Shown here: positions 1-64,000 of the stretch, piece after piece
Layout: the number at the start of each line of letters is the position of its first letter
Position numbering within the stretch: position 1 is the first letter of the stretch
Origin: Ectothiorhodospiraceae bacterium WFHF3C12
Lineage (GTDB): Bacteria; Pseudomonadota; Gammaproteobacteria; Nitrococcales; Nitrococcaceae
Direction: 5' to 3'
DNA: 64,000 bases
Assembly: GCA_013519935.1 (NCBI GenBank)
Contig: JACDUA010000013.1
Span: forward strand, 1 to 64,000
The notes under the pieces: model-generated
Told to the model about the DNA's origin: nothing
The model's database searches: none
Seen by the model: the letters and a program-made list of their open reading frames with translations, nothing else
Position numbers and translations under genes: made by a program

Positions 1-2
1 TG

Positions 3-332
3 CGCCTGGGCCGGCAGCCGCAGCGGCTCTACTTCGTGGCCCAGGGGCCCGGCCCCTATACCCTGGCCTTCGGCAGCGCCGCCCAGGCCAGGACCCTGCC
101 GAAGGAGGAACTTGGCGAGGGCCTGCTTCGCACGGCCGAGGAAGACGAAGTCGCCGCCGCAACGGCCGGCCAGCGTGTGGAGCTGGGCGGGCCGAGCCGC
201 CTGCAGCCGGGACCGGGATCGCTGCCCTGGACGCGCATACTGCTCTGGGCGGTGCTGCTGGCAGCCGTGGCCGTTCTGGCGTTCATGGCCTGGCGGCTCT
301 ACAAGCAGATCGGCGGCGCCGACGCCGCCTGA
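3..332 (+). CDS. DUF3999 family membrane protein, C-terminal part only
   Basis: This is the 3' end of a gene that begins before the window; the frame is open from base 3 to the TGA at 330-332. The visible part reads RLGRQPQRLYFVAQGPGPY at its start. A stretch beginning with 'LYFVAQGPGPYTLAFGSA' near the C-terminus, followed by one membrane helix (ILLWAVLLAAVAVLAFMAW) and a short basic tail, is typical of the end of DUF3999 proteins. These are membrane-anchored proteins with a large periplasmic region and no established function. An internal GTG at 36 could be mistaken for the start, but the frame and the family likeness continue upstream of it. Family assignment is from memory of the C-terminal pattern. 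Confidence 0.7.
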   Translation, partial: RLGRQPQRLYFVAQGPGPYTLAFGSAAQARTLPKEELGEGLLRTAEEDEVAAATAGQRVELGGPSRLQPGPGSLPWTRILLWAVLLAAVAVLAFMAWRLYKQIGGADAA

Positions 333-420
333 CTTACCGGGAAAGCGCCTGCCGCTGGCCGGGTGACGCCGATTACCCGCTCTTCCCTGGCGGTATAGGG
401 CTGGGGAGCCGGGAAAGCCA

Positions 421-1078
421 TTCGCGGCGGGGACGCCGCTCCCACAGCCCGCCATCAAGCCCGGGGGCTGGGCAGACAGCCGGTAAGGTGAAATAGGGAA
501 GCGCATTCCACCTTCAGGGCGTTACCGCTCCACCCGAGCTTTGACAGCGCCCGATGGATTACGGCGCCTGATCCACCAACAGCTGTAGGAGCGGCGCAAG
601 CCGCGAACAGGCCATTGTGTGCCCGCCCAACCTGATCGCGCCTCGCGGCGCTCCTACAAAGGCCTGGTGCCCACGAGATACCGCGCTGGCGGCAGAAGGC
701 GGGAGAGGGGAAAAGCCATTCGCGGCGGGGACGCCGCTCCCACAGCCCGCCATTAAGCCCCGGGGCTGGGGAGACAGGCGGTAGGGTGGAATAGCGAAGC
801 GTATTCCACCTTCAGGGCGTTACCGCTCCACCCGAGCTTCGACAGCGCCCGGTGGATTACGGCCTCGCCTGATACACCCAACAGTTGTAGGAGCGGCGCA
901 AGCCGCGAACGGGCCATTGTGGGCCGCCCTACCTGATCGCGCCTCGCGGTGCTCCTACAAGAGCCTGGTGCCCGCGAGATACCGCGCTGGCGGAAGAAGG
1001 CTGGGAGAGGGAAAAGACTATTCACGGCGGGGGCGCCGCTCCCACAGCCCGCCACAAGGCCCGGGGCTGGGCATATAG
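421..1078. repeat. Tandem array of a ~300-bp unit, about 2.2 copies
   Basis: Each unit starts with TTCGCGGCGGGGACGCCGCT or a close variant, at 421, 719 and 1021, so the periods are 298 and 302 bases. The third unit breaks off near 1078. Every full unit contains a REP-like palindrome on the plus strand (585-608 and 887-910, GTAGGAGCGGCGCAAG followed by CCGCGAAC) and its inverted partner (GCGCCTCGCGG then CGCTCCTAC). A stretch reading GGTGGAATAGCGAAGCGTATTCCACC-like is also present. No open frame in the array looks like a gene. The rest of 333-1180 holds nothing recognised. Confidence 0.85.
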
Positions 1079-1179
1079 CTGTGGGAGGCGCGTCCCCGCG
1101 GCGATCGAGTTGTTAAACCCCGGCGTATCAGTGGCCGCCGGTGCCGCTGTCCCGACCGTTCTGCATTTTCGGGCTCTGG

Positions 1180-1343
1180 AAAAGAAAACGGCCGGGCAGT
1201 GGATGCCCGGCCGAAAGACCCCTGGGTGGGGGTGGGGGGAAGCTCACGCTTACCTCAGGAGGATCGAACCACTCACGGCTCCAGCCTTGAGTTCCTGAGC
1301 CAGGAGCCGGCCGCCGGGGCGCCCGACTTCTGTACAACTCTTG
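1180..1343 (-). ncRNA. Candidate small RNA divergent from nrdJ
   Basis: On the minus strand a TTGACA (1373-1378) and a TGGAAT (1350-1355) are 17 bases apart, placing a transcription start near 1343. A perfect hairpin followed by a T-rich run lies about 150 bases downstream (1181-1213). The span between has no open reading frame of note and contains complementary segments, for example GGCTCC with GGAGCC and CTCAGG with CCTGAG, which would allow a folded RNA. It was compared by eye with 6S, 4.5S, RNase P and tmRNA cores and matches none. Inference only; the promoter -10 is a 4/6 match. Confidence 0.35.
1181..1213 (-). terminator. Intrinsic terminator, minus-strand orientation
   Basis: CGGCCGGGCA (1189-1198) and TGCCCGGCCG (1204-1213) form a perfect 10-bp stem with a 5-base loop. 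The A-rich run AAAGAAAA before it becomes TTTTCTTT after the hairpin when read on the minus strand, as a Rho-independent terminator requires. No minus-strand protein gene ends here, which is the main argument for a small RNA between 1213 and 1343. Confidence 0.65.
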
Positions 1344-1349
1344 TGTTGT

Positions 1350-1378
1350 ATTCCAGCAGAGCGCCCAGGCCGTGTCAA
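1350..1378 (-). promoter_or_regulatory. Candidate sigma70-type promoter of the minus-strand RNA
   Basis: The -35 is a consensus TTGACA (plus-strand TGTCAA at 1373-1378). With a 17-base spacer the -10 is TGGAAT (1350-1355), four of six matching. It points away from nrdJ, so the region 1343-1510 would be a divergent promoter region. Confidence 0.35.
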
Positions 1379-1502
1379 CAATAAAATTGTACATACCCGA
1401 TAATTGGCGCCTGAAACTTGTACGATGCCCGTCCCGCCGCCATCTCCAGGGGCTGTACAGCGGTGTCCGGCGTCCGGCCCCGTGACAGGCGCCGGGGCGC
1501 TG

Positions 1503-1530
1503 TTGACACGACCTACATATAGTCTAAGAT
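1503..1530 (+). promoter_or_regulatory. nrdJ promoter
   Basis: TTGACA at 1503-1508 is a consensus -35. A 16-base spacer leads to TAAGAT at 1525-1530, a 4/6 match to the -10. The first NrdR box occupies the spacer, so bound repressor would cover the polymerase site. The start codon is about 125 bases downstream, leaving a long leader. Confidence 0.6.
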
Positions 1531-1556
1531 CGAGGTTCAACCACAAGATATTGGGT
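1510..1556 (+). promoter_or_regulatory. Pair of NrdR boxes
   Basis: Box 1 has the core CTACATATAG (1513-1522) and box 2 the core CAAGATATTG (1544-1553). Both fit the published NrdR core CWAtATaTWG at its invariant positions. Their centres are 31 bases apart, about three helical turns, which is one of the usual spacings of NrdR box pairs. NrdR is the ATP/dATP-sensing repressor of ribonucleotide reductase genes. The nrdR gene itself is not in the window. Confidence 0.85.
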
Positions 1557-1583
1557 CCGCTGTGGAGCGGCTTGTGCCCAAGC

Positions 1584-1592
1584 TGTGGATAA
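1584..1592 (+). promoter_or_regulatory. DnaA box in the nrdJ leader
   Basis: TGTGGATAA is the exact reverse complement of the consensus DnaA box TTATCCACA. In Escherichia coli the nrdAB promoter carries DnaA boxes that tie reductase expression to replication. Here the box lies after the NrdR pair and before the start codon, so a similar role is plausible but inferred. Confidence 0.6.
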
Positions 1593-1659
1593 AACGAATA
1601 ACTGCCTGAATCCCCCGCATCCAATGCCGTTGGGGATAAGTCCGAATAGGGAGAACGTT

Positions 1660-3813
1660 ATGAGCAGCGCTGCGATAGTTCGTGCCTTGCCGAACGCCGT
1701 CGCCGAAATACCCGTGCAGCCGGCGTCGCTGGACATCTGGGACAGCAAGTACCGTCTCAAGACCAAGGACGGACAGGTGATCGACCAGGAGGTGGACGAC
1801 ACCTACAAGCGTGTCGCGCGCGCGCTCGCGGAAGTGGAAGTGCCCGAGAAGCGGGAGGAGTGGAACGAGAAGTTCCTCTGGGCCCTGCGCCGCGGGGCGA
1901 TCCCCGCCGGCCGCATCACGTCCAACGCCGGCGCCTGGGAGCACAAGCCCGCCACCTCCACCATCAACTGCACGGTGTCGGCCACCATCGGCGATTCCAT
2001 GGACGACATCCTGGGCAAGGTCCACGAGGCGGGCCTGACCCTGAAGGCCGGCTGCGGCATCGGCTACGAGTTCTCCACGCTGCGGCCCAAGGGCGCCTAC
2101 GTCTCCGGCGCCGGCGCGTACACCTCCGGCCCGCTGTCCTTCATGGACATCTACGACCGCATGTGCTTCACGGTCTCCTCGGCGGGCGGGCGCCGCGGCG
2201 CGCAGATGGCCACCTTCGACGTGGGCCATCCCGACGTGCTGGACTTCATCCGCGCCAAGCGCGAGAACGGCCGCCTGCGCCAGTTCAACATGTCGCTGCT
2301 GATTACCGACGGGTTCATGGAGGCCGTGGAGAACGGCGACGACTGGCCGCTGGCCTTCCCGCTCTCTCCCCAGGAAGTGGAAGTCGACGGCGTGGACGTC
2401 AACGACCCGGAGCAGGTGATCTGGCGGGAGTGGCCGCGCAAGGAGGGCTACGTCACCCGCGAGGACGGCCTGGTGGCCTGCCGCATCTTCAAGAAGGTCA
2501 AGGCCCAGCGCATCTGGGACATGATCATGACGGCCACCTACGACTACGCCGAGCCGGGCTTCATCCTCATTGACCGCGTCAACGAGATGAACAACAACTG
2601 GTTCTGCGAGGAGATCCGCGCGACCAATCCCTGCGGGGAGCAACCCCTGCCCCCGTACGGCGCCTGCCTGCTGGGCTCCATCAACCTGACCAAGTTCGTG
2701 CGCGAGCCGTTCACCGAGAACGCCCACTTCGACTGGGAGGAATACGCCCAGGTGGTGGACATCTTCACCCGCATGCTCGACAACGTGGTGGAGATCAACG
2801 GCCTGCCGCTGGAGACCCAGCGCAACGAGATCTACCGCAAGCGCCGCCACGGCATGGGCTTCCTGGGCCTGGGCTCGACGCTGACCATGCTGCGCATGAA
2901 GTACGGCGCGCCGGACTCCCTGGAGTTCACCGAGCGCGTTTCCAAGGAGATGGCCCTGCAGGGCTGGCGCAGCGCGCTGACCCTGGCCGAGGAGAAGGGC
3001 GCCGCGCCGATCATGGACGAGGAGTTCAAGGTCACCAAGGACATGCTGCGCCTGCGCCCGGAGATGAAGAAGGACGGCTACAAGGCCGGCCAGAAGGTCA
3101 AGGGCCGCGTGCTGCACGCGAAGTACAGCCGCTACATGCAGCAGGTCGCCCAGGAGGACCCGGCGCTGGTCGAGAAGCTGGCCGAGCACGGCGCCCGGTT
3201 CACGCACCACAGCTCCATCGCGCCCACGGGCACCATCAGCCTGTCCCTGGCCAACAACGCCAGCAACGGCATCGAGCCCAGCTTCGCGCATCACTACTTC
3301 CGCAACGTGATCCGCGAGGGCAAGAAGTCCAAGGAGAAAGTGGACGTCTTCTCCATGGAGCTGCTGGCCTACCGTCATTTCGTGGACCCGGAGGCCGTGC
3401 CCAGCACCGATCCGGAGACCCGCAACCTGCCGGATTACTTCATCACGGCGGACGAGATCACGCCGAAGCAGCACGTGGACATCCAGGCGGCGGCCCAGAA
3501 GTGGATCGACTCCAGCATCTCCAAGACGGCCAACGTGCCCACGGAGTACGCCTATAGCGACTTCAAGGACATCTACCGCTACGCCTACCAGCAGGGCCTG
3601 AAGGGCTGCACCACCTTCCGCTTCAACCCGGAAGCGTTCCAGGGCGTGCTGGTCAAGGAAAGCGACCTGAACAACACCACCTACCGCTTCACCCTGGAAG
3701 ACGGCAGCGTGGTCGAGGCCAAGGGCGGCGACGAGATCGAATACGACGGCGAAATCCACACCGCCGCCAACCTCTTCGACGCCCTGAAGGAGGGCTACTA
3801 CGGCCGCTTCTAA
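1660..3813 (+). CDS. nrdJ: Adenosylcobalamin-dependent ribonucleoside-diphosphate reductase, large subunit (NrdJa)
   Basis: Class II ribonucleotide reductase: reduces ribonucleotides to deoxyribonucleotides in the cytoplasm, using adenosylcobalamin to make the thiyl radical, so it works with or without oxygen. The 717-residue protein has the finger-loop motif NPCGEQ with the predicted radical Cys325 and Glu327. The cysteines that would form the active-site disulfide are Cys104 (in INCTVS) and Cys336 (in YGACLLGS). The phosphate-binding stretch IAPTGTIS is also present. The ATG at 1660 is chosen because the protein likeness starts there and a GGGAG precedes it; a GTG at 1585 in the same frame lies inside the DnaA box. 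The zinc-ribbon C-terminal domain found in one-piece NrdJ is missing here and is encoded separately downstream (4206-4907), as in Pseudomonas aeruginosa. Confidence 0.95.
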   Translation: MSSAAIVRALPNAVAEIPVQPASLDIWDSKYRLKTKDGQVIDQEVDDTYKRVARALAEVEVPEKREEWNEKFLWALRRGAIPAGRITSNAGAWEHKPATSTINCTVSATIGDSMDDILGKVHEAGLTLKAGCGIGYEFSTLRPKGAYVSGAGAYTSGPLSFMDIYDRMCFTVSSAGGRRGAQMATFDVGHPDVLDFIRAKRENGRLRQFNMSLLITDGFMEAVENGDDWPLAFPLSPQEVEVDGVDVNDPEQVIWREWPRKEGYVTREDGLVACRIFKKVKAQRIWDMIMTATYDYAEPGFILIDRVNEMNNNWFCEEIRATNPCGEQPLPPYGACLLGSINLTKFVREPFTENAHFDWEEYAQVVDIFTRMLDNVVEINGLPLETQRNEIYRKRRHGMGFLGLGSTLTMLRMKYGAPDSLEFTERVSKEMALQGWRSALTLAEEKGAAPIMDEEFKVTKDMLRLRPEMKKDGYKAGQKVKGRVLHAKYSRYMQQVAQEDPALVEKLAEHGARFTHHSSIAPTGTISLSLANNASNGIEPSFAHHYFRNVIREGKKSKEKVDVFSMELLAYRHFVDPEAVPSTDPETRNLPDYFITADEITPKQHVDIQAAAQKWIDSSISKTANVPTEYAYSDFKDIYRYAYQQGLKGCTTFRFNPEAFQGVLVKESDLNNTTYRFTLEDGSVVEAKGGDEIEYDGEIHTAANLFDALKEGYYGRF

Positions 3814-3838
3814 AAAGGTCGGCTAATGCACCTGGCCC

Positions 3839-4134
3839 GTGGGAGCGGCGACCCCGCCGCGAACAAGGCAGGGCCAAGGCCACCAACGTAGGAGCGGTCC
3901 CTGGCCGCGAACGAACGCAGGCAAACAAGGAGGGAATGACATGGGCAAAGGAAAGCCCCCTGTGTAGGAGCGCCGCAAGGCGCGAAAGACGCGGTTCAGA
4001 AGGTGTAGGAACGGCCCCGGCCGCGAACAGAGAAGCCAAAAGGCTGATCGAACAGACAAAGGTAGATGTGGGAGCGGCGACCCCGCCGCGAAAAAGGTCA
4101 AAGGAATCGCCGCGAGGACGCGCCTCCCACACAA
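3839..4134. repeat. Cluster of REP-like palindromes between nrdJa and nrdJb
   Basis: Five plus-strand units of the type GTRGGAGCGG-N-CCGCGAA occur at 3839-3864, 3888-3912, 3964-3986, 4005-4028 and 4068-4093. An inverted one (CGCCGCGAGGACGCGCC then TCCCACA) lies near 4111-4134. The loop sequences differ between units, so this is a cluster of separate elements and not one tandem repeat. Long open frames crossing it are not thought to be coding. Confidence 0.85.
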
Positions 4135-4205
4135 CAACAGGACACCATGGCGGGGAATACCAAACCCCGTCACCCGAAGGCAGAGGAGCCAAGGTGGGAC
4201 AGAAC

Positions 4206-4907
4206 ATGGCTATCAAAATCGACAGCAAGATCATCGACTATGATGTGGCCAAGGCCAACGCGGAAGCCGAGGCGCCGGCCATGCCCAAAGAGCCCGAGAT
4301 CGACTACATGCACGAGCAGCTCCAGCGCCCGGAGCAGCTCGAGGGCAAGACGTACAAGATCAAGACCCCGCTGTCGGAGCACGCCCTGTACGTCACCATC
4401 AACGACGTGATCCTCAACCCCGGCACCGAGCACGAATCCCGCCGGCCCTTCGAGATCTTCATCAACTCGAAGAACATGGACCACTTCCAGTGGATCGTGG
4501 CGCTCACCCGCATCATCTCCGCGGTGTTCCGCAAGGGCGGCGACTGCACCTTCCTGGTGGAAGAGCTGCACAGCGTGTTCGATCCCCGCGGCGGCTACTT
4601 CAAGAAGGGCGGCCGGTTCATGCCCTCCCTGGTGGCCGAGATCGGCGAGATCATCGAGCAGCACCTCAAGCACATCGGCATGCTCGAAAGCGACACCCTG
4701 GACGAGCACCAGAAGGCCTACATAGAGCAGAAGAAGGCCGAGTTCGAAGGCAAGCAGCCCCAGGACCAGGCCGCAGCCGACTGCGACGACTCAACCGCCA
4801 AGTTTCCCGAAGGGGCGCAGCTTTGCGGGAAGTGCCATACGAAGGCGATGGTGGTTATGGATGGGTGTCTCACGTGCCTGAATTGTGGGGATTCGAAGTG
4901 TGGGTGA
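4206..4907 (+). CDS. NrdJb, zinc-ribbon partner of the class II ribonucleotide reductase
   Basis: A 233-residue protein matching the second chain of split NrdJ enzymes. The C-terminus carries CGKCHTKAMVVMDGC and then CLNCGDSKCG, a cysteine-rich zinc-ribbon-like tail that in this family shuttles electrons to the active-site disulfide of the large chain. The middle part contains GTEHESRRPFEIFIN and HFQWIVALTR, which fits the TSCPD domain also seen at the end of one-piece NrdJ. In P. aeruginosa both chains are needed for cobalamin-dependent activity. The ATG at 4206 follows AAGGTGGGA; the frame is open for 270 bases upstream but only through repeats. It is probably co-transcribed with nrdJa despite the 392-base gap, because no terminator is seen until 4936. 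Confidence 0.92.
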   Translation: MAIKIDSKIIDYDVAKANAEAEAPAMPKEPEIDYMHEQLQRPEQLEGKTYKIKTPLSEHALYVTINDVILNPGTEHESRRPFEIFINSKNMDHFQWIVALTRIISAVFRKGGDCTFLVEELHSVFDPRGGYFKKGGRFMPSLVAEIGEIIEQHLKHIGMLESDTLDEHQKAYIEQKKAEFEGKQPQDQAAADCDDSTAKFPEGAQLCGKCHTKAMVVMDGCLTCLNCGDSKCG

Positions 4908-4935
4908 GGACGCGGCTCGCGGCCACTGCTTCCAG

Positions 4936-4964
4936 AAAAGCCCGGCTTAGGCCGGGCTTTTTTG
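4936..4964 (+). terminator. Intrinsic terminator after nrdJb
   Basis: AAAAGCCCGGC, loop TTAG, GCCGGGCTTTTTT: an 11-bp stem ending in a run of T. It sits about 30 bases after the nrdJb stop codon and closes the reductase operon. Confidence 0.95.
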
Positions 4965-5246
4965 TGGGTGGACCCGCGGAGGAGCCTTGAAGTCGTGTGA
5001 CACTCAAGGGAAGCCGTCTATCACGCAGTTACTCTGCCGGACGCGCATTGTGTTCGGACGTAACTTGCGGGATTATCGAGGAAATCGTCAGTGTCGCGAT
5101 AGCGGACCGCAGCATGATAGACGGACAAAGTATGTGTTTAAACACGGAACCTTTCCATCTACTTACTGTTGGGTTGCCCACGTAGCACAGCGCCTGTTCA
5201 GAATTCGCGGCACATCCGGTGATGGAAAAGGCGTGGGCTGATTGCC

Positions 5247-5384
5247 GTGGCGGCGTACACGGTCCAGGGGAGGTGGGCTCTGAAACGGTGGCAGGATATC
5301 TCCTTGGTAGCGCTTGCAGTCTTGGTTCTCATCGCTGTCGTAGCGTTGCTTTTCTATATCAAAATCTGGATGTTCTCAGAGTAG
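5247..5384 (+). CDS. Possible 45-residue single-span membrane peptide
   Basis: A GTG at 5247 opens a frame that ends at TAG 5382-5384. The product has a short amphipathic start (MAAYTVQGRWALKRWQD), one strong hydrophobic helix (ISLVALAVLVLIAVVALLF) and a short end, YIKIWMFSE. The base composition is lower in GC than the surroundings. It ends 58 bases before the attC-like site at 5443, where the gene of an integron cassette would end. There is no good ribosome-binding site before the GTG, and CTG 5280 is the only other candidate start. No family recognised; existence is uncertain. Confidence 0.35.
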   Translation: MAAYTVQGRWALKRWQDISLVALAVLVLIAVVALLFYIKIWMFSE

Positions 5385-5442
5385 TAGCCGTGTGGGAGGT
5401 GCCTAATCAACCCTTGCCGGCACACCCGAGGTCTGCTGGAGA

Positions 5443-5503
5443 ACCCAACAATGCGCTCCATCGAACGCGGCAAAATCCGCGCCGCTGAGCTTCATCGTTG
5501 GGC
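5443..5503 (+). other. attC-like recombination site (integron cassette)
   Basis: The 61-bp site begins with ACCCAAC, matching the R'' box RYYYAAC, and ends with GTTGGGC, matching the simple-site core GTTRRRY. Between them, TGCGCTCCATCGAACGCGGC and GCGCCGCTGAGCTTCATC are imperfectly complementary, as the L'' and L' boxes and stem of an attC are. The overall pattern (AATGCGCTCC...CGCTGAGCT...CGTTGGGC) resembles cassettes of chromosomal integrons in gammaproteobacteria. No integrase gene is in the window. Confidence 0.65.
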
Positions 5504-5536
5504 GGCTGGGCAAAGGGTATTCAGGGGGATCGCTCG

Positions 5537-5992
5537 TTGAGAGATGTGTATCTTGGATTGGCGTTCGGAATCGCGCTGTGCACAGGTGCGATGTCCGCGG
5601 TGGTGATTGCCCCTGTCCATCTGTCTCATCTCCTTGAGGTGACCCATCTCGGGGTTGCAGGCGCGATTCCGAGCAATAAGGAGTTTTTTACCAGAACGCT
5701 ATACATCTATGCAGGATTGGCGGCCAGTTGTCTGGCAATGGCCCTGATGTTCCTTGTTGCTACCCTCTACCGAGTTAGGAAGTCGTCGTTGGGCGAGCTT
5801 AGAGTCGAGCACTCTGGGCGAGCACAAACCGAAGCCGGCAGGCGACTGCGCATCGGCTCGTATGTCGTGGGCTACGCGCTGATGATCATCTGGGTAGGCA
5901 CTACCGTAGTTCCGGGCGCACAGCTGGTGGGCCGCATCTCTTTCGTCTTGGGGCTCGGGCTCGTCGGCCTGTGCGCCGTCTTATTTGGTTAG
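5537..5992 (+). CDS. Cassette-encoded four-helix membrane protein, unknown function
   Basis: The frame begins inside the attC-like site. The better start is TTG 5537, which has AGGGGGAT about nine bases upstream (GTG 5546 is the alternative), giving 151 residues. Four hydrophobic segments are visible: VYLGLAFGIALCTGAMSAVV near the start, TLYIYAGLAASCLAMALMFL, IGSYVVGYALMIIWVGTT, and a C-terminal ISFVLGLGLVGLCAVLF. There are no charged catalytic motifs and no family was recognised. The gene lies between an attC-like site (5443-5503) and a cut-off one (6012-6045), and its composition is lower in GC than its neighbours. It therefore looks like a horizontally acquired cassette gene. Confidence 0.6.
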   Translation: MRDVYLGLAFGIALCTGAMSAVVIAPVHLSHLLEVTHLGVAGAIPSNKEFFTRTLYIYAGLAASCLAMALMFLVATLYRVRKSSLGELRVEHSGRAQTEAGRRLRIGSYVVGYALMIIWVGTTVVPGAQLVGRISFVLGLGLVGLCAVLFG

Positions 5993-6011
5993 CCAGGGTG
6001 GGTGGCGTGGC

Positions 6012-6045
6012 GCCCAACCATCCGCTGGAACCGACGCGGCTCGCT
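6012..6045 (+). other. Truncated attC-like site
   Basis: GCCCAAC (6012-6018) is a perfect R'' box and is followed by CATCCGCTGGAACCGACGCG, like the left half of an attC. The right half with GTTRRRY is missing; the sequence passes directly into the dispersed element beginning GGCCGGGGTCGGACCA near 6050. Confidence 0.5.
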
Positions 6046-6049
6046 TGGG

Positions 6050-6175
6050 AGGCCGGGGTCGGACCATCCCAACTCCCTGATTAAGATATGGAGAGTGTTT
6101 CCTGGTCAGGCCCTCTCGCGCCTTAAACGGCCAATTTCCGCACCGAAACCGCCATACTAGGGCTTCCCCCGGTCC
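6050..6175 (+). repeat. Dispersed non-coding element, copy 1
   Basis: It begins GGCCGGGGTCGGACCA, has CAACTCC and AGTGTTTCCTGG in the middle, and ends with CTCTCGCGCCTTAAACGGCC, AATTTCCGCACCGAAA, CCGCCAT. A near-identical copy is at 7741-7864. Weaker relatives occur around 7011-7067, 24226-24301 and 28595-28700. No protein or known RNA is recognised in it. Confidence 0.7.
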
Positions 6176-6180
6176 GCCAA

Positions 6181-6248
6181 GACCCGATCCGGGGCCGGAC
6201 CAAGGCACGCTACTGATTAGACAGACAAAAGCGCCGTTACGAGGCTGC
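6181..6248 (+). repeat. 68-bp direct repeat, left copy
   Basis: The segment GACCCGATCCGGGGCC through AGCGCCGTTACGAGGCTGC recurs at 6945-7012 in the same orientation with only a few changes. Together the two copies bracket the truncated isocitrate lyase-like fragment at 6270-6938. Confidence 0.8.
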
Positions 6249-6254
6249 GAAAAA

Positions 6255-6284
6255 ATGGTGCGAAAAAATGGGGTCAGACCCCAT
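6255..6284. repeat. GGGGTCAGACCCC palindrome, copy 1
   Basis: ATGGGGTCAGACCCCAT at 6268-6284 is a perfect palindrome around a central A, preceded by an A-rich GCGAAAAAAT. It marks the left edge of the duplicated segment shared with 10359-11028. Similar sequences elsewhere are often found near REP-associated tyrosine transposases; no such gene is present here. Confidence 0.65.
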
Positions 6285-6363
6285 TTCCTGGGCTCGGCCC
6301 CGCAGTTCCCCTGTGGGCACCGGATCTGATGATTCGGCGGACCAGTCTACAGCGGGGCCGCAG

Positions 6364-6938
6364 CTAAACGTTCCCGAGCAGCCGGGCGATCTCGCTGCCA
6401 GGGGCTATGTCGAACACCCACCCGAACGCCCCCTGTTCCCGCATTTCGCGGCCCGCGCCGAGCAGGCCCGCGACGGCCGCCCGGGCCAGCGCCCCGCCGA
6501 CGCTGATGCGTCTGGCACCGGCGACGGCCAGTTGCTCGACCGTGGCACCCCGAATCGGCGGTGCGAGTACATTCAGGGGCCTGCCGACGGCGTCGGCGAC
6601 AAGGCGGACTTCTTCCAGCGATTTCAGCCCGGGCGCGTACAGGACGTCGGCACCAGCCTTCTCGAATGCCTGCAGCCGCCTGATGGTGTCGTCCAGGTCG
6701 TCGTGGCCCCGGAAATGGTTCTCGGCGCGTGCGGTGACGGCGAAGGGAAAGGGCAGCGCGCGTGCCGCTTCGACAGCGGCCCCGACCCGCTCCGTGGCCA
6801 GCTCAATGTCGTAGAACGGGCTCGCGGGATCGCCGGTGTAGTCCTCGATCGAGCCCCCCGCCAGCCCCGTTTCGGCCGCCAGGGTGATGGTCTCCGCCAC
6901 GCGCCCGGGATCGTCCCCGAAGCCGTTCTCCAGGTCCG
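6364..6938 (-). pseudogene. Truncated copy of the PEP mutase/isocitrate lyase family gene
   Basis: This reads as the last 190 or so residues of the intact gene at 10454-11275, from DLENGFGDDP to the C-terminal IARLLGNV, with scattered substitutions. The first 83 residues are absent: at 6938 the likeness stops at CCAGGTCCG and unrelated sequence follows. An ATG upstream (6972) could start a hybrid protein beginning MPWSDPASGQAT. That product would lack the N-terminal strand-helix units of the barrel, so activity is unlikely. The nucleotide duplication runs from 6270 to 6938 and corresponds to 10359-11028. It includes about 90 bases downstream of the stop codon, so this is a DNA-level copy and not an old paralogue. 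Confidence 0.9.
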
Positions 6939-6944
6939 TGGCTT

Positions 6945-7012
6945 GACCCGATGCGGGGTCGGACCAAGGCACGCTACTGGCTAGACAGACAAAAGCGCCG
7001 TTACGAGGCTGC
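6945..7012 (+). repeat. 68-bp direct repeat, right copy, running into a dispersed-element tail
   Basis: Second copy of the 6181-6248 segment (GACCCGATGCGGGGTC ... ACGAGGCTGC). It continues as GGCTTAGAAGGCCAATTTTG to about 7067, a weak match to the tail of the dispersed element at 6118-6165. The rest to 7209 has no recognised feature. Confidence 0.75.
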
Positions 7013-7209
7013 CTGGATGGCTTAGAAGGCCAATTTTGGCACCCAAATCTCCGTCTTAAGGTTTCAGCCTGCAGGAAACGGGTTCAAATCTCACAATCCA
7101 ACAAGCTTCTCCTCCCGTCTTGCAATCACGGATCATGCCGAGAGACGGAACCCCGCTGGAGCTTGAGTGCAACACTTGCCTCCATTGGTGCTCGCGGCGG
7201 CTGCGGGCT

Positions 7210-7578
7210 TCAGGGCAGTAGATAGTTCCAGGGGATCAGGAACGGCCAGGCGAGCACGATGGGAACGAAGCTGGCCGCCATGGCTGTCGGAACCTCGGAT
7301 GTCCGGCCGCGGGCGAGGCGAGGGAGGACGAAGACTGCCAGCCAGATGACCTTGTAGATCAGCTGAACCAGCAGCACCGGGCTGAACCGCAGGGGCTGGA
7401 CCAGGCCCAAGACCGAGAGGATGAGCACCGCGGTCCAGAATCCACCCGTCAGTACCCGCCATCCCTCACTGTCCTGGAACCGGCCCTGGTCCGTGGGAAA
7501 CAGCCTGAACACCGTAGGCACGGCTATCGGTATCAACATCAAGATATTCACGGCATAGGCGAAGTAGAGCGGCTGCAT
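7210..7578 (-). CDS. Small integral membrane protein, unknown function
   Basis: The 122-residue protein has about four hydrophobic segments, including YFAYAVNILMLIPIAVPTVF at the N-terminus and FWTAVLILSVLGLVQPL and LIYKVIWLAVFVLPRLAR in the middle. The C-terminus ends IPWNYLLP. The start is secure: a perfect AGGAGG lies seven bases before the ATG. The pattern resembles small membrane proteins annotated only as hypothetical in proteobacteria. It is on the same strand as the lipoprotein hydrolase upstream, but a dispersed repeat separates them, so co-transcription is not clear. Confidence 0.75.
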   Translation of the reverse strand: MQPLYFAYAVNILMLIPIAVPTVFRLFPTDQGRFQDSEGWRVLTGGFWTAVLILSVLGLVQPLRFSPVLLVQLIYKVIWLAVFVLPRLARGRTSEVPTAMAASFVPIVLAWPFLIPWNYLLP

Positions 7579-7740
7579 AGCTTACCTCCTCGCCCCAGGG
7601 TTTGCGGGGGGTGTGCCGGCTACCCTAGCCATAACGTAGTCACGGGAGCGCGCGTCTGACAAGCGAGGCGAAAATGGGGGCCGGTATTGCAATCCAGCAC
7701 GCGGCAGTGAACGGGGGTCGGACCAACACAAGTACCCTAA

Positions 7741-7864
7741 GGCCGGGGTCGGACCAACCCAACTCCTTGAGTTAAAGGTGGGAAGTGTTTCCTGGCTGGG
7801 CCCTCTCGCGCCTTAAACGGCCAATTTCCGCACCGAAATCGCCATTCTAAGGCTTCCCTCCGTA
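7741..7864 (+). repeat. Dispersed non-coding element, copy 2
   Basis: GGCCGGGGTCGGACCAACCC through CGCCATTCTAAGGCTTCCCTCCG, closely matching 6050-6175. Its end overlaps the 3' end of the next gene and supplies that gene's stop codon (7847-7849) and last few codons. Confidence 0.75.
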
Positions 7865-8863
7865 CGCGCTGCCGTACAACGTGGCGAACAGCCGTCGCAG
7901 CTCGGCGCGCATCCCGGGGCGAGTCTCGGTCAACAGCCCCCTGCGTTGAAGTATCCGGATCAGCTTCACGGGCGGCTGCTGGGCGTCGCCAACGATTTCC
8001 ACGTGACCGGCCTCGACCCGGACATTCTCCACGCGCGGCGCATCGTCCACGGGCCGGTGATACTGCTCGCGGAGGCTGAAGACGTAGTCGCCCTCCAGGC
8101 ACTGGCCACTGTCGTCGCGGCGACGGCAGGTATTGCGCTCGTCCGTGACCACCTTGATGTGTTCGCGCACTTGGTGTTTGAGCGTGCCTGGGGTCTCGAT
8201 GAAGTCCGAGCCGCCCGGAATCTCGGGCCATTTATCGCCGGTGACGATCTGGCAGATCAGCGCGGTGATGCCCAGGGAGAGATAGCGGGCGGTCCTGGAG
8301 CCGCAATGGGAGGCTGCCTCGATGCCGGCGAAGGGCGCGGAGACCGTCATCAAGCGCAGGCGCAGCGGTGTGTCCCGCCACAGTTCGTTGTGCTCCTCGG
8401 ACAGGGTGCGGCGGGCGATAAGGCCGCCCTGGCTATGGGCGAGGATGTCGACGCGGTCGTTGCGCATGGCATCCTGCAGACGGTCCAGGGCGGTAGCGAG
8501 CTGGTCCGCGCTGGCGGTCAGGCTGTCCCTGTCGTTATAGGTAAAGCAGGCGGTCTGCTGGCCGTGCAGGGCGTAGACCTGGGCCAGGGCCCGGAATCGG
8601 CCCGCCGAGGCGTAGCAACCGTGCACCAGAACGGTAACGGGCTCGTCGGCATCGAGGGCCAGTGTGGTGTCCTCGCTGTCGTAGCACGGACCGAGCTGCG
8701 GGATGTCCAGCTCCACGTTCGGGGCCGGTAGACGGCCCTGGTCGTCGATGGGGCGTTTGGCACCCGGCAGCGGTGCGGTGGTGGCGCAGGCGCTGAGCAG
8801 CGTGGCGCCGAGCAGGGCGGCGACGGTCGAACGCAGGGCGCGGAAGCCATCGAGCATGGGCAT
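7847..8863 (-). CDS. Lipoprotein with alpha/beta-hydrolase (lipase-like) fold
   Basis: Predicted outer-membrane or periplasmic lipid-anchored esterase/lipase of 338 residues. The start at 8863 gives a signal sequence ending in the lipobox LLSAC (Cys26). VLVHGCYAS (79-87) is the oxyanion strand, LAHSQGG (141-147) the nucleophile elbow with Ser144, and EAGHVEI near the C-terminus supplies a candidate catalytic His. The longer frame to 9025 encodes a proline- and arginine-rich extension before the signal peptide and is unlikely to be translated. The last residues (GGKP) and the TAG stop fall inside the dispersed repeat at 7741-7864, so the C-terminus may have been altered by the repeat. Substrate unknown. 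Confidence 0.8.
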   Translation of the reverse strand: MPMLDGFRALRSTVAALLGATLLSACATTAPLPGAKRPIDDQGRLPAPNVELDIPQLGPCYDSEDTTLALDADEPVTVLVHGCYASAGRFRALAQVYALHGQQTACFTYNDRDSLTASADQLATALDRLQDAMRNDRVDILAHSQGGLIARRTLSEEHNELWRDTPLRLRLMTVSAPFAGIEAASHCGSRTARYLSLGITALICQIVTGDKWPEIPGGSDFIETPGTLKHQVREHIKVVTDERNTCRRRDDSGQCLEGDYVFSLREQYHRPVDDAPRVENVRVEAGHVEIVGDAQQPPVKLIRILQRRGLLTETRPGMRAELRRLFATLYGSAYGGKP

Positions 8864-9013
8864 TGCCGTGTGGTGCCGGACGATGACAAGTATCGCAGTT
8901 GCGCGCGGAATTGACGACGGGCGCGTCAAGGTGTCCGGGGGCGAGCGGGGTCCCAAGGGTGCGGCACTCCGGGCCAGGCCTTGCGATCCGGGTGGAGCGA
9001 CGGACCGGCAGGC

Positions 9014-9148
9014 GTAGGTCCGCACCGGCGAAGCCGGCGCCGACGTCCTCCCCTGAAATGTCGGATGGCAAGCCCATCCGACCTACGGCTGGAGGGTAAG
9101 CGAAGCCCACGCGGACGTCGTGTCGGTTGGCTTTGCTCTGCTCGGGAA
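9014..9148 (+). repeat. Long dispersed repeat (GTAGGTCSGCACCGGCGAAG type), copy 1
   Basis: Consists of GTAGGTCCGCACCGGCGAAG, GCCGGCGCCGACG, a TCGGATGGCAAGCCCATCCG palindrome, ACCTACGGCTGGAGGGTAAG, and CGAAGCCCACGCGGACGTCG. Other copies are at 10195-10325 and 19631-19768, with inverted copies in 37.1-38.2 kb. Typical of intergenic repeats; not coding. Confidence 0.85.
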
Positions 9149-9153
9149 GGGGG

Positions 9154-9232
9154 ATGGGGTCAAGTCTTGCAATCACGCATATGGAGTAGTCCCGGCGTGA
9201 GTGCGATGCTTGAATGCAAGACTTGACCCCAT
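9154..9232. repeat. 79-bp hairpin element with 18-bp perfect arms
   Basis: ATGGGGTCAAGTCTTGCA (9154-9171) and TGCAAGACTTGACCCCAT (9215-9232) are perfect inverted repeats. A second inner pair TCACGC/GCGTGA (9173-9178, 9195-9200) would extend the hairpin. The GGGGTCA-type arms relate it to the GGGGTCAGACCCC elements at 6268, 10359 and 11401. There is no room for a gene inside; it looks like a non-autonomous mobile hairpin. Confidence 0.75.
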
Positions 9233-9313
9233 GCCCCCCACTGCCGGTGCTGAATGTCGCGACTTTAGCGTAATCGTGAGTTCGTATAAGAGAACCAAAA
9301 TGGTAGTCAATAC

Positions 9314-9373
9314 GCCCAACAAAACGCTCCAGCTGACGCAGCGAAGCTGCGCGGCTGAGCGGTGCCGTTAGCC
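9314..9373 (+). other. attC-like recombination site
   Basis: GCCCAAC (9314-9320) fits the R'' box. GTTAGCC (9367-9373) is one base away from GTTRRRY. The interior, CGCTCCAGCTGACGCAGC, GAA, GCTGCGCGGCTGAGC, forms a strong imperfect hairpin, as attC sites do. The next gene starts 16 bases later, which is the arrangement of a cassette following an attC. Confidence 0.65.
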
Positions 9374-9389
9374 GGCTGGAAACCATACC

Positions 9390-9986
9390 ATGAGTATCGA
9401 CATCAGAGTTTTGAGGCATGAACAGACGGATCAAGCAGTGCGTGTTCTTGCGCGGGCTTTCGTTACCAATCCGCTTCATATCGCTGTATTCGGTGCGGAT
9501 CAGGTGGGTGCAAATGAGACGTTCTTCAGGATTGGGCTCAATGTGATGAAGGGGCAGATACTCGTCGCGGTCGACGGCTCCACAATACTCGGGGTGAGTC
9601 ACTGGGTCGATTCGGCAAATTGTCAAGCCTCAGCTGTGGAGAAGCTTCGGCTGCTACCAGCGATGGTCAAAGGTTTTGGTCTGCATACTGCCGCCAGGGT
9701 GGCGCGCTGGCTCTCGGTGTGGTCGAAGCAGGATCCGGCGGAGCGCCATTTGCACCTGGGACCTATCGGCGTTTTTCCCGAGGCGCAGGGCCGCGGTATT
9801 GGCCGCCAGTTGATGGAGCGGTACTGCAACCAACTCGATGCAACTTCTGCGGTCGGCTATCTTGAGACAGACCGGCCAGAAAACGTCGACTTCTATGCGA
9901 AATTCGGATTCGACACCACGGAAACAATCCCGATTCACGGCGTTATCAACTACTTCATGCACCGACGTCCGGTGGACTCTGTTTGA
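9390..9986 (+). CDS. GNAT family N-acetyltransferase on a cassette-like unit
   Basis: Transfers an acyl group from acyl-CoA to an unknown amine. The 198-residue protein has the GNAT acetyl-CoA-binding motif in LGPIGVFPEAQGRGIGRQLM (about 125-144, with Q/R-x-x-G-x-G/A) and the C-terminal FYAKFGF typical of the fold. The lower GC content and more even codon use contrast with the adjacent genes. It starts just after an attC-like site and ends just before a broken one (9989-10034), so it is probably an integron cassette gene. Such cassettes often carry acetyltransferases of drug- or toxin-modifying type, but no substrate can be read from the sequence. Confidence 0.85.
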   Translation: MSIDIRVLRHEQTDQAVRVLARAFVTNPLHIAVFGADQVGANETFFRIGLNVMKGQILVAVDGSTILGVSHWVDSANCQASAVEKLRLLPAMVKGFGLHTAARVARWLSVWSKQDPAERHLHLGPIGVFPEAQGRGIGRQLMERYCNQLDATSAVGYLETDRPENVDFYAKFGFDTTETIPIHGVINYFMHRRPVDSV

Positions 9987-9988
9987 GC

Positions 9989-10034
9989 CAGTTAACCAAG
10001 CCGAAGCGTCGGACGGCCTCCGGCCGCCGCTGAT
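9989..10034 (+). other. Partial attC-like site after the GNAT gene
   Basis: GTTAACCAAGCCGAAGCGTC is followed by GGACGGCCTCCGGCCGCCGC and TGATC. The hairpin CGGACGGCCTCCGGCCGCCG and its position resemble the body of an attC, but a GTTRRRY end is missing before unrelated sequence (GAGGAAAGGCCAGGGTC) begins. Confidence 0.4.
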
Positions 10035-10194
10035 CGAGGAAAGGCCAGGGTCAGGTCTAACATTCCAACATCAACCATCGCTTTAGGCTGGTCTGTCGCG
10101 CTGCCAGGGGTCGGATCTGACCAATGCACCTCTCTGAAAAATCGACGAAAAGTGCTTCGAAAACCGCTATCGAGAGGGAATGGGGTCAAGCAGG

Positions 10195-10325
10195 CGTAGG
10201 TCGGCACCGCCGAAGCCGGCGCCGACGTTCTCCCCTGGAATGTCGGATGGCAAGCCCATTCGACCTACGGCTGTAGGGTAAGCGAAGCCCACGCGGAATT
10301 CGTGTCGGTTGGCTTTCCTCTGCTG
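10195..10325 (+). repeat. Long dispersed repeat, copy 2
   Basis: Same composition as 9014-9148 (GTAGGTCGGCACCGCCGAAG ... TCGGATGGCAAGCCCATTCG ... GGTAAGCGAAGCCCACGCGG). As at copy 1, it is followed closely by a GGGGTCA-type element. Confidence 0.85.
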
Positions 10326-10328
10326 GTG

Positions 10329-10371
10329 GGGGAAAAACGGGGTCACAGGGGGAAAAACGGGGTCAGACCCC
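10329..10371. repeat. GGGGAAAAACGGGGTCA repeat with GGGGTCAGACCCC palindrome
   Basis: GGGGAAAAACGGGGTCA occurs twice in a row (about 10329 and 10348). The second occurrence completes the palindrome GGGGTCAGACCCC at 10359-10371, which is the left edge of the segment duplicated at 6270-6938. Confidence 0.65.
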
Positions 10372-10453
10372 ATTTTCTGGGCTCGACCCCGCAGTTCCCC
10401 TGCGGGCACCGGATCTGATGATTCGGCGGACCAGTCTACGGCGGGGGCCGCAG

Positions 10454-11275
10454 CTAAACGTTCCCGAGCAGCCGGGCGATCTCGCTGCCAGGGGCTATGT
10501 CGGACACCCACCCGAACGCCCCCTGTTCCCGCATTTCGCGGCCCGCGCTGAGCACCCCGGCGACGGCCGCCCGGGCCAGCGCCCCGCCGACGCTGATGCG
10601 TCTGGCACCGGCGGCGGCCAGTTGCTCGACTGTGGCCCCCCGAATTGGCGGTGCGAGTACGTTCAGGGGCTTGCCGACGGCATCGGCGACGCGGCGGATC
10701 TCTTCAAGCGTTTTCAGTCCGGGCGCGTACAGGACGTCGGCACCGGCCTTCTCGAATGCCTGCAGCCGCCGGATGGTGTCATCCAGATCGTCGCGGCCCC
10801 GGAAATGGTTCTCGGCGCGTGCGGTGACGGCGAAGGGGAAGGGCAGCGCGCGTGCCGCTTCGACAGCGGCCCCGACCCGCTCCGTGGCCAGCTCGATGTC
10901 GTAGAACGGGCTCGCGGGATCGCCGGTATAGTCCTCGATCGAGCCCCCTGCCAGCCCCGTTTCGGCCGCCAGGGCGATGGTCTCCGCCACGCGCCCGGGA
11001 TCGTCCCCGAAGCCGTTCTCCAGGTCCGCCGTAATCGGCAGGTCGACCGCGGCACACAGTTCGCGGCAGTGCTCGAGGACCTCATCTCGGCTGACGGCTC
11101 CGTCCGGTTTGCCCCGCGAGAGTGCGAACCCCGCGCTGGTGGTGGCCAGCCCCTCGAATCCCATGCCGGCCAGTAGCCGCGCCGAGCCGATATCCCATGG
11201 ATTGGGGACCAGGAAGGCCCCCTCCCGCTCGTGCAGGGCCTGCAGTCGGAACGCCTTTTCGGATTGGGTTGCCAT
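10454..11275 (-). CDS. Isocitrate lyase/PEP phosphomutase superfamily protein
   Basis: A 273-residue enzyme of the superfamily that makes or breaks C-C or P-C bonds next to a carboxylate, using Mg2+ (2-methylisocitrate lyase, oxaloacetate decarboxylase and PEP mutase are relatives). Visible elements: FLVPNPWDIGSARLL near the N-terminus, the metal-binding ADLENGFGDDP (83-93), GGSIEDYT, VTARAENH, and VLAPPIRG. It lacks the KKCGH catalytic motif of true isocitrate and methylisocitrate lyases, as do many family members of unknown substrate. The ATG at 11275 follows CAGGTG and is preferred to the longer frame. A 5'-truncated copy lies at 6364-6938. Confidence 0.85.
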   Translation of the reverse strand: MATQSEKAFRLQALHEREGAFLVPNPWDIGSARLLAGMGFEGLATTSAGFALSRGKPDGAVSRDEVLEHCRELCAAVDLPITADLENGFGDDPGRVAETIALAAETGLAGGSIEDYTGDPASPFYDIELATERVGAAVEAARALPFPFAVTARAENHFRGRDDLDDTIRRLQAFEKAGADVLYAPGLKTLEEIRRVADAVGKPLNVLAPPIRGATVEQLAAAGARRISVGGALARAAVAGVLSAGREMREQGAFGWVSDIAPGSEIARLLGNV

Positions 11276-11400
11276 GGTTGCACCTGTGGACGTTGATGGT
11301 CGCACGCTATGTCGCGCTGAGATCGGGAATCCGAGCAGACTAGCCGATTGTCCGCAAGTGAAAAATTGAGGTTGGACCCCATCTCTCATCATTTTTGCGC

Positions 11401-11466
11401 AAAAACGGGGTCAGACCCCATTTAGACCCACACAAAAACGGGGTCAGACCCCATTTAGACCCACAC
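11401..11466 (+). repeat. 33-bp tandem repeat containing GGGGTCAGACCCC
   Basis: AAAAACGGGGTCAGACCCCA then TTTAGACCCACAC, repeated exactly at 11401-11433 and 11434-11466, with a decayed GAAAACCGG after it. Same palindrome as at 6268 and 10359. It lies just upstream of the intact lyase-like gene, between it and the PuuD-like gene. Confidence 0.8.
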
Positions 11467-11617
11467 GAAAACCGGTCAACGCCAATCTCAAGCACCGTAT
11501 ACCGGGTGCCGTCCGGAGCCATTCCGATGGCTTGGGCTATACATACATCCAGACGGTTTGGGGCGTACACTGGGCCTATACTGACCGGGTAACGGTCACC
11601 GCAGGGAAGGGGCAGCA

Positions 11618-12388
11618 ATGCGGCCAATCGTCGGCGTAACCGCCTGCTACAAGACTGTCGAAGGCGTCGACAGTCATTGCGTGCAGAACAAGTACACGGA
11701 GTCGGTGGCCGTGGCGGCGGATTGCGTGCCGGTCCTGATTCCCGCGCTCGGCGAGGAGCTTGATATCAGCTCGCTGCTCGGCCGGCTGGACGGCATCCTC
11801 GCCACCGGCGCGGACACCGGCGTGGAGCCCACCCGCTATGGCGGTGAGGATGCCCGGCAGGCGCCCGAGGGTCTGGACCCGAACCGGGACGCGACCACGC
11901 TGCCCATGCTGCGCATCGCCGTGGAGCTCGGCGTACCCCTGCTCGCCATCTGCCGCGGCCATCAGGAGCTGAACGTCGCGTTCGGCGGCACGCTTTACCA
12001 GTTCGTCCACGAGCTGCCCGGCAAGCGCAACCACAGGGAAAATCCCGCCGTGCCGGAAGATCAGCGATACGGTCCGGCCCACACGGTGCACCTGGCGGGC
12101 GACGGCTTCCTGAGAAGGCTTTTTGGTGCCGAGCGTATGGAGGTCAATTCCCTTCATTGGCAGGGAATCCACGAGCTCGCGTCGCGGCTGGTCGTGGAGG
12201 CACGGGCCGACGATGGGTTGATCGAGGCCACGCGGGTGGCGGATGCGCCGGCCTTTGCCGTGAGCGTGCAGTGGCATCCCGAGTGGCGGGCGACGGAGAA
12301 TCGTTACTCCATGGCGCTGTTCCGGGCCTTCGGGGACGCGTGTCGTGAGCGCGCGGCGGCCGGAAGCGCTTCGCGGGTCAGCGCATGA
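11618..12388 (+). CDS. Class I glutamine amidotransferase-like, gamma-glutamyl-GABA hydrolase (PuuD) type
   Basis: Likely cleaves a gamma-glutamyl amide; PuuD releases GABA from gamma-glutamyl-GABA in putrescine breakdown. The 256-residue protein has the nucleophile elbow AICRGHQELN with Cys112 and the catalytic dyad HPE in VQWHPEW (His220, Glu222). FGGTLYQFVHE and NSLHWQGI are typical of peptidase C26. The ATG at 11618 follows GGGAAGGGG. None of the other puu genes is nearby. The neighbours are instead two ATP-grasp ligases and a decayed paralogue of this gene (14283-14763), so the true substrate may be another gamma-glutamyl compound. Confidence 0.85.
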   Translation: MRPIVGVTACYKTVEGVDSHCVQNKYTESVAVAADCVPVLIPALGEELDISSLLGRLDGILATGADTGVEPTRYGGEDARQAPEGLDPNRDATTLPMLRIAVELGVPLLAICRGHQELNVAFGGTLYQFVHELPGKRNHRENPAVPEDQRYGPAHTVHLAGDGFLRRLFGAERMEVNSLHWQGIHELASRLVVEARADDGLIEATRVADAPAFAVSVQWHPEWRATENRYSMALFRAFGDACRERAAAGSASRVSA

Positions 12389-12650
12389 ACGGTTCCGGGG
12401 CCCTGGGGAACGGGGCCGTCACTACCGCAGGCGCGGCCGGGACGCCTCGATTAGCGATGCCACGGGAGATCCGGGGCACATACGGTCTTGAAGTGCACGA
12501 CCGCGACCGCGGTCAGTTTCTGCAATCAAGCATGGCAAGCGCAACGCGCCCGGATGCGTTCCGAGTTGGCGATACTCCGCGGGTGCGCTACCACCCACCC
12601 TGCGGTGCTACCCTGAGAAGCCGCCCGAAAATCAGGTAGCGCCAACAACA

Positions 12651-13016
12651 ATGGATATCGAAACCACCATCGACGGCATCCCCGTGACCGTTACCGAGGG
12701 GGCCTACGCCAATGGCCGCAAGATCAATGAGCAGGGCCGGGCGTTCATCCGGGAGCTCATCGCGGCGCTGGATGCGGCCAGGGAGTTCGCCGGGGTGCAG
12801 CTGGTCGAGGTGTACAACGAGGGCTGGCTGGGTGAGGGCGAGGCGGCATTGTCGGACGCGGAGCTGGCCGCCGGGCTTTCGCATCCCTCGTTACTGGTGT
12901 TCGACGAGCCCGGGGAGGCCTCTTACTACTTCGACGACAATGGCCTGTTCGGCGGCCAGTTCGTGGAAGTGATGGTCGCCGACAACGAGATCATCGACGC
13001 GGACCTCGTCAGCTGA
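12651..13016 (+). CDS. Hypothetical acidic protein, 121 residues
   Basis: The protein begins MDIETTIDGIPVTVTEGAY and has a helical middle (RAFIRELIAALDAAREFA) followed by VEVYNEGWLGEGE. It ends in a strongly acidic, beta-rich part with YYFDDNGLFGGQFVEV. The pI is low and there are no cysteines, membrane spans or signal peptide, so it should be a soluble cytoplasmic protein. The FDDNGLFGG pattern resembles small single-domain DUF proteins that often act as immunity or accessory proteins, but no family was firmly recognised. A second, broken copy is at 17363-17698, and the pair marks a duplication in this island. Confidence 0.65.
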   Translation: MDIETTIDGIPVTVTEGAYANGRKINEQGRAFIRELIAALDAAREFAGVQLVEVYNEGWLGEGEAALSDAELAAGLSHPSLLVFDEPGEASYYFDDNGLFGGQFVEVMVADNEIIDADLVS

Positions 13017-13209
13017 AGCACGCCACGGAACGGGATCTGAGCTTTCTCCCTCGACGGCACGACGGTCTGGAGCCGTTTGCTTGCTGTCCGACACCTGCCC
13101 CTTTCCCGCAAGTGAAGGGCTGGGCCCGGTGTCTTGTCCATCATGAAAAAGGGCCCACCCCCCTCATGGCAGCAGCGCAGTTCCTGGGACGTTCCGCCTG
13201 GACCGTGGG

Positions 13210-13638
13210 TCAGACGCGTTCATCGTCCGAGCTGCCGCGAGCCAACCGCGTTCGTCCAAGAATAAGTGGCATGAGCGCGAACAGTACAAGCATTGCCAGG
13301 TAGACACTGCCGGAAACCGGATCTCGACTGGCGATGTACTCGCCGACTGACTGGTCTTGAAGGACGGCAGCCAGCATGACCTCAGCCGAAAGAAGAAGGC
13401 CAAGGGCAATGGACCCGGCACCCAGGCGCACTGATGTTCCCGGCGGCAACGCGAACCTCTGCGTAATGAATCGAGCGGACAGGAGAATGACGACGAACAT
13501 GAACGGCATCTCGATGAGTTCAGCCATTCGCTCACCGAGGCGTGGCACGAGAAGGGGCACGCGAACAGACCCCAGGAGGAATCCGGCGCCCAGCACCAGC
13601 GCGAAGTAGGAAATGCCGGCTTTGATCGCGAGCTTCAT
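13210..13638 (-). CDS. Four-helix integral membrane protein, unknown function
   Basis: The 142-residue protein opens MKLAIKAGISYFALVLGAGF and has hydrophobic segments near 5-25, 40-60, 70-92 and 108-127, ending in a charged cytoplasmic tail. The N-terminal pattern 'YFALV-GAGFLLG-RV' followed by a VPRLGERMAELIE loop is seen in a widespread family annotated only as hypothetical membrane protein. The ribosome-binding site is weak. It lies downstream of the cupin gene on the same strand with a gap of about 140 bases. Confidence 0.7.
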   Translation of the reverse strand: MKLAIKAGISYFALVLGAGFLLGSVRVPLLVPRLGERMAELIEMPFMFVVILLSARFITQRFALPPGTSVRLGAGSIALGLLLSAEVMLAAVLQDQSVGEYIASRDPVSGSVYLAMLVLFALMPLILGRTRLARGSSDDERV

Positions 13639-13776
13639 GTCACAGGCAAGGGGCTAGCGCTTGAGTGACGCAGGGCGAGCGCCCGCTGGACGCAACCCTG
13701 CCTGCAGCGCATCGTTGACGCCTGCCATGGGCGTTCCGCCTCGACGCGGGGGCAGGCCGTACTCGCTGCATCGCAG

Positions 13777-14166
13777 CTACGGATTGACGGACGGCACTTC
13801 CTCGGTCTCGAAGTTTGCTGGAAGCACGACCTCCAGAAGCTCGACATCCTCGCTGTGGCCAAGTTCCTGATGGCGGATTCCCGGGGGCTGGTGGACACAC
13901 GAACCGGCTTCCAGCCGAACCACGCCTTGCCCTTCGTATTCGAACTCGATCCAGCCCTTCAGCACATAGACCAACTGAAATTCGGTTCTGTGAAGATGCG
14001 GCTGGCTTGAGAACTCTTTGCCACCCGCGGCGCGGATGACGTGCGCGACCACTCGGCCTTCCGTGGCCTCCCTGATGCCCAAATCACGGTACTCGAAGAA
14101 CGATCGAAGCCCGCGCTCGAACTTCGCGTCCTTGGCGTGGGATGCGACGAAGCCTTTCGTAGTCAT
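13777..14166 (-). CDS. Cupin domain protein
   Basis: A 129-residue single-domain cupin. Motif 1 is HLHRTEFQLVYVLKGWIEFE, with two candidate metal-binding His and a Glu. Motif 2 is VHQPPGIRHQELGHSEDVEL, with the second His. The start ATG has GGAGG upstream. Such stand-alone cupins bind a metal ion and act as dioxygenases, isomerases or small-molecule binders; the substrate cannot be told. It is the first gene of a possible two-gene unit with the membrane protein at 13210-13638. Confidence 0.8.
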   Translation of the reverse strand: MTTKGFVASHAKDAKFERGLRSFFEYRDLGIREATEGRVVAHVIRAAGGKEFSSQPHLHRTEFQLVYVLKGWIEFEYEGQGVVRLEAGSCVHQPPGIRHQELGHSEDVELLEVVLPANFETEEVPSVNP

Positions 14167-14282
14167 TCGGGTAACCTCCGGGTTGGCGTCATCTGCGCGG
14201 AGACCGTCCCTTGCGTCCTCACAGCAGGTATGCGGTAAAAGCCGCTTGCTATGACGACGTCGGCGACGATTCCTCCGATGGT

Positions 14283-14763
14283 GTTCTGCGTAAGTATACC
14301 GATGCCGTGGCCGTTGCCGGCGGCTGTCTGCCGCTGCTCATACCGACGCTATGCCGGGCTTTCGGGAGATGAACGTGGCCTACGGCGCGACCCTCCACCG
14401 CGCGGGTCACGATCTGCCGAACACCCTGGATCATCGCGAGGACGAGAGCCGCCCCGAGGCGGAGCGCTATGAGCCGGTGCACCCGGTACGGCTGGAGGCC
14501 GGGAGTATGCTCGCGGCACTGTTTGGGGTGGAACGGCGGATGGCCAACGCCCTCCATGGCCGGGACATTGCGCGCCTTTCCCCGGCTCTGACTGCAGAGG
14601 CGGTCGCGCCGGACGGCTTGATCGAGGCGGCAACGGTCACCGGGGCCCGGCGCTTCGCCCGGGGGTGCAGTGGCATCCCGAGTGGTGCGCTGCGGAGCGG
14701 GCGGAACCACGCCGGTTGTTCGAGGCCTTTGCGAGCGCCCGCGCCGAGCGGCTCAGCGGCTGA
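14283..14763 (+). pseudogene. Decayed PuuD-like glutamine amidotransferase
   Basis: Three pieces of the gene at 11618-12388 can be followed in order but in different frames. First is RKYTDAVAVAGGCLPLLIPT (from about 14283). It is joined directly to the nucleophile region, where TGCCGGGC is one G short of the codons for CRG, and then GFREMNVAYGATLH in the next frame. Near 14660 a second shift brings in GVQWHPEWCAAERAEPRRLF, ending at TGA 14761-14763. The N-terminal segment, about 68 residues between LIPTL and CRG, and frame integrity are all lost. Divergence from the intact copy is high, so this is an old paralogue. Confidence 0.8.
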
Positions 14764-14767
14764 GGGT

Positions 14768-15793
14768 TCAGCGCGCCTCCAGCCGTCGCGACGCGGCGTC
14801 GATGACGAGCTCGATGAACGCCGCGTAGTCGTGCCCGGCGTATCCCGCCATGGTGGCCATCATGCCGTCGAAGCCCCACATGGGGTGGGGGTTGACGTCG
14901 ATGAGGTGCGGCGTGCCGGCGCCATCGCAGCGGTAGTCCATCCGGGCGTAGTCGCGGCAGCCGAGGCGTTCGAATACCCGCGAGACATCGCCGCGCAGCA
15001 CCGCCAGCCGCTCGCTGTCCAGTTCCGCCGGTCGCAATGCCACGCCCTGCCAGTCCGCGGAATCCGGTGCGACCTTCGCGGCCTCCGTGAGGATGGGCGG
15101 CTGGCCCGGTGGCAGCCCGCTGAAATCCAGCTCAAGCGGCGGAAGCACGCTCAGGTCGGTCCCGGGGTTGCCAATGAGGCCGACGCTGTATTCCGGACCC
15201 GGCAGGTAGTGCTCGATGAGGACCCAACCACCCGGAAAGCGCTCGGCAAGACGATGGCAGTGGCGTCTGGCCGCCGCGGCGTTGGTGACGAGGGCGTCCG
15301 GCGTCACGCCGGTGCTGCCGTCCCCGAAGTTCGGTTTGATAAAGGCCGGATATCGAATGCCGGGGGGCAGCGAGATGTCGCCGGACAGGCGCAGGGCTGC
15401 CTGAACGGCGACGGGCACACCCAGATCCCCGGCGATACGCGTGACGGCCTGCTTGTCGTGACATAGCGCCATGCATGCAGGGCCGGCCCCTGCGTAGGGC
15501 AGTTCCAGGGTCTCCAGCAGCGCCGGCACGTGCAGTTGGCGCTCCGGGTGATTGCCGAACCCGGTGTTGCATAAATTGAGCACCAGCCGCGGTGCCCGAT
15601 AGGCGAGTCCGGCGCTGAACTGGCGATGATCGTCAACGAGTTCGAACCGCCAGCCGGTGAGCCGGTCAAGGGTTCGGCGTAGTGCCGCGACCATCTCGAG
15701 GTCATGCGCGTTAAAGCGCTGCTCCGGGTTGTAGGGGTACGGCAGCGAGGGATCGCCGAGTAGCACAAGGATGTAGTCGTTGGCGGTAATCAC
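14768..15793 (-). CDS. ATP-grasp ligase, D-alanine--D-alanine ligase-like
   Basis: A 341-residue ATP-dependent carboxylate-amine ligase. Visible parts of the fold: HDKQAVTRIAGDLGVP (111-126), the nucleotide-binding IKPNFGDGSTGV with Lys153, LPGPEYSVGLIG, and the metal-binding RMDYRCD then LIDVNPHPMWGFDG near the C-terminus. The start GTG at 15793 overlaps the TGA of the upstream ligase gene as GTGA, which points to translational coupling; a GTG at 15805 is the alternative. Chromosomal Ddl normally sits in the cell-wall cluster, so this copy, beside another ATP-grasp gene, probably joins other substrates. The product is not known. Confidence 0.85.
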   Translation of the reverse strand: MITANDYILVLLGDPSLPYPYNPEQRFNAHDLEMVAALRRTLDRLTGWRFELVDDHRQFSAGLAYRAPRLVLNLCNTGFGNHPERQLHVPALLETLELPYAGAGPACMALCHDKQAVTRIAGDLGVPVAVQAALRLSGDISLPPGIRYPAFIKPNFGDGSTGVTPDALVTNAAAARRHCHRLAERFPGGWVLIEHYLPGPEYSVGLIGNPGTDLSVLPPLELDFSGLPPGQPPILTEAAKVAPDSADWQGVALRPAELDSERLAVLRGDVSRVFERLGCRDYARMDYRCDGAGTPHLIDVNPHPMWGFDGMMATMAGYAGHDYAAFIELVIDAASRRLEAR

Positions 15794-17157
15794 AATCGTG
15801 TCCACAGCGGCACAACCGCCAGGTCGCGGTGCGCTCCCCCCGGGCGGTCCGTCGCGGTGGCGTCCGTCAGCGGCTGGATGCCAAAGCGCAGGCGTCGTCG
15901 CGCGAAGCGATACTTGCTGAGCAGCTCCCGCCGGGTGCGCGCGCCGAGGAAAAGCTCCGCGAGCTCGTAGCTGTAGCTGTCCTGGAATTGCAGCTCGTCG
16001 AGCCTTTGCCCCTGCCTCACCAGCAGCCGCACGAGTGCCTCGGGACAGCGCTCGTGGAGGCGCGCCAGCGCGGCTGCCGTCGGCACACGCGAAATCACGC
16101 CGTTGTGGTAATGGCGGATCATGAACTTTGCAGCCAGTGGCCATTCACCCTGACGGTGCGGGTAGTCGGGACGGCGTCCGAGTGCCAGTTCCGTGAGCAC
16201 CTGTTGATGGACGGCACCGTCCACCAGCCGGAACAGCGGGGCATGCGACTTGGAGATGCGGGCGTTGATCTCCAGCAGAGACATCCGGTCTGTTTCGCTG
16301 TCCCAGTAGAACTCCACGTTGAACGGCGCCTGATCGTAGCCGAGATGCCGCACCAGCCGTTCCGTGGCGTCGCACATACGCTGGACGACAGATTCCGGCA
16401 GGTGCGAGGGGTACTGATACCGCGTGAACGAGGAGCGTTGCTCGCCACCGCGAATGGAGTCGACCACCCCAAGTGTCGTGACACGGCCGCCGCAGGCGTA
16501 TCCCTCCAGCGTGCACTGCTGACCGAGCGCGATGTCCTCCTCGACGATGCAGTGGTGCCCGCCGATACCCGCGACGTCATCGGGCAGGTCGACGTGCTCA
16601 AGAAAGGCGTCGAACAGGGGGCCGAGGACGCCGATTCCGGCGCGGATGGCCGAAAGCGCCCGTTCCAGGTCGTCGGCATCCGAAACATGGAAGCCAAGGT
16701 AGGAGGAATGGGCCTTGACGGGCTTGATCCAGAACGGAAACGGCAGCGACAGAGTGGCAAGCGGATCCGGCGCGAAGGGGTCCAGGGCCTGAAAACGGGG
16801 GACTAGATCTGGCAGAACTTCGGCCTGCAGCCGGCGCGCCCAGAGCTTGTGCTCGCAGCGTGCCACCGCCGTGGGGGATGGGCCCGGCAGTCCACGGTGG
16901 TGTGCCAGCAGCGGTGCCAGCGTGCCCGAAGGGAAGTCCCAGTAGCCGATTATGGCATCGACGCTGCCGGGGAACTGCGCCAGGCGCTCTTCCGCCCTGG
17001 CGAGCAGCTCATTGAACGGCGCATAGCGGCCGTCCGGCGGCCGCACGGCCTCCGCATAACCGAGCAGCTCATGAAAGGCGTAAGCACCCTGCGGTTCAAT
17101 GGTTTCCAACAGGGCCCGGTTGAAGGGGTCCAGTCCGACGACGAAGATGTTCTTCAC
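15790..17157 (-). CDS. ATP-grasp domain protein (carboxylate-amine ligase)
   Basis: The 455-residue protein starts at GTG 17157 (VKNIFVVGLDPFNRALLE). An N-terminal pre-ATP-grasp region is followed by the ATP-binding FPFWIKPVKAHSSYLGF, GIGGHHCIVEEDI, the metal-binding NVEFYWD and LLEINARISKSHAP. The last 130 residues, rich in Arg, form an extra C-terminal region. The upstream frame to 17253 is open but shows no likeness. It overlaps the following ligase gene by four bases. Two coupled ATP-grasp enzymes suggest two successive amide or peptide bonds in a small-molecule or peptide-modifying pathway. This is inference from gene order. Confidence 0.85.
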   Translation of the reverse strand: MKNIFVVGLDPFNRALLETIEPQGAYAFHELLGYAEAVRPPDGRYAPFNELLARAEERLAQFPGSVDAIIGYWDFPSGTLAPLLAHHRGLPGPSPTAVARCEHKLWARRLQAEVLPDLVPRFQALDPFAPDPLATLSLPFPFWIKPVKAHSSYLGFHVSDADDLERALSAIRAGIGVLGPLFDAFLEHVDLPDDVAGIGGHHCIVEEDIALGQQCTLEGYACGGRVTTLGVVDSIRGGEQRSSFTRYQYPSHLPESVVQRMCDATERLVRHLGYDQAPFNVEFYWDSETDRMSLLEINARISKSHAPLFRLVDGAVHQQVLTELALGRRPDYPHRQGEWPLAAKFMIRHYHNGVISRVPTAAALARLHERCPEALVRLLVRQGQRLDELQFQDSYSYELAELFLGARTRRELLSKYRFARRRLRFGIQPLTDATATDRPGGAHRDLAVVPLWTRL

Positions 17158-17362
17158 AACCCTTTGCCCCGCGGCTTTGAAGGGCGCTGGAGTAGGCCGT
17201 GGCCACCCCACTACAAAGAATGTAACCGTTTCGTCGCCGATGCACGTTGACAAAGGTCATCGAAGGACCCGCTGGAAGAAGCATCTGAACGGCCCGGAAA
17301 CCCGGAGGGTGATCCCCTGAACGGACCGGCGCACCAAGGGTAACCTGCCAGCTCTTGGCTAA

Positions 17363-17698
17363 CCCGTGACCGTTACCGAGGGGGCCTAGGCCAACGGCCG
17401 CAGGATCAACGCGCAGGGCCGGGCGTTCATCCGGGAGCTCATCGCGGCGCTGGATGCGGCCAGGGAGTTCGCCGGGGGGCAGCTGGTCGAGGTGTACAGC
17501 GAGGGCTGGCTGGGTGGGCGCGAGGCGGCATTGTCGGATGCGGAGCGGGCCGCCGGGCTTTCGCATCCCTCGTTACTGGTATTCGACGAGCCCGGGGAGG
17601 CCTCGTACTACTTCGACGACAATGGGCTTTTCGGCGGCCAGTACGTGGAGGTGATGGTCGCCGACAACGAGATCATCGACGCGGACCTGGTGAATTGA
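17363..17698 (+). pseudogene. Broken copy of the 121-residue hypothetical gene
   Basis: From CCCGTGACCGTTACCGAGGG to the stop codon this matches 12681-13016 without gaps. The TAC codon of the intact copy (GAYAN) is TAG here (17387-17389), and the first ten codons are absent because the likeness begins abruptly at 17363. A GTG at 17492 could start a 68-residue remnant beginning MYSEGWLGG that keeps the acidic C-terminal half. Most substitutions are few, so the copy is recent. Confidence 0.85.
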
Positions 17699-17764
17699 AC
17701 CACTAGCGCCAAGAGCCCACCGAAGGAGCGGGGGCGGCTCTGACGAGCCCGATTGCCGGAGCCT

Positions 17765-18577
17765 TTACCGGACGGCGTCACCAAGGAAGGTGACGAGCTC
17801 ATCCGTGAACCGCTCGGGTTCCTCCCAGTGAGGGGCATGGCCGACGCCCTTCAACGCCAGGAGCCGCGAGTCGGGTATTGCGGCCTCTTGGGCGTCCTGA
17901 TCGCTTCGAGGGACTATTTCGTCCTGATCCCCCCACAGGAGCAGGGTCGGCGCCTTGATCTTGCCGAAGTCCCGCGCCAGCTCCTCCTGCAGATCCCCTC
18001 CGACCACGGCCTGCCAGACTCGTGCCGGGACCTTTGCGCTCTCCCGGACGATGGTCTCCAGAAACCGCTCCGGTACCGGCTGGGCCATCGTGCTCTCCTG
18101 GAACTCGCGGACGAAGTCCGGGTCGACGGGGTCCTTCATGCCTGAGACCACGGAATCCCAGAGCTCGCGTACTACCGGATTCTTTGACATATCGGCGAAG
18201 GAGCCAATCAGCACCAGCCCCCGCGTACGCTCTGGATAGTCGATGGCGAACCGCCGTGCGGCGGTTGTTCCGGGACTTGAATGGCCCACGACCACGGCCG
18301 CGTCAAGCTGTACCTCGTCCATGAACGCCGCCACATCCGCCGCGAAATCGGCGTGGCGATAGCCCGCGGCCGGTTTGCTCGAATCGCCGTGCCCCCTTTG
18401 CGTCAGCGCGAAGGCATGGACGGATTCAGGGAGATGAGGCAACACGCGTTCGTAGGAGTGCCAGGAATCGGACAGCCCGTGGAGGAACACGACGGCAGTG
18501 CCCAGCGGGTCACCCCGTTCAACGTACTCGAGCGTCACATCGGTGCGAAGCTCAGCGCGCGTGGTTTTGGGTTCCAT
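17765..18577 (-). CDS. Alpha/beta-fold hydrolase
   Basis: A 270-residue soluble hydrolase. VVFLHGLSDSWHSYE is the oxyanion region, VGHSSPG (97-103) the nucleophile elbow with Ser100, LLWGDQDEIVP the acid, and GVGHAPHWEEP carries the catalytic His. The usual GHSMGG is replaced by GHSSPG, so the residue after the nucleophile is Ser in place of the more common Met. It has no signal peptide. The substrate is unknown; close relatives are annotated as epoxide hydrolases, haloperoxidases or esterases without proof. The gene points away from the TetR regulator at 18961, with 380 bases between. Confidence 0.85.
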   Translation of the reverse strand: MEPKTTRAELRTDVTLEYVERGDPLGTAVVFLHGLSDSWHSYERVLPHLPESVHAFALTQRGHGDSSKPAAGYRHADFAADVAAFMDEVQLDAAVVVGHSSPGTTAARRFAIDYPERTRGLVLIGSFADMSKNPVVRELWDSVVSGMKDPVDPDFVREFQESTMAQPVPERFLETIVRESAKVPARVWQAVVGGDLQEELARDFGKIKAPTLLLWGDQDEIVPRSDQDAQEAAIPDSRLLALKGVGHAPHWEEPERFTDELVTFLGDAVR

Positions 18578-18911
18578 GTCTCATTCCCCCGCCAGGGTCT
18601 GCGGCCTTGGGCGCCGATAACTCTGGCTATTGCGATGAAATTGTTGCCCTGCAGCCTCCAGCGGCGCCGTTTCAGCTGGTTGTGTGCGTCGCCGGGCTGC
18701 CCCTGAGAACGCAAGCGGGCTCAGGACAGGGCGTCGGTGTTCACGCGGTCCGGCCGGTCATCCACCGGGGTCCGGTGGGACGAGCGGTCCACGCGAGCAT
18801 TTCCCGCAGGCAGCAACCGATCGCCGTGGGAGCCGTCTTGACTCCGGAGGTGACCCAGGTGGCTGCCGATTTGGTTCCGCAAATGGACCTTCTCACTAAT
18901 CGCTTTTAGAA
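18578..18911. other. Intergenic, no gene seen
   Basis: No frame here has a ribosome-binding site or a recognisable product, and no repeat of the island families was found. Composition is GC-rich until about 18895, after which it becomes AT-rich next to the TetR operator. Confidence 0.5.
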
Positions 18912-18950
18912 AGCACGATCATGCTATCTAAAAATAGAACGACCGTGCTA
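18912..18950 (+). promoter_or_regulatory. Tandem operator-like repeats before the TetR gene
   Basis: AGCACGATCATGCTA (18912-18926) and AGAACGACCGTGCTA (18936-18950) are direct repeats, each an imperfect palindrome around GATC or GACC. They are spaced 24 bases start to start and lie in an AT-rich stretch just before the ATG at 18961. TetR-type proteins usually bind such palindromes in their own promoter, so autoregulation is likely. Confidence 0.6.
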
Positions 18951-18960
18951 ACCTGTCAAG

Positions 18961-19611
18961 ATGACTGACACAGACCACGTGGCTGGCCGTCCACCAAGGC
19001 GCTCGGACGGAGAACGGACACACGCCGCCATCCTGGAATCCGCCATGCGGCTTGCCTCCATCGAAGGGCTTGGCAGTCTCACTATTGGCCGGCTCGCGCG
19101 CGAACTGGGGGTGAGCAAGAGCGGCGTGTTCGCGCACTTCCGCTCCAAGGAGCGCCTGCAGCAGGAGACCATCGAAGCGGCACGAGGGATTTTTCAGCGA
19201 GAGGTCCTTACGCCGGCGCTTTCCGCGCCTGAGGGCCTCCAGCAGGTCGAAGGTCTCTGCGAGGCATATCTTTCCTATGTTGAACGGGGCGTGTTTCCAG
19301 GCGGCTGCTTCTTCGCGCAGCTCCTGGCCGAGTTCGATGCGCAGGCGGGCCCGATCCACGACCAGGTGGCGGCGGATCAGCGCGGATGGTTAACCCTTCT
19401 GGCCGACCAGATCCACACCGCACAACGCCAGGACGAGCTACTCGCGCAGATGGATCCGCCACAGCTGGCGTTCGAGCTTTACGGCCCACTGGAGCTCAGC
19501 AACTATCTGTTCACGCTGAATCAGGATCCGTCCGTGATCAGCCGGGCACGTAACGCGGTGCGGGGCATAATTGCCAGGGCGAAGCCGCCGCGCGGCGGCC
19601 ATTCAGGATAG
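18961..19611 (+). CDS. TetR family transcriptional regulator
   Basis: A 216-residue repressor-type protein. The N-terminal helix-turn-helix is clear: RTHAAILESAMRLASIEGL, then LTIGRLARELGVSKSGVFAH and FRSKERLQQE, covering about residues 19-70. The C-terminal domain contains GGCFFAQLLAEFDAQAG, typical of the TetR_C type found in regulators of YfiR/AcrR-like genes. The ATG at 18961 directly follows the operator-like repeats, and no strong ribosome-binding site precedes it. The target is unknown; the hydrolase at 17765-18577 and the MFS carrier at 20118 are the nearest candidates. Confidence 0.9.
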   Translation: MTDTDHVAGRPPRRSDGERTHAAILESAMRLASIEGLGSLTIGRLARELGVSKSGVFAHFRSKERLQQETIEAARGIFQREVLTPALSAPEGLQQVEGLCEAYLSYVERGVFPGGCFFAQLLAEFDAQAGPIHDQVAADQRGWLTLLADQIHTAQRQDELLAQMDPPQLAFELYGPLELSNYLFTLNQDPSVISRARNAVRGIIARAKPPRGGHSG

Positions 19612-19630
19612 GTATCGCGAGACAGCAGAC

Positions 19631-19768
19631 GTAGGTCGGCACCGGCGAAGCCGGCGCCGACGTCACCCGCCACGTTGTCGTATGGCAAGCCCGTCCGACC
19701 TGCGGGTGTAGGGTAAGTCCCGTAGGTGAGCGAAGCCCACGCGTACGTCCTGTCCGTTGGCTATGCTG
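19631..19768 (+). repeat. Long dispersed repeat, copy 3
   Basis: GTAGGTCGGCACCGGCGAAG, GCCGGCGCCGACGTC, TCGTATGGCAAGCCCGTCCG, then GTAGGGTAAG and GTGAGCGAAGCCCACGCG. Same family as 9014-9148 and 10195-10325, with a short insertion (TCCCGTAG) in the middle. Confidence 0.85.
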
Positions 19769-20117
19769 GTTTGGTGGTGTCGCCCGCCCTTCGATGAGGC
19801 GCCCGAGGCCCTTCTACCGGCAAGGCCGGGGCCCCCAATGGCGCCAACGCCCGGTGGCTTTGTTCAGCCAGCAAGCCCGACGTATTACATTTATTGATCG
19901 GTCCCATCAAAAATATTCGTTTGTGCCGAACCTGAAGGGCCATCTATAAAGGGTGCCCGGGAGGTCGTGTAGAAGGGGGAGGATGTCCGTGATGCCCGGT
20001 CCATGCCACACGCCCAGCCGGGGCGGCGACGCCCGAGTCCATCCCCCGATACCGGACGCCGCAGGCGTCTCCCTCCACCGACGGATGCCCCTGGTTCAGC
20101 CGCCTGTGTAGCCCGAC
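19769..20117 (+). promoter_or_regulatory. Upstream region of the MFS gene with a candidate promoter
   Basis: No gene is seen. An AT-rich stretch from about 19885 contains TTGTGC (19921-19926) and TATAAA (19945-19950) with an 18-base spacer, a reasonable sigma70-type promoter pointing to the MFS gene 168 bases further on. The long open frame starting at 20003 overlaps the MFS gene in another frame and is not thought to be coding. Confidence 0.35.
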
Positions 20118-21341
20118 ATGCGACTATTCGAGCGTTCGGAATATCTCCCGCTGCTGCTGGCCCTGTCGCCGGCCGTCGGTCTTGGTATCGGGCGGTTCGC
20201 CTACGCGCTCGTTCTGCCGGAGATGCGGGGCGATCTTGGCTGGTCGTACGGCGAGGCGGGCTGGATCAACAGCGTCAACGCGGCCGGGTATCTCGCGGGC
20301 GCGCTCCTTGCCTCAGTGGCTGCACGGCACATCACGCTTCCACGGCTGGTGGTCGGCTCGACGCTGATCGTGGCGGTCTCGACACTGTGTCTCGGCCTGA
20401 CGCGCTCGTTCGAGTGGCTCAGCGTCTGGCGGTTCGCGGCCGGCCTATTCGGTGCCTTCGCCTTCGTCCTCGGCGGCGCCATCGCCGCCGAGATGGCGGG
20501 CCACGACAGCCGGCACGGCAGCCTCAAGCTCGGGTTCTTTTACGGCGGGTCCGGCCTGGGCATCGCCCTGTCCGGTGTCCTCGCGCCAACCCTGATCCAG
20601 TGGCAGGGTCCGACGGCGTGGCCGTTGGTGTGGCTCGTGCTCGGTGCCGTCTCGATTCTCCTGGCCCTGGCCACCCTGCCGGTGCTCACGCACCGGGACG
20701 ACGCGGGCCCCGCCGGCGGTACCGCCGAAGCCGTGCCCGCGCGCATGAAGGTCTCCGCCGCGCTGCCGCTGCTGCTCGGTTACGGGGCTTTCGGCGCCGG
20801 GTACATCGGTTACATGACGTTCATGATCGCCTGGATGCGTACCTCCGGGGCGTCCGCCTCCATGGTCATGCTCTTCTGGCTCTGCATCGGTGCCGCGGTC
20901 CTCGCCTCGCCGTGGCTCTGGGCGCGTCTTCTGCGCAGCGCACCCGGCGGGCGGGCGTTTTCCGTGCTGATTGCGATCTGTGCGTTCGGCGCATTGTTGC
21001 CCCTGCTGAGTGATACGCGGTTGGCGATCATGATCTCGGGGCTCGTCTTCGGCTGCGCGTTCTTCTCGGTGGTGGCCTCGACGACCGCCTTTATCCGCCG
21101 CAACGTTCAGCGAAGCGAATGGGCGCGGGCGATCGGCACCTTCACGGTGGTGTTCGGTGTCGGCCAGGTTGTCGGTCCCGTTCTGATCGGCGCGGTCAGC
21201 GACACCTCCGGCTCCCTGACGGCCGGGCTCGCATGGTCCTGCGGGCTGCTGCTGCTGGGCTTTGTGTTGAGCCTGTTTCAACGCGATCTCGAACCAGCAC
21301 CGACGCGCGCCCAACGTGCGGGCGAGGCGGCTGATTCCTGA
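20118..21341 (+). CDS. YbfB/YjiJ family MFS transporter
   Basis: A 407-residue carrier with twelve predicted membrane helices. The opening region, GLGIGRFAYALVLPEMRGDL followed by YGEAGWINSVNAAGYLAGAL, is the hallmark of this branch of the major facilitator superfamily. A GSLKLGFFYGGSGLGIALSG segment begins helix 5. Substrates of YbfB/YjiJ members are not settled. The ATG at 20118 gives the expected N-terminus, but the ribosome-binding site is poor. The homocysteine methyltransferase-like gene follows 246 bases later on the same strand. Confidence 0.9.
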   Translation: MRLFERSEYLPLLLALSPAVGLGIGRFAYALVLPEMRGDLGWSYGEAGWINSVNAAGYLAGALLASVAARHITLPRLVVGSTLIVAVSTLCLGLTRSFEWLSVWRFAAGLFGAFAFVLGGAIAAEMAGHDSRHGSLKLGFFYGGSGLGIALSGVLAPTLIQWQGPTAWPLVWLVLGAVSILLALATLPVLTHRDDAGPAGGTAEAVPARMKVSAALPLLLGYGAFGAGYIGYMTFMIAWMRTSGASASMVMLFWLCIGAAVLASPWLWARLLRSAPGGRAFSVLIAICAFGALLPLLSDTRLAIMISGLVFGCAFFSVVASTTAFIRRNVQRSEWARAIGTFTVVFGVGQVVGPVLIGAVSDTSGSLTAGLAWSCGLLLLGFVLSLFQRDLEPAPTRAQRAGEAADS

Positions 21342-21587
21342 CCAGCTCCAGTCGGCGCGGCGAGACGGGCCGGTCCTGGATCCGGCGTAAGGGCCGGCGT
21401 TGCAGTACAAAGACTACCCGTTTGGCTGTCATTGACCGTCACCGAGCCGGCGGGCAGGCTTGAGGTCGCGGGGGAAACGCCCTCGTCATTCCTGCCCGCG
21501 GCAAGTCGTCGTTGAAGAGCGGCTTGCTCTCCGGGGATCCGAACGAACAGCTGGATATCGGCGAACCAACCAGAAGGTGGCGACTCA

Positions 21588-22499
21588 ATGACCTCACAAG
21601 AACGCGACGTAGTGCTCCTGGACGGGGGCATGGGCCAGGAGCTTCGGCGGCGCAGCAGCCGTCCCGCCTCGCCGCTGTGGTCTTCCCAGGTCATGCTGGA
21701 CGAGCCGGATCTTGTCACGGCCGCCCATCGCGATTTCATCGAGGCCGGCGCCCGGGTCATCACCGCCAACACCTACAGCGCGACACCGCAGCGCCTGGCG
21801 CGTGACGCCGATATCGGGTTGTTCGACTCGCTTCAGGCCGCCGCGCTGAGCGCCGCGGCCGAGGCCCGTAAGGAAAGCGGCAGGGACGTGCGAATCGCCG
21901 GCTGCCTGCCACCGCTGGTGGCGAGCTATCATCCCGAGGTCGCGCCGGACGATGCGACCTGCCTGGAGAGCTATCGCCGGATGGTGGCGGCCCAGGCCGG
22001 CGGCGTCGATCTTTTCATCGTCGAAACCATGTCCCTGGCCCGCGAGGCGCGCGCGGCGACGGTCGCGGCGGCGGAAAGCAACCTGCCGGTGTGGACGTCG
22101 TTCACGGTGGACGACGGCGACGGAACGCGCCTGCGCTCCGGTGAGTCGCTGGCCGACGCGGCGCGGGATGTCGTGGCCGCGGGTGCCGAGCGGGTCATCG
22201 TCAATTGCTCGGTCCCCGAGGCGGTATCGACCGCAATGGGTGTTCTGGCCGAGCTTGGCGTGCCCTTCGGCGGCTATGCCAACGGATTCACGTCAGTGTC
22301 CGAGTTGCAGCCGGGCGGCACCGTGGATGTGCTGGAGGCGCGTACGGACCTTGGCCCGGCCGCCTATGCCGAGCACGTGCTTCGGTGGGTGGAGCAGGGC
22401 GCCTCCGTCGTGGGCGGCTGTTGCGAGGTCGGCCCGGCCCATATCGCCGCCGTGGCCGAGCGGCTGACCGCGGCGGGCTACCGCCTGGTGTCTTCCTGA
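21588..22499 (+). CDS. Homocysteine S-methyltransferase family protein
   Basis: Likely moves a methyl group from a methyl-sulfonium donor (S-methylmethionine, SAM or similar) to homocysteine or another thiol. The 303-residue single-domain barrel has LLDGGMGQELRRR at the N-terminus and the zinc ligands in IVNCSVPEA (first Cys) and VVGGCCEVGP (two Cys). TANTYSATPQRL is also typical. GAAGGTGG precedes the ATG. The 246-base leader was checked for SAM- or SAH-riboswitch cores and none was recognised. The gene is convergent with the GMC oxidoreductase, only four bases apart. Confidence 0.88.
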   Translation: MTSQERDVVLLDGGMGQELRRRSSRPASPLWSSQVMLDEPDLVTAAHRDFIEAGARVITANTYSATPQRLARDADIGLFDSLQAAALSAAAEARKESGRDVRIAGCLPPLVASYHPEVAPDDATCLESYRRMVAAQAGGVDLFIVETMSLAREARAATVAAAESNLPVWTSFTVDDGDGTRLRSGESLADAARDVVAAGAERVIVNCSVPEAVSTAMGVLAELGVPFGGYANGFTSVSELQPGGTVDVLEARTDLGPAAYAEHVLRWVEQGASVVGGCCEVGPAHIAAVAERLTAAGYRLVSS

Positions 22500-22503
22500 C
22501 TCC

Positions 22504-24141
22504 CTAGCCGGCGGCGGCCGAACCTGGTTGCCGCCGGTCGGCCCGGATCATCGCGGCGCCGCGCTCGGCGATCATGATCGTCGGGGAGCTGGTGTTGCCC
22601 GAGGTGATGGTGGGCATTACCGAGGCGTCCACCACCCGCAGTCCGCTCAGGCCGCGCACGCGCAAACGGCTGTCGGTGACGGCTGCCGGGTCGTCGACCG
22701 GACCCATCTTGCAGGTGCCCACCGGGTGGAAGATGGTCGTGCCCACGTCGCCGGCGGCCTGCACCAGTTCCTCGTCGGTCTGGACGTCGGGGCCCGGCAG
22801 ATACTCGGTCGCGTTGACGCGGGACATGGCCGGCTGCTCGGCGATGCGGCGGGTCAGCCGCAATGCCCTGGCGGCCTTGGCGCGGTCGGCCTCGTGGCTG
22901 AGGTAGCACGGGGCTATGCGGGGGGCGCTGGCCGGGTCACGGTCGCGGATGGTTATGGTGCCGCGGGACTGCGGCCGCAGGTCGCAGACGCTGGCGGTCA
23001 GCGCCGGGAACGTGTGCAGCGGGTCGCCGAACTTGTCCAGGGACAGGGGCTGCACGTGGTACTCCAGGTCCGGCGTCGGCTCGCTGTCGTCGGAGTAGGC
23101 GAACATGCCGAGCTGGCTGGGGGCCATGGTCAGCGGCCCGCGCCGGAACAGGGCGTACTGAAGCGCCATCATGGCTTTGCCCCACAGGCTGTTGGCCTGC
23201 TGGTTGAGGGTCCTGGCGCCTTCCACCTTGAAGATGCTGCGCAGCTGCAGGTGGTCCTGCAGGTTGGCGCCGACGCCGGGCGCGTCCAGGTTCACCGGGA
23301 TGCCCAGCTCTCGGAGCAGGGCGGGATCGCCGATGCCCGAGCGTTGCAGGATGGTGGGTGAGCCGATGGAACCCGCGGCGAGCACGGTTTCCAGACGGCT
23401 TTTCGCCATGCATCGCTCGCCGCCGATGACGAACTCGATGCCGCGCACGGCGTTGCCCTCGAGCACCAGCCGATCCGACAGGGCGCCGGTGACGATCTTG
23501 AGGTTTTCCCGGTTACGCACGGGCTCGAGGAAGCCCCGCTTGGCGCTCCAGCGGGTACCGCGGCGCTGGTTGACCTCGAACTGGCTGGCGCCGAGGTTGT
23601 TGCCGCGGTTGAAGTCGTCGGTGGCCGGGATGCCGGCCTCGCCCGCGGCCTCGGCGAACCGGTCCAGGATGTCCCAGTGAAGCCGCTGCTGTTCAACGCG
23701 CCACTCGCCGCCGGCGCCGTGGTGCTCGTCGCCGCCGCGCCAGTGGTCCTCGACGCCCTTGAATATTGGCAGCACGTTCGCCCAGGACCAGCCGTCGTCG
23801 CCGGTGATCCTGGCCCATTCGTCATAGTCGCGGGCCTGGCCGCGCATGTAGAGCATGGCGTTGATCAGGGTGCTGCCGCCCAGGCCCTTGCCGCGGGCAT
23901 AGACAATGGAGCGGCCGTTGAGACCCGGCTCAGGCTCGGTCTTGTAGCACCAGTCGGTGCGCGGGTTGTTGATGCAGTAGAGATAGCCCACGGGGATCCG
24001 GGTCCAGATCCAGTTCTCGTCGTTGCCCGCTTCCAGAAGCAGCACGCTCGTGTCCGGATCGGCGGACAGGCGGTTGGCCAGCACGCAGCCGGCGGCCCCG
24101 CCGCCAGCGATGACGTAGTCGAATTCGCCGAAGTCCTTCAT
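22504..24141 (-). CDS. GMC family oxidoreductase (choline dehydrogenase-like)
   Basis: FAD-dependent alcohol dehydrogenase, 545 residues. The dinucleotide-binding GGGAAGCVLANRLS lies near the N-terminus, the GMC signature ARGKGLGGSTLINAMLYMRG near residue 90, and the catalytic pair in IFHPVGTCKMG (His) and TSGNTSSP (Asn) near the C-terminus. GAGGAAG precedes the chosen ATG. No betaine-aldehyde dehydrogenase or BetI is adjacent, so the substrate need not be choline. The dctPQM uptake operon is on the same strand upstream and could supply the substrate. Confidence 0.9.
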   Translation of the reverse strand: MKDFGEFDYVIAGGGAAGCVLANRLSADPDTSVLLLEAGNDENWIWTRIPVGYLYCINNPRTDWCYKTEPEPGLNGRSIVYARGKGLGGSTLINAMLYMRGQARDYDEWARITGDDGWSWANVLPIFKGVEDHWRGGDEHHGAGGEWRVEQQRLHWDILDRFAEAAGEAGIPATDDFNRGNNLGASQFEVNQRRGTRWSAKRGFLEPVRNRENLKIVTGALSDRLVLEGNAVRGIEFVIGGERCMAKSRLETVLAAGSIGSPTILQRSGIGDPALLRELGIPVNLDAPGVGANLQDHLQLRSIFKVEGARTLNQQANSLWGKAMMALQYALFRRGPLTMAPSQLGMFAYSDDSEPTPDLEYHVQPLSLDKFGDPLHTFPALTASVCDLRPQSRGTITIRDRDPASAPRIAPCYLSHEADRAKAARALRLTRRIAEQPAMSRVNATEYLPGPDVQTDEELVQAAGDVGTTIFHPVGTCKMGPVDDPAAVTDSRLRVRGLSGLRVVDASVMPTITSGNTSSPTIMIAERGAAMIRADRRQPGSAAAG

Positions 24142-24225
24142 CGCAGCTTCCTCGTTCGCCGGGCCGCCGCCACGCACACGGCGCCCGCGTTACGTTATTC
24201 CGGGGTGGCCAGCGCAGATGCCTGA

Positions 24226-24301
24226 CGAACCCCTTAATCGTGATCAGCCGGTTGGCAGCGTAACCCCTCGGGCGGCCAATTCCAGCACCGAAACCATAAC
24301 T
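24226..24301 (+). repeat. Weak relative of the dispersed non-coding element
   Basis: The stretch ending CGGGCGGCCAATTCCAGCAC then CGAAACCATAACTCTGA resembles the tail of the element at 6118-6165 (AACGGCCAATTTCCGCAC then CGAAACCGCCAT). Only the tail is convincing. Confidence 0.4.
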
Positions 24302-24494
24302 CTGACACAGCACGCGCTCGGAGCGCGCCTTCCTGTTCGTCAGACGCGGCCGGCCGGCGCCGTCACGCCACGGTCCACCAGCCCGCTCCCCGCTGCTACC
24401 GCCACCGCAGTTGACCGCGGTCAAGGCCGGCCCGGACGGACAGGCTGTAGGCTTTCCAGATACGGCGAAACCCACCCGGTGGGAGGTACCGGCC

Positions 24495-24764
24495 ATGTTC
24501 GCGGCACTCAATGCCTGGCTCAGCCGCCGCAACACGCGGCTGTCACAGATGAATCGCATGATGGAGGCCCGGGGCGTCGACCCGGCCCACGTCATGGGCC
24601 ATGACATGATGGGATGCCGCACCCGCGCGGCGATCTCCGCCTGCCTCCAGTGTCGCAGCGCGGCGCTCTGCCGCCGCTGGCTGGCGGGGTCGGAACCGGG
24701 TCTCGCCCCCCGCGATTTCTGTCCCAATGCCGAGCGTTTCGGCGACGTGGACCGACCGCATTAA
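24495..24764 (+). CDS. DUF6455 family protein
   Basis: A small cytoplasmic protein of 89 residues. GGGAGG eight bases before the ATG fixes the start. It has MMEARGVDP, then a cysteine-rich core CRTRAAISACLQCRSAALC, followed by RRWLAGSE and the closing FCPNAERF. That order (paired cysteines, RWL, FCPNA) is characteristic of DUF6455, best known from alphaproteobacteria. Five cysteines could bind a metal or iron-sulfur cluster, but no function is established. It sits alone on the plus strand between the GMC gene and dctM. Confidence 0.75.
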   Translation: MFAALNAWLSRRNTRLSQMNRMMEARGVDPAHVMGHDMMGCRTRAAISACLQCRSAALCRRWLAGSEPGLAPRDFCPNAERFGDVDRPH

Positions 24765-24808
24765 GCCCGCTCGCGGTTGGACGGCCGCGACAACCCGGGC
24801 CAGGCCTC

Positions 24809-26116
24809 CTAGCCGGCTCCCAGCACCCGCGGCAGCCACAGCGCGATCGCCGGGAACGCCAGGAGCAGTCCCAGCCGCACGACGTCGGCGAGCACGAACG
24901 GCAGCACCCCCGCCATGATCCGCTGCAGCGGGAAATCCCGGTTGGCGGCGTGGATGACGAACAGGTTCATGCCGATGGGCGGCGTGATCAGTCCCAGCTC
25001 GATCACGGTCACCAGCACGATACCGAACCAGATGGGGTCGAACCCCAGGTGCGTGACCACCGGAAACACGAACGGCACGGTGAGCAGCATCATGGACAGG
25101 CTGTCCATGAAACAGCCCAGCAGCAGGTAGAACACCAGCAGCACGATCATCACCCAGTACGGGTTCCAGGCCACGTCCCGGACCAGGCCGACCAGGAACT
25201 GCGGCAGGTTGCTGGACTCGATGAAGAAGTTGAAGAGCGCCGCGCCGATGAGGATGAAAAAGATCATCCCGGTGGTGATGGCCGTCTCCAGCATGCCCTC
25301 GACCAGCACCCGGCGCGTGAGCTGACCGCGCAGGGTGGCGAACAGGAAGGCGCCGGCGGCGCCCACGGCCGCCGCCTCGGTGGGCGAGAACACCCCCGCG
25401 TAGATGCCGCCGATCACCACCAGGAACAGCAGCGCCACGTCCCAGGTTCGCGCCATGGCCCCCAGGCGCTGCCGCCATGGGTTCCTGGGGCCGGCGGGTC
25501 CCAGCTCCGGCTTGATAAGCACCTGGGTGCTTACCGCCAGCATGTACAGCAGCATGCCGAGCAGGCCCGGGATGAGCGCCGCGCTGAACAACGCGCCGAT
25601 GGACTCCCGCGTCAGCAGGCCGTAGATCACCAGGATGATGCTGGGCGGAATGAGCACGCCGAGCGTTCCGCCGCCGGCAACCGATGCCGCGGCCAGGGAG
25701 TCGGAGTAGCCCAGGCGGCGCATTTCCGGCAGCGCCACGCGGGACATCGTGGCCGCGGTGGCCAGGCTGGAGCCGCAAATGGCGCCGAACGCCGCGCAGG
25801 CGCCGACGGTGGCGAGCCCCAAGCCCCCGCGCAGGTGTCCGACGATGGCGTAGACGCCCTCGTAGAGGTTGCGCGACAGACCGGCCCGGGCGGCGAAGAC
25901 GCCCATGAAGATGAACAGCGGCACGACGGACAGGCCGTACGGGAACACGGCCTCGAAGGGCTTGGTGGCGAGCATGAACTGCACGGTGGGCCAGCCCGCC
26001 AGCGGGATCGAGCCGATCACGCCCACCAGCCCCATGGCGACCGCCACCGGCACGCGCAGCGCGATCAGTACCAGCGTGACGACGAACCCGAGGACACCGG
26101 CGAGTTCCATGGGCAT
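24809..26116 (-). CDS. dctM: TRAP transporter large permease (DctM)
   Basis: The 435-residue membrane subunit of a tripartite ATP-independent periplasmic carrier. It has about twelve hydrophobic segments and the DctM patterns LRVPVAVAMGLVG near the start, AICGSSLATAATMSRVALPE and LGVLIPPSIILVIYGLLT. The ATG at 26116 lies five bases after the stop of dctQ. Its job is Na+- or H+-driven import of the ligand delivered by DctP. The alternative ATG at 26110 would shorten it by two residues. Confidence 0.93.
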   Translation of the reverse strand: MPMELAGVLGFVVTLVLIALRVPVAVAMGLVGVIGSIPLAGWPTVQFMLATKPFEAVFPYGLSVVPLFIFMGVFAARAGLSRNLYEGVYAIVGHLRGGLGLATVGACAAFGAICGSSLATAATMSRVALPEMRRLGYSDSLAAASVAGGGTLGVLIPPSIILVIYGLLTRESIGALFSAALIPGLLGMLLYMLAVSTQVLIKPELGPAGPRNPWRQRLGAMARTWDVALLFLVVIGGIYAGVFSPTEAAAVGAAGAFLFATLRGQLTRRVLVEGMLETAITTGMIFFILIGAALFNFFIESSNLPQFLVGLVRDVAWNPYWVMIVLLVFYLLLGCFMDSLSMMLLTVPFVFPVVTHLGFDPIWFGIVLVTVIELGLITPPIGMNLFVIHAANRDFPLQRIMAGVLPFVLADVVRLGLLLAFPAIALWLPRVLGAG

Positions 26117-26121
26117 GGGCG

Positions 26122-26637
26122 TCAATTCCGCTCTGCCGGTGCGGGTGGCTGCCATCCCATCGCGACCAGCAGGTGGTGCGCCGCGATGACCAGCGTCGCC
26201 AGGCAGGACAGCACGCCCCCGGAGAGCAGAAAGCCCCAGTACCAGATCATGGGAATGCCGATGGTCTGGGAGCGGTCGCCGTAGTCCAGCGAGCGCATGG
26301 CCTGCTCCCAGCCGTAGCGGGTCATCAACACCACGAAGGCCAGCCCGGCCAGTGCCGCCAGCATGTCCAGCACGGCCACGCCGCGTCGCGGCAGCCAGTC
26401 AGTGGCGAGCGTGATACCCACGTGGCCGTCCCGGATGAACGCGTAGGGAATCGTCCAGAACACCGCGGCCATGACGCAGAGCTGGGTGATGTCCACCGTG
26501 CCGGTGATGGAATGGTTGAAGATCGCGCGCAGCGCGATGTCGGCCACCACCAGCACGATGGCAACGCCCAGGATGGCGACGCCCGCTATCGCGATTCGCT
26601 CCAGCAGGCGCGTGGTCCAGCGTCTGAACGCCTCCAT
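26122..26637 (-). CDS. dctQ: TRAP transporter small permease (DctQ)
   Basis: A 171-residue four-helix membrane protein, the small permease of the TRAP system. Family features include ADIALRAIFNHSITGTVDI and AFIRDGHVGITL, which match the DctQ pattern of a polar motif after the second helix. It begins 13 bases downstream of the dctP stop and is followed at once by dctM, so the three form one operon. The longer frame to 26709 overlaps dctP and is not used. Confidence 0.9.
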   Translation of the reverse strand: MEAFRRWTTRLLERIAIAGVAILGVAIVLVVADIALRAIFNHSITGTVDITQLCVMAAVFWTIPYAFIRDGHVGITLATDWLPRRGVAVLDMLAALAGLAFVVLMTRYGWEQAMRSLDYGDRSQTIGIPMIWYWGFLLSGGVLSCLATLVIAAHHLLVAMGWQPPAPAERN

Positions 26638-26650
26638 CCGGCTGTGCCGA

Positions 26651-27682
26651 TCAGTCCTCGTACTTGTCCACCAGCTCCTGGGCACGCTGGTAGATGGCCC
26701 GGGCGTCATCCACGCCGGCCTCTTCCAGCTCGTCGAGGCGGGCCTGGATCATGGGCTGCAGCGCCTCGCGCCAGCGCGCGCGCTCCTCGTCCGAGAGCTT
26801 GATGATCTCGTGGCCGCGCTCCACGGCGTCCTCACGTCCGGCGGCGTCCCACTTGTTCCACCACTCGCCGAACCTGGGGATCAGGGCGTCGCCGCTTACC
26901 GAATCGATGGCGTCCTGAACCTCCGGCGGCAGCGAGTCGTACTTGCGCTGGTTCATGACGAAGTAGAAGGAGACCACGTAGGAGCGCGCGTCGGTGTGAT
27001 ACTTCAGCACCTCGTTGAGCCGGAAGGCCCCGACGGCGTCCCAGGTGAACACCACGCCGTCGAGGGTGCCCTTCTGCAGGTTCTCGTAGACCTGGCTCGG
27101 CGGCATGCCCACGGGGCTTGCGTCCAGGTACTCCAGCATCTGCGAGATCGGCACGCTGGGCGTGCGCAGGCGCAGACCCTCCATATCCTCCATGGTCCGC
27201 ACGGGACGGTCGGTGGTGTGGATGAGCCCGGCGTTGTGGGTGAACAGGGCCAGCGGCTTGAGGCCCTCGTACTCACCCTTCAGGTGACCCTCCTTGTACA
27301 GGTCCCAGAGGGTGCGGGTGCCGGCGTCGGCCGTTTCGACGAGAAACGGCATCTCGATAACGGACGTGGCCGGGAATCGTCCCCTGGGCAGCCCGCTGAG
27401 CCCCAGGGAGATGTCCACCACGCCGGCGCGGACCTGCTCGAGCTGGCGGGTGATGTTGCCGAAGGAGCTGCCGCCCGCGTGTATCTTCACCTGGACCTGG
27501 CCGTCGGTCTTCTCCTCCAGCCGCCGGGCCCAGGGCTCGATGAAATCCCTGTGGATGCCATGGCTCTCAGGGAGGTAGTGGCTGACCTTCAACTGGATGG
27601 TCTCGTCCGCGGCCGAAGCCATGCCCAGACCCATGGACAGAGTGGCCGCGAGAAGCCCGCAACAGAACCGACGTCCGATCAT
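26651..27682 (-). CDS. dctP: TRAP transporter substrate-binding protein (DctP)
   Basis: A 343-residue periplasmic binding protein. It has a clear signal peptide (RRFCCGLLAATLSMGLGMAS, cleaved near ASA|AD), then LKVSHYLPESHGIHRDFIEP and the ligand-site region GLRLRTPSVPIS, where an Arg usually pairs with the carboxylate of the ligand. AGGAGA precedes the ATG. First gene of dctPQM. The natural ligand is unknown but should be a carboxylate. The nearby GMC oxidoreductase may act on the same pathway. Confidence 0.92.
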   Translation of the reverse strand: MIGRRFCCGLLAATLSMGLGMASAADETIQLKVSHYLPESHGIHRDFIEPWARRLEEKTDGQVQVKIHAGGSSFGNITRQLEQVRAGVVDISLGLSGLPRGRFPATSVIEMPFLVETADAGTRTLWDLYKEGHLKGEYEGLKPLALFTHNAGLIHTTDRPVRTMEDMEGLRLRTPSVPISQMLEYLDASPVGMPPSQVYENLQKGTLDGVVFTWDAVGAFRLNEVLKYHTDARSYVVSFYFVMNQRKYDSLPPEVQDAIDSVSGDALIPRFGEWWNKWDAAGREDAVERGHEIIKLSDEERARWREALQPMIQARLDELEEAGVDDARAIYQRAQELVDKYED

Positions 27683-27926
27683 TGCTCTTCTCCTTATGCT
27701 CGGTGAGTGACCGCGACACCGTTGCGCCGCAACCGGCGCGCGGTGCGATGCCGTCTATCGTCAGAGTAGACGTCGATACTTTCGATGAAAAGTAATTTGC
27801 ACCCCACTGCCGCCACCGACTCGGACCCTGGACGCGATCCGGGACAGCTCCTGCATCCCGGCACGTCGGGTTCCCGCGAGCCGCTTATGGCGCATGGGAG
27901 TCGGACACGGGCCCGCCCGGGCGGTG

Positions 27927-28448
27927 TTACCCGCCTAGGCGCAGGAGGTTGTCCAGCCAGCGAGGAACGACGATGTTCATCCGTTCCAGGGTCCCGGCCA
28001 TGGCCGCCGCGTTCTCATCCGGGTGATAGCGGGACTCGGGACCGCCGGCGATGATCGTGACCCGCGGCACCATGGTCATGTCCTCGTCGCCGTGACTCTT
28101 TCTGACCTCATGGGTCTCCTGGACGGTCAGGGCGACCAGACGGCCGTCGGACGCCTGTGCCTCAATGGTGGAGAGTCGTTCGGTCACCGCCTGCGAGCCG
28201 CGATTGGGGATGTGGTAGTGCTCCTGGCGTTCGCGGTGGTGGACCCGCGCGTCCGGGTATCCGCGTTGCTCCATTACCGTGGTGGCGGCGGCCCAGGCGT
28301 CCTCATAGTCGGCATTGGCGGTGTACTCGTGCCGTGCGGCGTCCGAATCGACCGCCGGCGTAAGCCCGCAGCCCCCCAGGAGCAGGCTCAGGGTGAGTGT
28401 CGCCAAGGCCAGGAATGGCCGTAGCGCCGTCGCGGGACGAATCAGCAT
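27927..28448 (-). CDS. Lipoprotein, unknown function
   Basis: The 173-residue protein starts at 28448, after a strong AGGAGGGGG. The signal sequence ends in the lipobox LLLGGC, with the modified Cys followed by Gly. The mature part has a region YEDAWAAATTVMEQRGYPD and many His and Glu residues (HHRERQEHYHIP), then IEAQASDGRLVALTV. The shape (lipid anchor plus a small mixed alpha/beta domain, tyrosine-aspartate-x-aspartate-x-tryptophan near the start) resembles small outer-membrane lipoproteins of unknown role. It stands alone upstream of the TRAP operon on the same strand. Confidence 0.75.
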   Translation of the reverse strand: MLIRPATALRPFLALATLTLSLLLGGCGLTPAVDSDAARHEYTANADYEDAWAAATTVMEQRGYPDARVHHRERQEHYHIPNRGSQAVTERLSTIEAQASDGRLVALTVQETHEVRKSHGDEDMTMVPRVTIIAGGPESRYHPDENAAAMAGTLERMNIVVPRWLDNLLRLGG

Positions 28449-28555
28449 GGCGGCCCCCCTCCTAGATCGCATCGATCCCCAGCCTAGCGGCCATGAATGG
28501 CCACGCAAGTCTCATCTGAGTAGCGCTGGAGCGGGTCTCACATTCGAGAATCGAG

Positions 28556-28700
28556 AGTTGGGTAAAGGTGGAGTGACCGGCGGATTCGGCGGGTCGGACC
28601 AGCGCAACTAGCTGGAGAAGCGCCGGAATGACGGATGAGGCCGGGTGTTCTCGGCTCTTAGAACGCCAATTTTTGCGGATGAATGGACACTCCAAGGAGG
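28556..28700 (+). repeat. Dispersed non-coding element, diverged copy
   Basis: GGGTCGGACCAGCGCAACTA at about 28590-28610 and TTCTCGGCTCTTAGAACGCC then AATTTTTGCGGATGAATGGA follow the layout of 6050-6175, with many differences. A short head-only relative, GTGGTCGGACCAGCGCAACT, occurs at 30794-30813. The rest of 28449-28774 has nothing recognised. Confidence 0.5.
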
Positions 28701-28774
28701 GAAGGATCGCACGAGCCGGTCAAGTGCGTCTGCCGGTCAGGTCCGGCACATGACGCACCACTTTCACGGCAGCC

Positions 28775-29761
28775 CTAGATTCCCCCGTACTTGGTCCGGT
28801 AATCCTGCGGGGTAACACCGGTCACGCGCTTGAACACGCTGCGAAACGTCTTGCTGTCGCTGTAACCAACGTCATAAGTCAGTGCCTGGATACTGCGCCG
28901 GCCTTGTTCCAGCGCCTTTTTGGCGGCCTCGATTTTCACGCGCTGGATGTATTCCAGTGGCGTTGTCTGCACCGCCTGCTTGAAGCGGCGGATGAAGTTG
29001 CGCTTGCTCATGTTGACGTGGCCGGCCACGCGCTCGACGCTGATGTCCTCGGCGTAGTGCGCCTCGATAAAGGCCTGCGCATCCAGGATCACCCGGTCGC
29101 CATGTTGGTTCAGGCCGCGGAACACTGAAAAATGGGCCTGATTGATATGATCGCGGTGGATCGAGAAGTTCTTAGCCACCTGCACGCCGATGTCGTGGCC
29201 GCAGAACTTCTCCACCAGGTAGAGCACCAGATTCAACGACGAAAAAGCGCCGCCGCCGCTGTAGATGCCGTTCTGATCGGTTACTACCGCATCGGGCTGA
29301 AAGTCCACCTTCGGGAAACGCCGGCGCATATCCTCGATTGCTCTCCAGTGCGAGGTGCAGGGTCTGCCGTCGAGCAGGCCGGCCTCCGCCAGGAAATAGC
29401 TTCCCACGCAAAGACTGGCGATCTCCGTGCCGGCGCTGTAATGGCGGCCGAGCCACTCGATCACCGCATGGTTCTTCTCCCGTACGTGCTGCCAGTCGCC
29501 GCTGAAGGCCGGGACCAGGATCAGCGCCTGTTGGTGCCCCGCCGATTTCGGCGGCACCGCCTCGGGCGTGAGCCGGCATTGGAAAAACGCCGGCAACTCG
29601 AGGGCGATCAGGTCGGACTGCCGCGCGACCAGCGCGACGTCGAACGCGGGTGGCCTGCCCGCTGCCTGCAGAATGTCATTGGTGCGCGTGAAGATATCCA
29701 GCGGCGCGGCTGCGGAGGACAGCACCACGTCTTCGTGAACCAGGATGTAGACAGGCTTCAT
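28775..29761 (-). CDS. GlxA-type AraC family transcriptional regulator
   Basis: A 328-residue regulator. The N-terminal DJ-1/PfpI-like domain begins MKPVYILVHEDVVLSSAAAP and contains IASLCVGSYFLAEAGLLDG, the position of the nucleophile elbow in catalytic relatives. The C-terminal AraC DNA-binding domain has two helix-turn-helix units: ISVERVAGHVNMSKRNFIRR, and ALTYDVGYSDSKTFRSVFKR ending in GVTPQDYR. The ATG at 29761 is preferred to 29767 because GGAG lies at the right distance. It is divergent from the DUF899 gene and probably controls it. Confidence 0.9.
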   Translation of the reverse strand: MKPVYILVHEDVVLSSAAAPLDIFTRTNDILQAAGRPPAFDVALVARQSDLIALELPAFFQCRLTPEAVPPKSAGHQQALILVPAFSGDWQHVREKNHAVIEWLGRHYSAGTEIASLCVGSYFLAEAGLLDGRPCTSHWRAIEDMRRRFPKVDFQPDAVVTDQNGIYSGGGAFSSLNLVLYLVEKFCGHDIGVQVAKNFSIHRDHINQAHFSVFRGLNQHGDRVILDAQAFIEAHYAEDISVERVAGHVNMSKRNFIRRFKQAVQTTPLEYIQRVKIEAAKKALEQGRRSIQALTYDVGYSDSKTFRSVFKRVTGVTPQDYRTKYGGI

Positions 29762-29802
29762 CGGCATCGCTCCGACAACGAACCCCGAGCATAGCCGTCG
29801 TT

Positions 29803-29837
29803 TGGCACAAAAGCACCCGTCTCTTGGCGTTTTGCCA
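29803..29837. promoter_or_regulatory. Inverted repeat between the AraC-type gene and the DUF899 gene
   Basis: TGGCACAAAA (29803-29812) and TTTTGCCA (29830-29837) form an imperfect inverted repeat in the 141-base divergent region. It is a possible binding site for the AraC-type regulator. Short and imperfect. Confidence 0.3.
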
Positions 29838-29902
29838 CAGCGCCGGTGAAAACGGAAAGGGTCACACTGCCTGCCAGCCACTCAAGCCATGGAGAGAGCG
29901 CA

Positions 29903-30550
29903 ATGAACAAGATCGTCAGCGAACAGGAATGGCAGGAGGCCCTGGAGGCCTTTCGCGTCAAGGAAAAGGAGCACACCCGCGCCCGCGACGCCCTCAACGC
30001 CGAGCGCCGGCGTCTGCCGATGACCGAAGTGACCAAGCCCTACACGTTCACCGGCCCCGACGGCGAGCTTGGCCTGCTCGACCTATTCGAGGGCCGCAAG
30101 CAACTGCTGCTGTACCACTTCATGTTCGCCGAATCGCCCTGCACCGGCTGCTCGATGATGGTCGACAACATGGGTCATTCCGCCCACGTGCAAGCGCGCG
30201 ACACCTCGCGGGTGCTGGTGTCGCTGGCGCCCTATCCGAAGCTTCAGGCCTTCAAGGAGCGCATGGGCTGGACCCTGCCCTGGTACTCTTCCGCCGGCAG
30301 CGAGTTCAACAGGGACTTCGGTGCCACCCGCGACAACGGCGAGATGTTCGGACTCAGCGTGTTTATCCGCGACGGCAAGCGCGTCTTCCGCAGCTATCAC
30401 ACCACCTTGCGCGGCGCCGAATACCTCGGCAGCAACTTCTCTTACCTGGACCTCACTCCCATGGGCCGTCAGGAAGAGTGGGAGGATTCCCCCGACTATG
30501 TCCCGCAAACCCCGCCCTATCAGTGGTGGCGCAAGCACGACGAGTACTAG
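29903..30550 (+). CDS. DUF899 thioredoxin-like protein
   Basis: A 215-residue cytoplasmic protein of the DUF899 family, which has a thioredoxin fold. Family features: VSEQEWQEALEAFRVKEKEH and RDALNAERRRLPM at the N-terminus, YTFTGPDGELGLLDLF, and a cysteine pair in SPCTGCSMMVDNMG, a C-x-x-C like that of a redox-active thioredoxin. It ends in DYVPQTPPYQWWRKHDEY. GGAGAGAG precedes the ATG. The function is not known. It is followed 13 bases later by a small membrane protein with its own CxxC, so the two may work together. Confidence 0.9.
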   Translation: MNKIVSEQEWQEALEAFRVKEKEHTRARDALNAERRRLPMTEVTKPYTFTGPDGELGLLDLFEGRKQLLLYHFMFAESPCTGCSMMVDNMGHSAHVQARDTSRVLVSLAPYPKLQAFKERMGWTLPWYSSAGSEFNRDFGATRDNGEMFGLSVFIRDGKRVFRSYHTTLRGAEYLGSNFSYLDLTPMGRQEEWEDSPDYVPQTPPYQWWRKHDEY

Positions 30551-30563
30551 GGAGACAGCGATC

Positions 30564-30767
30564 ATGTGCCCTGTCTGCGCAACGAGCCTGGCAACCTGGC
30601 TGCTCGCTGGAACCGTCGGTTCCGGCGGCGCCGCGATGGTAGCCCTGCGTCGGCGGCAGAAGGGGAATGAACCGGCGAACGCCTCACACGTGCCTGTCGT
30701 TTCAGGTACCGGCCGTTCGTCGAACCTCGCGGCATGCCCATCGGGGGACAACCGTAAGTCTCCGTAG
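30564..30767 (+). CDS. Small CxxC membrane protein
   Basis: The 67-residue protein starts MCPVCATSLATWLLAGTVGS and continues through a glycine- and alanine-rich helix to basic residues (LRRRQ) and a polar tail. The N-terminal MCPVC followed by one membrane span is a pattern I have seen in short proteobacterial proteins of unknown function, often next to redox genes. GGGAGAC precedes the ATG. It is 13 bases downstream of the DUF899 gene and probably in its operon. The tail after residue 33 looks unconserved. Confidence 0.6.
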   Translation: MCPVCATSLATWLLAGTVGSGGAAMVALRRRQKGNEPANASHVPVVSGTGRSSNLAACPSGDNRKSP

Positions 30768-30870
30768 GACTTCAATTCGCCTGGACGCTGGACGTGGTCG
30801 GACCAGCGCAACTATCTAACGGCCGCGTATGGGGCAGGCGAAGGGGTATGGAGGCGCGCGTTCGTCGCGG

Positions 30871-31572
30871 TCAGCCCACGGGCCGCTCTTCCAGTGACTG
30901 TCTTCCGAGCCGGGCTATGGGGCTGCCTTGCAGCCAGGCGGGCAGGCTGCGTAACAGCTTGGGGTCGCCCAGGATTTTTAGATCGCCGTCGCGCACCGTC
31001 TCTTCCAGGGTGCGCCGGCACATCCAGACCGCGGTCAGTGAGCGCACGGAGGCGCGCAGCAACAGGTCCAAATCGTGGCCTGGGTCGTTGCGGCAGAGGT
31101 CGACTTCGCCGCCGGCGCAGACGAGCCACCAGGCGGTCATGCCCCGGGGCGCGTCCGCGAACTCGAAGCCGACGACCACCCGCCGCGCCGGGAACTTCGA
31201 GGCATCGACGCCGCGACGGATGTCCCACATCAGCAGGCCGACATCGAGATTCGTCTCCGCCAGGTCGCTGTGTACCCAGCGGTGTCCCCACGTCCCCATG
31301 AGGAGGACCACGGGCTCAAGCTCGCGGCCCGCCGCGGTGAGCTCGTAGCCGTGACCGCCGTTCGGCTCGTGTGCGCTTCTTATGACGCCCGCTTCCACGA
31401 GCGTTTTCAGGCGTCGTGACAGCAGTGTCGGGGACATCAACGGCAGCCCCCGGCGCAGGTCATTGAAGTGCCGGCTGCCGGCGAGTAGCTCGCGGATCAG
31501 GATCACCGTCCAGCGCTCGCACAGGAGCTCGCACGCCTGGGCGACGGGACAGAACTGGCCGTAGCCCTTCAT
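30871..31572 (-). CDS. HxlR-type winged-helix transcriptional regulator
   Basis: A 233-residue regulator. The first 100 residues are a classic HxlR winged helix: CPVAQACELLCERWTVILIR, ELLAGSRHFNDLRRGLP, SPTLLSRRLKTLVEAGVI and the wing GHGYELTAAGREL. The remaining 130 residues form an extra domain (FPARRVVVGFEFADAPRGM and later), like the sterol-carrier-like tail found in longer HxlR proteins, which may bind a ligand. It is divergent from the truncated haemoglobin gene, so control of that gene is possible. The ribosome-binding site is weak. Confidence 0.85.
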   Translation of the reverse strand: MKGYGQFCPVAQACELLCERWTVILIRELLAGSRHFNDLRRGLPLMSPTLLSRRLKTLVEAGVIRSAHEPNGGHGYELTAAGRELEPVVLLMGTWGHRWVHSDLAETNLDVGLLMWDIRRGVDASKFPARRVVVGFEFADAPRGMTAWWLVCAGGEVDLCRNDPGHDLDLLLRASVRSLTAVWMCRRTLEETVRDGDLKILGDPKLLRSLPAWLQGSPIARLGRQSLEERPVG

Positions 31573-31718
31573 GCCCCGGGTCCGGGCGGGTATCGCCTCT
31601 GAAGTGAGCGGTACAGATCCTGTACTAGGCGCCCGTCGCGGTTCGGCCTAGCCTCAGTCCGGTGGCCTGAAATGCCGGGCCCTGTCAACGCGAGAGCAAA
31701 GAGCTGGAGGAATCGACC

Positions 31719-32093
31719 ATGACGGAATCACTCTACGAGCGATTGGGTGGTGCATCGAGAATATCACTGATCGTGGATGACGTGGTTACAGCGCACATGC
31801 AGAACCCGACGATCAATGCCCGTTTCCTGCCCTACGAGGACAAGCCCGAAACGGTCCGGGAGGTGAAACAGCACATGTGCAATTTTCTGGGCGCGGGCAC
31901 GGGCGGGCCTGAGACCTACGCCGGGCGCAGCATGCCGGACACGCATCGTGGCATGGATATCAGTGACGCCGAGTACGACGCGGCGGTCGATGACATCATG
32001 GCGACGTTGCAGAGTCACGGCATCGACGAAGCGACCCGCGGCGACGTCAAGGCGATCACCGACTCGCTGAAGGCGGAGATCGTGCATATCTGA
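31719..32093 (+). CDS. Group I truncated haemoglobin
   Basis: A 124-residue haem protein, probably for oxygen or nitric oxide chemistry. It has the trHbN layout: SLYERLGGASRISLIVDD at the start, then the E-helix region, TGGPETYAGRSM, and DTHRGMDIS with the proximal His76. GGAGGA precedes the ATG. The usual distal Tyr and Gln region is less clear (VKQHMCNFLGAG), with His52 as a possible distal residue. The HxlR-type regulator is divergent from it. Confidence 0.9.
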   Translation: MTESLYERLGGASRISLIVDDVVTAHMQNPTINARFLPYEDKPETVREVKQHMCNFLGAGTGGPETYAGRSMPDTHRGMDISDAEYDAAVDDIMATLQSHGIDEATRGDVKAITDSLKAEIVHI

Positions 32094-32332
32094 GAGCGGG
32101 CCCAATCGTGCCCGTGTCTTTAACGGGTTGTTCATCAGGGTCTGTTGCCGAGGCCGATGCATGGGGCTCGGGGCAGACCCGGATTCTATCCCAACCCGGG
32201 TCGCGCCAAAGCAACGCTTCATGGGCGTGGATCCGTCGGTGCGGAAGGTTCCCGGTCGCGGCGCGCTGCCTGGCCACTGACCAGCCTGCTCTCGCCCGTT
32301 GCCGACTGCGATTACCGGCTCCGCCGGCCCCG

Positions 32333-33889
32333 TTAGAAACCGACTTCCAGCGCGGCCCCCGCGGTGTCGACGCGCTTGCGTGCCGTGGGCAGGCGCACTT
32401 CGAACTCGACGCCGCGGACGTCCAGCGGCTCGAACTCCAGGCGGTTGGCCAGGGGCTTGGGGCGGTAGCGGACGCGCCATCGTGGGCGCGTGGGATGGGC
32501 CGGGTCATGGAACTCCTGCCGGCCGCGTTTCGCGAAGCCTTCCACCGTGGTGCCGGTGTCCTCGCCGTCGGCGCGGACCGTGACGGCCAACACCGGGGAT
32601 CGGGTGGTCCATTCCAGCGTGCGGGTGGGCTCGCCGTTGGCTGCCTGGCAGCGCGGTCTGCCGTCCTCGATGGTCGTCTCGACCGGCTCGACGATTTCTT
32701 CGCCATTCTGCAGCGTCAGCCGCAGCTCGTAGCGCGTGGGTTGTGAGTCGATGTTGTGGACATCGATCCGGCCCTCGTAGCCCTTGACGATCTCGTTGAC
32801 GAAGTAGAGCCCCAGGCCACGGCCGTGATGCTCGCGCTTGCGCCGCGTCGAGTAGCCGAGCTGGAAGAGGTGGCCGAGGTCTTCCTCGCGCACGTGGGGG
32901 CCGCGGTTGTAGACGCGCAGGCAGGCGTCACCGTCCTCTTCGGTCAGCGTCACGGCGATCGGTGCGAAGGGCGCGCTGTAGCCGGGCTTGGCGGCGTAGA
33001 ACTGGGCGTTGCGCAGCAGGTTCTCCAGCAGCAGGACGAAGTGGTTCTCCTTGCCGAGGAGCTCGCCGGCCGGCTGGAGGTGCGCGCGCACCTGGCCGTC
33101 GTCAAGCTCGTAGTCGGTCTCGCCGTCGGGCGCGGGCAGCGGGTCCTGGCGCACCATGGCCACGGCCCGCCAGGCCGCGCGTTGCGGCGGATAGGCGGGC
33201 TCGTTGGGCAGGGCGCGTGCCTGCTCGCTGTCGAGCAGCCGCTGGCAGTACTGCTCCTCGGCCTCGCAGAGCAGATTGCCAATGTGCAGCGTGAGGTTCT
33301 CGGCGGTGGAGAGGTCGAGCAGGTCCCAGAGGTAGTGCAGCGCTTCGAGGGCGGACTGGTAGCCGGCGCCCGGTTCGCCGTCGGCGCCGGACTCCGACAG
33401 GCCCCGCTGCAGCGCGGTCTGCACCTTGTCGAAGCTGATCACGCCGTTGTGGCGCACCTCCGCGGCGATGCCCTTGAAGTGCAGGAACTTCTCGTCGTAC
33501 TCGATGTACTCCAGCAGCTTGTCGCTGATGAACAGCTTGAGCTTGTCGGCGTGCTCGGAGTACGTGTGGGCCTTCATCTGGAGCTCCTTGTTGCGAGCCC
33601 AGAGGTCGTCGACCTGGTTGCGCAGCTGCTCGAGCTCGGTCTTCTGACGCGCGCGGCGCCGGGCGTGGCGGCGCACGTCCAGCCATGCCAGCAGGGCCAG
33701 CACGGCGACGACGCCGTAGCGGACCTCGGGACGGTGGGCCACGGCGGGCAGCTCGTAGAAGGCGGCCAGGTCCGGGGCGGTCAGCACCAGGAAGAACAGC
33801 GAAGCGGCGAGCGCGAACAGCACCGTCGGCCAGGGGAATGCCTCGGCGTCCGTCGTAAAGAGACGTTGACCCTGACCCGCTTCGCTCAC
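32333..33889 (-). CDS. Atypical membrane histidine kinase
   Basis: The 518-residue protein starts at GTG 33889, overlapping the response regulator stop as GTGA. Two membrane helices (about 21-39 and 56-72) enclose a very short outer loop. A coiled coil follows (about 78-130). The ATPase domain is clear: N-box LLENLLRNAQFYA (287-299), VYNRGPHV, and the G2 box HGRGLGLYFVNEIV (355-368). A normal H-box is not visible; FKGIAAEVRHNGVISFDKVQ (His147 in RHNG) is the best candidate phosphoacceptor. The last 100 residues form a beta-rich extra domain after the ATPase. With no sensor domain outside, it probably receives its signal within the membrane or from a partner. Confidence 0.85.
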   Translation of the reverse strand: MSEAGQGQRLFTTDAEAFPWPTVLFALAASLFFLVLTAPDLAAFYELPAVAHRPEVRYGVVAVLALLAWLDVRRHARRRARQKTELEQLRNQVDDLWARNKELQMKAHTYSEHADKLKLFISDKLLEYIEYDEKFLHFKGIAAEVRHNGVISFDKVQTALQRGLSESGADGEPGAGYQSALEALHYLWDLLDLSTAENLTLHIGNLLCEAEEQYCQRLLDSEQARALPNEPAYPPQRAAWRAVAMVRQDPLPAPDGETDYELDDGQVRAHLQPAGELLGKENHFVLLLENLLRNAQFYAAKPGYSAPFAPIAVTLTEEDGDACLRVYNRGPHVREEDLGHLFQLGYSTRRKREHHGRGLGLYFVNEIVKGYEGRIDVHNIDSQPTRYELRLTLQNGEEIVEPVETTIEDGRPRCQAANGEPTRTLEWTTRSPVLAVTVRADGEDTGTTVEGFAKRGRQEFHDPAHPTRPRWRVRYRPKPLANRLEFEPLDVRGVEFEVRLPTARKRVDTAGAALEVGF

Positions 33890-34695
33890 GACGCGTCCCG
33901 CTGCACCGGCTTCCAGCAGTAGGCCATGGAGTCGCCGAAGGCGACGATGCCCTGGTCGGTCTTGCACAGGGCCGTGAAAGCCCCTTCCCCCGGCATCGCC
34001 TGGTCGAACGCGCGCCGCAGCACGCGCACGTGCTGGCGGTAGCTGGCCCAGGTGAAGCGGTCGGGGTCGGCGTCCAGCAGCTCCGCCATGCGCTCGGTGG
34101 TCACCGCGCGCGGCGAGGCCTCGACCAGATAGCGCAGGATCCGGCGCGGGGTCGGCGCCAGGGGGCGTCGGCTGTCGGCCGGGTTCATGAGCTTCTCCCC
34201 GCGCCAGTAGATGGTCCAGCTCGCGGTGTCGATCCGCAGGTCGCCGCTTTGCAGGACGTCGCCGGGATCGGGCTGGCCGGGCTGGCGCATGCGGGCCTGG
34301 CGCAGCGTCGCGCGGATGCGCCAGCACAGCACGGACTCGACGTTGCGCTGGTGCTTGGCGATGAAGTCCTGCGCCCAGGCCGACTCGAGGGCCTGTTGCT
34401 CGACGTCGGTGCCGCTGTACTCGGAAAGGTAGAGGATGGGCACGTCGGGCCACTTGCGCTGCAGCGCGCGCGAGACGGAGAAGCCCGCGGCCGTGTTGCC
34501 CTTCATGTTCGCGTCCAGCAGGGCGACGTCCGGCCGGTTCGCGGGATTACTGGCCTTGATGTGCTGACAGGCCGCCTCGGCGAAGCGGAACACCTGCAGC
34601 TCGGTCGGTCCTTCGTCGAACTCGGCGGCCTCCAGCACGGGCCGGAAGCGATCGATCCAGTGCGACTGGTCCTCTACCCACAAGATCGTGGCCAT
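33886..34695 (-). CDS. Response regulator with winged-helix output
   Basis: The 269-residue protein is the partner of the kinase with which it overlaps by four bases. The receiver domain has the acidic pair in WVEDQ (Glu8, Asp9), the phosphoacceptor Asp61 in VALLDANMKGN and a YLSEYS switch. The C-terminal half has the OmpR-like layout LRIDTASWTIYWRGEKL, LAPTPRRILRYLVEASPRAV, and SYRQHVRVLRRAFDQA. The phosphorylation region is longer than usual and the protein ends in an unusual YCWKPVQRD tail. It starts 161 bases from the divergent membrane-protein gene, whose promoter it may control. Confidence 0.85.
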   Translation of the reverse strand: MATILWVEDQSHWIDRFRPVLEAAEFDEGPTELQVFRFAEAACQHIKASNPANRPDVALLDANMKGNTAAGFSVSRALQRKWPDVPILYLSEYSGTDVEQQALESAWAQDFIAKHQRNVESVLCWRIRATLRQARMRQPGQPDPGDVLQSGDLRIDTASWTIYWRGEKLMNPADSRRPLAPTPRRILRYLVEASPRAVTTERMAELLDADPDRFTWASYRQHVRVLRRAFDQAMPGEGAFTALCKTDQGIVAFGDSMAYCWKPVQRDAS

Positions 34696-34856
34696 CGCGC
34701 ACCCTGGTTCCTGAGGTGTCGGCTCCGCAGTCTACCATGCACTGTTACTCACCCAGTTTTCACAGGCCTCTCCGAGAATCCTCCTCAAGCCGTGGCCGCG
34801 GGCCGTCCACCGGGCGTTCCGCGGCCGCACCGGGAACCGGGACAGGAGAGAACACC

Positions 34857-36401
34857 ATGTGGGACATCCTCACCATCTGGAGCGAGTCGGCGGCGCTGTC
34901 GCTGGCGATCTGGATCGTACTGGCCATGGTCGTGCTGTACTTCGGCCGCCCTCACGCGCATCAGCTCCTGCGTAGCACGGGCCGGGCCATCGACCATGCC
35001 CTGCGGCTCGCCGCGGCCAGCCTCCGCCAGCTCGAGAAACGCGTCTCGGCGCGCAACCGCGACGTACTGCTGGCGCAGGGCCGGGAGGCGACCGAGCACG
35101 CCATCGAACGCGAATTCACCCGCGTGAAGGCGGTCGTGGACCGGGAGCTGGCGCATTACCCCGACCTGCACCGCCGGCTCGAAGACACGCTGGAGAAGGT
35201 CGAGTCGGACTACCAGAACGCGACCCACAACCCGCCGCTGCCACCGGAGTGGTCCGAGGTGGCCTCGACCATCTCCGCGCTGCCGAGCTCGGGCGATCCG
35301 GCCGTGACGAAGATCCTCAACGAGATCAAGTCGGCGGTGGAGAACGCCCGGAAGGAGACGCTGAAGACCTACCAGAAGAACACCCAGGAGCGCCACAAGA
35401 TCCTCGGCGGCATGGCCCCGCACTGGCGGAGCCTGAAGCAGAACATGGAAAAGGTGCAGCAGAAGATCAGCGGCCTGGACGGCCGGGCCGCGAAGATCGA
35501 CCGCCACATGGCCGACTACGAGGCCATGCGCAACCAGGACGACAAGGCGGTTCACCAGCTCACGGCGTCGTCGCTGACGCAGTTCTTCATCGCCGCCCTG
35601 GTGCTGGCCGTCTCCGCGTTCGGGGGGCTGGTCAACTTCCACCTGATCGCGTTGCCCATGTCCGAGATGGTCGGCGGCGGCGCCTACTTCGCCGGCATGC
35701 CGGTCTCCGAGATTGCCGCGCTGGTGATCATCATGGTCGAAATCTCCATGGGCATCTTCTTTCTCGAGGCACTGGGCATTACCAGCCTGTTTCCCATGAT
35801 CGGAAGGATGGACGACCGCTTGCGCAAGCGCATGGGGATCGCCGCGCTGGTGATCCTGGTGCTCTTCGCCAGCATCGAGGCTTCACTGGCCTACCTGCGC
35901 GACCTGCTCATCATGGATCAGCAGGCCCTGACACAGTCGCTGGCCGGGGCCGCGATCGCGGATCAGCAGTTCCGCTGGATTCCCTCGATCGCGCAGATGA
36001 TGCTCGGCTTCATCCTGCCATTCGCGCTGGCGTTCGTCGGCATCCCCCTGGAGTCCTTCGTCCAGTCGCTGCGCACGGTGCTCGGTCTGCTGTTCCTCGG
36101 GCTGCTGCGCGCCGCTCGCGTGGTGCTGCGCATGGTGGGCGTCACGGCCAACCACCTGAGCAAGATGCTGATCAGCGTTTACGACCTGTTCGTGATGCTG
36201 CCCCTCGGCATCGAGCGAATGGTGACCGGCGCCCAGGCGCGTTCCGCCGGTGGGAAGCAGCTGTCCGAGTCCGCCGACGATACCGACACGGACACGCGCG
36301 AGCATGGTGCCGGCAGTAGCACTCGCTCGCGGAGCCGGCGCGGCAGGCGCGAGGAAGCGGCCGGCGGCGCCCAGCCCGAACCGACTCCGACGGAGGCTTG
36401 A
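34857..36401 (+). CDS. Polytopic membrane protein with a long coiled coil
   Basis: The 514-residue protein begins with one membrane helix (11-29), followed by about 200 residues of charged, heptad-like sequence (31-235, for example ILNEIKSAVENARKETLKTY). This is consistent with a coiled-coil domain on one face of the membrane. Five or so further helices lie between 240 and 430 (LTQFFIAALVLAVSAFGGLV, IAALVIIMVEISMGIFFLEA, MGIAALVILVLFASIEASLA and others). The C-terminal 55 residues are polar, Arg- and Glu-rich and likely disordered. AGGAGAG precedes the ATG. No family was recognised. It is followed three bases later by the VWA-like lipoprotein gene and faces the two-component pair. Confidence 0.75.
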   Translation: MWDILTIWSESAALSLAIWIVLAMVVLYFGRPHAHQLLRSTGRAIDHALRLAAASLRQLEKRVSARNRDVLLAQGREATEHAIEREFTRVKAVVDRELAHYPDLHRRLEDTLEKVESDYQNATHNPPLPPEWSEVASTISALPSSGDPAVTKILNEIKSAVENARKETLKTYQKNTQERHKILGGMAPHWRSLKQNMEKVQQKISGLDGRAAKIDRHMADYEAMRNQDDKAVHQLTASSLTQFFIAALVLAVSAFGGLVNFHLIALPMSEMVGGGAYFAGMPVSEIAALVIIMVEISMGIFFLEALGITSLFPMIGRMDDRLRKRMGIAALVILVLFASIEASLAYLRDLLIMDQQALTQSLAGAAIADQQFRWIPSIAQMMLGFILPFALAFVGIPLESFVQSLRTVLGLLFLGLLRAARVVLRMVGVTANHLSKMLISVYDLFVMLPLGIERMVTGAQARSAGGKQLSESADDTDTDTREHGAGSSTRSRSRRGRREEAAGGAQPEPTPTEA

Positions 36402-36404
36402 ATC

Positions 36405-37106
36405 ATGAGCGCAAACCACAGCACCAAACGGCTCACACCCGCCGCGCGTAGGCGGCGGGTTACCGGCCTCATGGCCGCCGTCGCGATCGCCTTTTTTCTC
36501 GCCTCGTGTGGCGGCGCCCCGAACAATCGCGCGGCGGTCGTGCTCATCGACATCTCGGGCGAGTACGCCCACGAGATGGAGAAGGCCCGGCGAGTGACCA
36601 GCTACCTGTTGGGTAGCCTCGAGCCGGGCGACTCGATCGCCGTGGCGTTCATCGACAACACGAGCTACACCGAGCGCAACTTCATCGCGCGCGCCGACTT
36701 CGACCACCGGCCCAGCGTCGCCAACGACCAGAAGCGCCAGGTGAAGGCGAAGCTGGACGCGTTCCTGAAGGACTTCGACGTCCCCAGCTACCATAGCGAT
36801 CTGACGGGCGGCATCCTTCTGGCCCGCGATTACCTGGAAAGCGCGGAGGCGAAGACCCGGCAGATCTTCCTGCTGTCCGACCTCGACGAGGACCTGAAGC
36901 CGGAGCTCGACCGGGACGTGCCGCTGACGCTCGGCGGTATCGAGGTCGTGGCGGTCAACGTGATTCGCCGCGACAGCGACAACGTCGACCCCAAGGGCTA
37001 CCGCAAGCGCATTGCGGGTTGGCAGGAGCGGGTCCAGACCAACGGCGGCCACTGGCAGATGGTCAACCAGATCGAGCGCCTGGAGCGCGTGGTCGCGTTG
37101 CGGTGA
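36405..37106 (+). CDS. VWA-like lipoprotein
   Basis: The 233-residue protein has a basic N-terminus, a membrane segment (LMAAVAIAFF) and the lipobox FLASC (Cys35), so it is lipid-anchored outside the inner membrane. The rest has the von Willebrand A layout: VVLIDISGEYAHEM with the metal-site Asp49 and Ser51, LLGSLEPGDSIAVAFID, SDLTGGILLA with Thr134, and IFLLSDLDEDLKPEL with Asp159. The usual DxSxS is DISGE, so one metal ligand is replaced. VWA domains bind protein partners. The tight spacing suggests it works with the coiled-coil membrane protein upstream. Confidence 0.8.
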   Translation: MSANHSTKRLTPAARRRRVTGLMAAVAIAFFLASCGGAPNNRAAVVLIDISGEYAHEMEKARRVTSYLLGSLEPGDSIAVAFIDNTSYTERNFIARADFDHRPSVANDQKRQVKAKLDAFLKDFDVPSYHSDLTGGILLARDYLESAEAKTRQIFLLSDLDEDLKPELDRDVPLTLGGIEVVAVNVIRRDSDNVDPKGYRKRIAGWQERVQTNGGHWQMVNQIERLERVVALR

Positions 37107-37142
37107 TTGCCGGGTGGAGTGCGACGCGCGGGCGCGACAGGA

Positions 37143-37245
37143 ATCGCGCCTCGCGGCGCTCCTACAGGGGGCGCGGCTTTTGCCGTAGGCCCGATGGGCC
37201 CGCCATCCGGCGGTTTGACGCGGGCCGTCGGCGCCGGCGACATCC
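37143..37245 (-). repeat. Long dispersed repeat, inverted partial copy
   Basis: CGCGCCTCGCGGCGCTCCTA, a GGCCCGATGGGCC core, CCATCCGGCGGTTTGACGCG, GGCCGTCGGCGCCGGCGA. It is the reverse-complement form of the 9014-type repeat, joined to a REP-like palindrome. Confidence 0.65.
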
Positions 37246-37308
37246 GCCATTCCCCCGTCTCGCCATTCGCACTACCATGGCGACCTCTACCGGCTTTCGG
37301 AGCGTCTC

Positions 37309-37752
37309 ATGGCCTGGCTCTGGGTGGTATTCGCGGTGGCCGTGGGCTGTTTGCTGGCCATTCAGCCCACGCTCAACGCGGAGGTGGGCCGTCACCTTGG
37401 CGGTCCCATCGTGGCGGCGGCCGTCAACTTCATCATCGGCCTCGTGGTCCTTGCGGCGCTGGCGCTCTACATCCGGGGCGGGCTGCCGAGCCTCGGCGAG
37501 CTGCGGTCGGCACCCTGGTGGGCCTGGTTCGGCGGGCTCATCGGTGCCACGTTCGTTTCCACCGCCGCGTTCCTCGCCCCTCGAATCGGTGTCTCCGCTA
37601 TGTTCGCCTCGGTGATCTTCGGCCAGCTCGCCGCCTCCCTGTTGCTCGACCACTTCGGGCTTTTCAACCTGCCGGTCCAGGAAATCTCGTGGCAACGGGT
37701 GGTCGGCGTCGCGATGGCGGGGGCCGGGGTCTTGCTCGTCAGCCAGAACTGA
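37309..37752 (+). CDS. DMT family transporter of the DUF606/YdcZ type
   Basis: The 147-residue protein has four or five membrane helices: AWLWVVFAVAVGCLLAIQPT, VAAAVNFIIGLVVLAALALY, and a C-terminal VVGVAMAGAGVLLVSQN, a typical end for this family. LAIQPTLNAEVGRHLGGPIV is the first family motif. These half-size members of the drug/metabolite transporter superfamily probably work as dimers; substrates are unknown. GGAG precedes the ATG. Confidence 0.85.
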   Translation: MAWLWVVFAVAVGCLLAIQPTLNAEVGRHLGGPIVAAAVNFIIGLVVLAALALYIRGGLPSLGELRSAPWWAWFGGLIGATFVSTAAFLAPRIGVSAMFASVIFGQLAASLLLDHFGLFNLPVQEISWQRVVGVAMAGAGVLLVSQN

Positions 37753-37865
37753 CCCGGCGCCCAGGGTGGGCGGTAGCCCACGCGGACGGGCTCTCGGTGG
37801 TGTTCCTTGTTGAGCCGTCGCCCACTCGCCGGGGCCTGGCGGTGTGTTTCGCCGGAGACCGCACC

Positions 37866-38225
37866 ATTCGCGCCTCGCGGCGCGCCCTACAGCCGCGGGC
37901 CGGATGGACTTGTCATCCGACGGTTTGACGCGGGACGTCGGCGCCGGCTTCGCCGGTGCCGACCTACGTCAGCTGCTGGATCGTTCGCGGCGAGGCCGCC
38001 ACTCCGACGACAGCCCCGGCTTGGCGTAGGAGCGGCCCCTGGCCGCGAACGTGCGACGTGGACGTGCAAGGGGGGACGATGGTGTGGGTCGGCACCTGCG
38101 TTGGCCGCAGCCACCACACCAGTCGCGCCTCGCGGCGCCCCTACAGCCGTGGGGCGGATGGGCTTGCCATCCGACAGTCTGGCGGGGATGTCGGCGCCGG
38201 CTTCGCCGGTGCCGACCTACGTCCT
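37866..38225 (-). repeat. Two inverted copies of the long dispersed repeat with a REP-like palindrome between
   Basis: Copies at about 37866-37975 and 38120-38225 run CGCGCCTCGCGGCGC, CCTACAGCCG, GGATGG, TCATCCGACGGTTTGACGCG or a variant, GTCGGCGCCGGCTTCGCCGG, TGCCGACCTACGTC. Between them at 38026-38050 lies GTAGGAGCGGCCCCTGGCCG then CGAAC, the REP-like unit. The region 37753-38262 has no gene. Confidence 0.85.
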
Positions 38226-38262
38226 GCGTGTCGGAGCCGGAAACAGGGTACGGCGCCGTTTT

Positions 38263-38571
38263 CTACCGCGATTCCTCGCGTTCGAATAGTGCCCAGGCGG
38301 CGCTGTCACCCTTGACCAGTTCCAGCCCCTGCGGAGCCGGCGGCGCGCACGGCCGGGCATGCATCTCCCTGGCGAGCTCACGGGTCGCGGGCGTGAAATA
38401 GACGAGCACCTCGCAGTGCAGCCGTCCTTCCGATTCGTGGCGGAGGAACAGGGCCTTTTCGCCGGCGTCGTGGTCCGCGCCATACGCAAGCTCGAAGGCG
38501 CGTTCCAGCCTTTGCAACTCCGGGTCGGCAAGCATGGCGTCGCCGAGATTCAGTGCGTGCCAACGTGTCAT
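38263..38571 (-). CDS. Hypothetical small soluble protein
   Basis: The 102-residue protein begins at ATG 38571, after AGGGGAAC. It opens MTRWHALNLGDAMLADPELQ and has ERAFELAYGADHDAGEKALF and LHCEVLVYFTPATRELAREM. It has one likely catalytically silent Cys, no membrane span and no signal peptide. The pattern is of a conserved hypothetical protein; no Pfam family was recognised. It stands alone, next to the repeat cluster. The upstream extension to 38634 is open but unsupported. Confidence 0.6.
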   Translation of the reverse strand: MTRWHALNLGDAMLADPELQRLERAFELAYGADHDAGEKALFLRHESEGRLHCEVLVYFTPATRELAREMHARPCAPPAPQGLELVKGDSAAWALFEREESR

Positions 38572-38941
38572 TGCCAGTTCCCCTGCCGGGTCTTCGATGC
38601 CGCTTTTCGAGGCCGCCGATCGCTGCCCCGTCACCTCGCCGGCGCAACGGCCGGGCAGAGATGCTGTTTCTCACGGCTGGTAAAGGTGTCGATGGGCTCA
38701 CCCGTCCGTGATTTCACAGATATGAACGGTACCCATCAGCCGCGCCGCGGCGCAAACGCCGCCCGAGCGGGCGGTAAAGGCGATTTGAGCATGACAACGC
38801 GCGCTGAGGACCGAAGACGGCGCTCAACCGCGGCGCCATCTCCGCCGATGATTCGTCTTATTGGCAATTGGCCCATGGCCTCCCGGCGCGGCGGGCGTCT
38901 ATGCTGTCCCTTGTCCAGCAGTTTCCAGAGCGGGAGGGGCA
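38572..38941. other. Intergenic, no gene seen
   Basis: The 370 bases contain no supported gene, repeat of the island families or recognisable terminator. The GGGAGGGG ribosome-binding site of the next gene lies at its end. Confidence 0.5.
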
Positions 38942-41248
38942 GTGAGCAAGTTTGGCGTAGGGCAGCCCGCGAGGCGTAGCGAAGACCAGCGATTCCTTAC
39001 CGGCCAGGGCCGCTACCTGGCGGACATCAAGCGGCCCGGCGAGCTGTACGGCTACGTCGTGCGTTCCCCTCACGCCCACGCCGATATCGGCGGTATCGAT
39101 TGCACCGAGGCCCGGCAGGCGCCGGGCGTGCAGGCCGTATACACGGTGGAGGACCTGCGCCAGGCGGGTATCGGCGATATCCCGTGCATGGCGGATGCCC
39201 CGTCTCCGGACGGAACGCCGGCGGTCAAGCCGCCGAGGCCGGCGCTGGCCGATGGCCGCGTTCGGCATGTCGGCGATCCGGTGGCATTCGTCGTCGCGGA
39301 CACGCCCGCCCGGGCGCGCGACGCCGGCGAGCTGGTGATGGTCGACTACGACGATCGCCCGGCGGTGACCGATACCGCGGGCGCGGCGGAGGCAGAGGCC
39401 GCGCAGGTATGGCCCGAGGCTCCCGGCAATCAGTGTTTCCACTGGGAGCTCGGCGACGCCCAGGCCGTGGAGCGCGCCTTCGACGAAGCCCGGCACGTAG
39501 TGGAGGTGGAGCTGGTCAACAACCGCGTGGTGCCCAACTCCATGGAAACGCGGGGTGCCATCGGCGAAGTGGAGGCCGAGAGCGGCCGGCTGGTGCTGTA
39601 CGTCTCAAGCCAGGGTGCCCACCTGATCCGCAACATCCTCTCGAAGCATGTCCTGGACATGCCGAATGAGCGCCTCCACGTAATCACGCCGGACGTCGGC
39701 GGCGGGTTCGGCATGAAGATATTCCTCTACCCGGAGTACGTGCTGGTCCTGCACGCGGCCCGTGAGCTGGGGCGCCCGGTGAAATGGATCGGCGAGCGCT
39801 CGGAGGCCTTCGTCGGCGACGCCCACGGCCGGGACCATGTCAGCCGCGCCGAGCTGGCCCTGGATGCCGATGCCCGGTTTCTGGGCATGCGGGTGCACAC
39901 CACGGCGAACCTGGGAGCCTATCTCTCCAATTTCGGCACCTTCGTCCCCACGGCGGCGGGTGCCCGCGTGCTACCGGGCTGCTACCGGTTGCCCGCCGTC
40001 CACAACACGGTCCGGGGCGTGTTCACCAACACCAATCCTGTGGACGCCTATCGCGGCGCCGGGCGGCCGGAGGCCATGTACCTGGTCGAGCGCCTGGTGG
40101 ACAAGGCCGCCCGGCAGCTCGGCCTGTCGCCCGTGGAGATCCGGCGGCGCAACCTGGTAACCGCCGAAGAGATGCCTTACGCCAACGCCATGGGGCTGAC
40201 TTACGACACCGGCGACTTCCACCGCAACATGGCGGATGCGCTGGCCGCTGCCGACTGGGAGGGCTTCGAGGCGCGGCGCGGGGCGGCGAAGGAACGGGGC
40301 ATGCTACGCGGCATCGGTCTTTGCACCTACATCGAGTCCTGCGCGGGAGGCTCTCCGGAGAGCGCGCGAATCACGGTGACCGGGGACGGCGAGGTGGTGG
40401 TGTATTCCGGCACCCAGAGCAACGGGCAGGGGCACGAGACCGCCTACCGGCAGCTGGTCTCCGAGTATCTGGGCGTGGACATGGAGCGCATACGCGTCGT
40501 CCAGGGGGATACCGACCGGGTGGCCAGCGGCGGCGGGACGATGGGGTCGCGGTCCATACCCGTGGGCGGCTCGGCGGTGCGGCGCAGCGCCGACCGGGTG
40601 GTGGACGCCGCCATGGAGACCGCGGCCCGCGAGCTGGAGGCGGCGGCGACCGATGTCGAGTTCGATGCCGGCGAGTTCCGGATTGCCGGGACCGACCGCG
40701 CCATCAGCTTCCAGGCGGTGGCCCAGGCCGCGGCTGGAGAGGGCGGCGGCACGGCCTTCGACGAGACGGACACCTGGGCGCCGGAGGTGCCGACGTTCCC
40801 CAACGGCTGCCACATCTGCGAGGTGGAAGTGGACCCGCAGACCGGCGTGGTAGCGGTGGAGCGCTACACGGTGGTGGACGACTTCGGCACCGTGCTGAAC
40901 CCGCTGCTGCTGGAGGGGCAGGTCCACGGCGGCATCGCCCAGGGCCTGGGCCAGGCGCTTTGGGAGCAGTGCGCCTTCGACCCGGAGTCCGGCCAGCTCG
41001 TGTCCGGCAGCTTCATGGACTACGCGATGCCCCGGGCCGACCAGATGCCGCCCATCGACTTCCACCTCAATAACGTCCCCTCCACGACCAACGCCCTGGG
41101 CATGAAGGGGGCGGGGGAGGCGGGCGCCATTGCCGCGCCGCCGGCGGTCATCAACGCCCTGGTGGACGCGTTGTCGGATTACGGCGTTGAGCACGTGGAC
41201 ATGCCGGCCACCCCCGAGCGTCTGTGGCGGATGGTCCATGGCGCGTAG
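38942..41248 (+). CDS. Xanthine dehydrogenase/CO dehydrogenase family molybdopterin-binding large subunit
   Basis: The 768-residue catalytic subunit of a molybdenum hydroxylase. The start GTG at 38942 follows GGGAGGGG; the first residues FGVGQPARRSEDQRFLTGQG are typical of CoxL-like chains. The active-site loop is DAYRGAGRPEA (AYRGAGR at 369-375), the form II pattern, not the AYRCSFR of true CO dehydrogenase. The catalytic Glu726 is in GAGEAGAIAAP. Form II enzymes oxidise aldehydes, purines or similar. The small iron-sulfur and FAD subunits normally encoded beside it are absent on both sides, so it either borrows them from elsewhere or is a stand-alone chain. Confidence 0.9.
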   Translation: MSKFGVGQPARRSEDQRFLTGQGRYLADIKRPGELYGYVVRSPHAHADIGGIDCTEARQAPGVQAVYTVEDLRQAGIGDIPCMADAPSPDGTPAVKPPRPALADGRVRHVGDPVAFVVADTPARARDAGELVMVDYDDRPAVTDTAGAAEAEAAQVWPEAPGNQCFHWELGDAQAVERAFDEARHVVEVELVNNRVVPNSMETRGAIGEVEAESGRLVLYVSSQGAHLIRNILSKHVLDMPNERLHVITPDVGGGFGMKIFLYPEYVLVLHAARELGRPVKWIGERSEAFVGDAHGRDHVSRAELALDADARFLGMRVHTTANLGAYLSNFGTFVPTAAGARVLPGCYRLPAVHNTVRGVFTNTNPVDAYRGAGRPEAMYLVERLVDKAARQLGLSPVEIRRRNLVTAEEMPYANAMGLTYDTGDFHRNMADALAAADWEGFEARRGAAKERGMLRGIGLCTYIESCAGGSPESARITVTGDGEVVVYSGTQSNGQGHETAYRQLVSEYLGVDMERIRVVQGDTDRVASGGGTMGSRSIPVGGSAVRRSADRVVDAAMETAARELEAAATDVEFDAGEFRIAGTDRAISFQAVAQAAAGEGGGTAFDETDTWAPEVPTFPNGCHICEVEVDPQTGVVAVERYTVVDDFGTVLNPLLLEGQVHGGIAQGLGQALWEQCAFDPESGQLVSGSFMDYAMPRADQMPPIDFHLNNVPSTTNALGMKGAGEAGAIAAPPAVINALVDALSDYGVEHVDMPATPERLWRMVHGA

Positions 41249-41367
41249 GATGGACGTGCTCGTGGAAAGCGGACGCCGCCGGCTGCTTGCGGCCTCAATA
41301 TTCGACGGCAACAGGTGATCTTCCCGGCCGCGCGGCCGGGAAGGCGGATCGTATCGGAGGAGCCGAC

Positions 41368-42198
<831 letters not shown>

Positions 42199-42334
42199 GA
42201 AGCGCCGGGGTTTCCGGGGTATTCGGCGGGCAAACGTCGGTTGGGGGTGCGGCTCGGCTTCGCCGGTGTGAGCCATGCGCGATTCCGGGTTGGCTCTATA
42301 CTGAAATCACGATATCCCCACCCGGACCACGGCC

Positions 42335-43426
42335 ATGTCGGAACTTGCCGCCGGCGCCGGCGAGCGCCCCCTGGATCGCGCAGCGCGGTTCTGCGCCGAG
42401 TATGAGCTGCGGGCGCCGATCCTCCTTGCGCCCATGGCCGGCGCGTGCCCGCCCGAGCTTTCGGCGGCGGTCGCCAACGCCGGCGGCATGGGGGCCTGCG
42501 GTGCGCTGAGAATGTCGCCGGACGACATTCGTGGCTGGGCCGATGCCTTCCGTGCCGCCAGCCCGGGTGCGTTCCAGCTCAACCTGTGGATTCCGGATCC
42601 GCCGCCGAGGCGCGATGCCGACGCCGAGGCTCGCCTGCGTCGCTTTCTGGAGGCTTGGGGACCACGGGTACCCGCCGAGGCCGGGGACATTCGCCCTCAG
42701 GACTTCGATGCCCAGTGCGAGGCACTGCTGGAGGCCCGGCCACCGGTCGTTTCCTCCATTATGGGGCTGTACCCGGAAGGCTTCGTCGAACGCCTTAAGG
42801 CAGCGGGCATCCGCTGGTTCGCCACGGCGACGACCCTGGCGGAGGCCCTGCGGGCCCAGGCGGCCGGTGCCGACGCGGTGGTGGCACAGGGGGTCGAGGC
42901 CGGTGGTCACCGGGGTGCATTCGAGGCGAACGCGGCGGCCGGACAGTGCGTGGGTCTGGTTTCTCTGGTGCCGCGGCTGGTTGACCATCTGGATGTGCCC
43001 GTGATTGCCGCCGGTGGAATCGCCGATGGGCGGGGCGTTGCAGCGGCCCTGGTTCTGGGCGCGAGCGCCGTATCCGTCGGCACGGCTTTTCTTCGCTGCC
43101 CGGAGGCCGGGATTGCGCCCGCCTGGGCGGACGCGCTCGGCGGACTGGAGCCGGAGCGCACGCGGCTGACACGGGCGTTCACCGGCCGGCTCGCGCGGGC
43201 CATCGACAACGATTTCGTGAGCGCGGCGGCGGGACCGGGCTCCCCGCCGCCGGCGCCTTATCCGGTGCAGGCCGGTCTGACCGGTCCCCTGAAACAGGAC
43301 GCCCTGATCGCGGGGGATATCCGAAGGATGCAGGGCTGGGCCGGCCAGTCCGCCGCGCTGGCGACACCGGAGCCGGCCGGTACGCGCGTCAGCACGATGT
43401 GGCAGCAAGCCCGGGCGCTATTGTGA
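42335..43426 (+). CDS. Nitronate monooxygenase family protein
   Basis: A 363-residue FMN enzyme. Family features: [20 protein letters not shown] at the N-terminus, [20 protein letters not shown] (FMN-binding and active site with the His), [20 protein letters not shown], and [15 protein letters not shown]. It oxidises alkyl nitronates such as propionate-3-nitronate in proven members. The ATG at 42335 gives a normal length. It is on the same strand as the SDR gene, 136 bases downstream. Confidence 0.88.
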
Positions 43427-43612
43427 TTCATGGGCAGGTAACAGCGTGCATGCCTTATGCACCGGCGTGACGCCATTGCCAGTGCGGGTCGTCGCCAACT
43501 CTACGACGCCAATCGGGGCTGAGGTCCTATCCTGCGAAAGACGCGTTCAGGCAGGACACGGGAAATGCCGAGCGGGGGAGGGGTCCCGTTTCGTACGCAT
43601 TGAATGCAGCGC

Positions 43613-43643
43613 GGCCCGCGCCGCCGGCTTGCCGGCGCGGGCC
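43613..43643. terminator. Strong stem-loop between converging genes
   Basis: GGCCCGCGCC (43613-43622) pairs perfectly with GGCGCGGGCC (43634-43643) around an 11-base loop. It lies between the nitronate monooxygenase and the DoxX gene, which converge. There is no T-run on either side, so its role as a terminator is only possible. Confidence 0.35.
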
Positions 43644-43686
43644 GTGTCTGTTCCGCCTTCGCCCGGCTGGGCGTGGCGATGGTGGG

Positions 43687-44145
43687 TTACCCTGCCTGGG
43701 CGTTGCCGCGCACGACGAAGTACGCCGCCAGCAGGAGCATGACCACCTGAAACTCCATGCCGCCCATGGGGTGGCTCTCACTGGGTGCGAAGCTCCACTG
43801 TCCCCAGTGCACCATGGCGATGGCGCCCAGCATGACGGGGATTATCGCCAGGCCCGAAAGGCGCGTGACCAGGTCCCCGAGATAGCCCTTCACGGTCGCG
43901 CCGACGATGATCCCGGCGCCGGCCAGCACTTCCGCCGCCGCCACGGCAAAGGCCGCCGCCACCGGCAGGTCCATCATGCCGGCGAAGCCGCCGATGCCCA
44001 TGATGAAGAACTTCTGCAGCCCATGGAAAAGGAACACGCTCGCCAGGGCCGCGCGGAGCAGCCAGTGACTGTTGGCGGCCAGGGTGCCCGTCAGGTTGGT
44101 GCGGTCCGTGCCGATATTGCCGTGGATCTCAGTTTGCGTCGTCAT
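43687..44145 (-). CDS. DoxX family membrane protein
   Basis: A 152-residue protein with four membrane helices. The family start LLRAALASVFLFHGLQKFF and the second helix region VAAAFAVAAAEVLAGAGIIV match DoxX, as does HPMGGMEFQVVMLLLAAYF at the end. DoxX-like proteins take part in thiosulfate oxidation or in redox stress complexes; the specific role here is unknown. GAGGTTC precedes the ATG. Confidence 0.88.
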   Translation of the reverse strand: MTTQTEIHGNIGTDRTNLTGTLAANSHWLLRAALASVFLFHGLQKFFIMGIGGFAGMMDLPVAAAFAVAAAEVLAGAGIIVGATVKGYLGDLVTRLSGLAIIPVMLGAIAMVHWGQWSFAPSESHPMGGMEFQVVMLLLAAYFVVRGNAQAG

Positions 44146-44524
44146 GATATGAACCTCGTCGGATCGCGTTTCGCGATGGTTGCCGTTTGACGAGGCTCAG
44201 TATCCCGGAGGCGGTGATAGCGGAAAATTCATGCTTTTACGTACGCGAAACTACCTACCTGACAACCAATACGGTGGAGCGGGCAAAGCACATGAATGCC
44301 GGGGCCGACGACTGCAGGTCATGGATACCACGACGAACCTGGGTAACGGTGAGGACCAGCCCTATCGGGCGTCTGATATCTGGGTTTGCTCGGTCGCGGC
44401 TGTCGGGCGAGGACGCCGAGGCGAGAGCCGAGCAGGCGGAATAGTCAGCGCCGGATGGACGGAGCCCCGAGGTCGGAATCACGTGCTCCGCGACGTCCGC
44501 GCCAACTTCGGCCGGACCGGTCGC
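44146..44524. other. Intergenic, no gene seen
   Basis: The AT-rich stretch around 44215-44285 may hold the promoter of the DoxX gene. The remainder contains only overlapping open frames of low quality with no ribosome-binding sites. Confidence 0.45.
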
Positions 44525-45841
44525 CTAAGGCTGCAAAGCGTCCGGGCCGTCCTCGGGCGGCTGCGGGGTGGCCAGCACCTTGTCGATGCGGTAGCCGTCC
44601 ATGTCCAGGACCTCGAAGCGCCAGCCGTGGCGCAGGATGACCTCCCCCGTCTCCGGCAGCCGGCCCAGCTCGCCCAGCAGCCAGCCCGCCAGGGTGTGGT
44701 AGCCGTCGCCCGCCCCGAACCCGGCCACCTGCAGCCGCTCGGCGACTTCGTCCACCGGCAGGCCGCCGTCCAGCAACCAGGAGCCGTCCGCGCGCTCTAC
44801 CACCCGTTTTTCGCCAACCGTGCCCTGCTCGGCCAGGGTGCCGAATATCACGCGGCTCAGGTCGTTGGTCGTGACCACGCCCAGCAGGCTGCCGTACTCG
44901 TCCACCACCAGCGCCATGTGCACCGGCGAGTCGCGGAACAGGTCCAGCACCGCCATGGCGCCCATGGACTCGGGCACGACCGGTGGCTCCCGCAGCGCGG
45001 CCTGCAGGTCCAGCGGCTCGCCGGCCAGGGCCCGGTTGAGCAGGTCCTTGGCCTGGACCACGCCCAGGACTTCGTCGATGTCCCCGTCGCACACCGGTAG
45101 CCGCGAGTGGGGGGAAGCCGTCAGCTGTCCGCGCAGGGTCGCCGCGTCGGAGCGTATGTTCAGCCACTTCACGTCCGGGCGCGGCGTCATGACCGCCTCC
45201 ACCGGCCGGTCGGCCAGGCGCATCACCCCGCGGATCATCCGCTCCTCGGCGGTCTCCACCACACCCGCCTCGGCGGCCTGGCGTACCAGCATGTGGATCT
45301 CCTCGTCGCTGACCGGCGTCTTGCCTTCCGGCCGCACGCGCAGAAGCCACAGTCCGGCGCGGGTGGAGAAATCCAGCGCCGCCACCAGGGGACTGAGGCT
45401 GCGGGCGAACCAGGTCAGCGGCCGCGCCACCACGCAGGCAATGGCCTCGGCGTGGGCGAGGGCGAGCTGCTTGGGCAGCAGCTCACCGACGATCAGCGTC
45501 AGATAGGTGATTGCGGCCACCACCAGCACGAAGGCGATCTCCTCGGCGAGCCCGTCGAGCACGTCGAACTGGCCCAGCCACTGGGCCAGCGGCCCGGACA
45601 GCGCGCTGCCGCCCACGGCGCCGGCGAGGATGCCGATCAGCGTAATCCCCACCTGCACGGCGGAGAGAAACCGTACCGGATTCTCGGCCAGCCGCAGCGC
45701 GCTCCCTGCGCCCAGTCGCCCGGCATCGGCCATGGTGTGCAGTCGGGCCTGACGGGCGGAGACGACCGCCAGCTCCGACATGGCGAAGAATCCGTTGAGC
45801 AGGATCAGCGCGAGGACGATCAGGACTTGAACAATCAGCAT
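44525..45841 (-). CDS. Hemolysin family/CNNM-like CBS domain membrane protein
   Basis: The 438-residue protein begins MLIVQVLIVLALILLNGFFA, the first of about four helices of the CNNM (DUF21) domain (SELAVVSARQARLHTMADAG). A tandem CBS pair follows, from about residue 190 (VMTPRPDVKWLNI, LPVCDGDIDEVLGVVQAKDL, ALVVDEYGSLLGVVTTNDLS). The CorC_HlyC domain is at the end (LLDGGLPVDEVAERL...GYHTLAGWLLGELGRLPETG). Relatives are linked to Mg2+ or Co2+ efflux. The ATG at 45841 starts the first helix; the longer frame to 45913 has no support. Confidence 0.9.
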   Translation of the reverse strand: MLIVQVLIVLALILLNGFFAMSELAVVSARQARLHTMADAGRLGAGSALRLAENPVRFLSAVQVGITLIGILAGAVGGSALSGPLAQWLGQFDVLDGLAEEIAFVLVVAAITYLTLIVGELLPKQLALAHAEAIACVVARPLTWFARSLSPLVAALDFSTRAGLWLLRVRPEGKTPVSDEEIHMLVRQAAEAGVVETAEERMIRGVMRLADRPVEAVMTPRPDVKWLNIRSDAATLRGQLTASPHSRLPVCDGDIDEVLGVVQAKDLLNRALAGEPLDLQAALREPPVVPESMGAMAVLDLFRDSPVHMALVVDEYGSLLGVVTTNDLSRVIFGTLAEQGTVGEKRVVERADGSWLLDGGLPVDEVAERLQVAGFGAGDGYHTLAGWLLGELGRLPETGEVILRHGWRFEVLDMDGYRIDKVLATPQPPEDGPDALQP

Positions 45842-46000
45842 GCGCGGCTCGTTGTAGCGGTGGCGGGACGTGGCTAAGAATAGCGAACCTGCGGCGGTTG
45901 CAAACAGCACCATCCAGCACCAACGGATGCGTGAGGCGCAACGCTTCGCTGCCCGGCTTCAGAGAACACGCTAGTCAGGAGGGCCAACCAGGGAGATACC

Positions 46001-48679
<2,679 letters not shown>

Positions 48680-48682
<3 letters not shown>

Positions 48683-48743
48683 GAGCGGCCCCTGGCCGCG
48701 AACCCCCCTCGTGATCGTGGTTCGCGGCCAGGGGCCGCTCCTG
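48680..48743. repeat. Long perfect palindrome of two REP-like units at the ATPase stop codon
   Basis: The arm TAGGAGCGGCCCCTGGCCG then CGAACC (48680-48704) and its reverse complement at 48719-48742 pair perfectly over 24 bases with a 14-base loop. The TAG stop codon of the ATPase gene is the first three bases of the left arm. The hairpin probably also stops or protects transcripts. The REP half-site CCGCTCCTAC recurs at about 48799. The rest of 48744-48974 has no gene. Confidence 0.85.
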
Positions 48744-48974
48744 CGGGGGAGGGGGGAACGCCCGACCCCCGCCATCGAGAGCACGACCACCACGGCCGCT
48801 CCTACGGCGGAGGGGGAACGGCTTTTCGGACCTGGCATCGTGGGCGATTGCCCACGCGGCTCCGGGTCGGGGAGCGGCTGAGACGTTGGGCCGGGCCCGC
48901 CTTGGGCGCGCCAGGTGCGAGTGCCGGCGCCCGGTGATGCAGGGGTGGCACGTCGGTGAGGCTGGGGGGTCGCG

Positions 48975-50006
48975 CTAGCCGCCGGCCCGCAGCTGGAAGT
49001 TGTAGTAGACGAAGGCCGCCGCCAGGGCGAGCAGGGCAATGATCCAGAACACCATGAAGACGGTGGCCGAACGGCGGGCGCGGGTCTTCTCCCACCACCG
49101 GTGCGGCGTGAGCCCACGGCTGAGGAAGACGCTCATGGCGGCCAGGTTCACTGCGGCGATGTTGGTGCTGTAGAGCAACGCGGCGCCGGCGGCGCCCTGC
49201 CAGTGGCCCGCGCCGGCAAGCAGGGCCGCCACCAGCAGCGGCGGAAGCAGCGCGACGGCGACCATCACGCCCACCAGCGCTCCGGCGACGCCGCTGGTGG
49301 TGGCCATTGCGCCCGCCCCGCCGGCGGCCAGGGCCAGGATCAGGTCGAGATGGTTGATGCGCGTGCGGCTGGCGATCTCCTCCAGCCCCGGGTCGACCTG
49401 GAACAGCCAGCCGGAGGCCAGCCCGAGCGTCACCGCCAGCACCACGCCGCTCATGCCGGTCTTCACGGCGCGTATGCCCAGCTCCGTATCCGCCAGTGTC
49501 GCGGCCAGGGCCAGGGCCATGTTGGGGCCGAGCAGCGGGGCGATGACCATGGCGCCGACGATGACGGCGACGTTGCCCTGCACCAGCCCGACCGACGCGA
49601 CGATGGACGAGAACAGCACCATCAGCAGGTATTCGCTGTTGAGCCGGGCATTGCCCGCGACCTGGGCGTGAAGCTCGAGGCGACTGAGGCGGTCGGCCTC
49701 CTCCCGTTCCCGCTTTTCCTCGGCACTGCCGGTCTCGGCCTCCTGTTGGGGCTCGATCGGGCGCGGGAGCGTGGCCTCCACGGCGAACAGCGTCATGCGG
49801 AAGTCGTCGAAGCGCTCGGCCAGCGATTCGAATTGATTGACGAAGTGCTCCACCTCCGCCTTGCGGACCATGATGCGGAGAATGGCCCGTTGCCCGTCCT
49901 GGTCGGCAAACGCGTCCACCTCGATGGGTTCGAGCGCCCGGACCCGCTCGCGCAACGGCTCCAGTCTGTCGACGGGCAGGCTCATCTCGATCATCCGCAC
50001 TTCCAT
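48975..50006 (-). CDS. TIGR00341 family (DUF389) membrane protein
   Basis: The 343-residue protein has a cytoplasmic N-terminal region of about 125 residues (MEVRMIEMSLPVDRLEPLRE, ending in a charged coil) and then about six helices. Family features: NSEYLLMVLFSSIVASVGLV, AVIVGAMVIAPLLGPNMALA, and ALVGVMVAVALLPPLLVAA. GGGGAGCG precedes the ATG. The role of DUF389 proteins is not known. The reading frame 48802-50010 covering the same strand in another frame is not coding. Confidence 0.9.
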   Translation of the reverse strand: MEVRMIEMSLPVDRLEPLRERVRALEPIEVDAFADQDGQRAILRIMVRKAEVEHFVNQFESLAERFDDFRMTLFAVEATLPRPIEPQQEAETGSAEEKREREEADRLSRLELHAQVAGNARLNSEYLLMVLFSSIVASVGLVQGNVAVIVGAMVIAPLLGPNMALALAATLADTELGIRAVKTGMSGVVLAVTLGLASGWLFQVDPGLEEIASRTRINHLDLILALAAGGAGAMATTSGVAGALVGVMVAVALLPPLLVAALLAGAGHWQGAAGAALLYSTNIAAVNLAAMSVFLSRGLTPHRWWEKTRARRSATVFMVFWIIALLALAAAFVYYNFQLRAGG

Positions 50007-50125
50007 GCAACGCTCCCCGGGTGGCGCGGCGTCAGGTCAGCGCATGATAGGCGATGTGGCCGATGCACCGCAGCGCCGGGCCCGTTGGGGGGCTGCGGCG
50101 TCTTCGCGGTGACCGCCTCCTCGCG

Positions 50126-50545
50126 TCAGAAGAGGAGATCCCCGTAACCCCAGATAAGCGTGCCGAGGAAGATCTGCAGGTAGCAGACGTAGGGAATGGA
50201 ACGCCAGAACGGCCGGGACTGGGCCTTGACCGCGCGCTCGAGCGCATCTCTGCGCTCGGTGTCCCCGGAGTCGGCCGCTTCCTCGGCAAGCTTTCGCTGG
50301 TAGGATCGGCGGTATTCCACGGCGGCCGAGAATAGCACCATCAGTGACCCTGACCTTTGGAACCAGTGGGCCTCGCCGGTGACGTAACTGATGTACATCG
50401 ACATCATCACGGGGCCGACCGAGAGCAGTATGAGCACCAGCTCGACCGCATGGCTCTCGTGGTGCAGGAGTCGCTTCAGCATGACGTGGGCCGCTTCGTG
50501 GTCGCTCTCCCCGAAGCGTAGCCCTGTAAACTGTCGCCGGGCCAT
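50126..50545 (-). CDS. Hypothetical membrane protein
   Basis: The 139-residue protein starts at ATG 50545 (MARRQFTGLRFGESDHEAAH); ATG 50482 (MLKRLLHHESH) is an alternative start and neither has a strong ribosome-binding site. It has helices at LVLILLSVGPVMMSMYISYV, SGSLMVLFSAAVEYR and a C-terminal SIPYVCYLQIFLGTLIWGYG, with a charged loop (QRKLAEEAADSGDTERRDAL) between. No family recognised. Upstream it is divergent from the septation protein gene, with a 75-base gap. Confidence 0.6.
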   Translation of the reverse strand: MARRQFTGLRFGESDHEAAHVMLKRLLHHESHAVELVLILLSVGPVMMSMYISYVTGEAHWFQRSGSLMVLFSAAVEYRRSYQRKLAEEAADSGDTERRDALERAVKAQSRPFWRSIPYVCYLQIFLGTLIWGYGDLLF

Positions 50546-50620
50546 AAGGGAAACTACGGTGGATTCACCTGTGGCACCGGGGGCCGGGTCGCGGCGGCGT
50601 GGGACGACAGGGGGCTGGGA

Positions 50621-51190
50621 ATGCTGGCGAGATACCTGAACAGGCATATCCTCTTCGAGCTGGCCCCCGGAATCGTGTTCCTCGCCGTCAACTACGGTTC
50701 CGGGCTGATGTGGGCGACGGCGGCGGTGGTGGTTGCCTCGGTCTTCTTCACTGTACTGGGTGTTGTCGTCGAAAGGCGGGTTCCCGTCTTCCCGATCGTG
50801 ACGGTCGCTCTGGTTATCGCGCTGGGTGGCGCCACGCTGGTGTTCCAGGACGAGACCTTCATCAAGATGAAGCCCACGATCGGGAAGCTCCTCTTCGCCG
50901 GCGCGCTGGCCTTCGGGCTCGCGATGAAGCCGAACCTGCTGGCGAGGGCGCTCGAAGGCCAGATTTACCTGACCGGGCGGGGGTGGGCGGTTCTGACGTT
51001 GCGCTGGATTGCCTGCGCCATCGCCTTCGCGGCGCTGAACGAGTTTGTCTGGCGCACCCAGGACACCGATACGTGGGTTGCCTTCAAGGTTGCCCTGACC
51101 CCGGTTTCCATTGTCTTCTATGTCGCCATCACCCGCATGACGGCCCCCGCCTACTGGGACGATGCAGCGGCCGCGGGGCAGCTCCGGTAG
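50621..51190 (+). CDS. Septation protein IspZ/YciB family
   Basis: A 189-residue inner-membrane protein with five or six helices. The family pattern is seen in YLNRHILFELAPGIVFLAVN at the N-terminus and FQDETFIKMKPTIGKLLFAG in the middle (the DETFIKMKP motif). LNEFVWRTQDTDTWVAFKV is the other marker near the end. Relatives act in cell-envelope synthesis and septation. GGGGGCTGGGA precedes the ATG. Confidence 0.88.
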   Translation: MLARYLNRHILFELAPGIVFLAVNYGSGLMWATAAVVVASVFFTVLGVVVERRVPVFPIVTVALVIALGGATLVFQDETFIKMKPTIGKLLFAGALAFGLAMKPNLLARALEGQIYLTGRGWAVLTLRWIACAIAFAALNEFVWRTQDTDTWVAFKVALTPVSIVFYVAITRMTAPAYWDDAAAAGQLR

Positions 51191-51233
51191 ACCGCCTCAC
51201 GGGGCGGCCGCCGGAGACCCGCGGCCCTCGAGC

Positions 51234-52007
51234 TCACCAGTATCCGGTCAAGCCAACGACCAGTCCCCCGGCTACCAGCCCGGCGCCGGTTACCCGGCCG
51301 ACCAGCTCGGGCCTGGGGAGCAGCTTCTCCGCCAGGAAATACAGCGTCAGCGCCGCCATCCAGGCCAGGCTCATGATCCCGCCGACGAACATCAGCAGCA
51401 TCAGCGCCCAGCAGCAGCCCGTACAGAACGCGCCGTGGCGGACGCCCATGACCAGGGCACCGTACGTGCCGTCGCGCCATTCGGTCATGAGGAAGCTCAG
51501 CGGCGTGCGGCAACGGGTCATGCACGCCTCCTTGAGCCCGCTGAACTGGAACGCGCCGGCGGTGACCAGCAGGCCGCCGGCCAGCAGCGGGCCGACCTTG
51601 CCCATGGCGGAGCTCAGCAGCGCGCTCTGGTGCAGTCCCCACTGCGCGACGGCGGCCAGAACCCCGAAGCCGACCCAGACGCCCAGATAGCCCGCCACGA
51701 AGACCCACGTGGGAACCGTAGTGCCGCCATGGGCGTCCCGCTGCTGGCGGACCCGGGCGTAGGTGAGGATCATCGGGCTGGCGCTGGGGAGCATCATGGC
51801 CACCATCATGACCGCCCACATCGCGGCGCTGGCCATCAGCATGTCGAGGCCCCAGCCGGTGGCGCCGGGGATGGCCATGGAGCCGTCCATGCCACCGCCC
51901 GGCGCCGGGACGAGGAGATACCCCCAGGCCAGCACCGTGATGCCGACGAGCGCGGCGCCGGTCAACGCCCGCTCGCGGGCGTGCATCGTTTGCATAGTCG
52001 CTGCCAT
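51234..52007 (-). CDS. DUF2182 predicted metal-binding membrane protein
   Basis: The 257-residue protein has six helices. The family features are MWAVMMVAMMLPSASPMI, then LKEACMTRCRTPLSFLM with two Cys, and HGAFCTGCCWALMLLMFV with a Cys-x-x-Cys-Cys. The Met-rich and Cys-rich stretches suggest binding of a soft metal such as copper, but this is unproven. GGAGGC precedes the ATG. It is 14 bases downstream of the DUF1326 gene, and the two families are commonly adjacent. Confidence 0.88.
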   Translation of the reverse strand: MAATMQTMHARERALTGAALVGITVLAWGYLLVPAPGGGMDGSMAIPGATGWGLDMLMASAAMWAVMMVAMMLPSASPMILTYARVRQQRDAHGGTTVPTWVFVAGYLGVWVGFGVLAAVAQWGLHQSALLSSAMGKVGPLLAGGLLVTAGAFQFSGLKEACMTRCRTPLSFLMTEWRDGTYGALVMGVRHGAFCTGCCWALMLLMFVGGIMSLAWMAALTLYFLAEKLLPRPELVGRVTGAGLVAGGLVVGLTGYW

Positions 52008-52021
52008 GATGCTGCCTCCGA

Positions 52022-52627
52022 TCAGGGCCCGGCGTAGCTGAACGGCGAATAGAACGCGGTGCGCTCGCTGAGGTCCAGGTCGATACCGTGGGCCTGGTGG
52101 CGCAGGGCGCTCGAAGACGCCACCACCAGGGTCTGCCCGGGCGCCACCGCGAACGGATGTTTTTCGATGGTCACCGCCTCGCCGCCCTGACCTTCGACGG
52201 CGTGCACCTGCGCTTCCGCGGACTGTCCGAGCTTGAGATGGCGCCGGCCGTCTTCGACCTGGAACTCGATGGGCATGGATTCCACGCCGCGGACCTCGCC
52301 GATCATCGATGCGAGCATGGCCGGGTGGCCGCCGGCCTCTCCACCGAATATGGCACCCAGCGCCTCCTGCTGGGCCTGGTCGGCTTTCCCGTCCAGATAC
52401 AGAACCGCTTTCCAGTTGCCCTCCGCCATGTGGCCGGGGGCGTTCAACGCCACCGCCACGTTGAGCCCGTCCAGCGCCACGTCGCCGTAACGCCCCGATT
52501 TGATGTGCCAGCCCACCAGCGCGGTGCAGTCACCTTCTGTGGGTGAACCCAGGTAAACGCAGGGGCAGGCCCCGTGGCAGCTGCAGCTCTCCAGATACTC
52601 CCCGTTAATGCTCCATTCCGTGCTCAT
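52022..52627 (-). CDS. DUF1326 protein with CxCxxxCxC motif
   Basis: A 201-residue soluble protein. The N-terminus has the family motif LESCSCHGACPC with Cys15, Cys17, Cys21 and Cys23, a likely metal or redox site. Further features: LVGWHIKSGRYGDVALDGLN and GKADQAQQEALGAIFGGEAG. It ends in a beta-rich domain. AGAGGAGA precedes the ATG. The first gene of an operon with DUF2182; its divergent promoter region holds an OmpR-type repeat (52714-52732) shared with the STAND-type regulator. Confidence 0.88.
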   Translation of the reverse strand: MSTEWSINGEYLESCSCHGACPCVYLGSPTEGDCTALVGWHIKSGRYGDVALDGLNVAVALNAPGHMAEGNWKAVLYLDGKADQAQQEALGAIFGGEAGGHPAMLASMIGEVRGVESMPIEFQVEDGRRHLKLGQSAEAQVHAVEGQGGEAVTIEKHPFAVAPGQTLVVASSSALRHQAHGIDLDLSERTAFYSPFSYAGP

Positions 52628-52713
52628 GGTCGTTCTCCTCTGTTGTCGCCTGAGCAGGTGCGTCTCTCCCGTACAGGTATAGCCGCCCGCCGTCCCGCGG
52701 GCGTGACGCGGGC

Positions 52714-52732
52714 ATGAGAATATGATGAGAAT
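52714..52732 (+). promoter_or_regulatory. Tandem 11-bp-period repeat, candidate operator A
   Basis: ATGAGAAT at 52714-52721 and again at 52725-52732: two exact 8-base half-sites spaced 11 bases start to start, one helical turn. This is the site type bound by OmpR-family winged helices. It lies between the DUF1326 operon and the regulator gene, about 86 bases from each start codon. A related pair is at 54788-54806. Confidence 0.55.
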
Positions 52733-52817
52733 TAGCCGCTTGGGCCGGGGTGCCAGGCCCCGGGATGCTGCAGGACCGGCCCCGAGCGCCTATGCTGAAC
52801 GCTCAGGGAGGGGTGCC

Positions 52818-54773
52818 ATGGCGCAGAGGATGTCGGATCTGTTGGCCAGCCAGGCGCTGGAGGGCTTCGTGGGCCGCGCCGCCGAGCTGGAAATGCTGCG
52901 GGCGACGCTGTCGCCCGACGGGCCGCGCGTCGTACATGTACACGGCATTGCCGGCATCGGCAAGACGGCGCTGCTGGAGCGGTTTGCCGCGGAGGCCCGA
53001 AGCGCCGGCGCCACCGTGATCCGGCTGGACTGCCGCGACGTCGAGCCCACCGAGCCCGGGTTGCTCCAGTCCCTGGGCGAGGCGGTGGGCGGCGGCCGCT
53101 CCGGTGCCGAGGCGCTGGCGACGCGTCTGGGCGATCTCGGCAGCACGGTCGTGCTGGCCCTGGACACCTACGAGGTCTTCCGCCTGCTGGATACCTGGCT
53201 GCGCCAGGTATTCCTGCCCATGCTGCCGGAGAACGTCCGCGTCCTGTTCTTCGGGCGGCAGCGGCCGCTTACCGCCTGGCACGCCACCCCGGGCTGGGGC
53301 CGCCTGCTGAAGTCGCTCGCCGTGGAGCCGCTGACCGATTCGGAGGCCGGCGAGCTATTGGCGAAGCTGGGCGTGGACGGGGAAGAGGCCGCGCCGGTCA
53401 GGCGCTCCACCCACGGCCATCCGCTGGCATTGATGCTTGCCGCCGGAGCGGTGCGCGAAGAGCGCCGGGAGCACTGGCCGGAGGACGCGCCGCTGCAGCA
53501 CGCACTGGACGAGCTCACCCGCATGTTCCTGGCGGACGTCGGCGATCCTGTCACCCGGCGCGTGATCGAGGGCGCGGCGGTGACGCGCCGGGTGACGGTA
53601 TCGCTGTTGCGCGCGCTGTTTCCGGATCTCGCGCCCCAGGATGCCTTCGAGCGTCTTCGCCGGTTGCCGTTCGTCGATGGTACCAGCGACGGGTTGATCA
53701 TCCATGACGCCGTGCGCGAGGCCATAGCGCGGTCCCTGCGTGCCAGCGACCCTAGCCGCCATCTCGAGTATCGGCGCGCGGCCTGGCACCGGCTGACCGC
53801 CGAGGCGGGGGCCGCGGGCAGCATCGACCTATGGCGCTACACGGCGGACATGCTCTACCTCATCGAGAATCCGGTGGTCCGCGAAGCCTTCTTCCCCAGC
53901 GGCACACCCCGGCTGCCGGTGGAACGGGCCCATCCGGGTGACGAGGACGCCCTGACCGCGATCATCCACGGCGCCGAGGGCGGCGAAGCGGCCAGGGTTC
54001 TGCTGCAGTGGTGGCGCCGCATGCCGCAGGCGTTTTCCGTGGTGCGCTCGCCGGAGGGGCGTGTCATTGGCCTGTGCTGCAAGTTGCGCTCGGACCGGGT
54101 GGAGCCGACCTGGCTGCTGGACGACCCGGTGACCGCCCAGTGGTACGAGCACCTGCGGCGCAGGCCCATGGCCCGCAACGAGGTTGCCCTGTTCTGCCGG
54201 CGGTGGCTGAGCGAGGCGGAGGGCGACTCGCCCAGCGAGGTCCAGGCGGCCGTCTGGCTCGATCTCAAGCGCACCTACATGGAGTTGCGGCCGGATGTGC
54301 GGCGGGTGTACCTGGTGGCCCACGATCTGCCCGCCTACGCCTCGGTGGCCCAGCGCCTGGGCTTCGAGGTGCTGGCGGAACGCCAGGTCACGCTGGACGG
54401 CCGCGACTACCACAGCGCCGTTCTGGACTTCGGGCCGTCCTCCGTGGACGGCTGGCTGGCGGAGATCGCGGCGGCGGAGCTTGGCGTCCAGCACGCCCCG
54501 TCACTGTTGGACGTCGAGGCCCGCGAGCTGGCGCTGGAGGGCGGCCGGGTTCCTTTGACGCCCCTGGAGTTCGGCGTCATGCACCACCTGCAGGCCCGGG
54601 AGGACAAGGCCGTCTCGCGCAGCGACCTGCTGCGTGATGTCTGGGGCACCACCTATGAGGGCGGGAGCAACGTAGTGGACGCCGTGGTGCGCACGCTGCG
54701 GCGCAAGCTCGGCGATCAGGCGGACCGGGTGGAGACGGTGACCGGCGTGGGCTACAGGTTGCGGTCGCGTTAA
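52818..54773 (+). CDS. STAND-type ATPase with GNAT-like region and OmpR-type winged helix
   Basis: The 651-residue regulator has three parts. The N-terminal NTPase has the Walker A GIAGIGKT (43-50), a Walker B-like VVLALDTYEVF, and FFGRQRPL and HGHPLALMLAAG motifs typical of STAND signal ATPases. The middle (about 395-545) resembles a GNAT acetyltransferase, with VIGLCCKLRSD and VRRVYLVAHDLPAYASVAQR then LGFEVL. The C-terminus (about 565-651) is an OmpR-like winged helix: LTPLEFGVMHHLQAREDKAV, GGSNVVDAVVRTLRRKLG, and VTGVGYRLRSR. GGGAGGGG precedes the ATG. It probably senses a ligand, switches with ATP and activates the DUF1326 operon and the 54902 gene. STAND activators with a wHTH at the end are unusual; most place it at the start. 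Confidence 0.85.
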   Translation: MAQRMSDLLASQALEGFVGRAAELEMLRATLSPDGPRVVHVHGIAGIGKTALLERFAAEARSAGATVIRLDCRDVEPTEPGLLQSLGEAVGGGRSGAEALATRLGDLGSTVVLALDTYEVFRLLDTWLRQVFLPMLPENVRVLFFGRQRPLTAWHATPGWGRLLKSLAVEPLTDSEAGELLAKLGVDGEEAAPVRRSTHGHPLALMLAAGAVREERREHWPEDAPLQHALDELTRMFLADVGDPVTRRVIEGAAVTRRVTVSLLRALFPDLAPQDAFERLRRLPFVDGTSDGLIIHDAVREAIARSLRASDPSRHLEYRRAAWHRLTAEAGAAGSIDLWRYTADMLYLIENPVVREAFFPSGTPRLPVERAHPGDEDALTAIIHGAEGGEAARVLLQWWRRMPQAFSVVRSPEGRVIGLCCKLRSDRVEPTWLLDDPVTAQWYEHLRRRPMARNEVALFCRRWLSEAEGDSPSEVQAAVWLDLKRTYMELRPDVRRVYLVAHDLPAYASVAQRLGFEVLAERQVTLDGRDYHSAVLDFGPSSVDGWLAEIAAAELGVQHAPSLLDVEARELALEGGRVPLTPLEFGVMHHLQAREDKAVSRSDLLRDVWGTTYEGGSNVVDAVVRTLRRKLGDQADRVETVTGVGYRLRSR

Positions 54774-54787
54774 CGCCCCGGCTCGGA

Positions 54788-54806
54788 ATCCTCACGAATT
54801 TCTCAT
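54788..54806 (-). promoter_or_regulatory. Tandem 11-bp-period repeat, candidate operator B
   Basis: On the minus strand ATGAGAAA (54799-54806) and GTGAGGAT (54788-54795) are spaced 11 bases start to start. They match operator A (ATGAGAAT twice at the same period) at 13 of 16 half-site positions. The site lies 15 bases after the stop of the regulator gene and about 100 bases before the secreted-protein gene, where an activator would sit. Confidence 0.5.
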
Positions 54807-54901
54807 TCCCCTATCACGCCGCGTGCAGGCACCGGCGATACAAATGGAGCTACGCCGGATCGGGTCCGGCGGACATGTATCGACTGATAGGGAGAGCAGC
54901 C

Positions 54902-55555
54902 ATGAGTATATCCCGAGGAAGGTTCCACGTTGGCGGCGGTGCGCCGGGGGGATGCGGCTTCGTGCAACCCAGCCAGGTCCAATGGACGCTGTTGCTCACG
55001 GCGTTTGCCGGATTTCTTCTCGCAGGCCCCGCCCTGGGCGCCGGTGAGGACGGCGGGGCCACGACGGAGAGCGCCCTGATCGAGGAGGCGCTCAGCGCGG
55101 CTCCGCCCCAGGTGGCGGAGACGGCGACGGTTGTCGATCTCGAGGGGAACGTGCTGCGCGAGGGCAGCGGCGAGTATACCTGCCTGCCGGCGCCGCCCGG
55201 GTTCGGCGGGCCCATGTGTCACGACCAGCAGTTCATGGCCTGGATGCAAGCCTTCATGAACGGTGAACCGGCGCCGCCCACCACGGCCATTGGCACCTCC
55301 TACATGCTGGCCGGGGACTCGCCGGACGGTGGCGCCAGCAACATCGACCCGCAGGCCCGGACGCCCACCGCGGACAATCAGTGGGTGGTGGAAGGACCTC
55401 ACGTCATGGTCATCTCGCCGGATCCGGCCATGCTGAAAGGCCTGCCCACCACGCCGAGCGCCGACGGGCCGTACGTCATGTGGCCGGATTCCCCTTACGC
55501 GCACATCATGTGGCCCGTGGCGGAGCGCCCCGCGCAACGCCCGGTGGTGGATTGA
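54902..55555 (+). CDS. Secreted protein of unknown function
   Basis: The 217-residue protein starts at ATG 54902, after GGGAGAG, and has a long signal sequence (WTLLLTAFAGFLLAGPALGA). The mature part contains YTCLPAPPGFGGPMCHDQQF with two Cys likely to form a disulfide, MAWMQAFMNGE, SYMLAGDSPDGGASNIDP, GPHVMVISPDP and PYVMWPDSPYAHIMWPV. This combination (CHD..W, SYML-GD-SN-DP, GPH-M, YAHIM-PV) is a conserved pattern I recall from hypothetical exported proteins in many bacteria. Methionine and histidine are frequent, which would fit a metal-related role. Likely in the regulon of the STAND regulator. Confidence 0.75.
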   Translation: MSISRGRFHVGGGAPGGCGFVQPSQVQWTLLLTAFAGFLLAGPALGAGEDGGATTESALIEEALSAAPPQVAETATVVDLEGNVLREGSGEYTCLPAPPGFGGPMCHDQQFMAWMQAFMNGEPAPPTTAIGTSYMLAGDSPDGGASNIDPQARTPTADNQWVVEGPHVMVISPDPAMLKGLPTTPSADGPYVMWPDSPYAHIMWPVAERPAQRPVVD

Positions 55556-56009
55556 CCGGGTCGTCCCCCGTGACGCAGGCGCGGCCGCGCCCGGGCCATG
55601 AGGCCCGGGGCGCGGTCGCGGTTTCAGGCGGCCTCCGCCTTCAGCAAACCGCCGGAACACGCCGGGAGCGTCTTCCTGGGCCGGCGGGACCGATCTGGAT
55701 CCCGGCACGGTGGGTGACGCGCCGGCCGGGATCCACCAGCGCGCGGTGCTCCAGGACGGAATCGACTGCATTATGCCTCGCGGGCATCCGCGTGAGGCGC
55801 GGACCCCGGACCCTGATGCCTTTTTCTCCCAGCGCCACGTGTTGACTGGCTAACCGCGGCGCAACCGCGTCGGTGCCGCGAGGGCGGGCACACCCGCGGT
55901 GTCCTGAACCGTCCGGCAACGTAAGATGTCGCCAGTAGCCGGCCCGGCCGTTCCGCATGGGCGGGTTGATGCGCTTGATCTCGTGGGTTTGGCCGCATTC
56001 GGAGGGGAA
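55556..56009. other. Intergenic, no gene seen
   Basis: No frame in this 454-base stretch has a ribosome-binding site or a recognisable product. The upstream extension of the CoA-transferase frame to 55926 is open but shows no likeness. Confidence 0.5.
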
Positions 56010-57194
56010 ATGTCAGCTGTTCTGGAAGGGGTGAGGGTCCTGGATTTCGGGCGTTATATCGCGGGTCCCTGGTGCGCTGCCGTGCTTGGCGACCTGGGTG
56101 CCGAGGTGATCCGGGTCGAGAAGGTGAACGGCAGCGAGGACCGTCACATCATGCCGGTGACGCCCCAGGGCGATGGTGCCAGCCATATCCAGATGAACCG
56201 GAACAAGCTCGGCCTGACCCTGAACCCCATGAAGGAGGAAGGCCGCGAGATCGTCCAGAGACTGGTCCGTGGCGCCGACGTGGTGGTGGCCAACCTGCCG
56301 CCCTCGGGCCTGGAGGCCATGGGGCTGGACTACGAGACGCTGAAAGCGGTCAAGGCCGATATCATTCTCACCACGGTGACGGCTTTCGGTACCGGCGGCC
56401 CGGCCAGCGACCGGGTCGGGTTCGACGGCGTCGCCCAGGCGCTGTCCGGCGCCATGTACCTGTCGGGGCCTAAAGGCCATCCGACCAAGTCAGTGGTCAA
56501 TTTCGCGGATTTCGGCACGGCCCTTTTCAGCGCCGTGGGCACCCTGGCGGCGCTCATGCACCGGAAGAACACGGGCGAAGGACAGCACGTGGAGGCCTCG
56601 CTGCTGGGCACGGCCCTGAGCTTCATGAGCGCCGGGCTGCTGGAGCAGGTGGCGAACCAGTCGGACCGGGTCAGCAGCTGGAATCGCAGTCAGCATGCGG
56701 GTCCGGCGGACACCTTGCCCACCCGCGATGGCTGGATCCTGGTGCAGTGCGTCGGCGAGCCGCTGTTCCGCCGCTGGTGCCGCCTGCTTGGCGAAGAGGC
56801 ACTACTGGACGACCCGCGTTTCCACAGCGACCAGGCCCGCGGCGACAACGGTGAGTGGCTGAGCGAGCGAATGGCCGCCTGGTGCGCGGAGCGGACCACG
56901 GCGCAGGCCCTTTCCGCGCTGGATGAGGCGCGCATCCCGGCCGGCCGTGTGCACTCACCCCAGCAGGCTTTGGAGGACGCCCACATCCGGGCGATGGGCT
57001 TTCTGAAGTCGCTGGACTATCCGGGGCTCGACGCGGGCGGCTTCGTCGGCGACACGCCGGTGCGGTTTTCCTCCATCGACGCCGGCGTCCATGGGCGCGC
57101 GCCCACGCTCGGCGAGCATACCGACGCCATTCTTGGCGAGCTCGGCTATTCCGAGGTGGACATCGCCGCGCTGCGGGAGAAGCGGGTCGTCTAG
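56010..57194 (+). CDS. CaiB/BaiF family CoA transferase
   Basis: The 394-residue enzyme transfers CoA between carboxylic acids (class III). Family features: VLDFGRYIAGPWCAAVLGDL and GAEVIRVEKVNGSEDRH, LNRNKLGLTLN-like QMNRNKLGLTLNPMKEEGRE, the catalytic Asp167 in VNFADFGTALF, and AGPADTLPTRDGWILVQCVG. GGAGGGG precedes the ATG. The substrate is unknown; the neighbours do not specify it. Confidence 0.9.
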   Translation: MSAVLEGVRVLDFGRYIAGPWCAAVLGDLGAEVIRVEKVNGSEDRHIMPVTPQGDGASHIQMNRNKLGLTLNPMKEEGREIVQRLVRGADVVVANLPPSGLEAMGLDYETLKAVKADIILTTVTAFGTGGPASDRVGFDGVAQALSGAMYLSGPKGHPTKSVVNFADFGTALFSAVGTLAALMHRKNTGEGQHVEASLLGTALSFMSAGLLEQVANQSDRVSSWNRSQHAGPADTLPTRDGWILVQCVGEPLFRRWCRLLGEEALLDDPRFHSDQARGDNGEWLSERMAAWCAERTTAQALSALDEARIPAGRVHSPQQALEDAHIRAMGFLKSLDYPGLDAGGFVGDTPVRFSSIDAGVHGRAPTLGEHTDAILGELGYSEVDIAALREKRVV

Positions 57195-57227
57195 TCCCGG
57201 TGCCCGGCTGTCGTAGCGACAGGCCCT

Positions 57228-60056
57228 TCAACCACCCTGCTGCGCCAGCAGATCAGGCTCGCCGCTCTCGGCAACGATGAACGCGCGGGTCCGGTCGCGC
57301 AGCCGGAGACTGGCGTCCCAGTCCGTGCCGTCCGGCTCGATGGGGCGACCGACGCTCACGTGGATATGCGTGCGCTTGGGGAACCATTCGGTCCCCCGCA
57401 TGGCGTTGCGGGTGCCGGACAATGCCACCGGAACCACCGGTGTGCCGGTGTGGGCCGCCACCTGGAACGCCCCCAGATGGAACTGCCGTACGCCGGTGGC
57501 GCGGCTGAAGGTGCCTTCCGGGAAGAAGGCCAGCGAGGCGCCGCCGCGCAAGGCCGACTCGGCGCGGTTCGCCTCCTCGCGGGCGCGCTGCAGGTCGAAG
57601 CGCTCGACGAACAGGGTGCCCAGCCGCTGCAGGGCGAGCCGCGGGAAGAACTGGGCTTCGAGCTCGCGCTTGGCGAGATACACCGGGGCGACGGGCAGTG
57701 CCGCGGTCAGGACCAGCGGGTCCACGTAGCTGGCGTGGTTGCTCACCAGAACGACGGGCCGGTCCCGCGGCAGATGCTCCAGGCCTTCCACCGACAGGCG
57801 CACCCCGAGCAGCGGCGCCGCGATCCGCAGCGCCAGGCGAGCGGCGCCCCACCGCAGTGGGCGCGTCGGCAGCAGCACGATGGCCACCCAGGCGGGCAGG
57901 GCGATGGCGCCGAAAACCGCCCACGCATAGCCCGCGTAGAGAGAGCTGCCCAGCATGCGCAGGCGCTCGCGCAGCCGGCTCAGCGTGGCGACCACGGTCA
58001 GGCGTGCCAGTTGCCACCACACGGCGCGCCGCGACTCGCCCAGGCGCCCGGTTTCGTAGAGCTCGCGGGTGGCCGTCCGGCGTATCTTGCCGCTGGAGGT
58101 CTTGAGCACGCTGTGGGGCGGCACCAGCCGGATGTCGTCGGGCGGCACGCCAGTGACGTCCACGCAGATCTCGGCCAGGGCATGCTCGATGGTCTCGCGG
58201 CGCGCGGCGTCCGTCTCCCGGGTCTCCGCCACCACGACCAGGCGCTCGCTGTCGCCGTCCGGGTCCCGGCTGCCGAACACGGCCACGCAGCCCTTGCGCA
58301 CGCCCTCCACACGTCCGGCCGATTCCTCCACTTCGTAGGGGTAGATGTTGCGCCCGCCGCGCACGATCATGTCCTTGATACGGCCCGTGACGTAGAGCTC
58401 GCCGTCGGCCATGTAGCCGAGATCGCCGGAGTCGAGCCAGTCGCCGCGGAACAGGCCTTCGCTCAGATGCGGGCTGCGGTAGTACCCGGGCGTCGTCGAC
58501 GGTCCGCGGAACTGGATGGTGCCCTGATGGCGGTCGGGTTGCTCGTGACCGGCGCCGTCGACGATGCGGACCTCGTAGCCGTCCAGAGGCGGCCCCGCGG
58601 AGGGCAGCGTCTGTCCGGCGGGGTCGTCGGCGGCGACCGGGTGCGCCTCCCCACGGCTCGCCAGGGCGTCCCGGTCGATGGTATCCAGCACCGGCCCGCG
58701 ACCGGGTGGCGGGATCGTCAGACCCACCGCCGCCTCGGCCAGCCCGTAGACCGGCAGCAGCGCCTCCCAGCGCAGGCCGTTGGCGCTGAAGCGGTCATGG
58801 AAGCGGCGCAGGGTGGTCGGGCTGACGGGCTCGGCGCCGTTGAACGCCAGGCGCCAGCTGGACAGGTCCAGATGGCTCAGGTCCTGATCGCCGGCCGCGC
58901 GCAGGCACAGCTCGTAGCCGAAGTTCGGCGATGCCGAGATCGTTGCCCGGTGGCGGTGGATGAGCTCCAGCCACCGCAACGGATGGGTGAGAAAAGCGAT
59001 GGGCGACATCACCACCAGGGGGCAGGCGAAGTACAGGCTGCCAAACCAGGCGCCGATCAGCCCCATGTCGTGGTAGAGCGGGAGCCAGCTCACGAAGACG
59101 TCGTCCGGCCCGGCCTGGACACGCTCCCCGATGGCGCGGATGTTCGCCAGCAGGTGGCGGTGGGCCAGGCTCACGCCCTTGGGGTCGCCGGTGCTGCCGG
59201 AGGTGTACTGCAGCATGGCCAGGTCGTCGTCCCCACGGGACATGCCGGGCCGGTGCCCGGGTTCGGCCCGCAGATCGTCGGCGGTGACGATGGCGTCGAG
59301 ACGCGGGGCCTCGGCCTTGAGCAGCTGGGCCAGGCGCCGGGCCTCGGGCACCGTCACCAGCAGGCGTGCCTCGGCATTGGTGAGGATGCGCCCGTGTCGG
59401 CGCAGGTGCTCTTCCAGTTGCGACGGCCGCGCCGGCGGATAGATGGGCACCGGGACGGCGCCGGCATGCAGAATGCCGAAGAAACTGGCGAAGTAGTCCC
59501 GCCCCGTGGGCAGCATCAGCGCAATGGTGTCGCCGGGACGGATGCCGCGGGCCTGCAGTCCCGCGGCGACGCCGGCGGCGTCGCGGTCCAGTTGCGCGTA
59601 GGTCATGACCGTCGGCTGATCGCCGTCGCCGTAGATGTAGAGATGCGGGCGATCCGGATGTTCGCGGACATGCCACTCCAGGGCCTCGGGCAGGGTGGCC
59701 GCGCGGTCCGGCAGGCCCACGGTCTCCTCCCCCGAGGGCAGATCCGGCGCTACTGGTTGCTCGGGTTGGGGGCGGCTGGCGCTCTCGGCGATGGTCCGCA
59801 GCAACTGCTCCGGTGTCTCGGCCTGCAGGGCCGCTTCGGGCAGATTCACGCCGAACGCGCGCTCGCAGCGTACGATCAGCTCCGAGCGTGCCAGACTGTC
59901 CAGTCCCAGGTCGCTGTCCAGACGGCTGTGCGGATGAACGCGCTGCGCCGCCTGGCCGCTGGCGCTTTCCTCGACGAGCTTGCGGACCAGCTCCAGCAGC
60001 CGCGCCATGTCGTCGCCGGTTACCGGTGCCGTCTGCCGTTCGGGTGTTGCCTGCAT
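57228..60056 (-). CDS. Fused acyl carrier protein, acyl-AMP ligase and PlsC acyltransferase
   Basis: A three-domain protein of 942 residues. An acyl carrier domain (about 15-92) has the phosphopantetheine Ser54 in DLGLDSLARSE. The adenylation domain (about 120-700) is of the fatty-acyl-AMP ligase type, with YTSGSTGDPKG (284-294), HDMGLIGAWF, VYGLAEAAVGL and SGDLGYMADGELYVTGR. A PlsC domain (about 750-900) has NHASYVDPL with the catalytic HX4D pair His774 and Asp779, and FFPEGTFS. A membrane segment precedes PlsC. It could activate a fatty acid, hold it on its own carrier domain and pass it to a lysophospholipid, like Aas. GGGAGGA precedes the ATG. Confidence 0.88.
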   Translation of the reverse strand: MQATPERQTAPVTGDDMARLLELVRKLVEESASGQAAQRVHPHSRLDSDLGLDSLARSELIVRCERAFGVNLPEAALQAETPEQLLRTIAESASRPQPEQPVAPDLPSGEETVGLPDRAATLPEALEWHVREHPDRPHLYIYGDGDQPTVMTYAQLDRDAAGVAAGLQARGIRPGDTIALMLPTGRDYFASFFGILHAGAVPVPIYPPARPSQLEEHLRRHGRILTNAEARLLVTVPEARRLAQLLKAEAPRLDAIVTADDLRAEPGHRPGMSRGDDDLAMLQYTSGSTGDPKGVSLAHRHLLANIRAIGERVQAGPDDVFVSWLPLYHDMGLIGAWFGSLYFACPLVVMSPIAFLTHPLRWLELIHRHRATISASPNFGYELCLRAAGDQDLSHLDLSSWRLAFNGAEPVSPTTLRRFHDRFSANGLRWEALLPVYGLAEAAVGLTIPPPGRGPVLDTIDRDALASRGEAHPVAADDPAGQTLPSAGPPLDGYEVRIVDGAGHEQPDRHQGTIQFRGPSTTPGYYRSPHLSEGLFRGDWLDSGDLGYMADGELYVTGRIKDMIVRGGRNIYPYEVEESAGRVEGVRKGCVAVFGSRDPDGDSERLVVVAETRETDAARRETIEHALAEICVDVTGVPPDDIRLVPPHSVLKTSSGKIRRTATRELYETGRLGESRRAVWWQLARLTVVATLSRLRERLRMLGSSLYAGYAWAVFGAIALPAWVAIVLLPTRPLRWGAARLALRIAAPLLGVRLSVEGLEHLPRDRPVVLVSNHASYVDPLVLTAALPVAPVYLAKRELEAQFFPRLALQRLGTLFVERFDLQRAREEANRAESALRGGASLAFFPEGTFSRATGVRQFHLGAFQVAAHTGTPVVPVALSGTRNAMRGTEWFPKRTHIHVSVGRPIEPDGTDWDASLRLRDRTRAFIVAESGEPDLLAQQGG

Positions 60057-60272
60057 GCCGCCGTCCTCCCGCCGGTCAGGGCGGGACAAGTATCCCGTAA
60101 CGATATATGCAGGCCAGCCACTATAAGGGCAACCCCACCGGCGGCGCCGGCGTTCCCGTTACACTGGCCGGCACGGCGGCGGTGCGACGCCGTTGTGACT
60201 GCACCACCGAGGCGGCGCTCGTCGGTGGTGTTTACGGCGCTGACTGCCGCGAAAGCCCGTGAAGGAAACCCC

Positions 60273-60719
60273 ATGATCGTCCGGATTACCACCCATCTGC
60301 CCTGCACGGAAAACGAGCTCTGGGCAAGGCTTGCCCAGCCCCGGTCCCTTCAGTACGTGGCAGCGCCCATTCTCGGCTTCCGCGCGGAGCACCCGGGCGC
60401 GTTTGAACAACCCTGGGAGGTCGGGCGTTCCTACGCCCTGAAGCTCTACCTGCTGAACGTCATCCCGCTCGGACGGCACGTCATCGAGCTGGAGCAACTC
60501 GACCGCGAGGCCAATACCATCGTCAGTCGGGAACGGGGGTTGATGGCGCCGGTCTGGAATCACCGGATCACCTTCGAGCAGTCGGCACCCGGCGAGGTCC
60601 GGTATACCGATGAAATCGAGATCAAGGCGGGCCTGCTCACGCCCGTCGTGTGGCTGTTCGCCCAGTTCTTTTACCGGCACCGGCAACGGCGCTGGAAGCG
60701 GCTGCTTCTGGGGGCATGA
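60273..60719 (+). CDS. SRPBCC-like protein
   Basis: The 148-residue protein begins MIVRITTHLPCTENELWARL, which resembles the start of START/SRPBCC ligand-binding domains. It continues with LQYVAAPILGFRAEHPGAFE, VIELEQLDREANTIVSRERG and a C-terminal helix with a basic end (YRHRQRRWKRLL). GAAGGAAA precedes the ATG. It is divergent from the ACP-ligase-acyltransferase gene. It may bind a lipid-like ligand, but this is inferred from the fold only. Confidence 0.65.
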   Translation: MIVRITTHLPCTENELWARLAQPRSLQYVAAPILGFRAEHPGAFEQPWEVGRSYALKLYLLNVIPLGRHVIELEQLDREANTIVSRERGLMAPVWNHRITFEQSAPGEVRYTDEIEIKAGLLTPVVWLFAQFFYRHRQRRWKRLLLGA

Positions 60720-60786
60720 AAATGGCCGGGACAGCGGTCACGATGCCGGGTCCTGACGCCGTCCGGCGGTGCTCGGCGGCGCGGCC

Positions 60787-62547
60787 TCAGGCCGGATCCG
60801 ACAGCGTTTCCGGCGCACTGGCCACGCAACGGTCGCGGCCCTGGCGTTTGCCTTCGTAAAGGGCCGCATCGGCCCGGCGGATGGCCTCCGAGCGATCCAG
60901 CCGGCCATCAGCGGACATCGCGACGGCTATGCCGGCCGTCAGCGTGTGCTCGATCGCGGCGCCCTGGAAGCGGGTGGGCTGGCTTCTGAACGCCATGCGA
61001 ATCCGGTCCGTGATCTCCAGGGCCTGGGTCAGGTTGGGTGCCCGTGCGAGCACGGCGAACTCCTCGCCGCCGTAACGAATACAGACGTCTTCCGGCCGGC
61101 ACGCATTACGGAGGATGCGGGCCAGGTGCTTGAGTACCTCGTCGCCGGCGTCGTGGCCGTGGCGGTCGTTGATGGCCTTGAAGTGATCGAGGTCTATGAA
61201 CGCCAGGAATACCGGGTCGCCGCCCCCCTGGGCCTGCTCTTCCAGGTTGTCGAAGGCCTGATCCAGCGCCCTGCGATTGCCGAGGGCGGTAAGTGCATCC
61301 TGGTTGGCGATCAGCAGGGCCTGCCGGCGCGCCTGGTCCCAACCCATGAGGCGCTCGCTCAGGGCGACCAGCAGGCAGGCGGCTTCCACGACGCCGCCTG
61401 CCTGCGCGTAGTCCAGGGGGCTCATGCCCCAGGAGAAGAGGCTGCTGCCGGCGCTGAGCACGCTGAACCCCAGTCCGACGCCGTAGAACAGCCAGGCTGC
61501 ACTGTACCAGCGGGCGTAGCCCATGCCCCGGCGGTAAGCCATCAGGCCCAGCACGGAAAGCAGCACGAGCGCCGTGAGCGCCGCGAATGAGAGGGCCAGT
61601 ACCGGCACGTAGACGCCGGCGAAGCGCAACGCTATGCCGCCCGCGAAAACCCACTGCATAACCCTGATGGTCCGGTTTACCCGCGGGAAATAACGGCCTG
61701 TCTTGAGGAATCGGCGGGAGAACTGCAGCGCGGCAATGGCCATCGCGAGGTAAACGATGTGGAATCCTTCGTTGTGCCAGTACACCGAGCCGGGCCACAG
61801 GTACTGGTAAGCGAAGCCGTTGAGCAGGGCCCACATCAGCATGCTCGCCCCGAGGAACAGCGCGTAGTGGAAGTAGACAGACTGGCGCAGGATCAGCGAG
61901 AAGACGACGGCTATCAGCAGGAAGGCACTCATGATGCCGTAGAAGGCGCCGTATATCAGGTTCTCCCGCCGGGAGGCATCGTGGAAGAGATCCGACCGCG
62001 CCAGGTTCAGGTTCAGCGTCAACGAATCGGCCTTGTCGAAGCCCAGACGCAGATAGAGATCGGTGTGGCCGCCGGCCGGCGTGGTATGGGGAAACGCCAG
62101 CGTTCGGTAGTCGAGCGGGCGCTCCCCGAACGGGACGCGATCCGACAGCACGATCCGGCTCAGGGGCTCGCCGTTGTCGGCGTAATAGACCGTCAGCCGG
62201 TCCAGGTAGCTGGTCTCGTGACGCAGGACCCAGGACTGATCGGAATCGCCTTCGGCATTGGACAGACGTACCCGCACCCAGTGATCGGCACCGGTGATGC
62301 CGCGGTTGGCATGCCGGTCAGTCAGCGGACGGAACTCGGCGAGGGGCAGCTCCGATATGTCGACGCGCCCCGGTGCGACCCAGAACTCGGCGGGTGTCCG
62401 CAGTGTCTGCGAGCGCAGGTCGTCGATGGCGATCACGGGCATCGTGCCATCGCCCGCCTGGCCATGGGCGGGGAGTGCACAGAGCAACGCGCCGGCCATC
62501 AACAGCCACCGCAGCCCGGAGATGAATCGGAAGAAACTGGCGTTCAC
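60787..62547 (-). CDS. Membrane diguanylate cyclase with 7TMR-DISM sensor
   Basis: The 586-residue protein makes cyclic di-GMP. A signal sequence (LRWLLMAGALLCALPAHGQA) is followed by an extracellular jelly-roll sensor domain (7TMR-DISMED2) with SYLDRLTVYYADNG. Seven membrane helices lie between about 195 and 400, and the GGDEF domain is at the C-terminus (about 420-586). The active site is GGEEF (493-497), and the inhibitory I-site RPED lies five residues before it, so product inhibition is expected. DLDHFKAINDRHGHDAGD is also intact. The start at 62547 is the first Met of the signal peptide. Confidence 0.93.
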   Translation of the reverse strand: MNASFFRFISGLRWLLMAGALLCALPAHGQAGDGTMPVIAIDDLRSQTLRTPAEFWVAPGRVDISELPLAEFRPLTDRHANRGITGADHWVRVRLSNAEGDSDQSWVLRHETSYLDRLTVYYADNGEPLSRIVLSDRVPFGERPLDYRTLAFPHTTPAGGHTDLYLRLGFDKADSLTLNLNLARSDLFHDASRRENLIYGAFYGIMSAFLLIAVVFSLILRQSVYFHYALFLGASMLMWALLNGFAYQYLWPGSVYWHNEGFHIVYLAMAIAALQFSRRFLKTGRYFPRVNRTIRVMQWVFAGGIALRFAGVYVPVLALSFAALTALVLLSVLGLMAYRRGMGYARWYSAAWLFYGVGLGFSVLSAGSSLFSWGMSPLDYAQAGGVVEAACLLVALSERLMGWDQARRQALLIANQDALTALGNRRALDQAFDNLEEQAQGGGDPVFLAFIDLDHFKAINDRHGHDAGDEVLKHLARILRNACRPEDVCIRYGGEEFAVLARAPNLTQALEITDRIRMAFRSQPTRFQGAAIEHTLTAGIAVAMSADGRLDRSEAIRRADAALYEGKRQGRDRCVASAPETLSDPA

Positions 62548-62838
62548 GCGGAAACGGTTAGGGTGGCAGTGTCAGTCAAGGCCGCGGGAATCTCCAGCGT
62601 TGGCGAATCAACGGTGCGGTCCGTCAGGTCGTTCTTATGGTCATGGCTAGGGGTCCTGCCTTGCCGGAACTGGCTCACACTATGACGGCTCATTGGGCGG
62701 GGCCGACGCAGCCTCGATCCCCGTAAGGCCCTGGGTTCAGCCGCCCCGGGTCCGTGCTCCGAGCAGCTCGCGCTGGTCGCCGACACCGGGCCGCGACGAC
62801 GCTAGAATGGGGACTCACGCTGTCGAGTAAGCAAGCGA

Positions 62839-63522
62839 ATGCACTTCCTGATCCTGGCCCTGATCCTGCTCGCCGTCGTCTTCGGACCCGGCCTCTGGGT
62901 CAAGCACGTCATGCGCCGCTACAGCGAGCCCGCGGATCGCTATCCCGGGACGGGCGCGGAGCTGGTCCGCCATTTGGCGGAGCGATTGCGCCTGGACGCA
63001 GTGACGGTGGAGCGCACGGAGCAGGGCGATCATTACGATCCGCAGTCGAAGACGGTGCGGCTGACGTCCGGCAACTTCGAGGGGCGTTCCCTAACGGCCG
63101 TGACCGTCGCGGCGCACGAGATGGGTCACGCCCTGCAGGATGCCGAGGGCTACGGACCGCTGCGGTTGCGCAGCCGCCTGGTGGGGATGATGGGACCGGC
63201 CCAGCGCGTCGGCGCGGGGCTGCTCATGGCCGCGCCCTTCGTGGGGCTGGTTACGCGTGCGCTGCCGGTGGGGCTGGTGTTTTTCCTCGGCGGGCTGCTG
63301 ACCCTGGGCGGCGCCACGCTGGTGCATCTGGTGACCCTGCCGGTGGAGTTCGACGCCAGCTTCACGCGGGCGTTGCCCATCCTGGACAAGGGCGGCTATC
63401 TCAAGCCGGAGGACCGGCCCCACGCCCGGCGCATCCTGCGCGCCGCGGCGCTGACCTACGTGGCGGGCTCGCTGCTCAGCCTGCTTAACGTGGCGCGGTG
63501 GTGGGCGATCCTGCGCCGCTAA
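62839..63522 (+). CDS. Zinc metallopeptidase, YugP family
   Basis: A 227-residue membrane protease. The HEMGH motif (93-97, with zinc ligands His93 and His97 and catalytic Glu94) lies in VTVAAHEMGHALQDAEGY. Membrane helices are at 2-20, about 125-145 and 155-175, with FFLGGLLTLGGATLVHLVTL near the end, and LPVEFDASFTRALPIL is the family's third conserved region. The substrate is unknown. The ATG at 62839 begins the first helix. Confidence 0.9.
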   Translation: MHFLILALILLAVVFGPGLWVKHVMRRYSEPADRYPGTGAELVRHLAERLRLDAVTVERTEQGDHYDPQSKTVRLTSGNFEGRSLTAVTVAAHEMGHALQDAEGYGPLRLRSRLVGMMGPAQRVGAGLLMAAPFVGLVTRALPVGLVFFLGGLLTLGGATLVHLVTLPVEFDASFTRALPILDKGGYLKPEDRPHARRILRAAALTYVAGSLLSLLNVARWWAILRR

Positions 63523-63578
63523 CCGCCACCCAACAGAGCACGTCCCGTGTTCTTCTGGCCGCACCCGCCGGTGCTGCC

Positions 63579-63983
63579 TCATCCATCCAGTACCAGCTGG
63601 GTTTGTGTGATCACCGCGCAGAGCCTTCCGGAATCGGTGCGCACTTCCGTCTGCCAGACCATGGTCGTCCGGCCGAGGTGCAACGGCCGGCACTCTGCCG
63701 CCACGGTTGTCTCCAGCGGCGCCGGGGCCATGAACTTGGTGCTTGAATCGGTGGTTGTCGTGCGCTTGCCCTGCGGCATGTTGAGCAGCGTGCCCACCGC
63801 GCCCAGGGTGTCCGCCAGGGCCATCAGCGCGCCACCGTGGAGTATGTCGCCCGCGGTACACAGGGCCGGGCGCACCCGAAGCCGTGCCGTCACGCGGTCG
63901 GGCGTTGCGTCTTCAATGTCGATCCCCATGAGACCCGGAAACATGGGTTCCAGACGCTGTTGGATGGTCTCGGCCGTCGTCAT
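63579..63983 (-). CDS. PaaI family thioesterase
   Basis: The 134-residue hotdog-fold acyl-CoA thioesterase is typified by HGGALMALADTLGAVG (the catalytic region), then TTDSSTKFMAPAPLETTVAA. GGAGG precedes the ATG. Members hydrolyse phenylacetyl-CoA or related thioesters; the substrate here is not known. It converges with the metallopeptidase gene across a 56-base gap. Confidence 0.9.
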   Translation of the reverse strand: MTTAETIQQRLEPMFPGLMGIDIEDATPDRVTARLRVRPALCTAGDILHGGALMALADTLGAVGTLLNMPQGKRTTTTDSSTKFMAPAPLETTVAAECRPLHLGRTTMVWQTEVRTDSGRLCAVITQTQLVLDG

Positions 63984-64000
63984 GTCCTGTTCCTCCCGAG

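Follow-up and report, generated by a model that had tools for sequence, protein, structure and literature searches.

Immunity is the best-known setting of STAND proteins. The class also includes transcription activators, among them MalT, the maltose activator of E. coli (STAND/LAL), and AfsR, one of the large SARPs of Streptomyces. AfsR recognizes 11-bp direct repeats over the -35 region, the first 8 bp of each repeat being contacted and 3 bp left free (PMC10936776). In Marinomonas, PpoB2 moves copper to tyrosinase and is described as a delivery chaperone specific for that enzyme (PMC2855505). Literature searches with DUF1326, DUF2182, PF07040 and COG5588 returned nothing, and COG5486 led to PMC2855505 only.

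The window, the whole 64,000-nt stretch of DNA that was analysed, comes from Ectothiorhodospiraceae bacterium WFHF3C12. The first-pass annotation had proposed an operon of DUF1326 and DUF2182 genes, a regulator and an exported protein in that order, and the coordinates and strands of these genes were confirmed:

51234..52007, minus strand: 257-aa membrane protein of the PpoB2 family (PF09948, earlier named DUF2182), a candidate carrier of copper (Pfam, E=4e-68)
52022..52627, minus strand: DUF1326 (PF07040) protein, 201 aa, with CxCxxxCPC (Pfam, E=3e-54)
52818..54773, plus strand: STAND-GNAT-winged helix regulator P0001, 651 aa (HMM domains, alignment, predicted structure)
52866..53807, plus strand: STAND/NOD ATPase region of P0001, residues ~17-330 (AAA_16, E=8.6e-10; MalT 8bob_C, Z=25.1 over 317 residues)
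53919..54437, plus strand: GNAT-like domain of P0001, residues ~368-540 (strand/helix order; Foldseek 8wmb)
54507..54764, plus strand: OmpR-type winged helix of P0001, residues ~564-649 (Trans_reg_C, E=6.3e-19; GlnR-DNA 8hml, Z=15.2, rmsd 1.7)
54902..55555, plus strand: exported protein P0004, family not known, 217 aa (homologues aligned; putative signal peptide)

The predicted three-part make-up of the regulator is an ATPase switch region, a GNAT-like region and a C-terminal OmpR-type domain. The STAND and OmpR parts held up by HMM and by predicted structure, and the predicted structure gave the middle part a probable GNAT fold. The HMM bounds were 17-89 for AAA_16/STAND and 577-648 for Trans_reg_C (PF00486), the latter scoring 68 bits against a cut-off of 26. 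Alignment showed that the Walker A (GIAGIGKT), Walker B (LALDTYE) and HGHPLAL motifs are conserved in relatives, and structure comparison of the STAND part gave Z scores of 25.1 with MalT 8bob and 22.9 with Apaf-1. Pfam identified neither a receiver domain, the NTPase lying in that place, nor a BTA domain, the winged helix being C-terminal; Trans_reg_C was found at the C-terminus and a LuxR (GerE) HTH was not. The middle domain has the strand and helix order of GNAT in a predicted structure of moderate confidence. Foldseek matched it to the acetyltransferase 8wmb with a probability of 1.00 and a TM(target) of 0.46, the alignment being shallow and this part of the model of moderate confidence. 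Searched alone, the domain had no Pfam match, and the acetyltransferase match was not among the 50 entries listed in the other structure comparison, which are filled by the STAND part. The canonical R/QxxGxG/A acetyl-CoA loop was absent from all ten aligned orthologues. The GNAT-like domain is probably the sensor.

The PpoB2-family protein scored 229 bits with PF09948 (cut-off 28.7), and its Met-rich helix and the cysteines of LKxxCxxxCRxP and CxxCCW were retained in 11 relatives. Residues C15, C17, C21, C23 and C34 of the DUF1326 protein were invariant among nine aligned sequences. P0004 had no match in Pfam or NCBIfam, its predicted model was poor (pLDDT 42), and PDB sequence matches of P0002 and P0004 were at chance level only. 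By eye its putative signal peptide ends in ...GPALGA, and C94, C106, H167 and H201 were conserved among homologues. P0004 had been called Met/His-rich; it is Pro-rich with moderate Met (10 M), and with 4 H in 217 aa it is not notably His-rich.

The operators and putative promoter elements of the locus are as follows:

52676..52681, minus strand: putative -10 box TATACC of the DUF1326-PpoB2 operon, 21 nt from operator 1
52703..52732, plus strand: operator 1, three 8-bp repeats with an 11-bp period, GTGACGCG GGC ATGAGAAT ATG ATGAGAAT, 0 mismatches to the consensus
52791..52796, plus strand: putative -10 box TATGCT of the regulator gene (by eye, unscored)
54788..54817, minus strand: operator 2, upstream of the P0004 gene, GTGATAGG GGA ATGAGAAA TTC GTGAGGAT, 0 mismatches
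54839..54844, plus strand: putative -10 box TACAAA of the P0004 gene, 21 nt from operator 2, with an equal distance in locus L026

Two half-sites with an 11-bp period had been reported on each side of the regulator gene, ATGAGAAT-ATG-ATGAGAAT at 52714-52732 (plus strand) and ATGAGAAA-TTC-GTGAGGAT at 54788-54806 (minus strand). Both pairs are present as claimed, but each site in fact has another repeat, a weaker one, at the next 11-bp step outward, so that the sites span 52703-52732 and 54788-54817 with three repeats each. The triple operator consensus is RTGAN7RTGARRAWN3RTGARRAW. At two or fewer mismatches the window contained operators 1 and 2 only, and the 4.6-Mb genome of the host contained exactly three sites, the third on another contig. 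The putative -10 box at 52791..52796 implies that the regulator gene would be autoregulated from the shared gap; CTATGCT, CTATGAT or CTATAAT was seen by eye near the regulator start in several orthologous gaps.

Conservation of the gene set and motif in related genomes had been named beforehand as the refuting test. The regulator occurs in some halophilic and marine bacteria: eighteen relatives covered the whole protein, from the order of the host, Halomonas/Vreelandella, Marinobacter, Salinisphaera and Saccharospirillum. The DUF1326 and PpoB2 genes were divergent from the regulator in 18/18, and the gap between regulator and DUF1326 contained the triple-repeat motif in every case. A TATA-like -10 hexamer lay exactly 21 nt from the operator end in 17 of the 18 orthologous promoters, being shifted by 1 nt in L029. 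Eight Marinobacter loci found after the motif had been defined all had the gene set, the triple operator and the 21-nt spacing, with TATAAC or TATAGT. The exported family adjoins the regulator in only three loci (the window, L026 and L029) among those inspected with extended flanking sequence; the P0004 family is outside the conserved core.

Sites with 0-1 mismatch in ten regulator-bearing genomes, coding-sequence matches excluded, all preceded the targets named here. Beyond the DUF1326-PpoB2 operon, the operator was upstream of an exported-protein gene in three genomes (in L026 at 7084-7113, before the P0004 homologue; in L029 at 11985, with 1 mismatch) and of a truncated haemoglobin gene in two. 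In Saccharospirillum it precedes an exported protein and tyrosinase, the tyrosinase with its upstream operator occupying the place of the exported-protein gene. From the sequence comparisons, the regulator very probably runs a small, previously undescribed copper-handling regulon; the single regulon first proposed is supported by the 18/18 conservation and extends to truncated haemoglobin and, in one species, tyrosinase. Single-mismatch matches inside coding sequence were dropped: a dxs-like gene (G000 and G422), a phosphoesterase gene and dnaN (both G424). A site with 2 mismatches in the triple pattern was also seen before a cytochrome-like gene (G421, C46).

The reading that we favour, with a probability of about 0.72, is that P0001 belongs to the STAND class and acts as a one-component activator of transcription. 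In every species it would turn on the divergently transcribed DUF1326-PpoB2 operon; further targets depend on the species and are an exported-protein gene, tyrosinase with an exported protein, or truncated haemoglobin. At rest, P0001 would hold ADP in its ATPase core and keep the winged helix out of reach. When the GNAT-like domain reads a signal, P0001 would switch to ATP and oligomerize, an ATP switch of the kind described for MalT (PMC4381067, PMC10427625). Its winged helices would then lie side by side on the three direct repeats (8+3 bp), which cover part of the -35 region at a distance of 21 nt from the -10 box, and bound P0001 would recruit RNA polymerase. An exported copper enzyme would receive its Cu(I) from the DUF1326 protein, through its Cys cluster, and from PpoB2, a membrane protein rich in Met and Cys. 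PpoB2 narrows the metal suggested in the first-pass annotation to copper, the presumed cargo in the host by analogy with Marinomonas. Tyrosinase was considered as the general client and rejected, being present in only 1/18 regulator genomes. Truncated haemoglobin is a haem protein and not a copper client, which counts against copper delivery. In the host genome P0004 appears to be the best candidate for a client or accessory; we infer this role, the direction of control and the signal that the regulator senses.

Could the repeats be a chance or general promoter feature with no tie to the regulator? One regulator-free Marinobacter genome (G473) does contain a perfect match. However, dinucleotide shuffles of the 18 orthologous gaps reached the observed match in 0/300 cases each, 232 kb scanned contained no match at two or fewer mismatches outside target promoters, and 12 DUF1326 loci without an adjoining regulator had no triple operator. 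Among 124 Marinobacter genomes, a perfect site was found in all ten that carry the regulator and in one of the 114 that lack it (p = 7e-14). We consider a chance origin extremely improbable. The sign of regulation is a separate matter, as the repeat nearest the promoter lies partly over the place expected for a -35 element and geometry alone is silent on sign: the operator could block polymerase until a ligand releases the regulator. Against such repression, which we regard as improbable, none of these promoters has a recognizable TTGACA at the right distance from the -10 box, typical of activated promoters, and the nearest kinds, MalT and AfsR, are activators.

Other explanations concern the purpose of the regulon. 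The regulator might sense toxic copper or another metal in excess, or its damage, the products storing or removing Cu(I) and P0004 and haemoglobin being protective and not clients. The Cys/Met-rich products fit this proposal, as does a Microvirga DUF1326-DUF2182 pair near a CusA/CzcA heavy-metal efflux gene, but P0001 has no obvious metal-site motif, the operator is common to a tyrosinase, and PpoB2 has been described as a tyrosinase-specific delivery chaperone (PMC2855505). The published role of PpoB2 in bringing copper to tyrosinase favours delivery of the metal to exported enzymes. An excess-metal response is unlikely, although it deserves more weight than any other rival. Rather less likely is a response to reactive sulfur or carbonyl species, in which a volatile thiol, a phenol/quinone or a related compound acts as the signal and is bound by the GNAT-like domain as its CoA or acyl derivative, while the copper chaperones serve a thiol- or phenol-oxidizing copper enzyme encoded elsewhere. 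A Marinovum DUF2182-DUF1326 pair lies within a DMSP-demethylation cluster, adjoining SBP56, of the copper-dependent methanethiol oxidase family (PMC5739008), and formaldehyde-type GFA proteins occur near some loci. However, that pair is a distant relative with another regulator, neither SBP56 nor dmdA was beside any of the regulator loci, and the published chaperone gene beside mtoX is SCO1/SenC, not PpoB2 (PMC5739008). A bolder form of the favoured activator model, as doubtful as the excess-metal response, would make P0001 a new class of NLR-like STAND sensor-activator whose catalytically dead acetyltransferase-fold sensor reads a CoA-type or acyl metabolite and drives an exported-copper-enzyme programme, the P0004 family being a new copper protein interchangeable with tyrosinase.

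Regulator, operator, promoter spacing and one to three targets per genome make a fully specified, testable regulon. It gives context to DUF1326 and P0004, families without a known role, and would place PpoB2, a published but little-studied copper chaperone, under a STAND switch. A compact bacterial STAND protein that combines a GNAT-like sensor with an operator resembling that of AfsR may offer a simple model of how small-molecule reading leads to transcription.

No described system with such a make-up was found, in agreement with the first-pass annotation, and the comparisons are therefore with parts. The Marinomonas mediterranea PpoB operon, tyrosinase PpoB1 plus chaperone PpoB2, shares the PpoB2-family chaperone with the host locus, and the predicted Saccharospirillum regulon likewise includes a tyrosinase; no STAND regulator or DUF1326 is reported in the available part of its description (PMC2855505), and most regulator genomes lack tyrosinase. 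DUF1326-PpoB2 pairs elsewhere form the identical two-gene cassette but have other regulator families and no triple operator, five having a same-strand upstream alpha/beta-hydrolase-LuxR fusion and one lying near a TPR protein. Uncharacterised STAND-GNAT 'ATP-binding proteins' of Rhodococcus, Streptomyces, Nostoc and G049 are homologous to residues ~1-556 of P0001 (25-30% identity), but their C-terminus is HTH-like (..AA..L.LPFSTYRRHL..) instead of an OmpR winged helix, and none of four loci checked has DUF1326/PpoB2 alongside; in actinobacteria and cyanobacteria the STAND-GNAT core is thus joined to another C-terminus, an instance of domain swapping. MalT, whose STAND core was the closest solved fold among the matches listed, has the same order of NTPase, sensor and C-terminal DNA-binding domain. 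Its sensor is a helical-repeat domain, its DNA-binding end a LuxR HTH and its targets maltose genes, whereas P0001 has a GNAT-like domain, an OmpR-type winged helix and, by prediction, copper-chaperone genes. AfsR and the large SARPs, like P0001, join an OmpR-type DNA-binding domain to a NOD/STAND ATPase, and the predicted P0001 operator has the repeat geometry of AfsR (PMC10936776). However, the DNA-binding domain is N-terminal in AfsR and C-terminal in P0001, which has a GNAT-like domain and no identified BTA domain, and is proteobacterial. Its predicted operator has three repeats, and their distance to the -10 box is 21 nt, as against 8 bp for AfsR.

In this sequence-based analysis, the genes, domains and repeats of the first-pass annotation were all found at the coordinates that it listed. 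The 651-aa regulator contained AAA_16 (residues 17–89) and Trans_reg_C (residues 577–648) domains. DUF1326 (E = 3e-54, CxCxxxCxC retained) was encoded upstream of a match to PF09948, 'PpoB2, copper chaperone', the new name of DUF2182 (E = 4e-68), with its Cys motifs also retained. No family was matched by P0004, the exported protein encoded after the regulator. The two half-sites described on each side of the regulator were present, but each pair was only part of a triplet of 8-bp repeats, the predicted operator:

52703–52732, + strand, operator 1: GTGACGCG-GGC-ATGAGAAT-ATG-ATGAGAAT
54788–54817, − strand, operator 2: GTGATAGG-GGA-ATGAGAAA-TTC-GTGAGGAT

Nine other full-length relatives were found initially, two in the host's order (G004, G035) and seven in named genomes (Saccharospirillum salsuginis, Salinisphaera halophila, a Halomonas MAG, two Marinobacter and two Vreelandella). 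Identity among the resulting 10 regulators was 50–85%. The annotation had looked to conservation of gene set and motif, and this held for DUF1326 and PpoB2, directly upstream of the regulator on the opposite strand in all 10, and for the repeats (10/10 regulator–DUF1326 gaps). The exported family, which the annotation also named, adjoined it at just three loci: the window, L026 and L029.

Scanning 232 kb of loci with the pattern RTGAN7RTGARRAWN3RTGARRAW (≤2 mismatches) gave 14 sites, every one in a target promoter, and the observed match quality was reached in 0/300 shuffles of each gap. The operator promoters contained a −10 element and lacked a good −35. A 21-nt spacing from operator to −10 was kept in 9/10 of the first DUF1326 promoters, the exception being L029, in which a TATAAA box was displaced by one. 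Eight further Marinobacter loci, fetched only once the motif had been seen, all had DUF1326, PpoB2 and a perfect triplet exactly 21 nt from TATAAC or TATAGT. The regulator frame was broken in two of the eight, being split across two reading frames in G476 (L161/L162) and carrying one in-frame TAG in G523 (L160); operator and target genes were still there in both.

The regulator family was sporadic, occurring in 1/369 genomes drawn across the class (E < 1e-40) and in 10/124 Marinobacter genomes. A perfect site was present in 10/10 Marinobacter genomes with the regulator, two of which had contributed to motif definition, versus 1/114 without it (Fisher p = 6.7e-14). The motif was absent from twelve DUF1326 loci of relatives in which this regulator did not adjoin. 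In Marinobacter G436, an orphan 119-aa ORF (L163, 1474–1833) beside a c-type-cytochrome-like gene matched the regulator (72%) in its winged-helix end alone; it is either a vestige or a DNA-binding domain that stands on its own.

Whole-genome scans of ten regulator-bearing genomes (0–1 mismatch) identified sites before DUF1326 in each, before the exported-protein gene in three, before a truncated haemoglobin gene (PF01152) in the host (C96:24324–24353) and G035 (proteins 85% identical), and in Saccharospirillum before an exported-protein gene that has a tyrosinase gene (PF00264, 2.6e-39) after it. These were the only such sites, and the host had exactly three. The pattern was derived from part of the data; independent of it are the eight Marinobacter loci fetched later, as well as the sites at the haemoglobin and tyrosinase genes, which played no part in framing it. 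Less similar haemoglobins (48–53%) had no motif; a second truncated haemoglobin in the window (31719–32087, +), 52% identical to the operator-bearing one, likewise had none. A weaker triplet (2 mismatches; G421:C46:57589–57618, L073 and L141) directly preceded a CxxCH-type secreted protein gene, a possible extra target, which adjoins a molybdenum-hydroxylase-like gene. Cation P-type ATPase genes about 4 kb from the window's regulator locus (46001–48682) and just downstream of the Marinobacter guineae regulator (L028, 12561–15275) had no operator before them.

Marinomonas PpoB2 passes copper to a tyrosinase (PMC2855505), and the Saccharospirillum tyrosinase holds the slot of P0004 behind the same operator. 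Together with the retained Cys motifs, this suggests that the cassette delivers copper to an exported enzyme, with P0004 a possible client or accessory. In five loci of the host's relatives (L111, L112, L113, L115, L118) an alpha/beta-hydrolase–LuxR (GerE) HTH fusion precedes DUF1326–PpoB2 on the same strand. This fusion is a second recurrent regulator of the cassette, consistent with a copper cassette whose regulators can be swapped. The host also has a second DUF1326–PpoB2 pair (G000:C103:65810–66340, L120), which diverges from a gene for a TPR-repeat protein and lacks the operator. On Marinovum algicola plasmid pMaD9 (L096), DUF2182–DUF1326 lies within a DMSP-demethylation cluster that also includes dmdA and SBP56, the latter of the copper methanethiol oxidase family.

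An AlphaFold2 model of the regulator (10-sequence alignment, mean pLDDT 73) showed a GNAT-ordered domain at ~368–540, between a STAND core and a winged helix. With VIA-align 2 the core matched MalT (8bob_C, Z 25.1 over 317 residues) and Apaf-1 (Z 22.9), and the winged helix matched GlnR (Z 15.2, rmsd 1.7); Foldseek returned acetyltransferase 8wmb (probability 1.00, target TM 0.46). The aligned family sequences lack the acetyl-CoA loop that active GNATs have, and we therefore infer that this domain is a sensor, not an enzyme. Rhodococcus, Streptomyces, Nostoc and G049 homologues had residues 1–556 in common with the regulator and another HTH-like sequence at the end, which suggests that the OmpR-type end arose by replacement of a domain.

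STAND regulators pass from an ADP-closed to an ATP-open form and oligomerise (PMC4381067; PMC10427625), and in MalT the C-terminal DNA-binding part is stabilised by oligomerisation (PMC10427625). The predicted regulator probably works like such a switch. AfsR, which likewise joins an OmpR-type domain to a NOD, binds direct repeats of 11 bp over the −35 region and contacts the first 8 bp of each repeat, not the last 3 (PMC10936776). The operator described here has the same 8+3 design, which, combined with a −10 lacking a good −35, makes activation the likelier sign of control.
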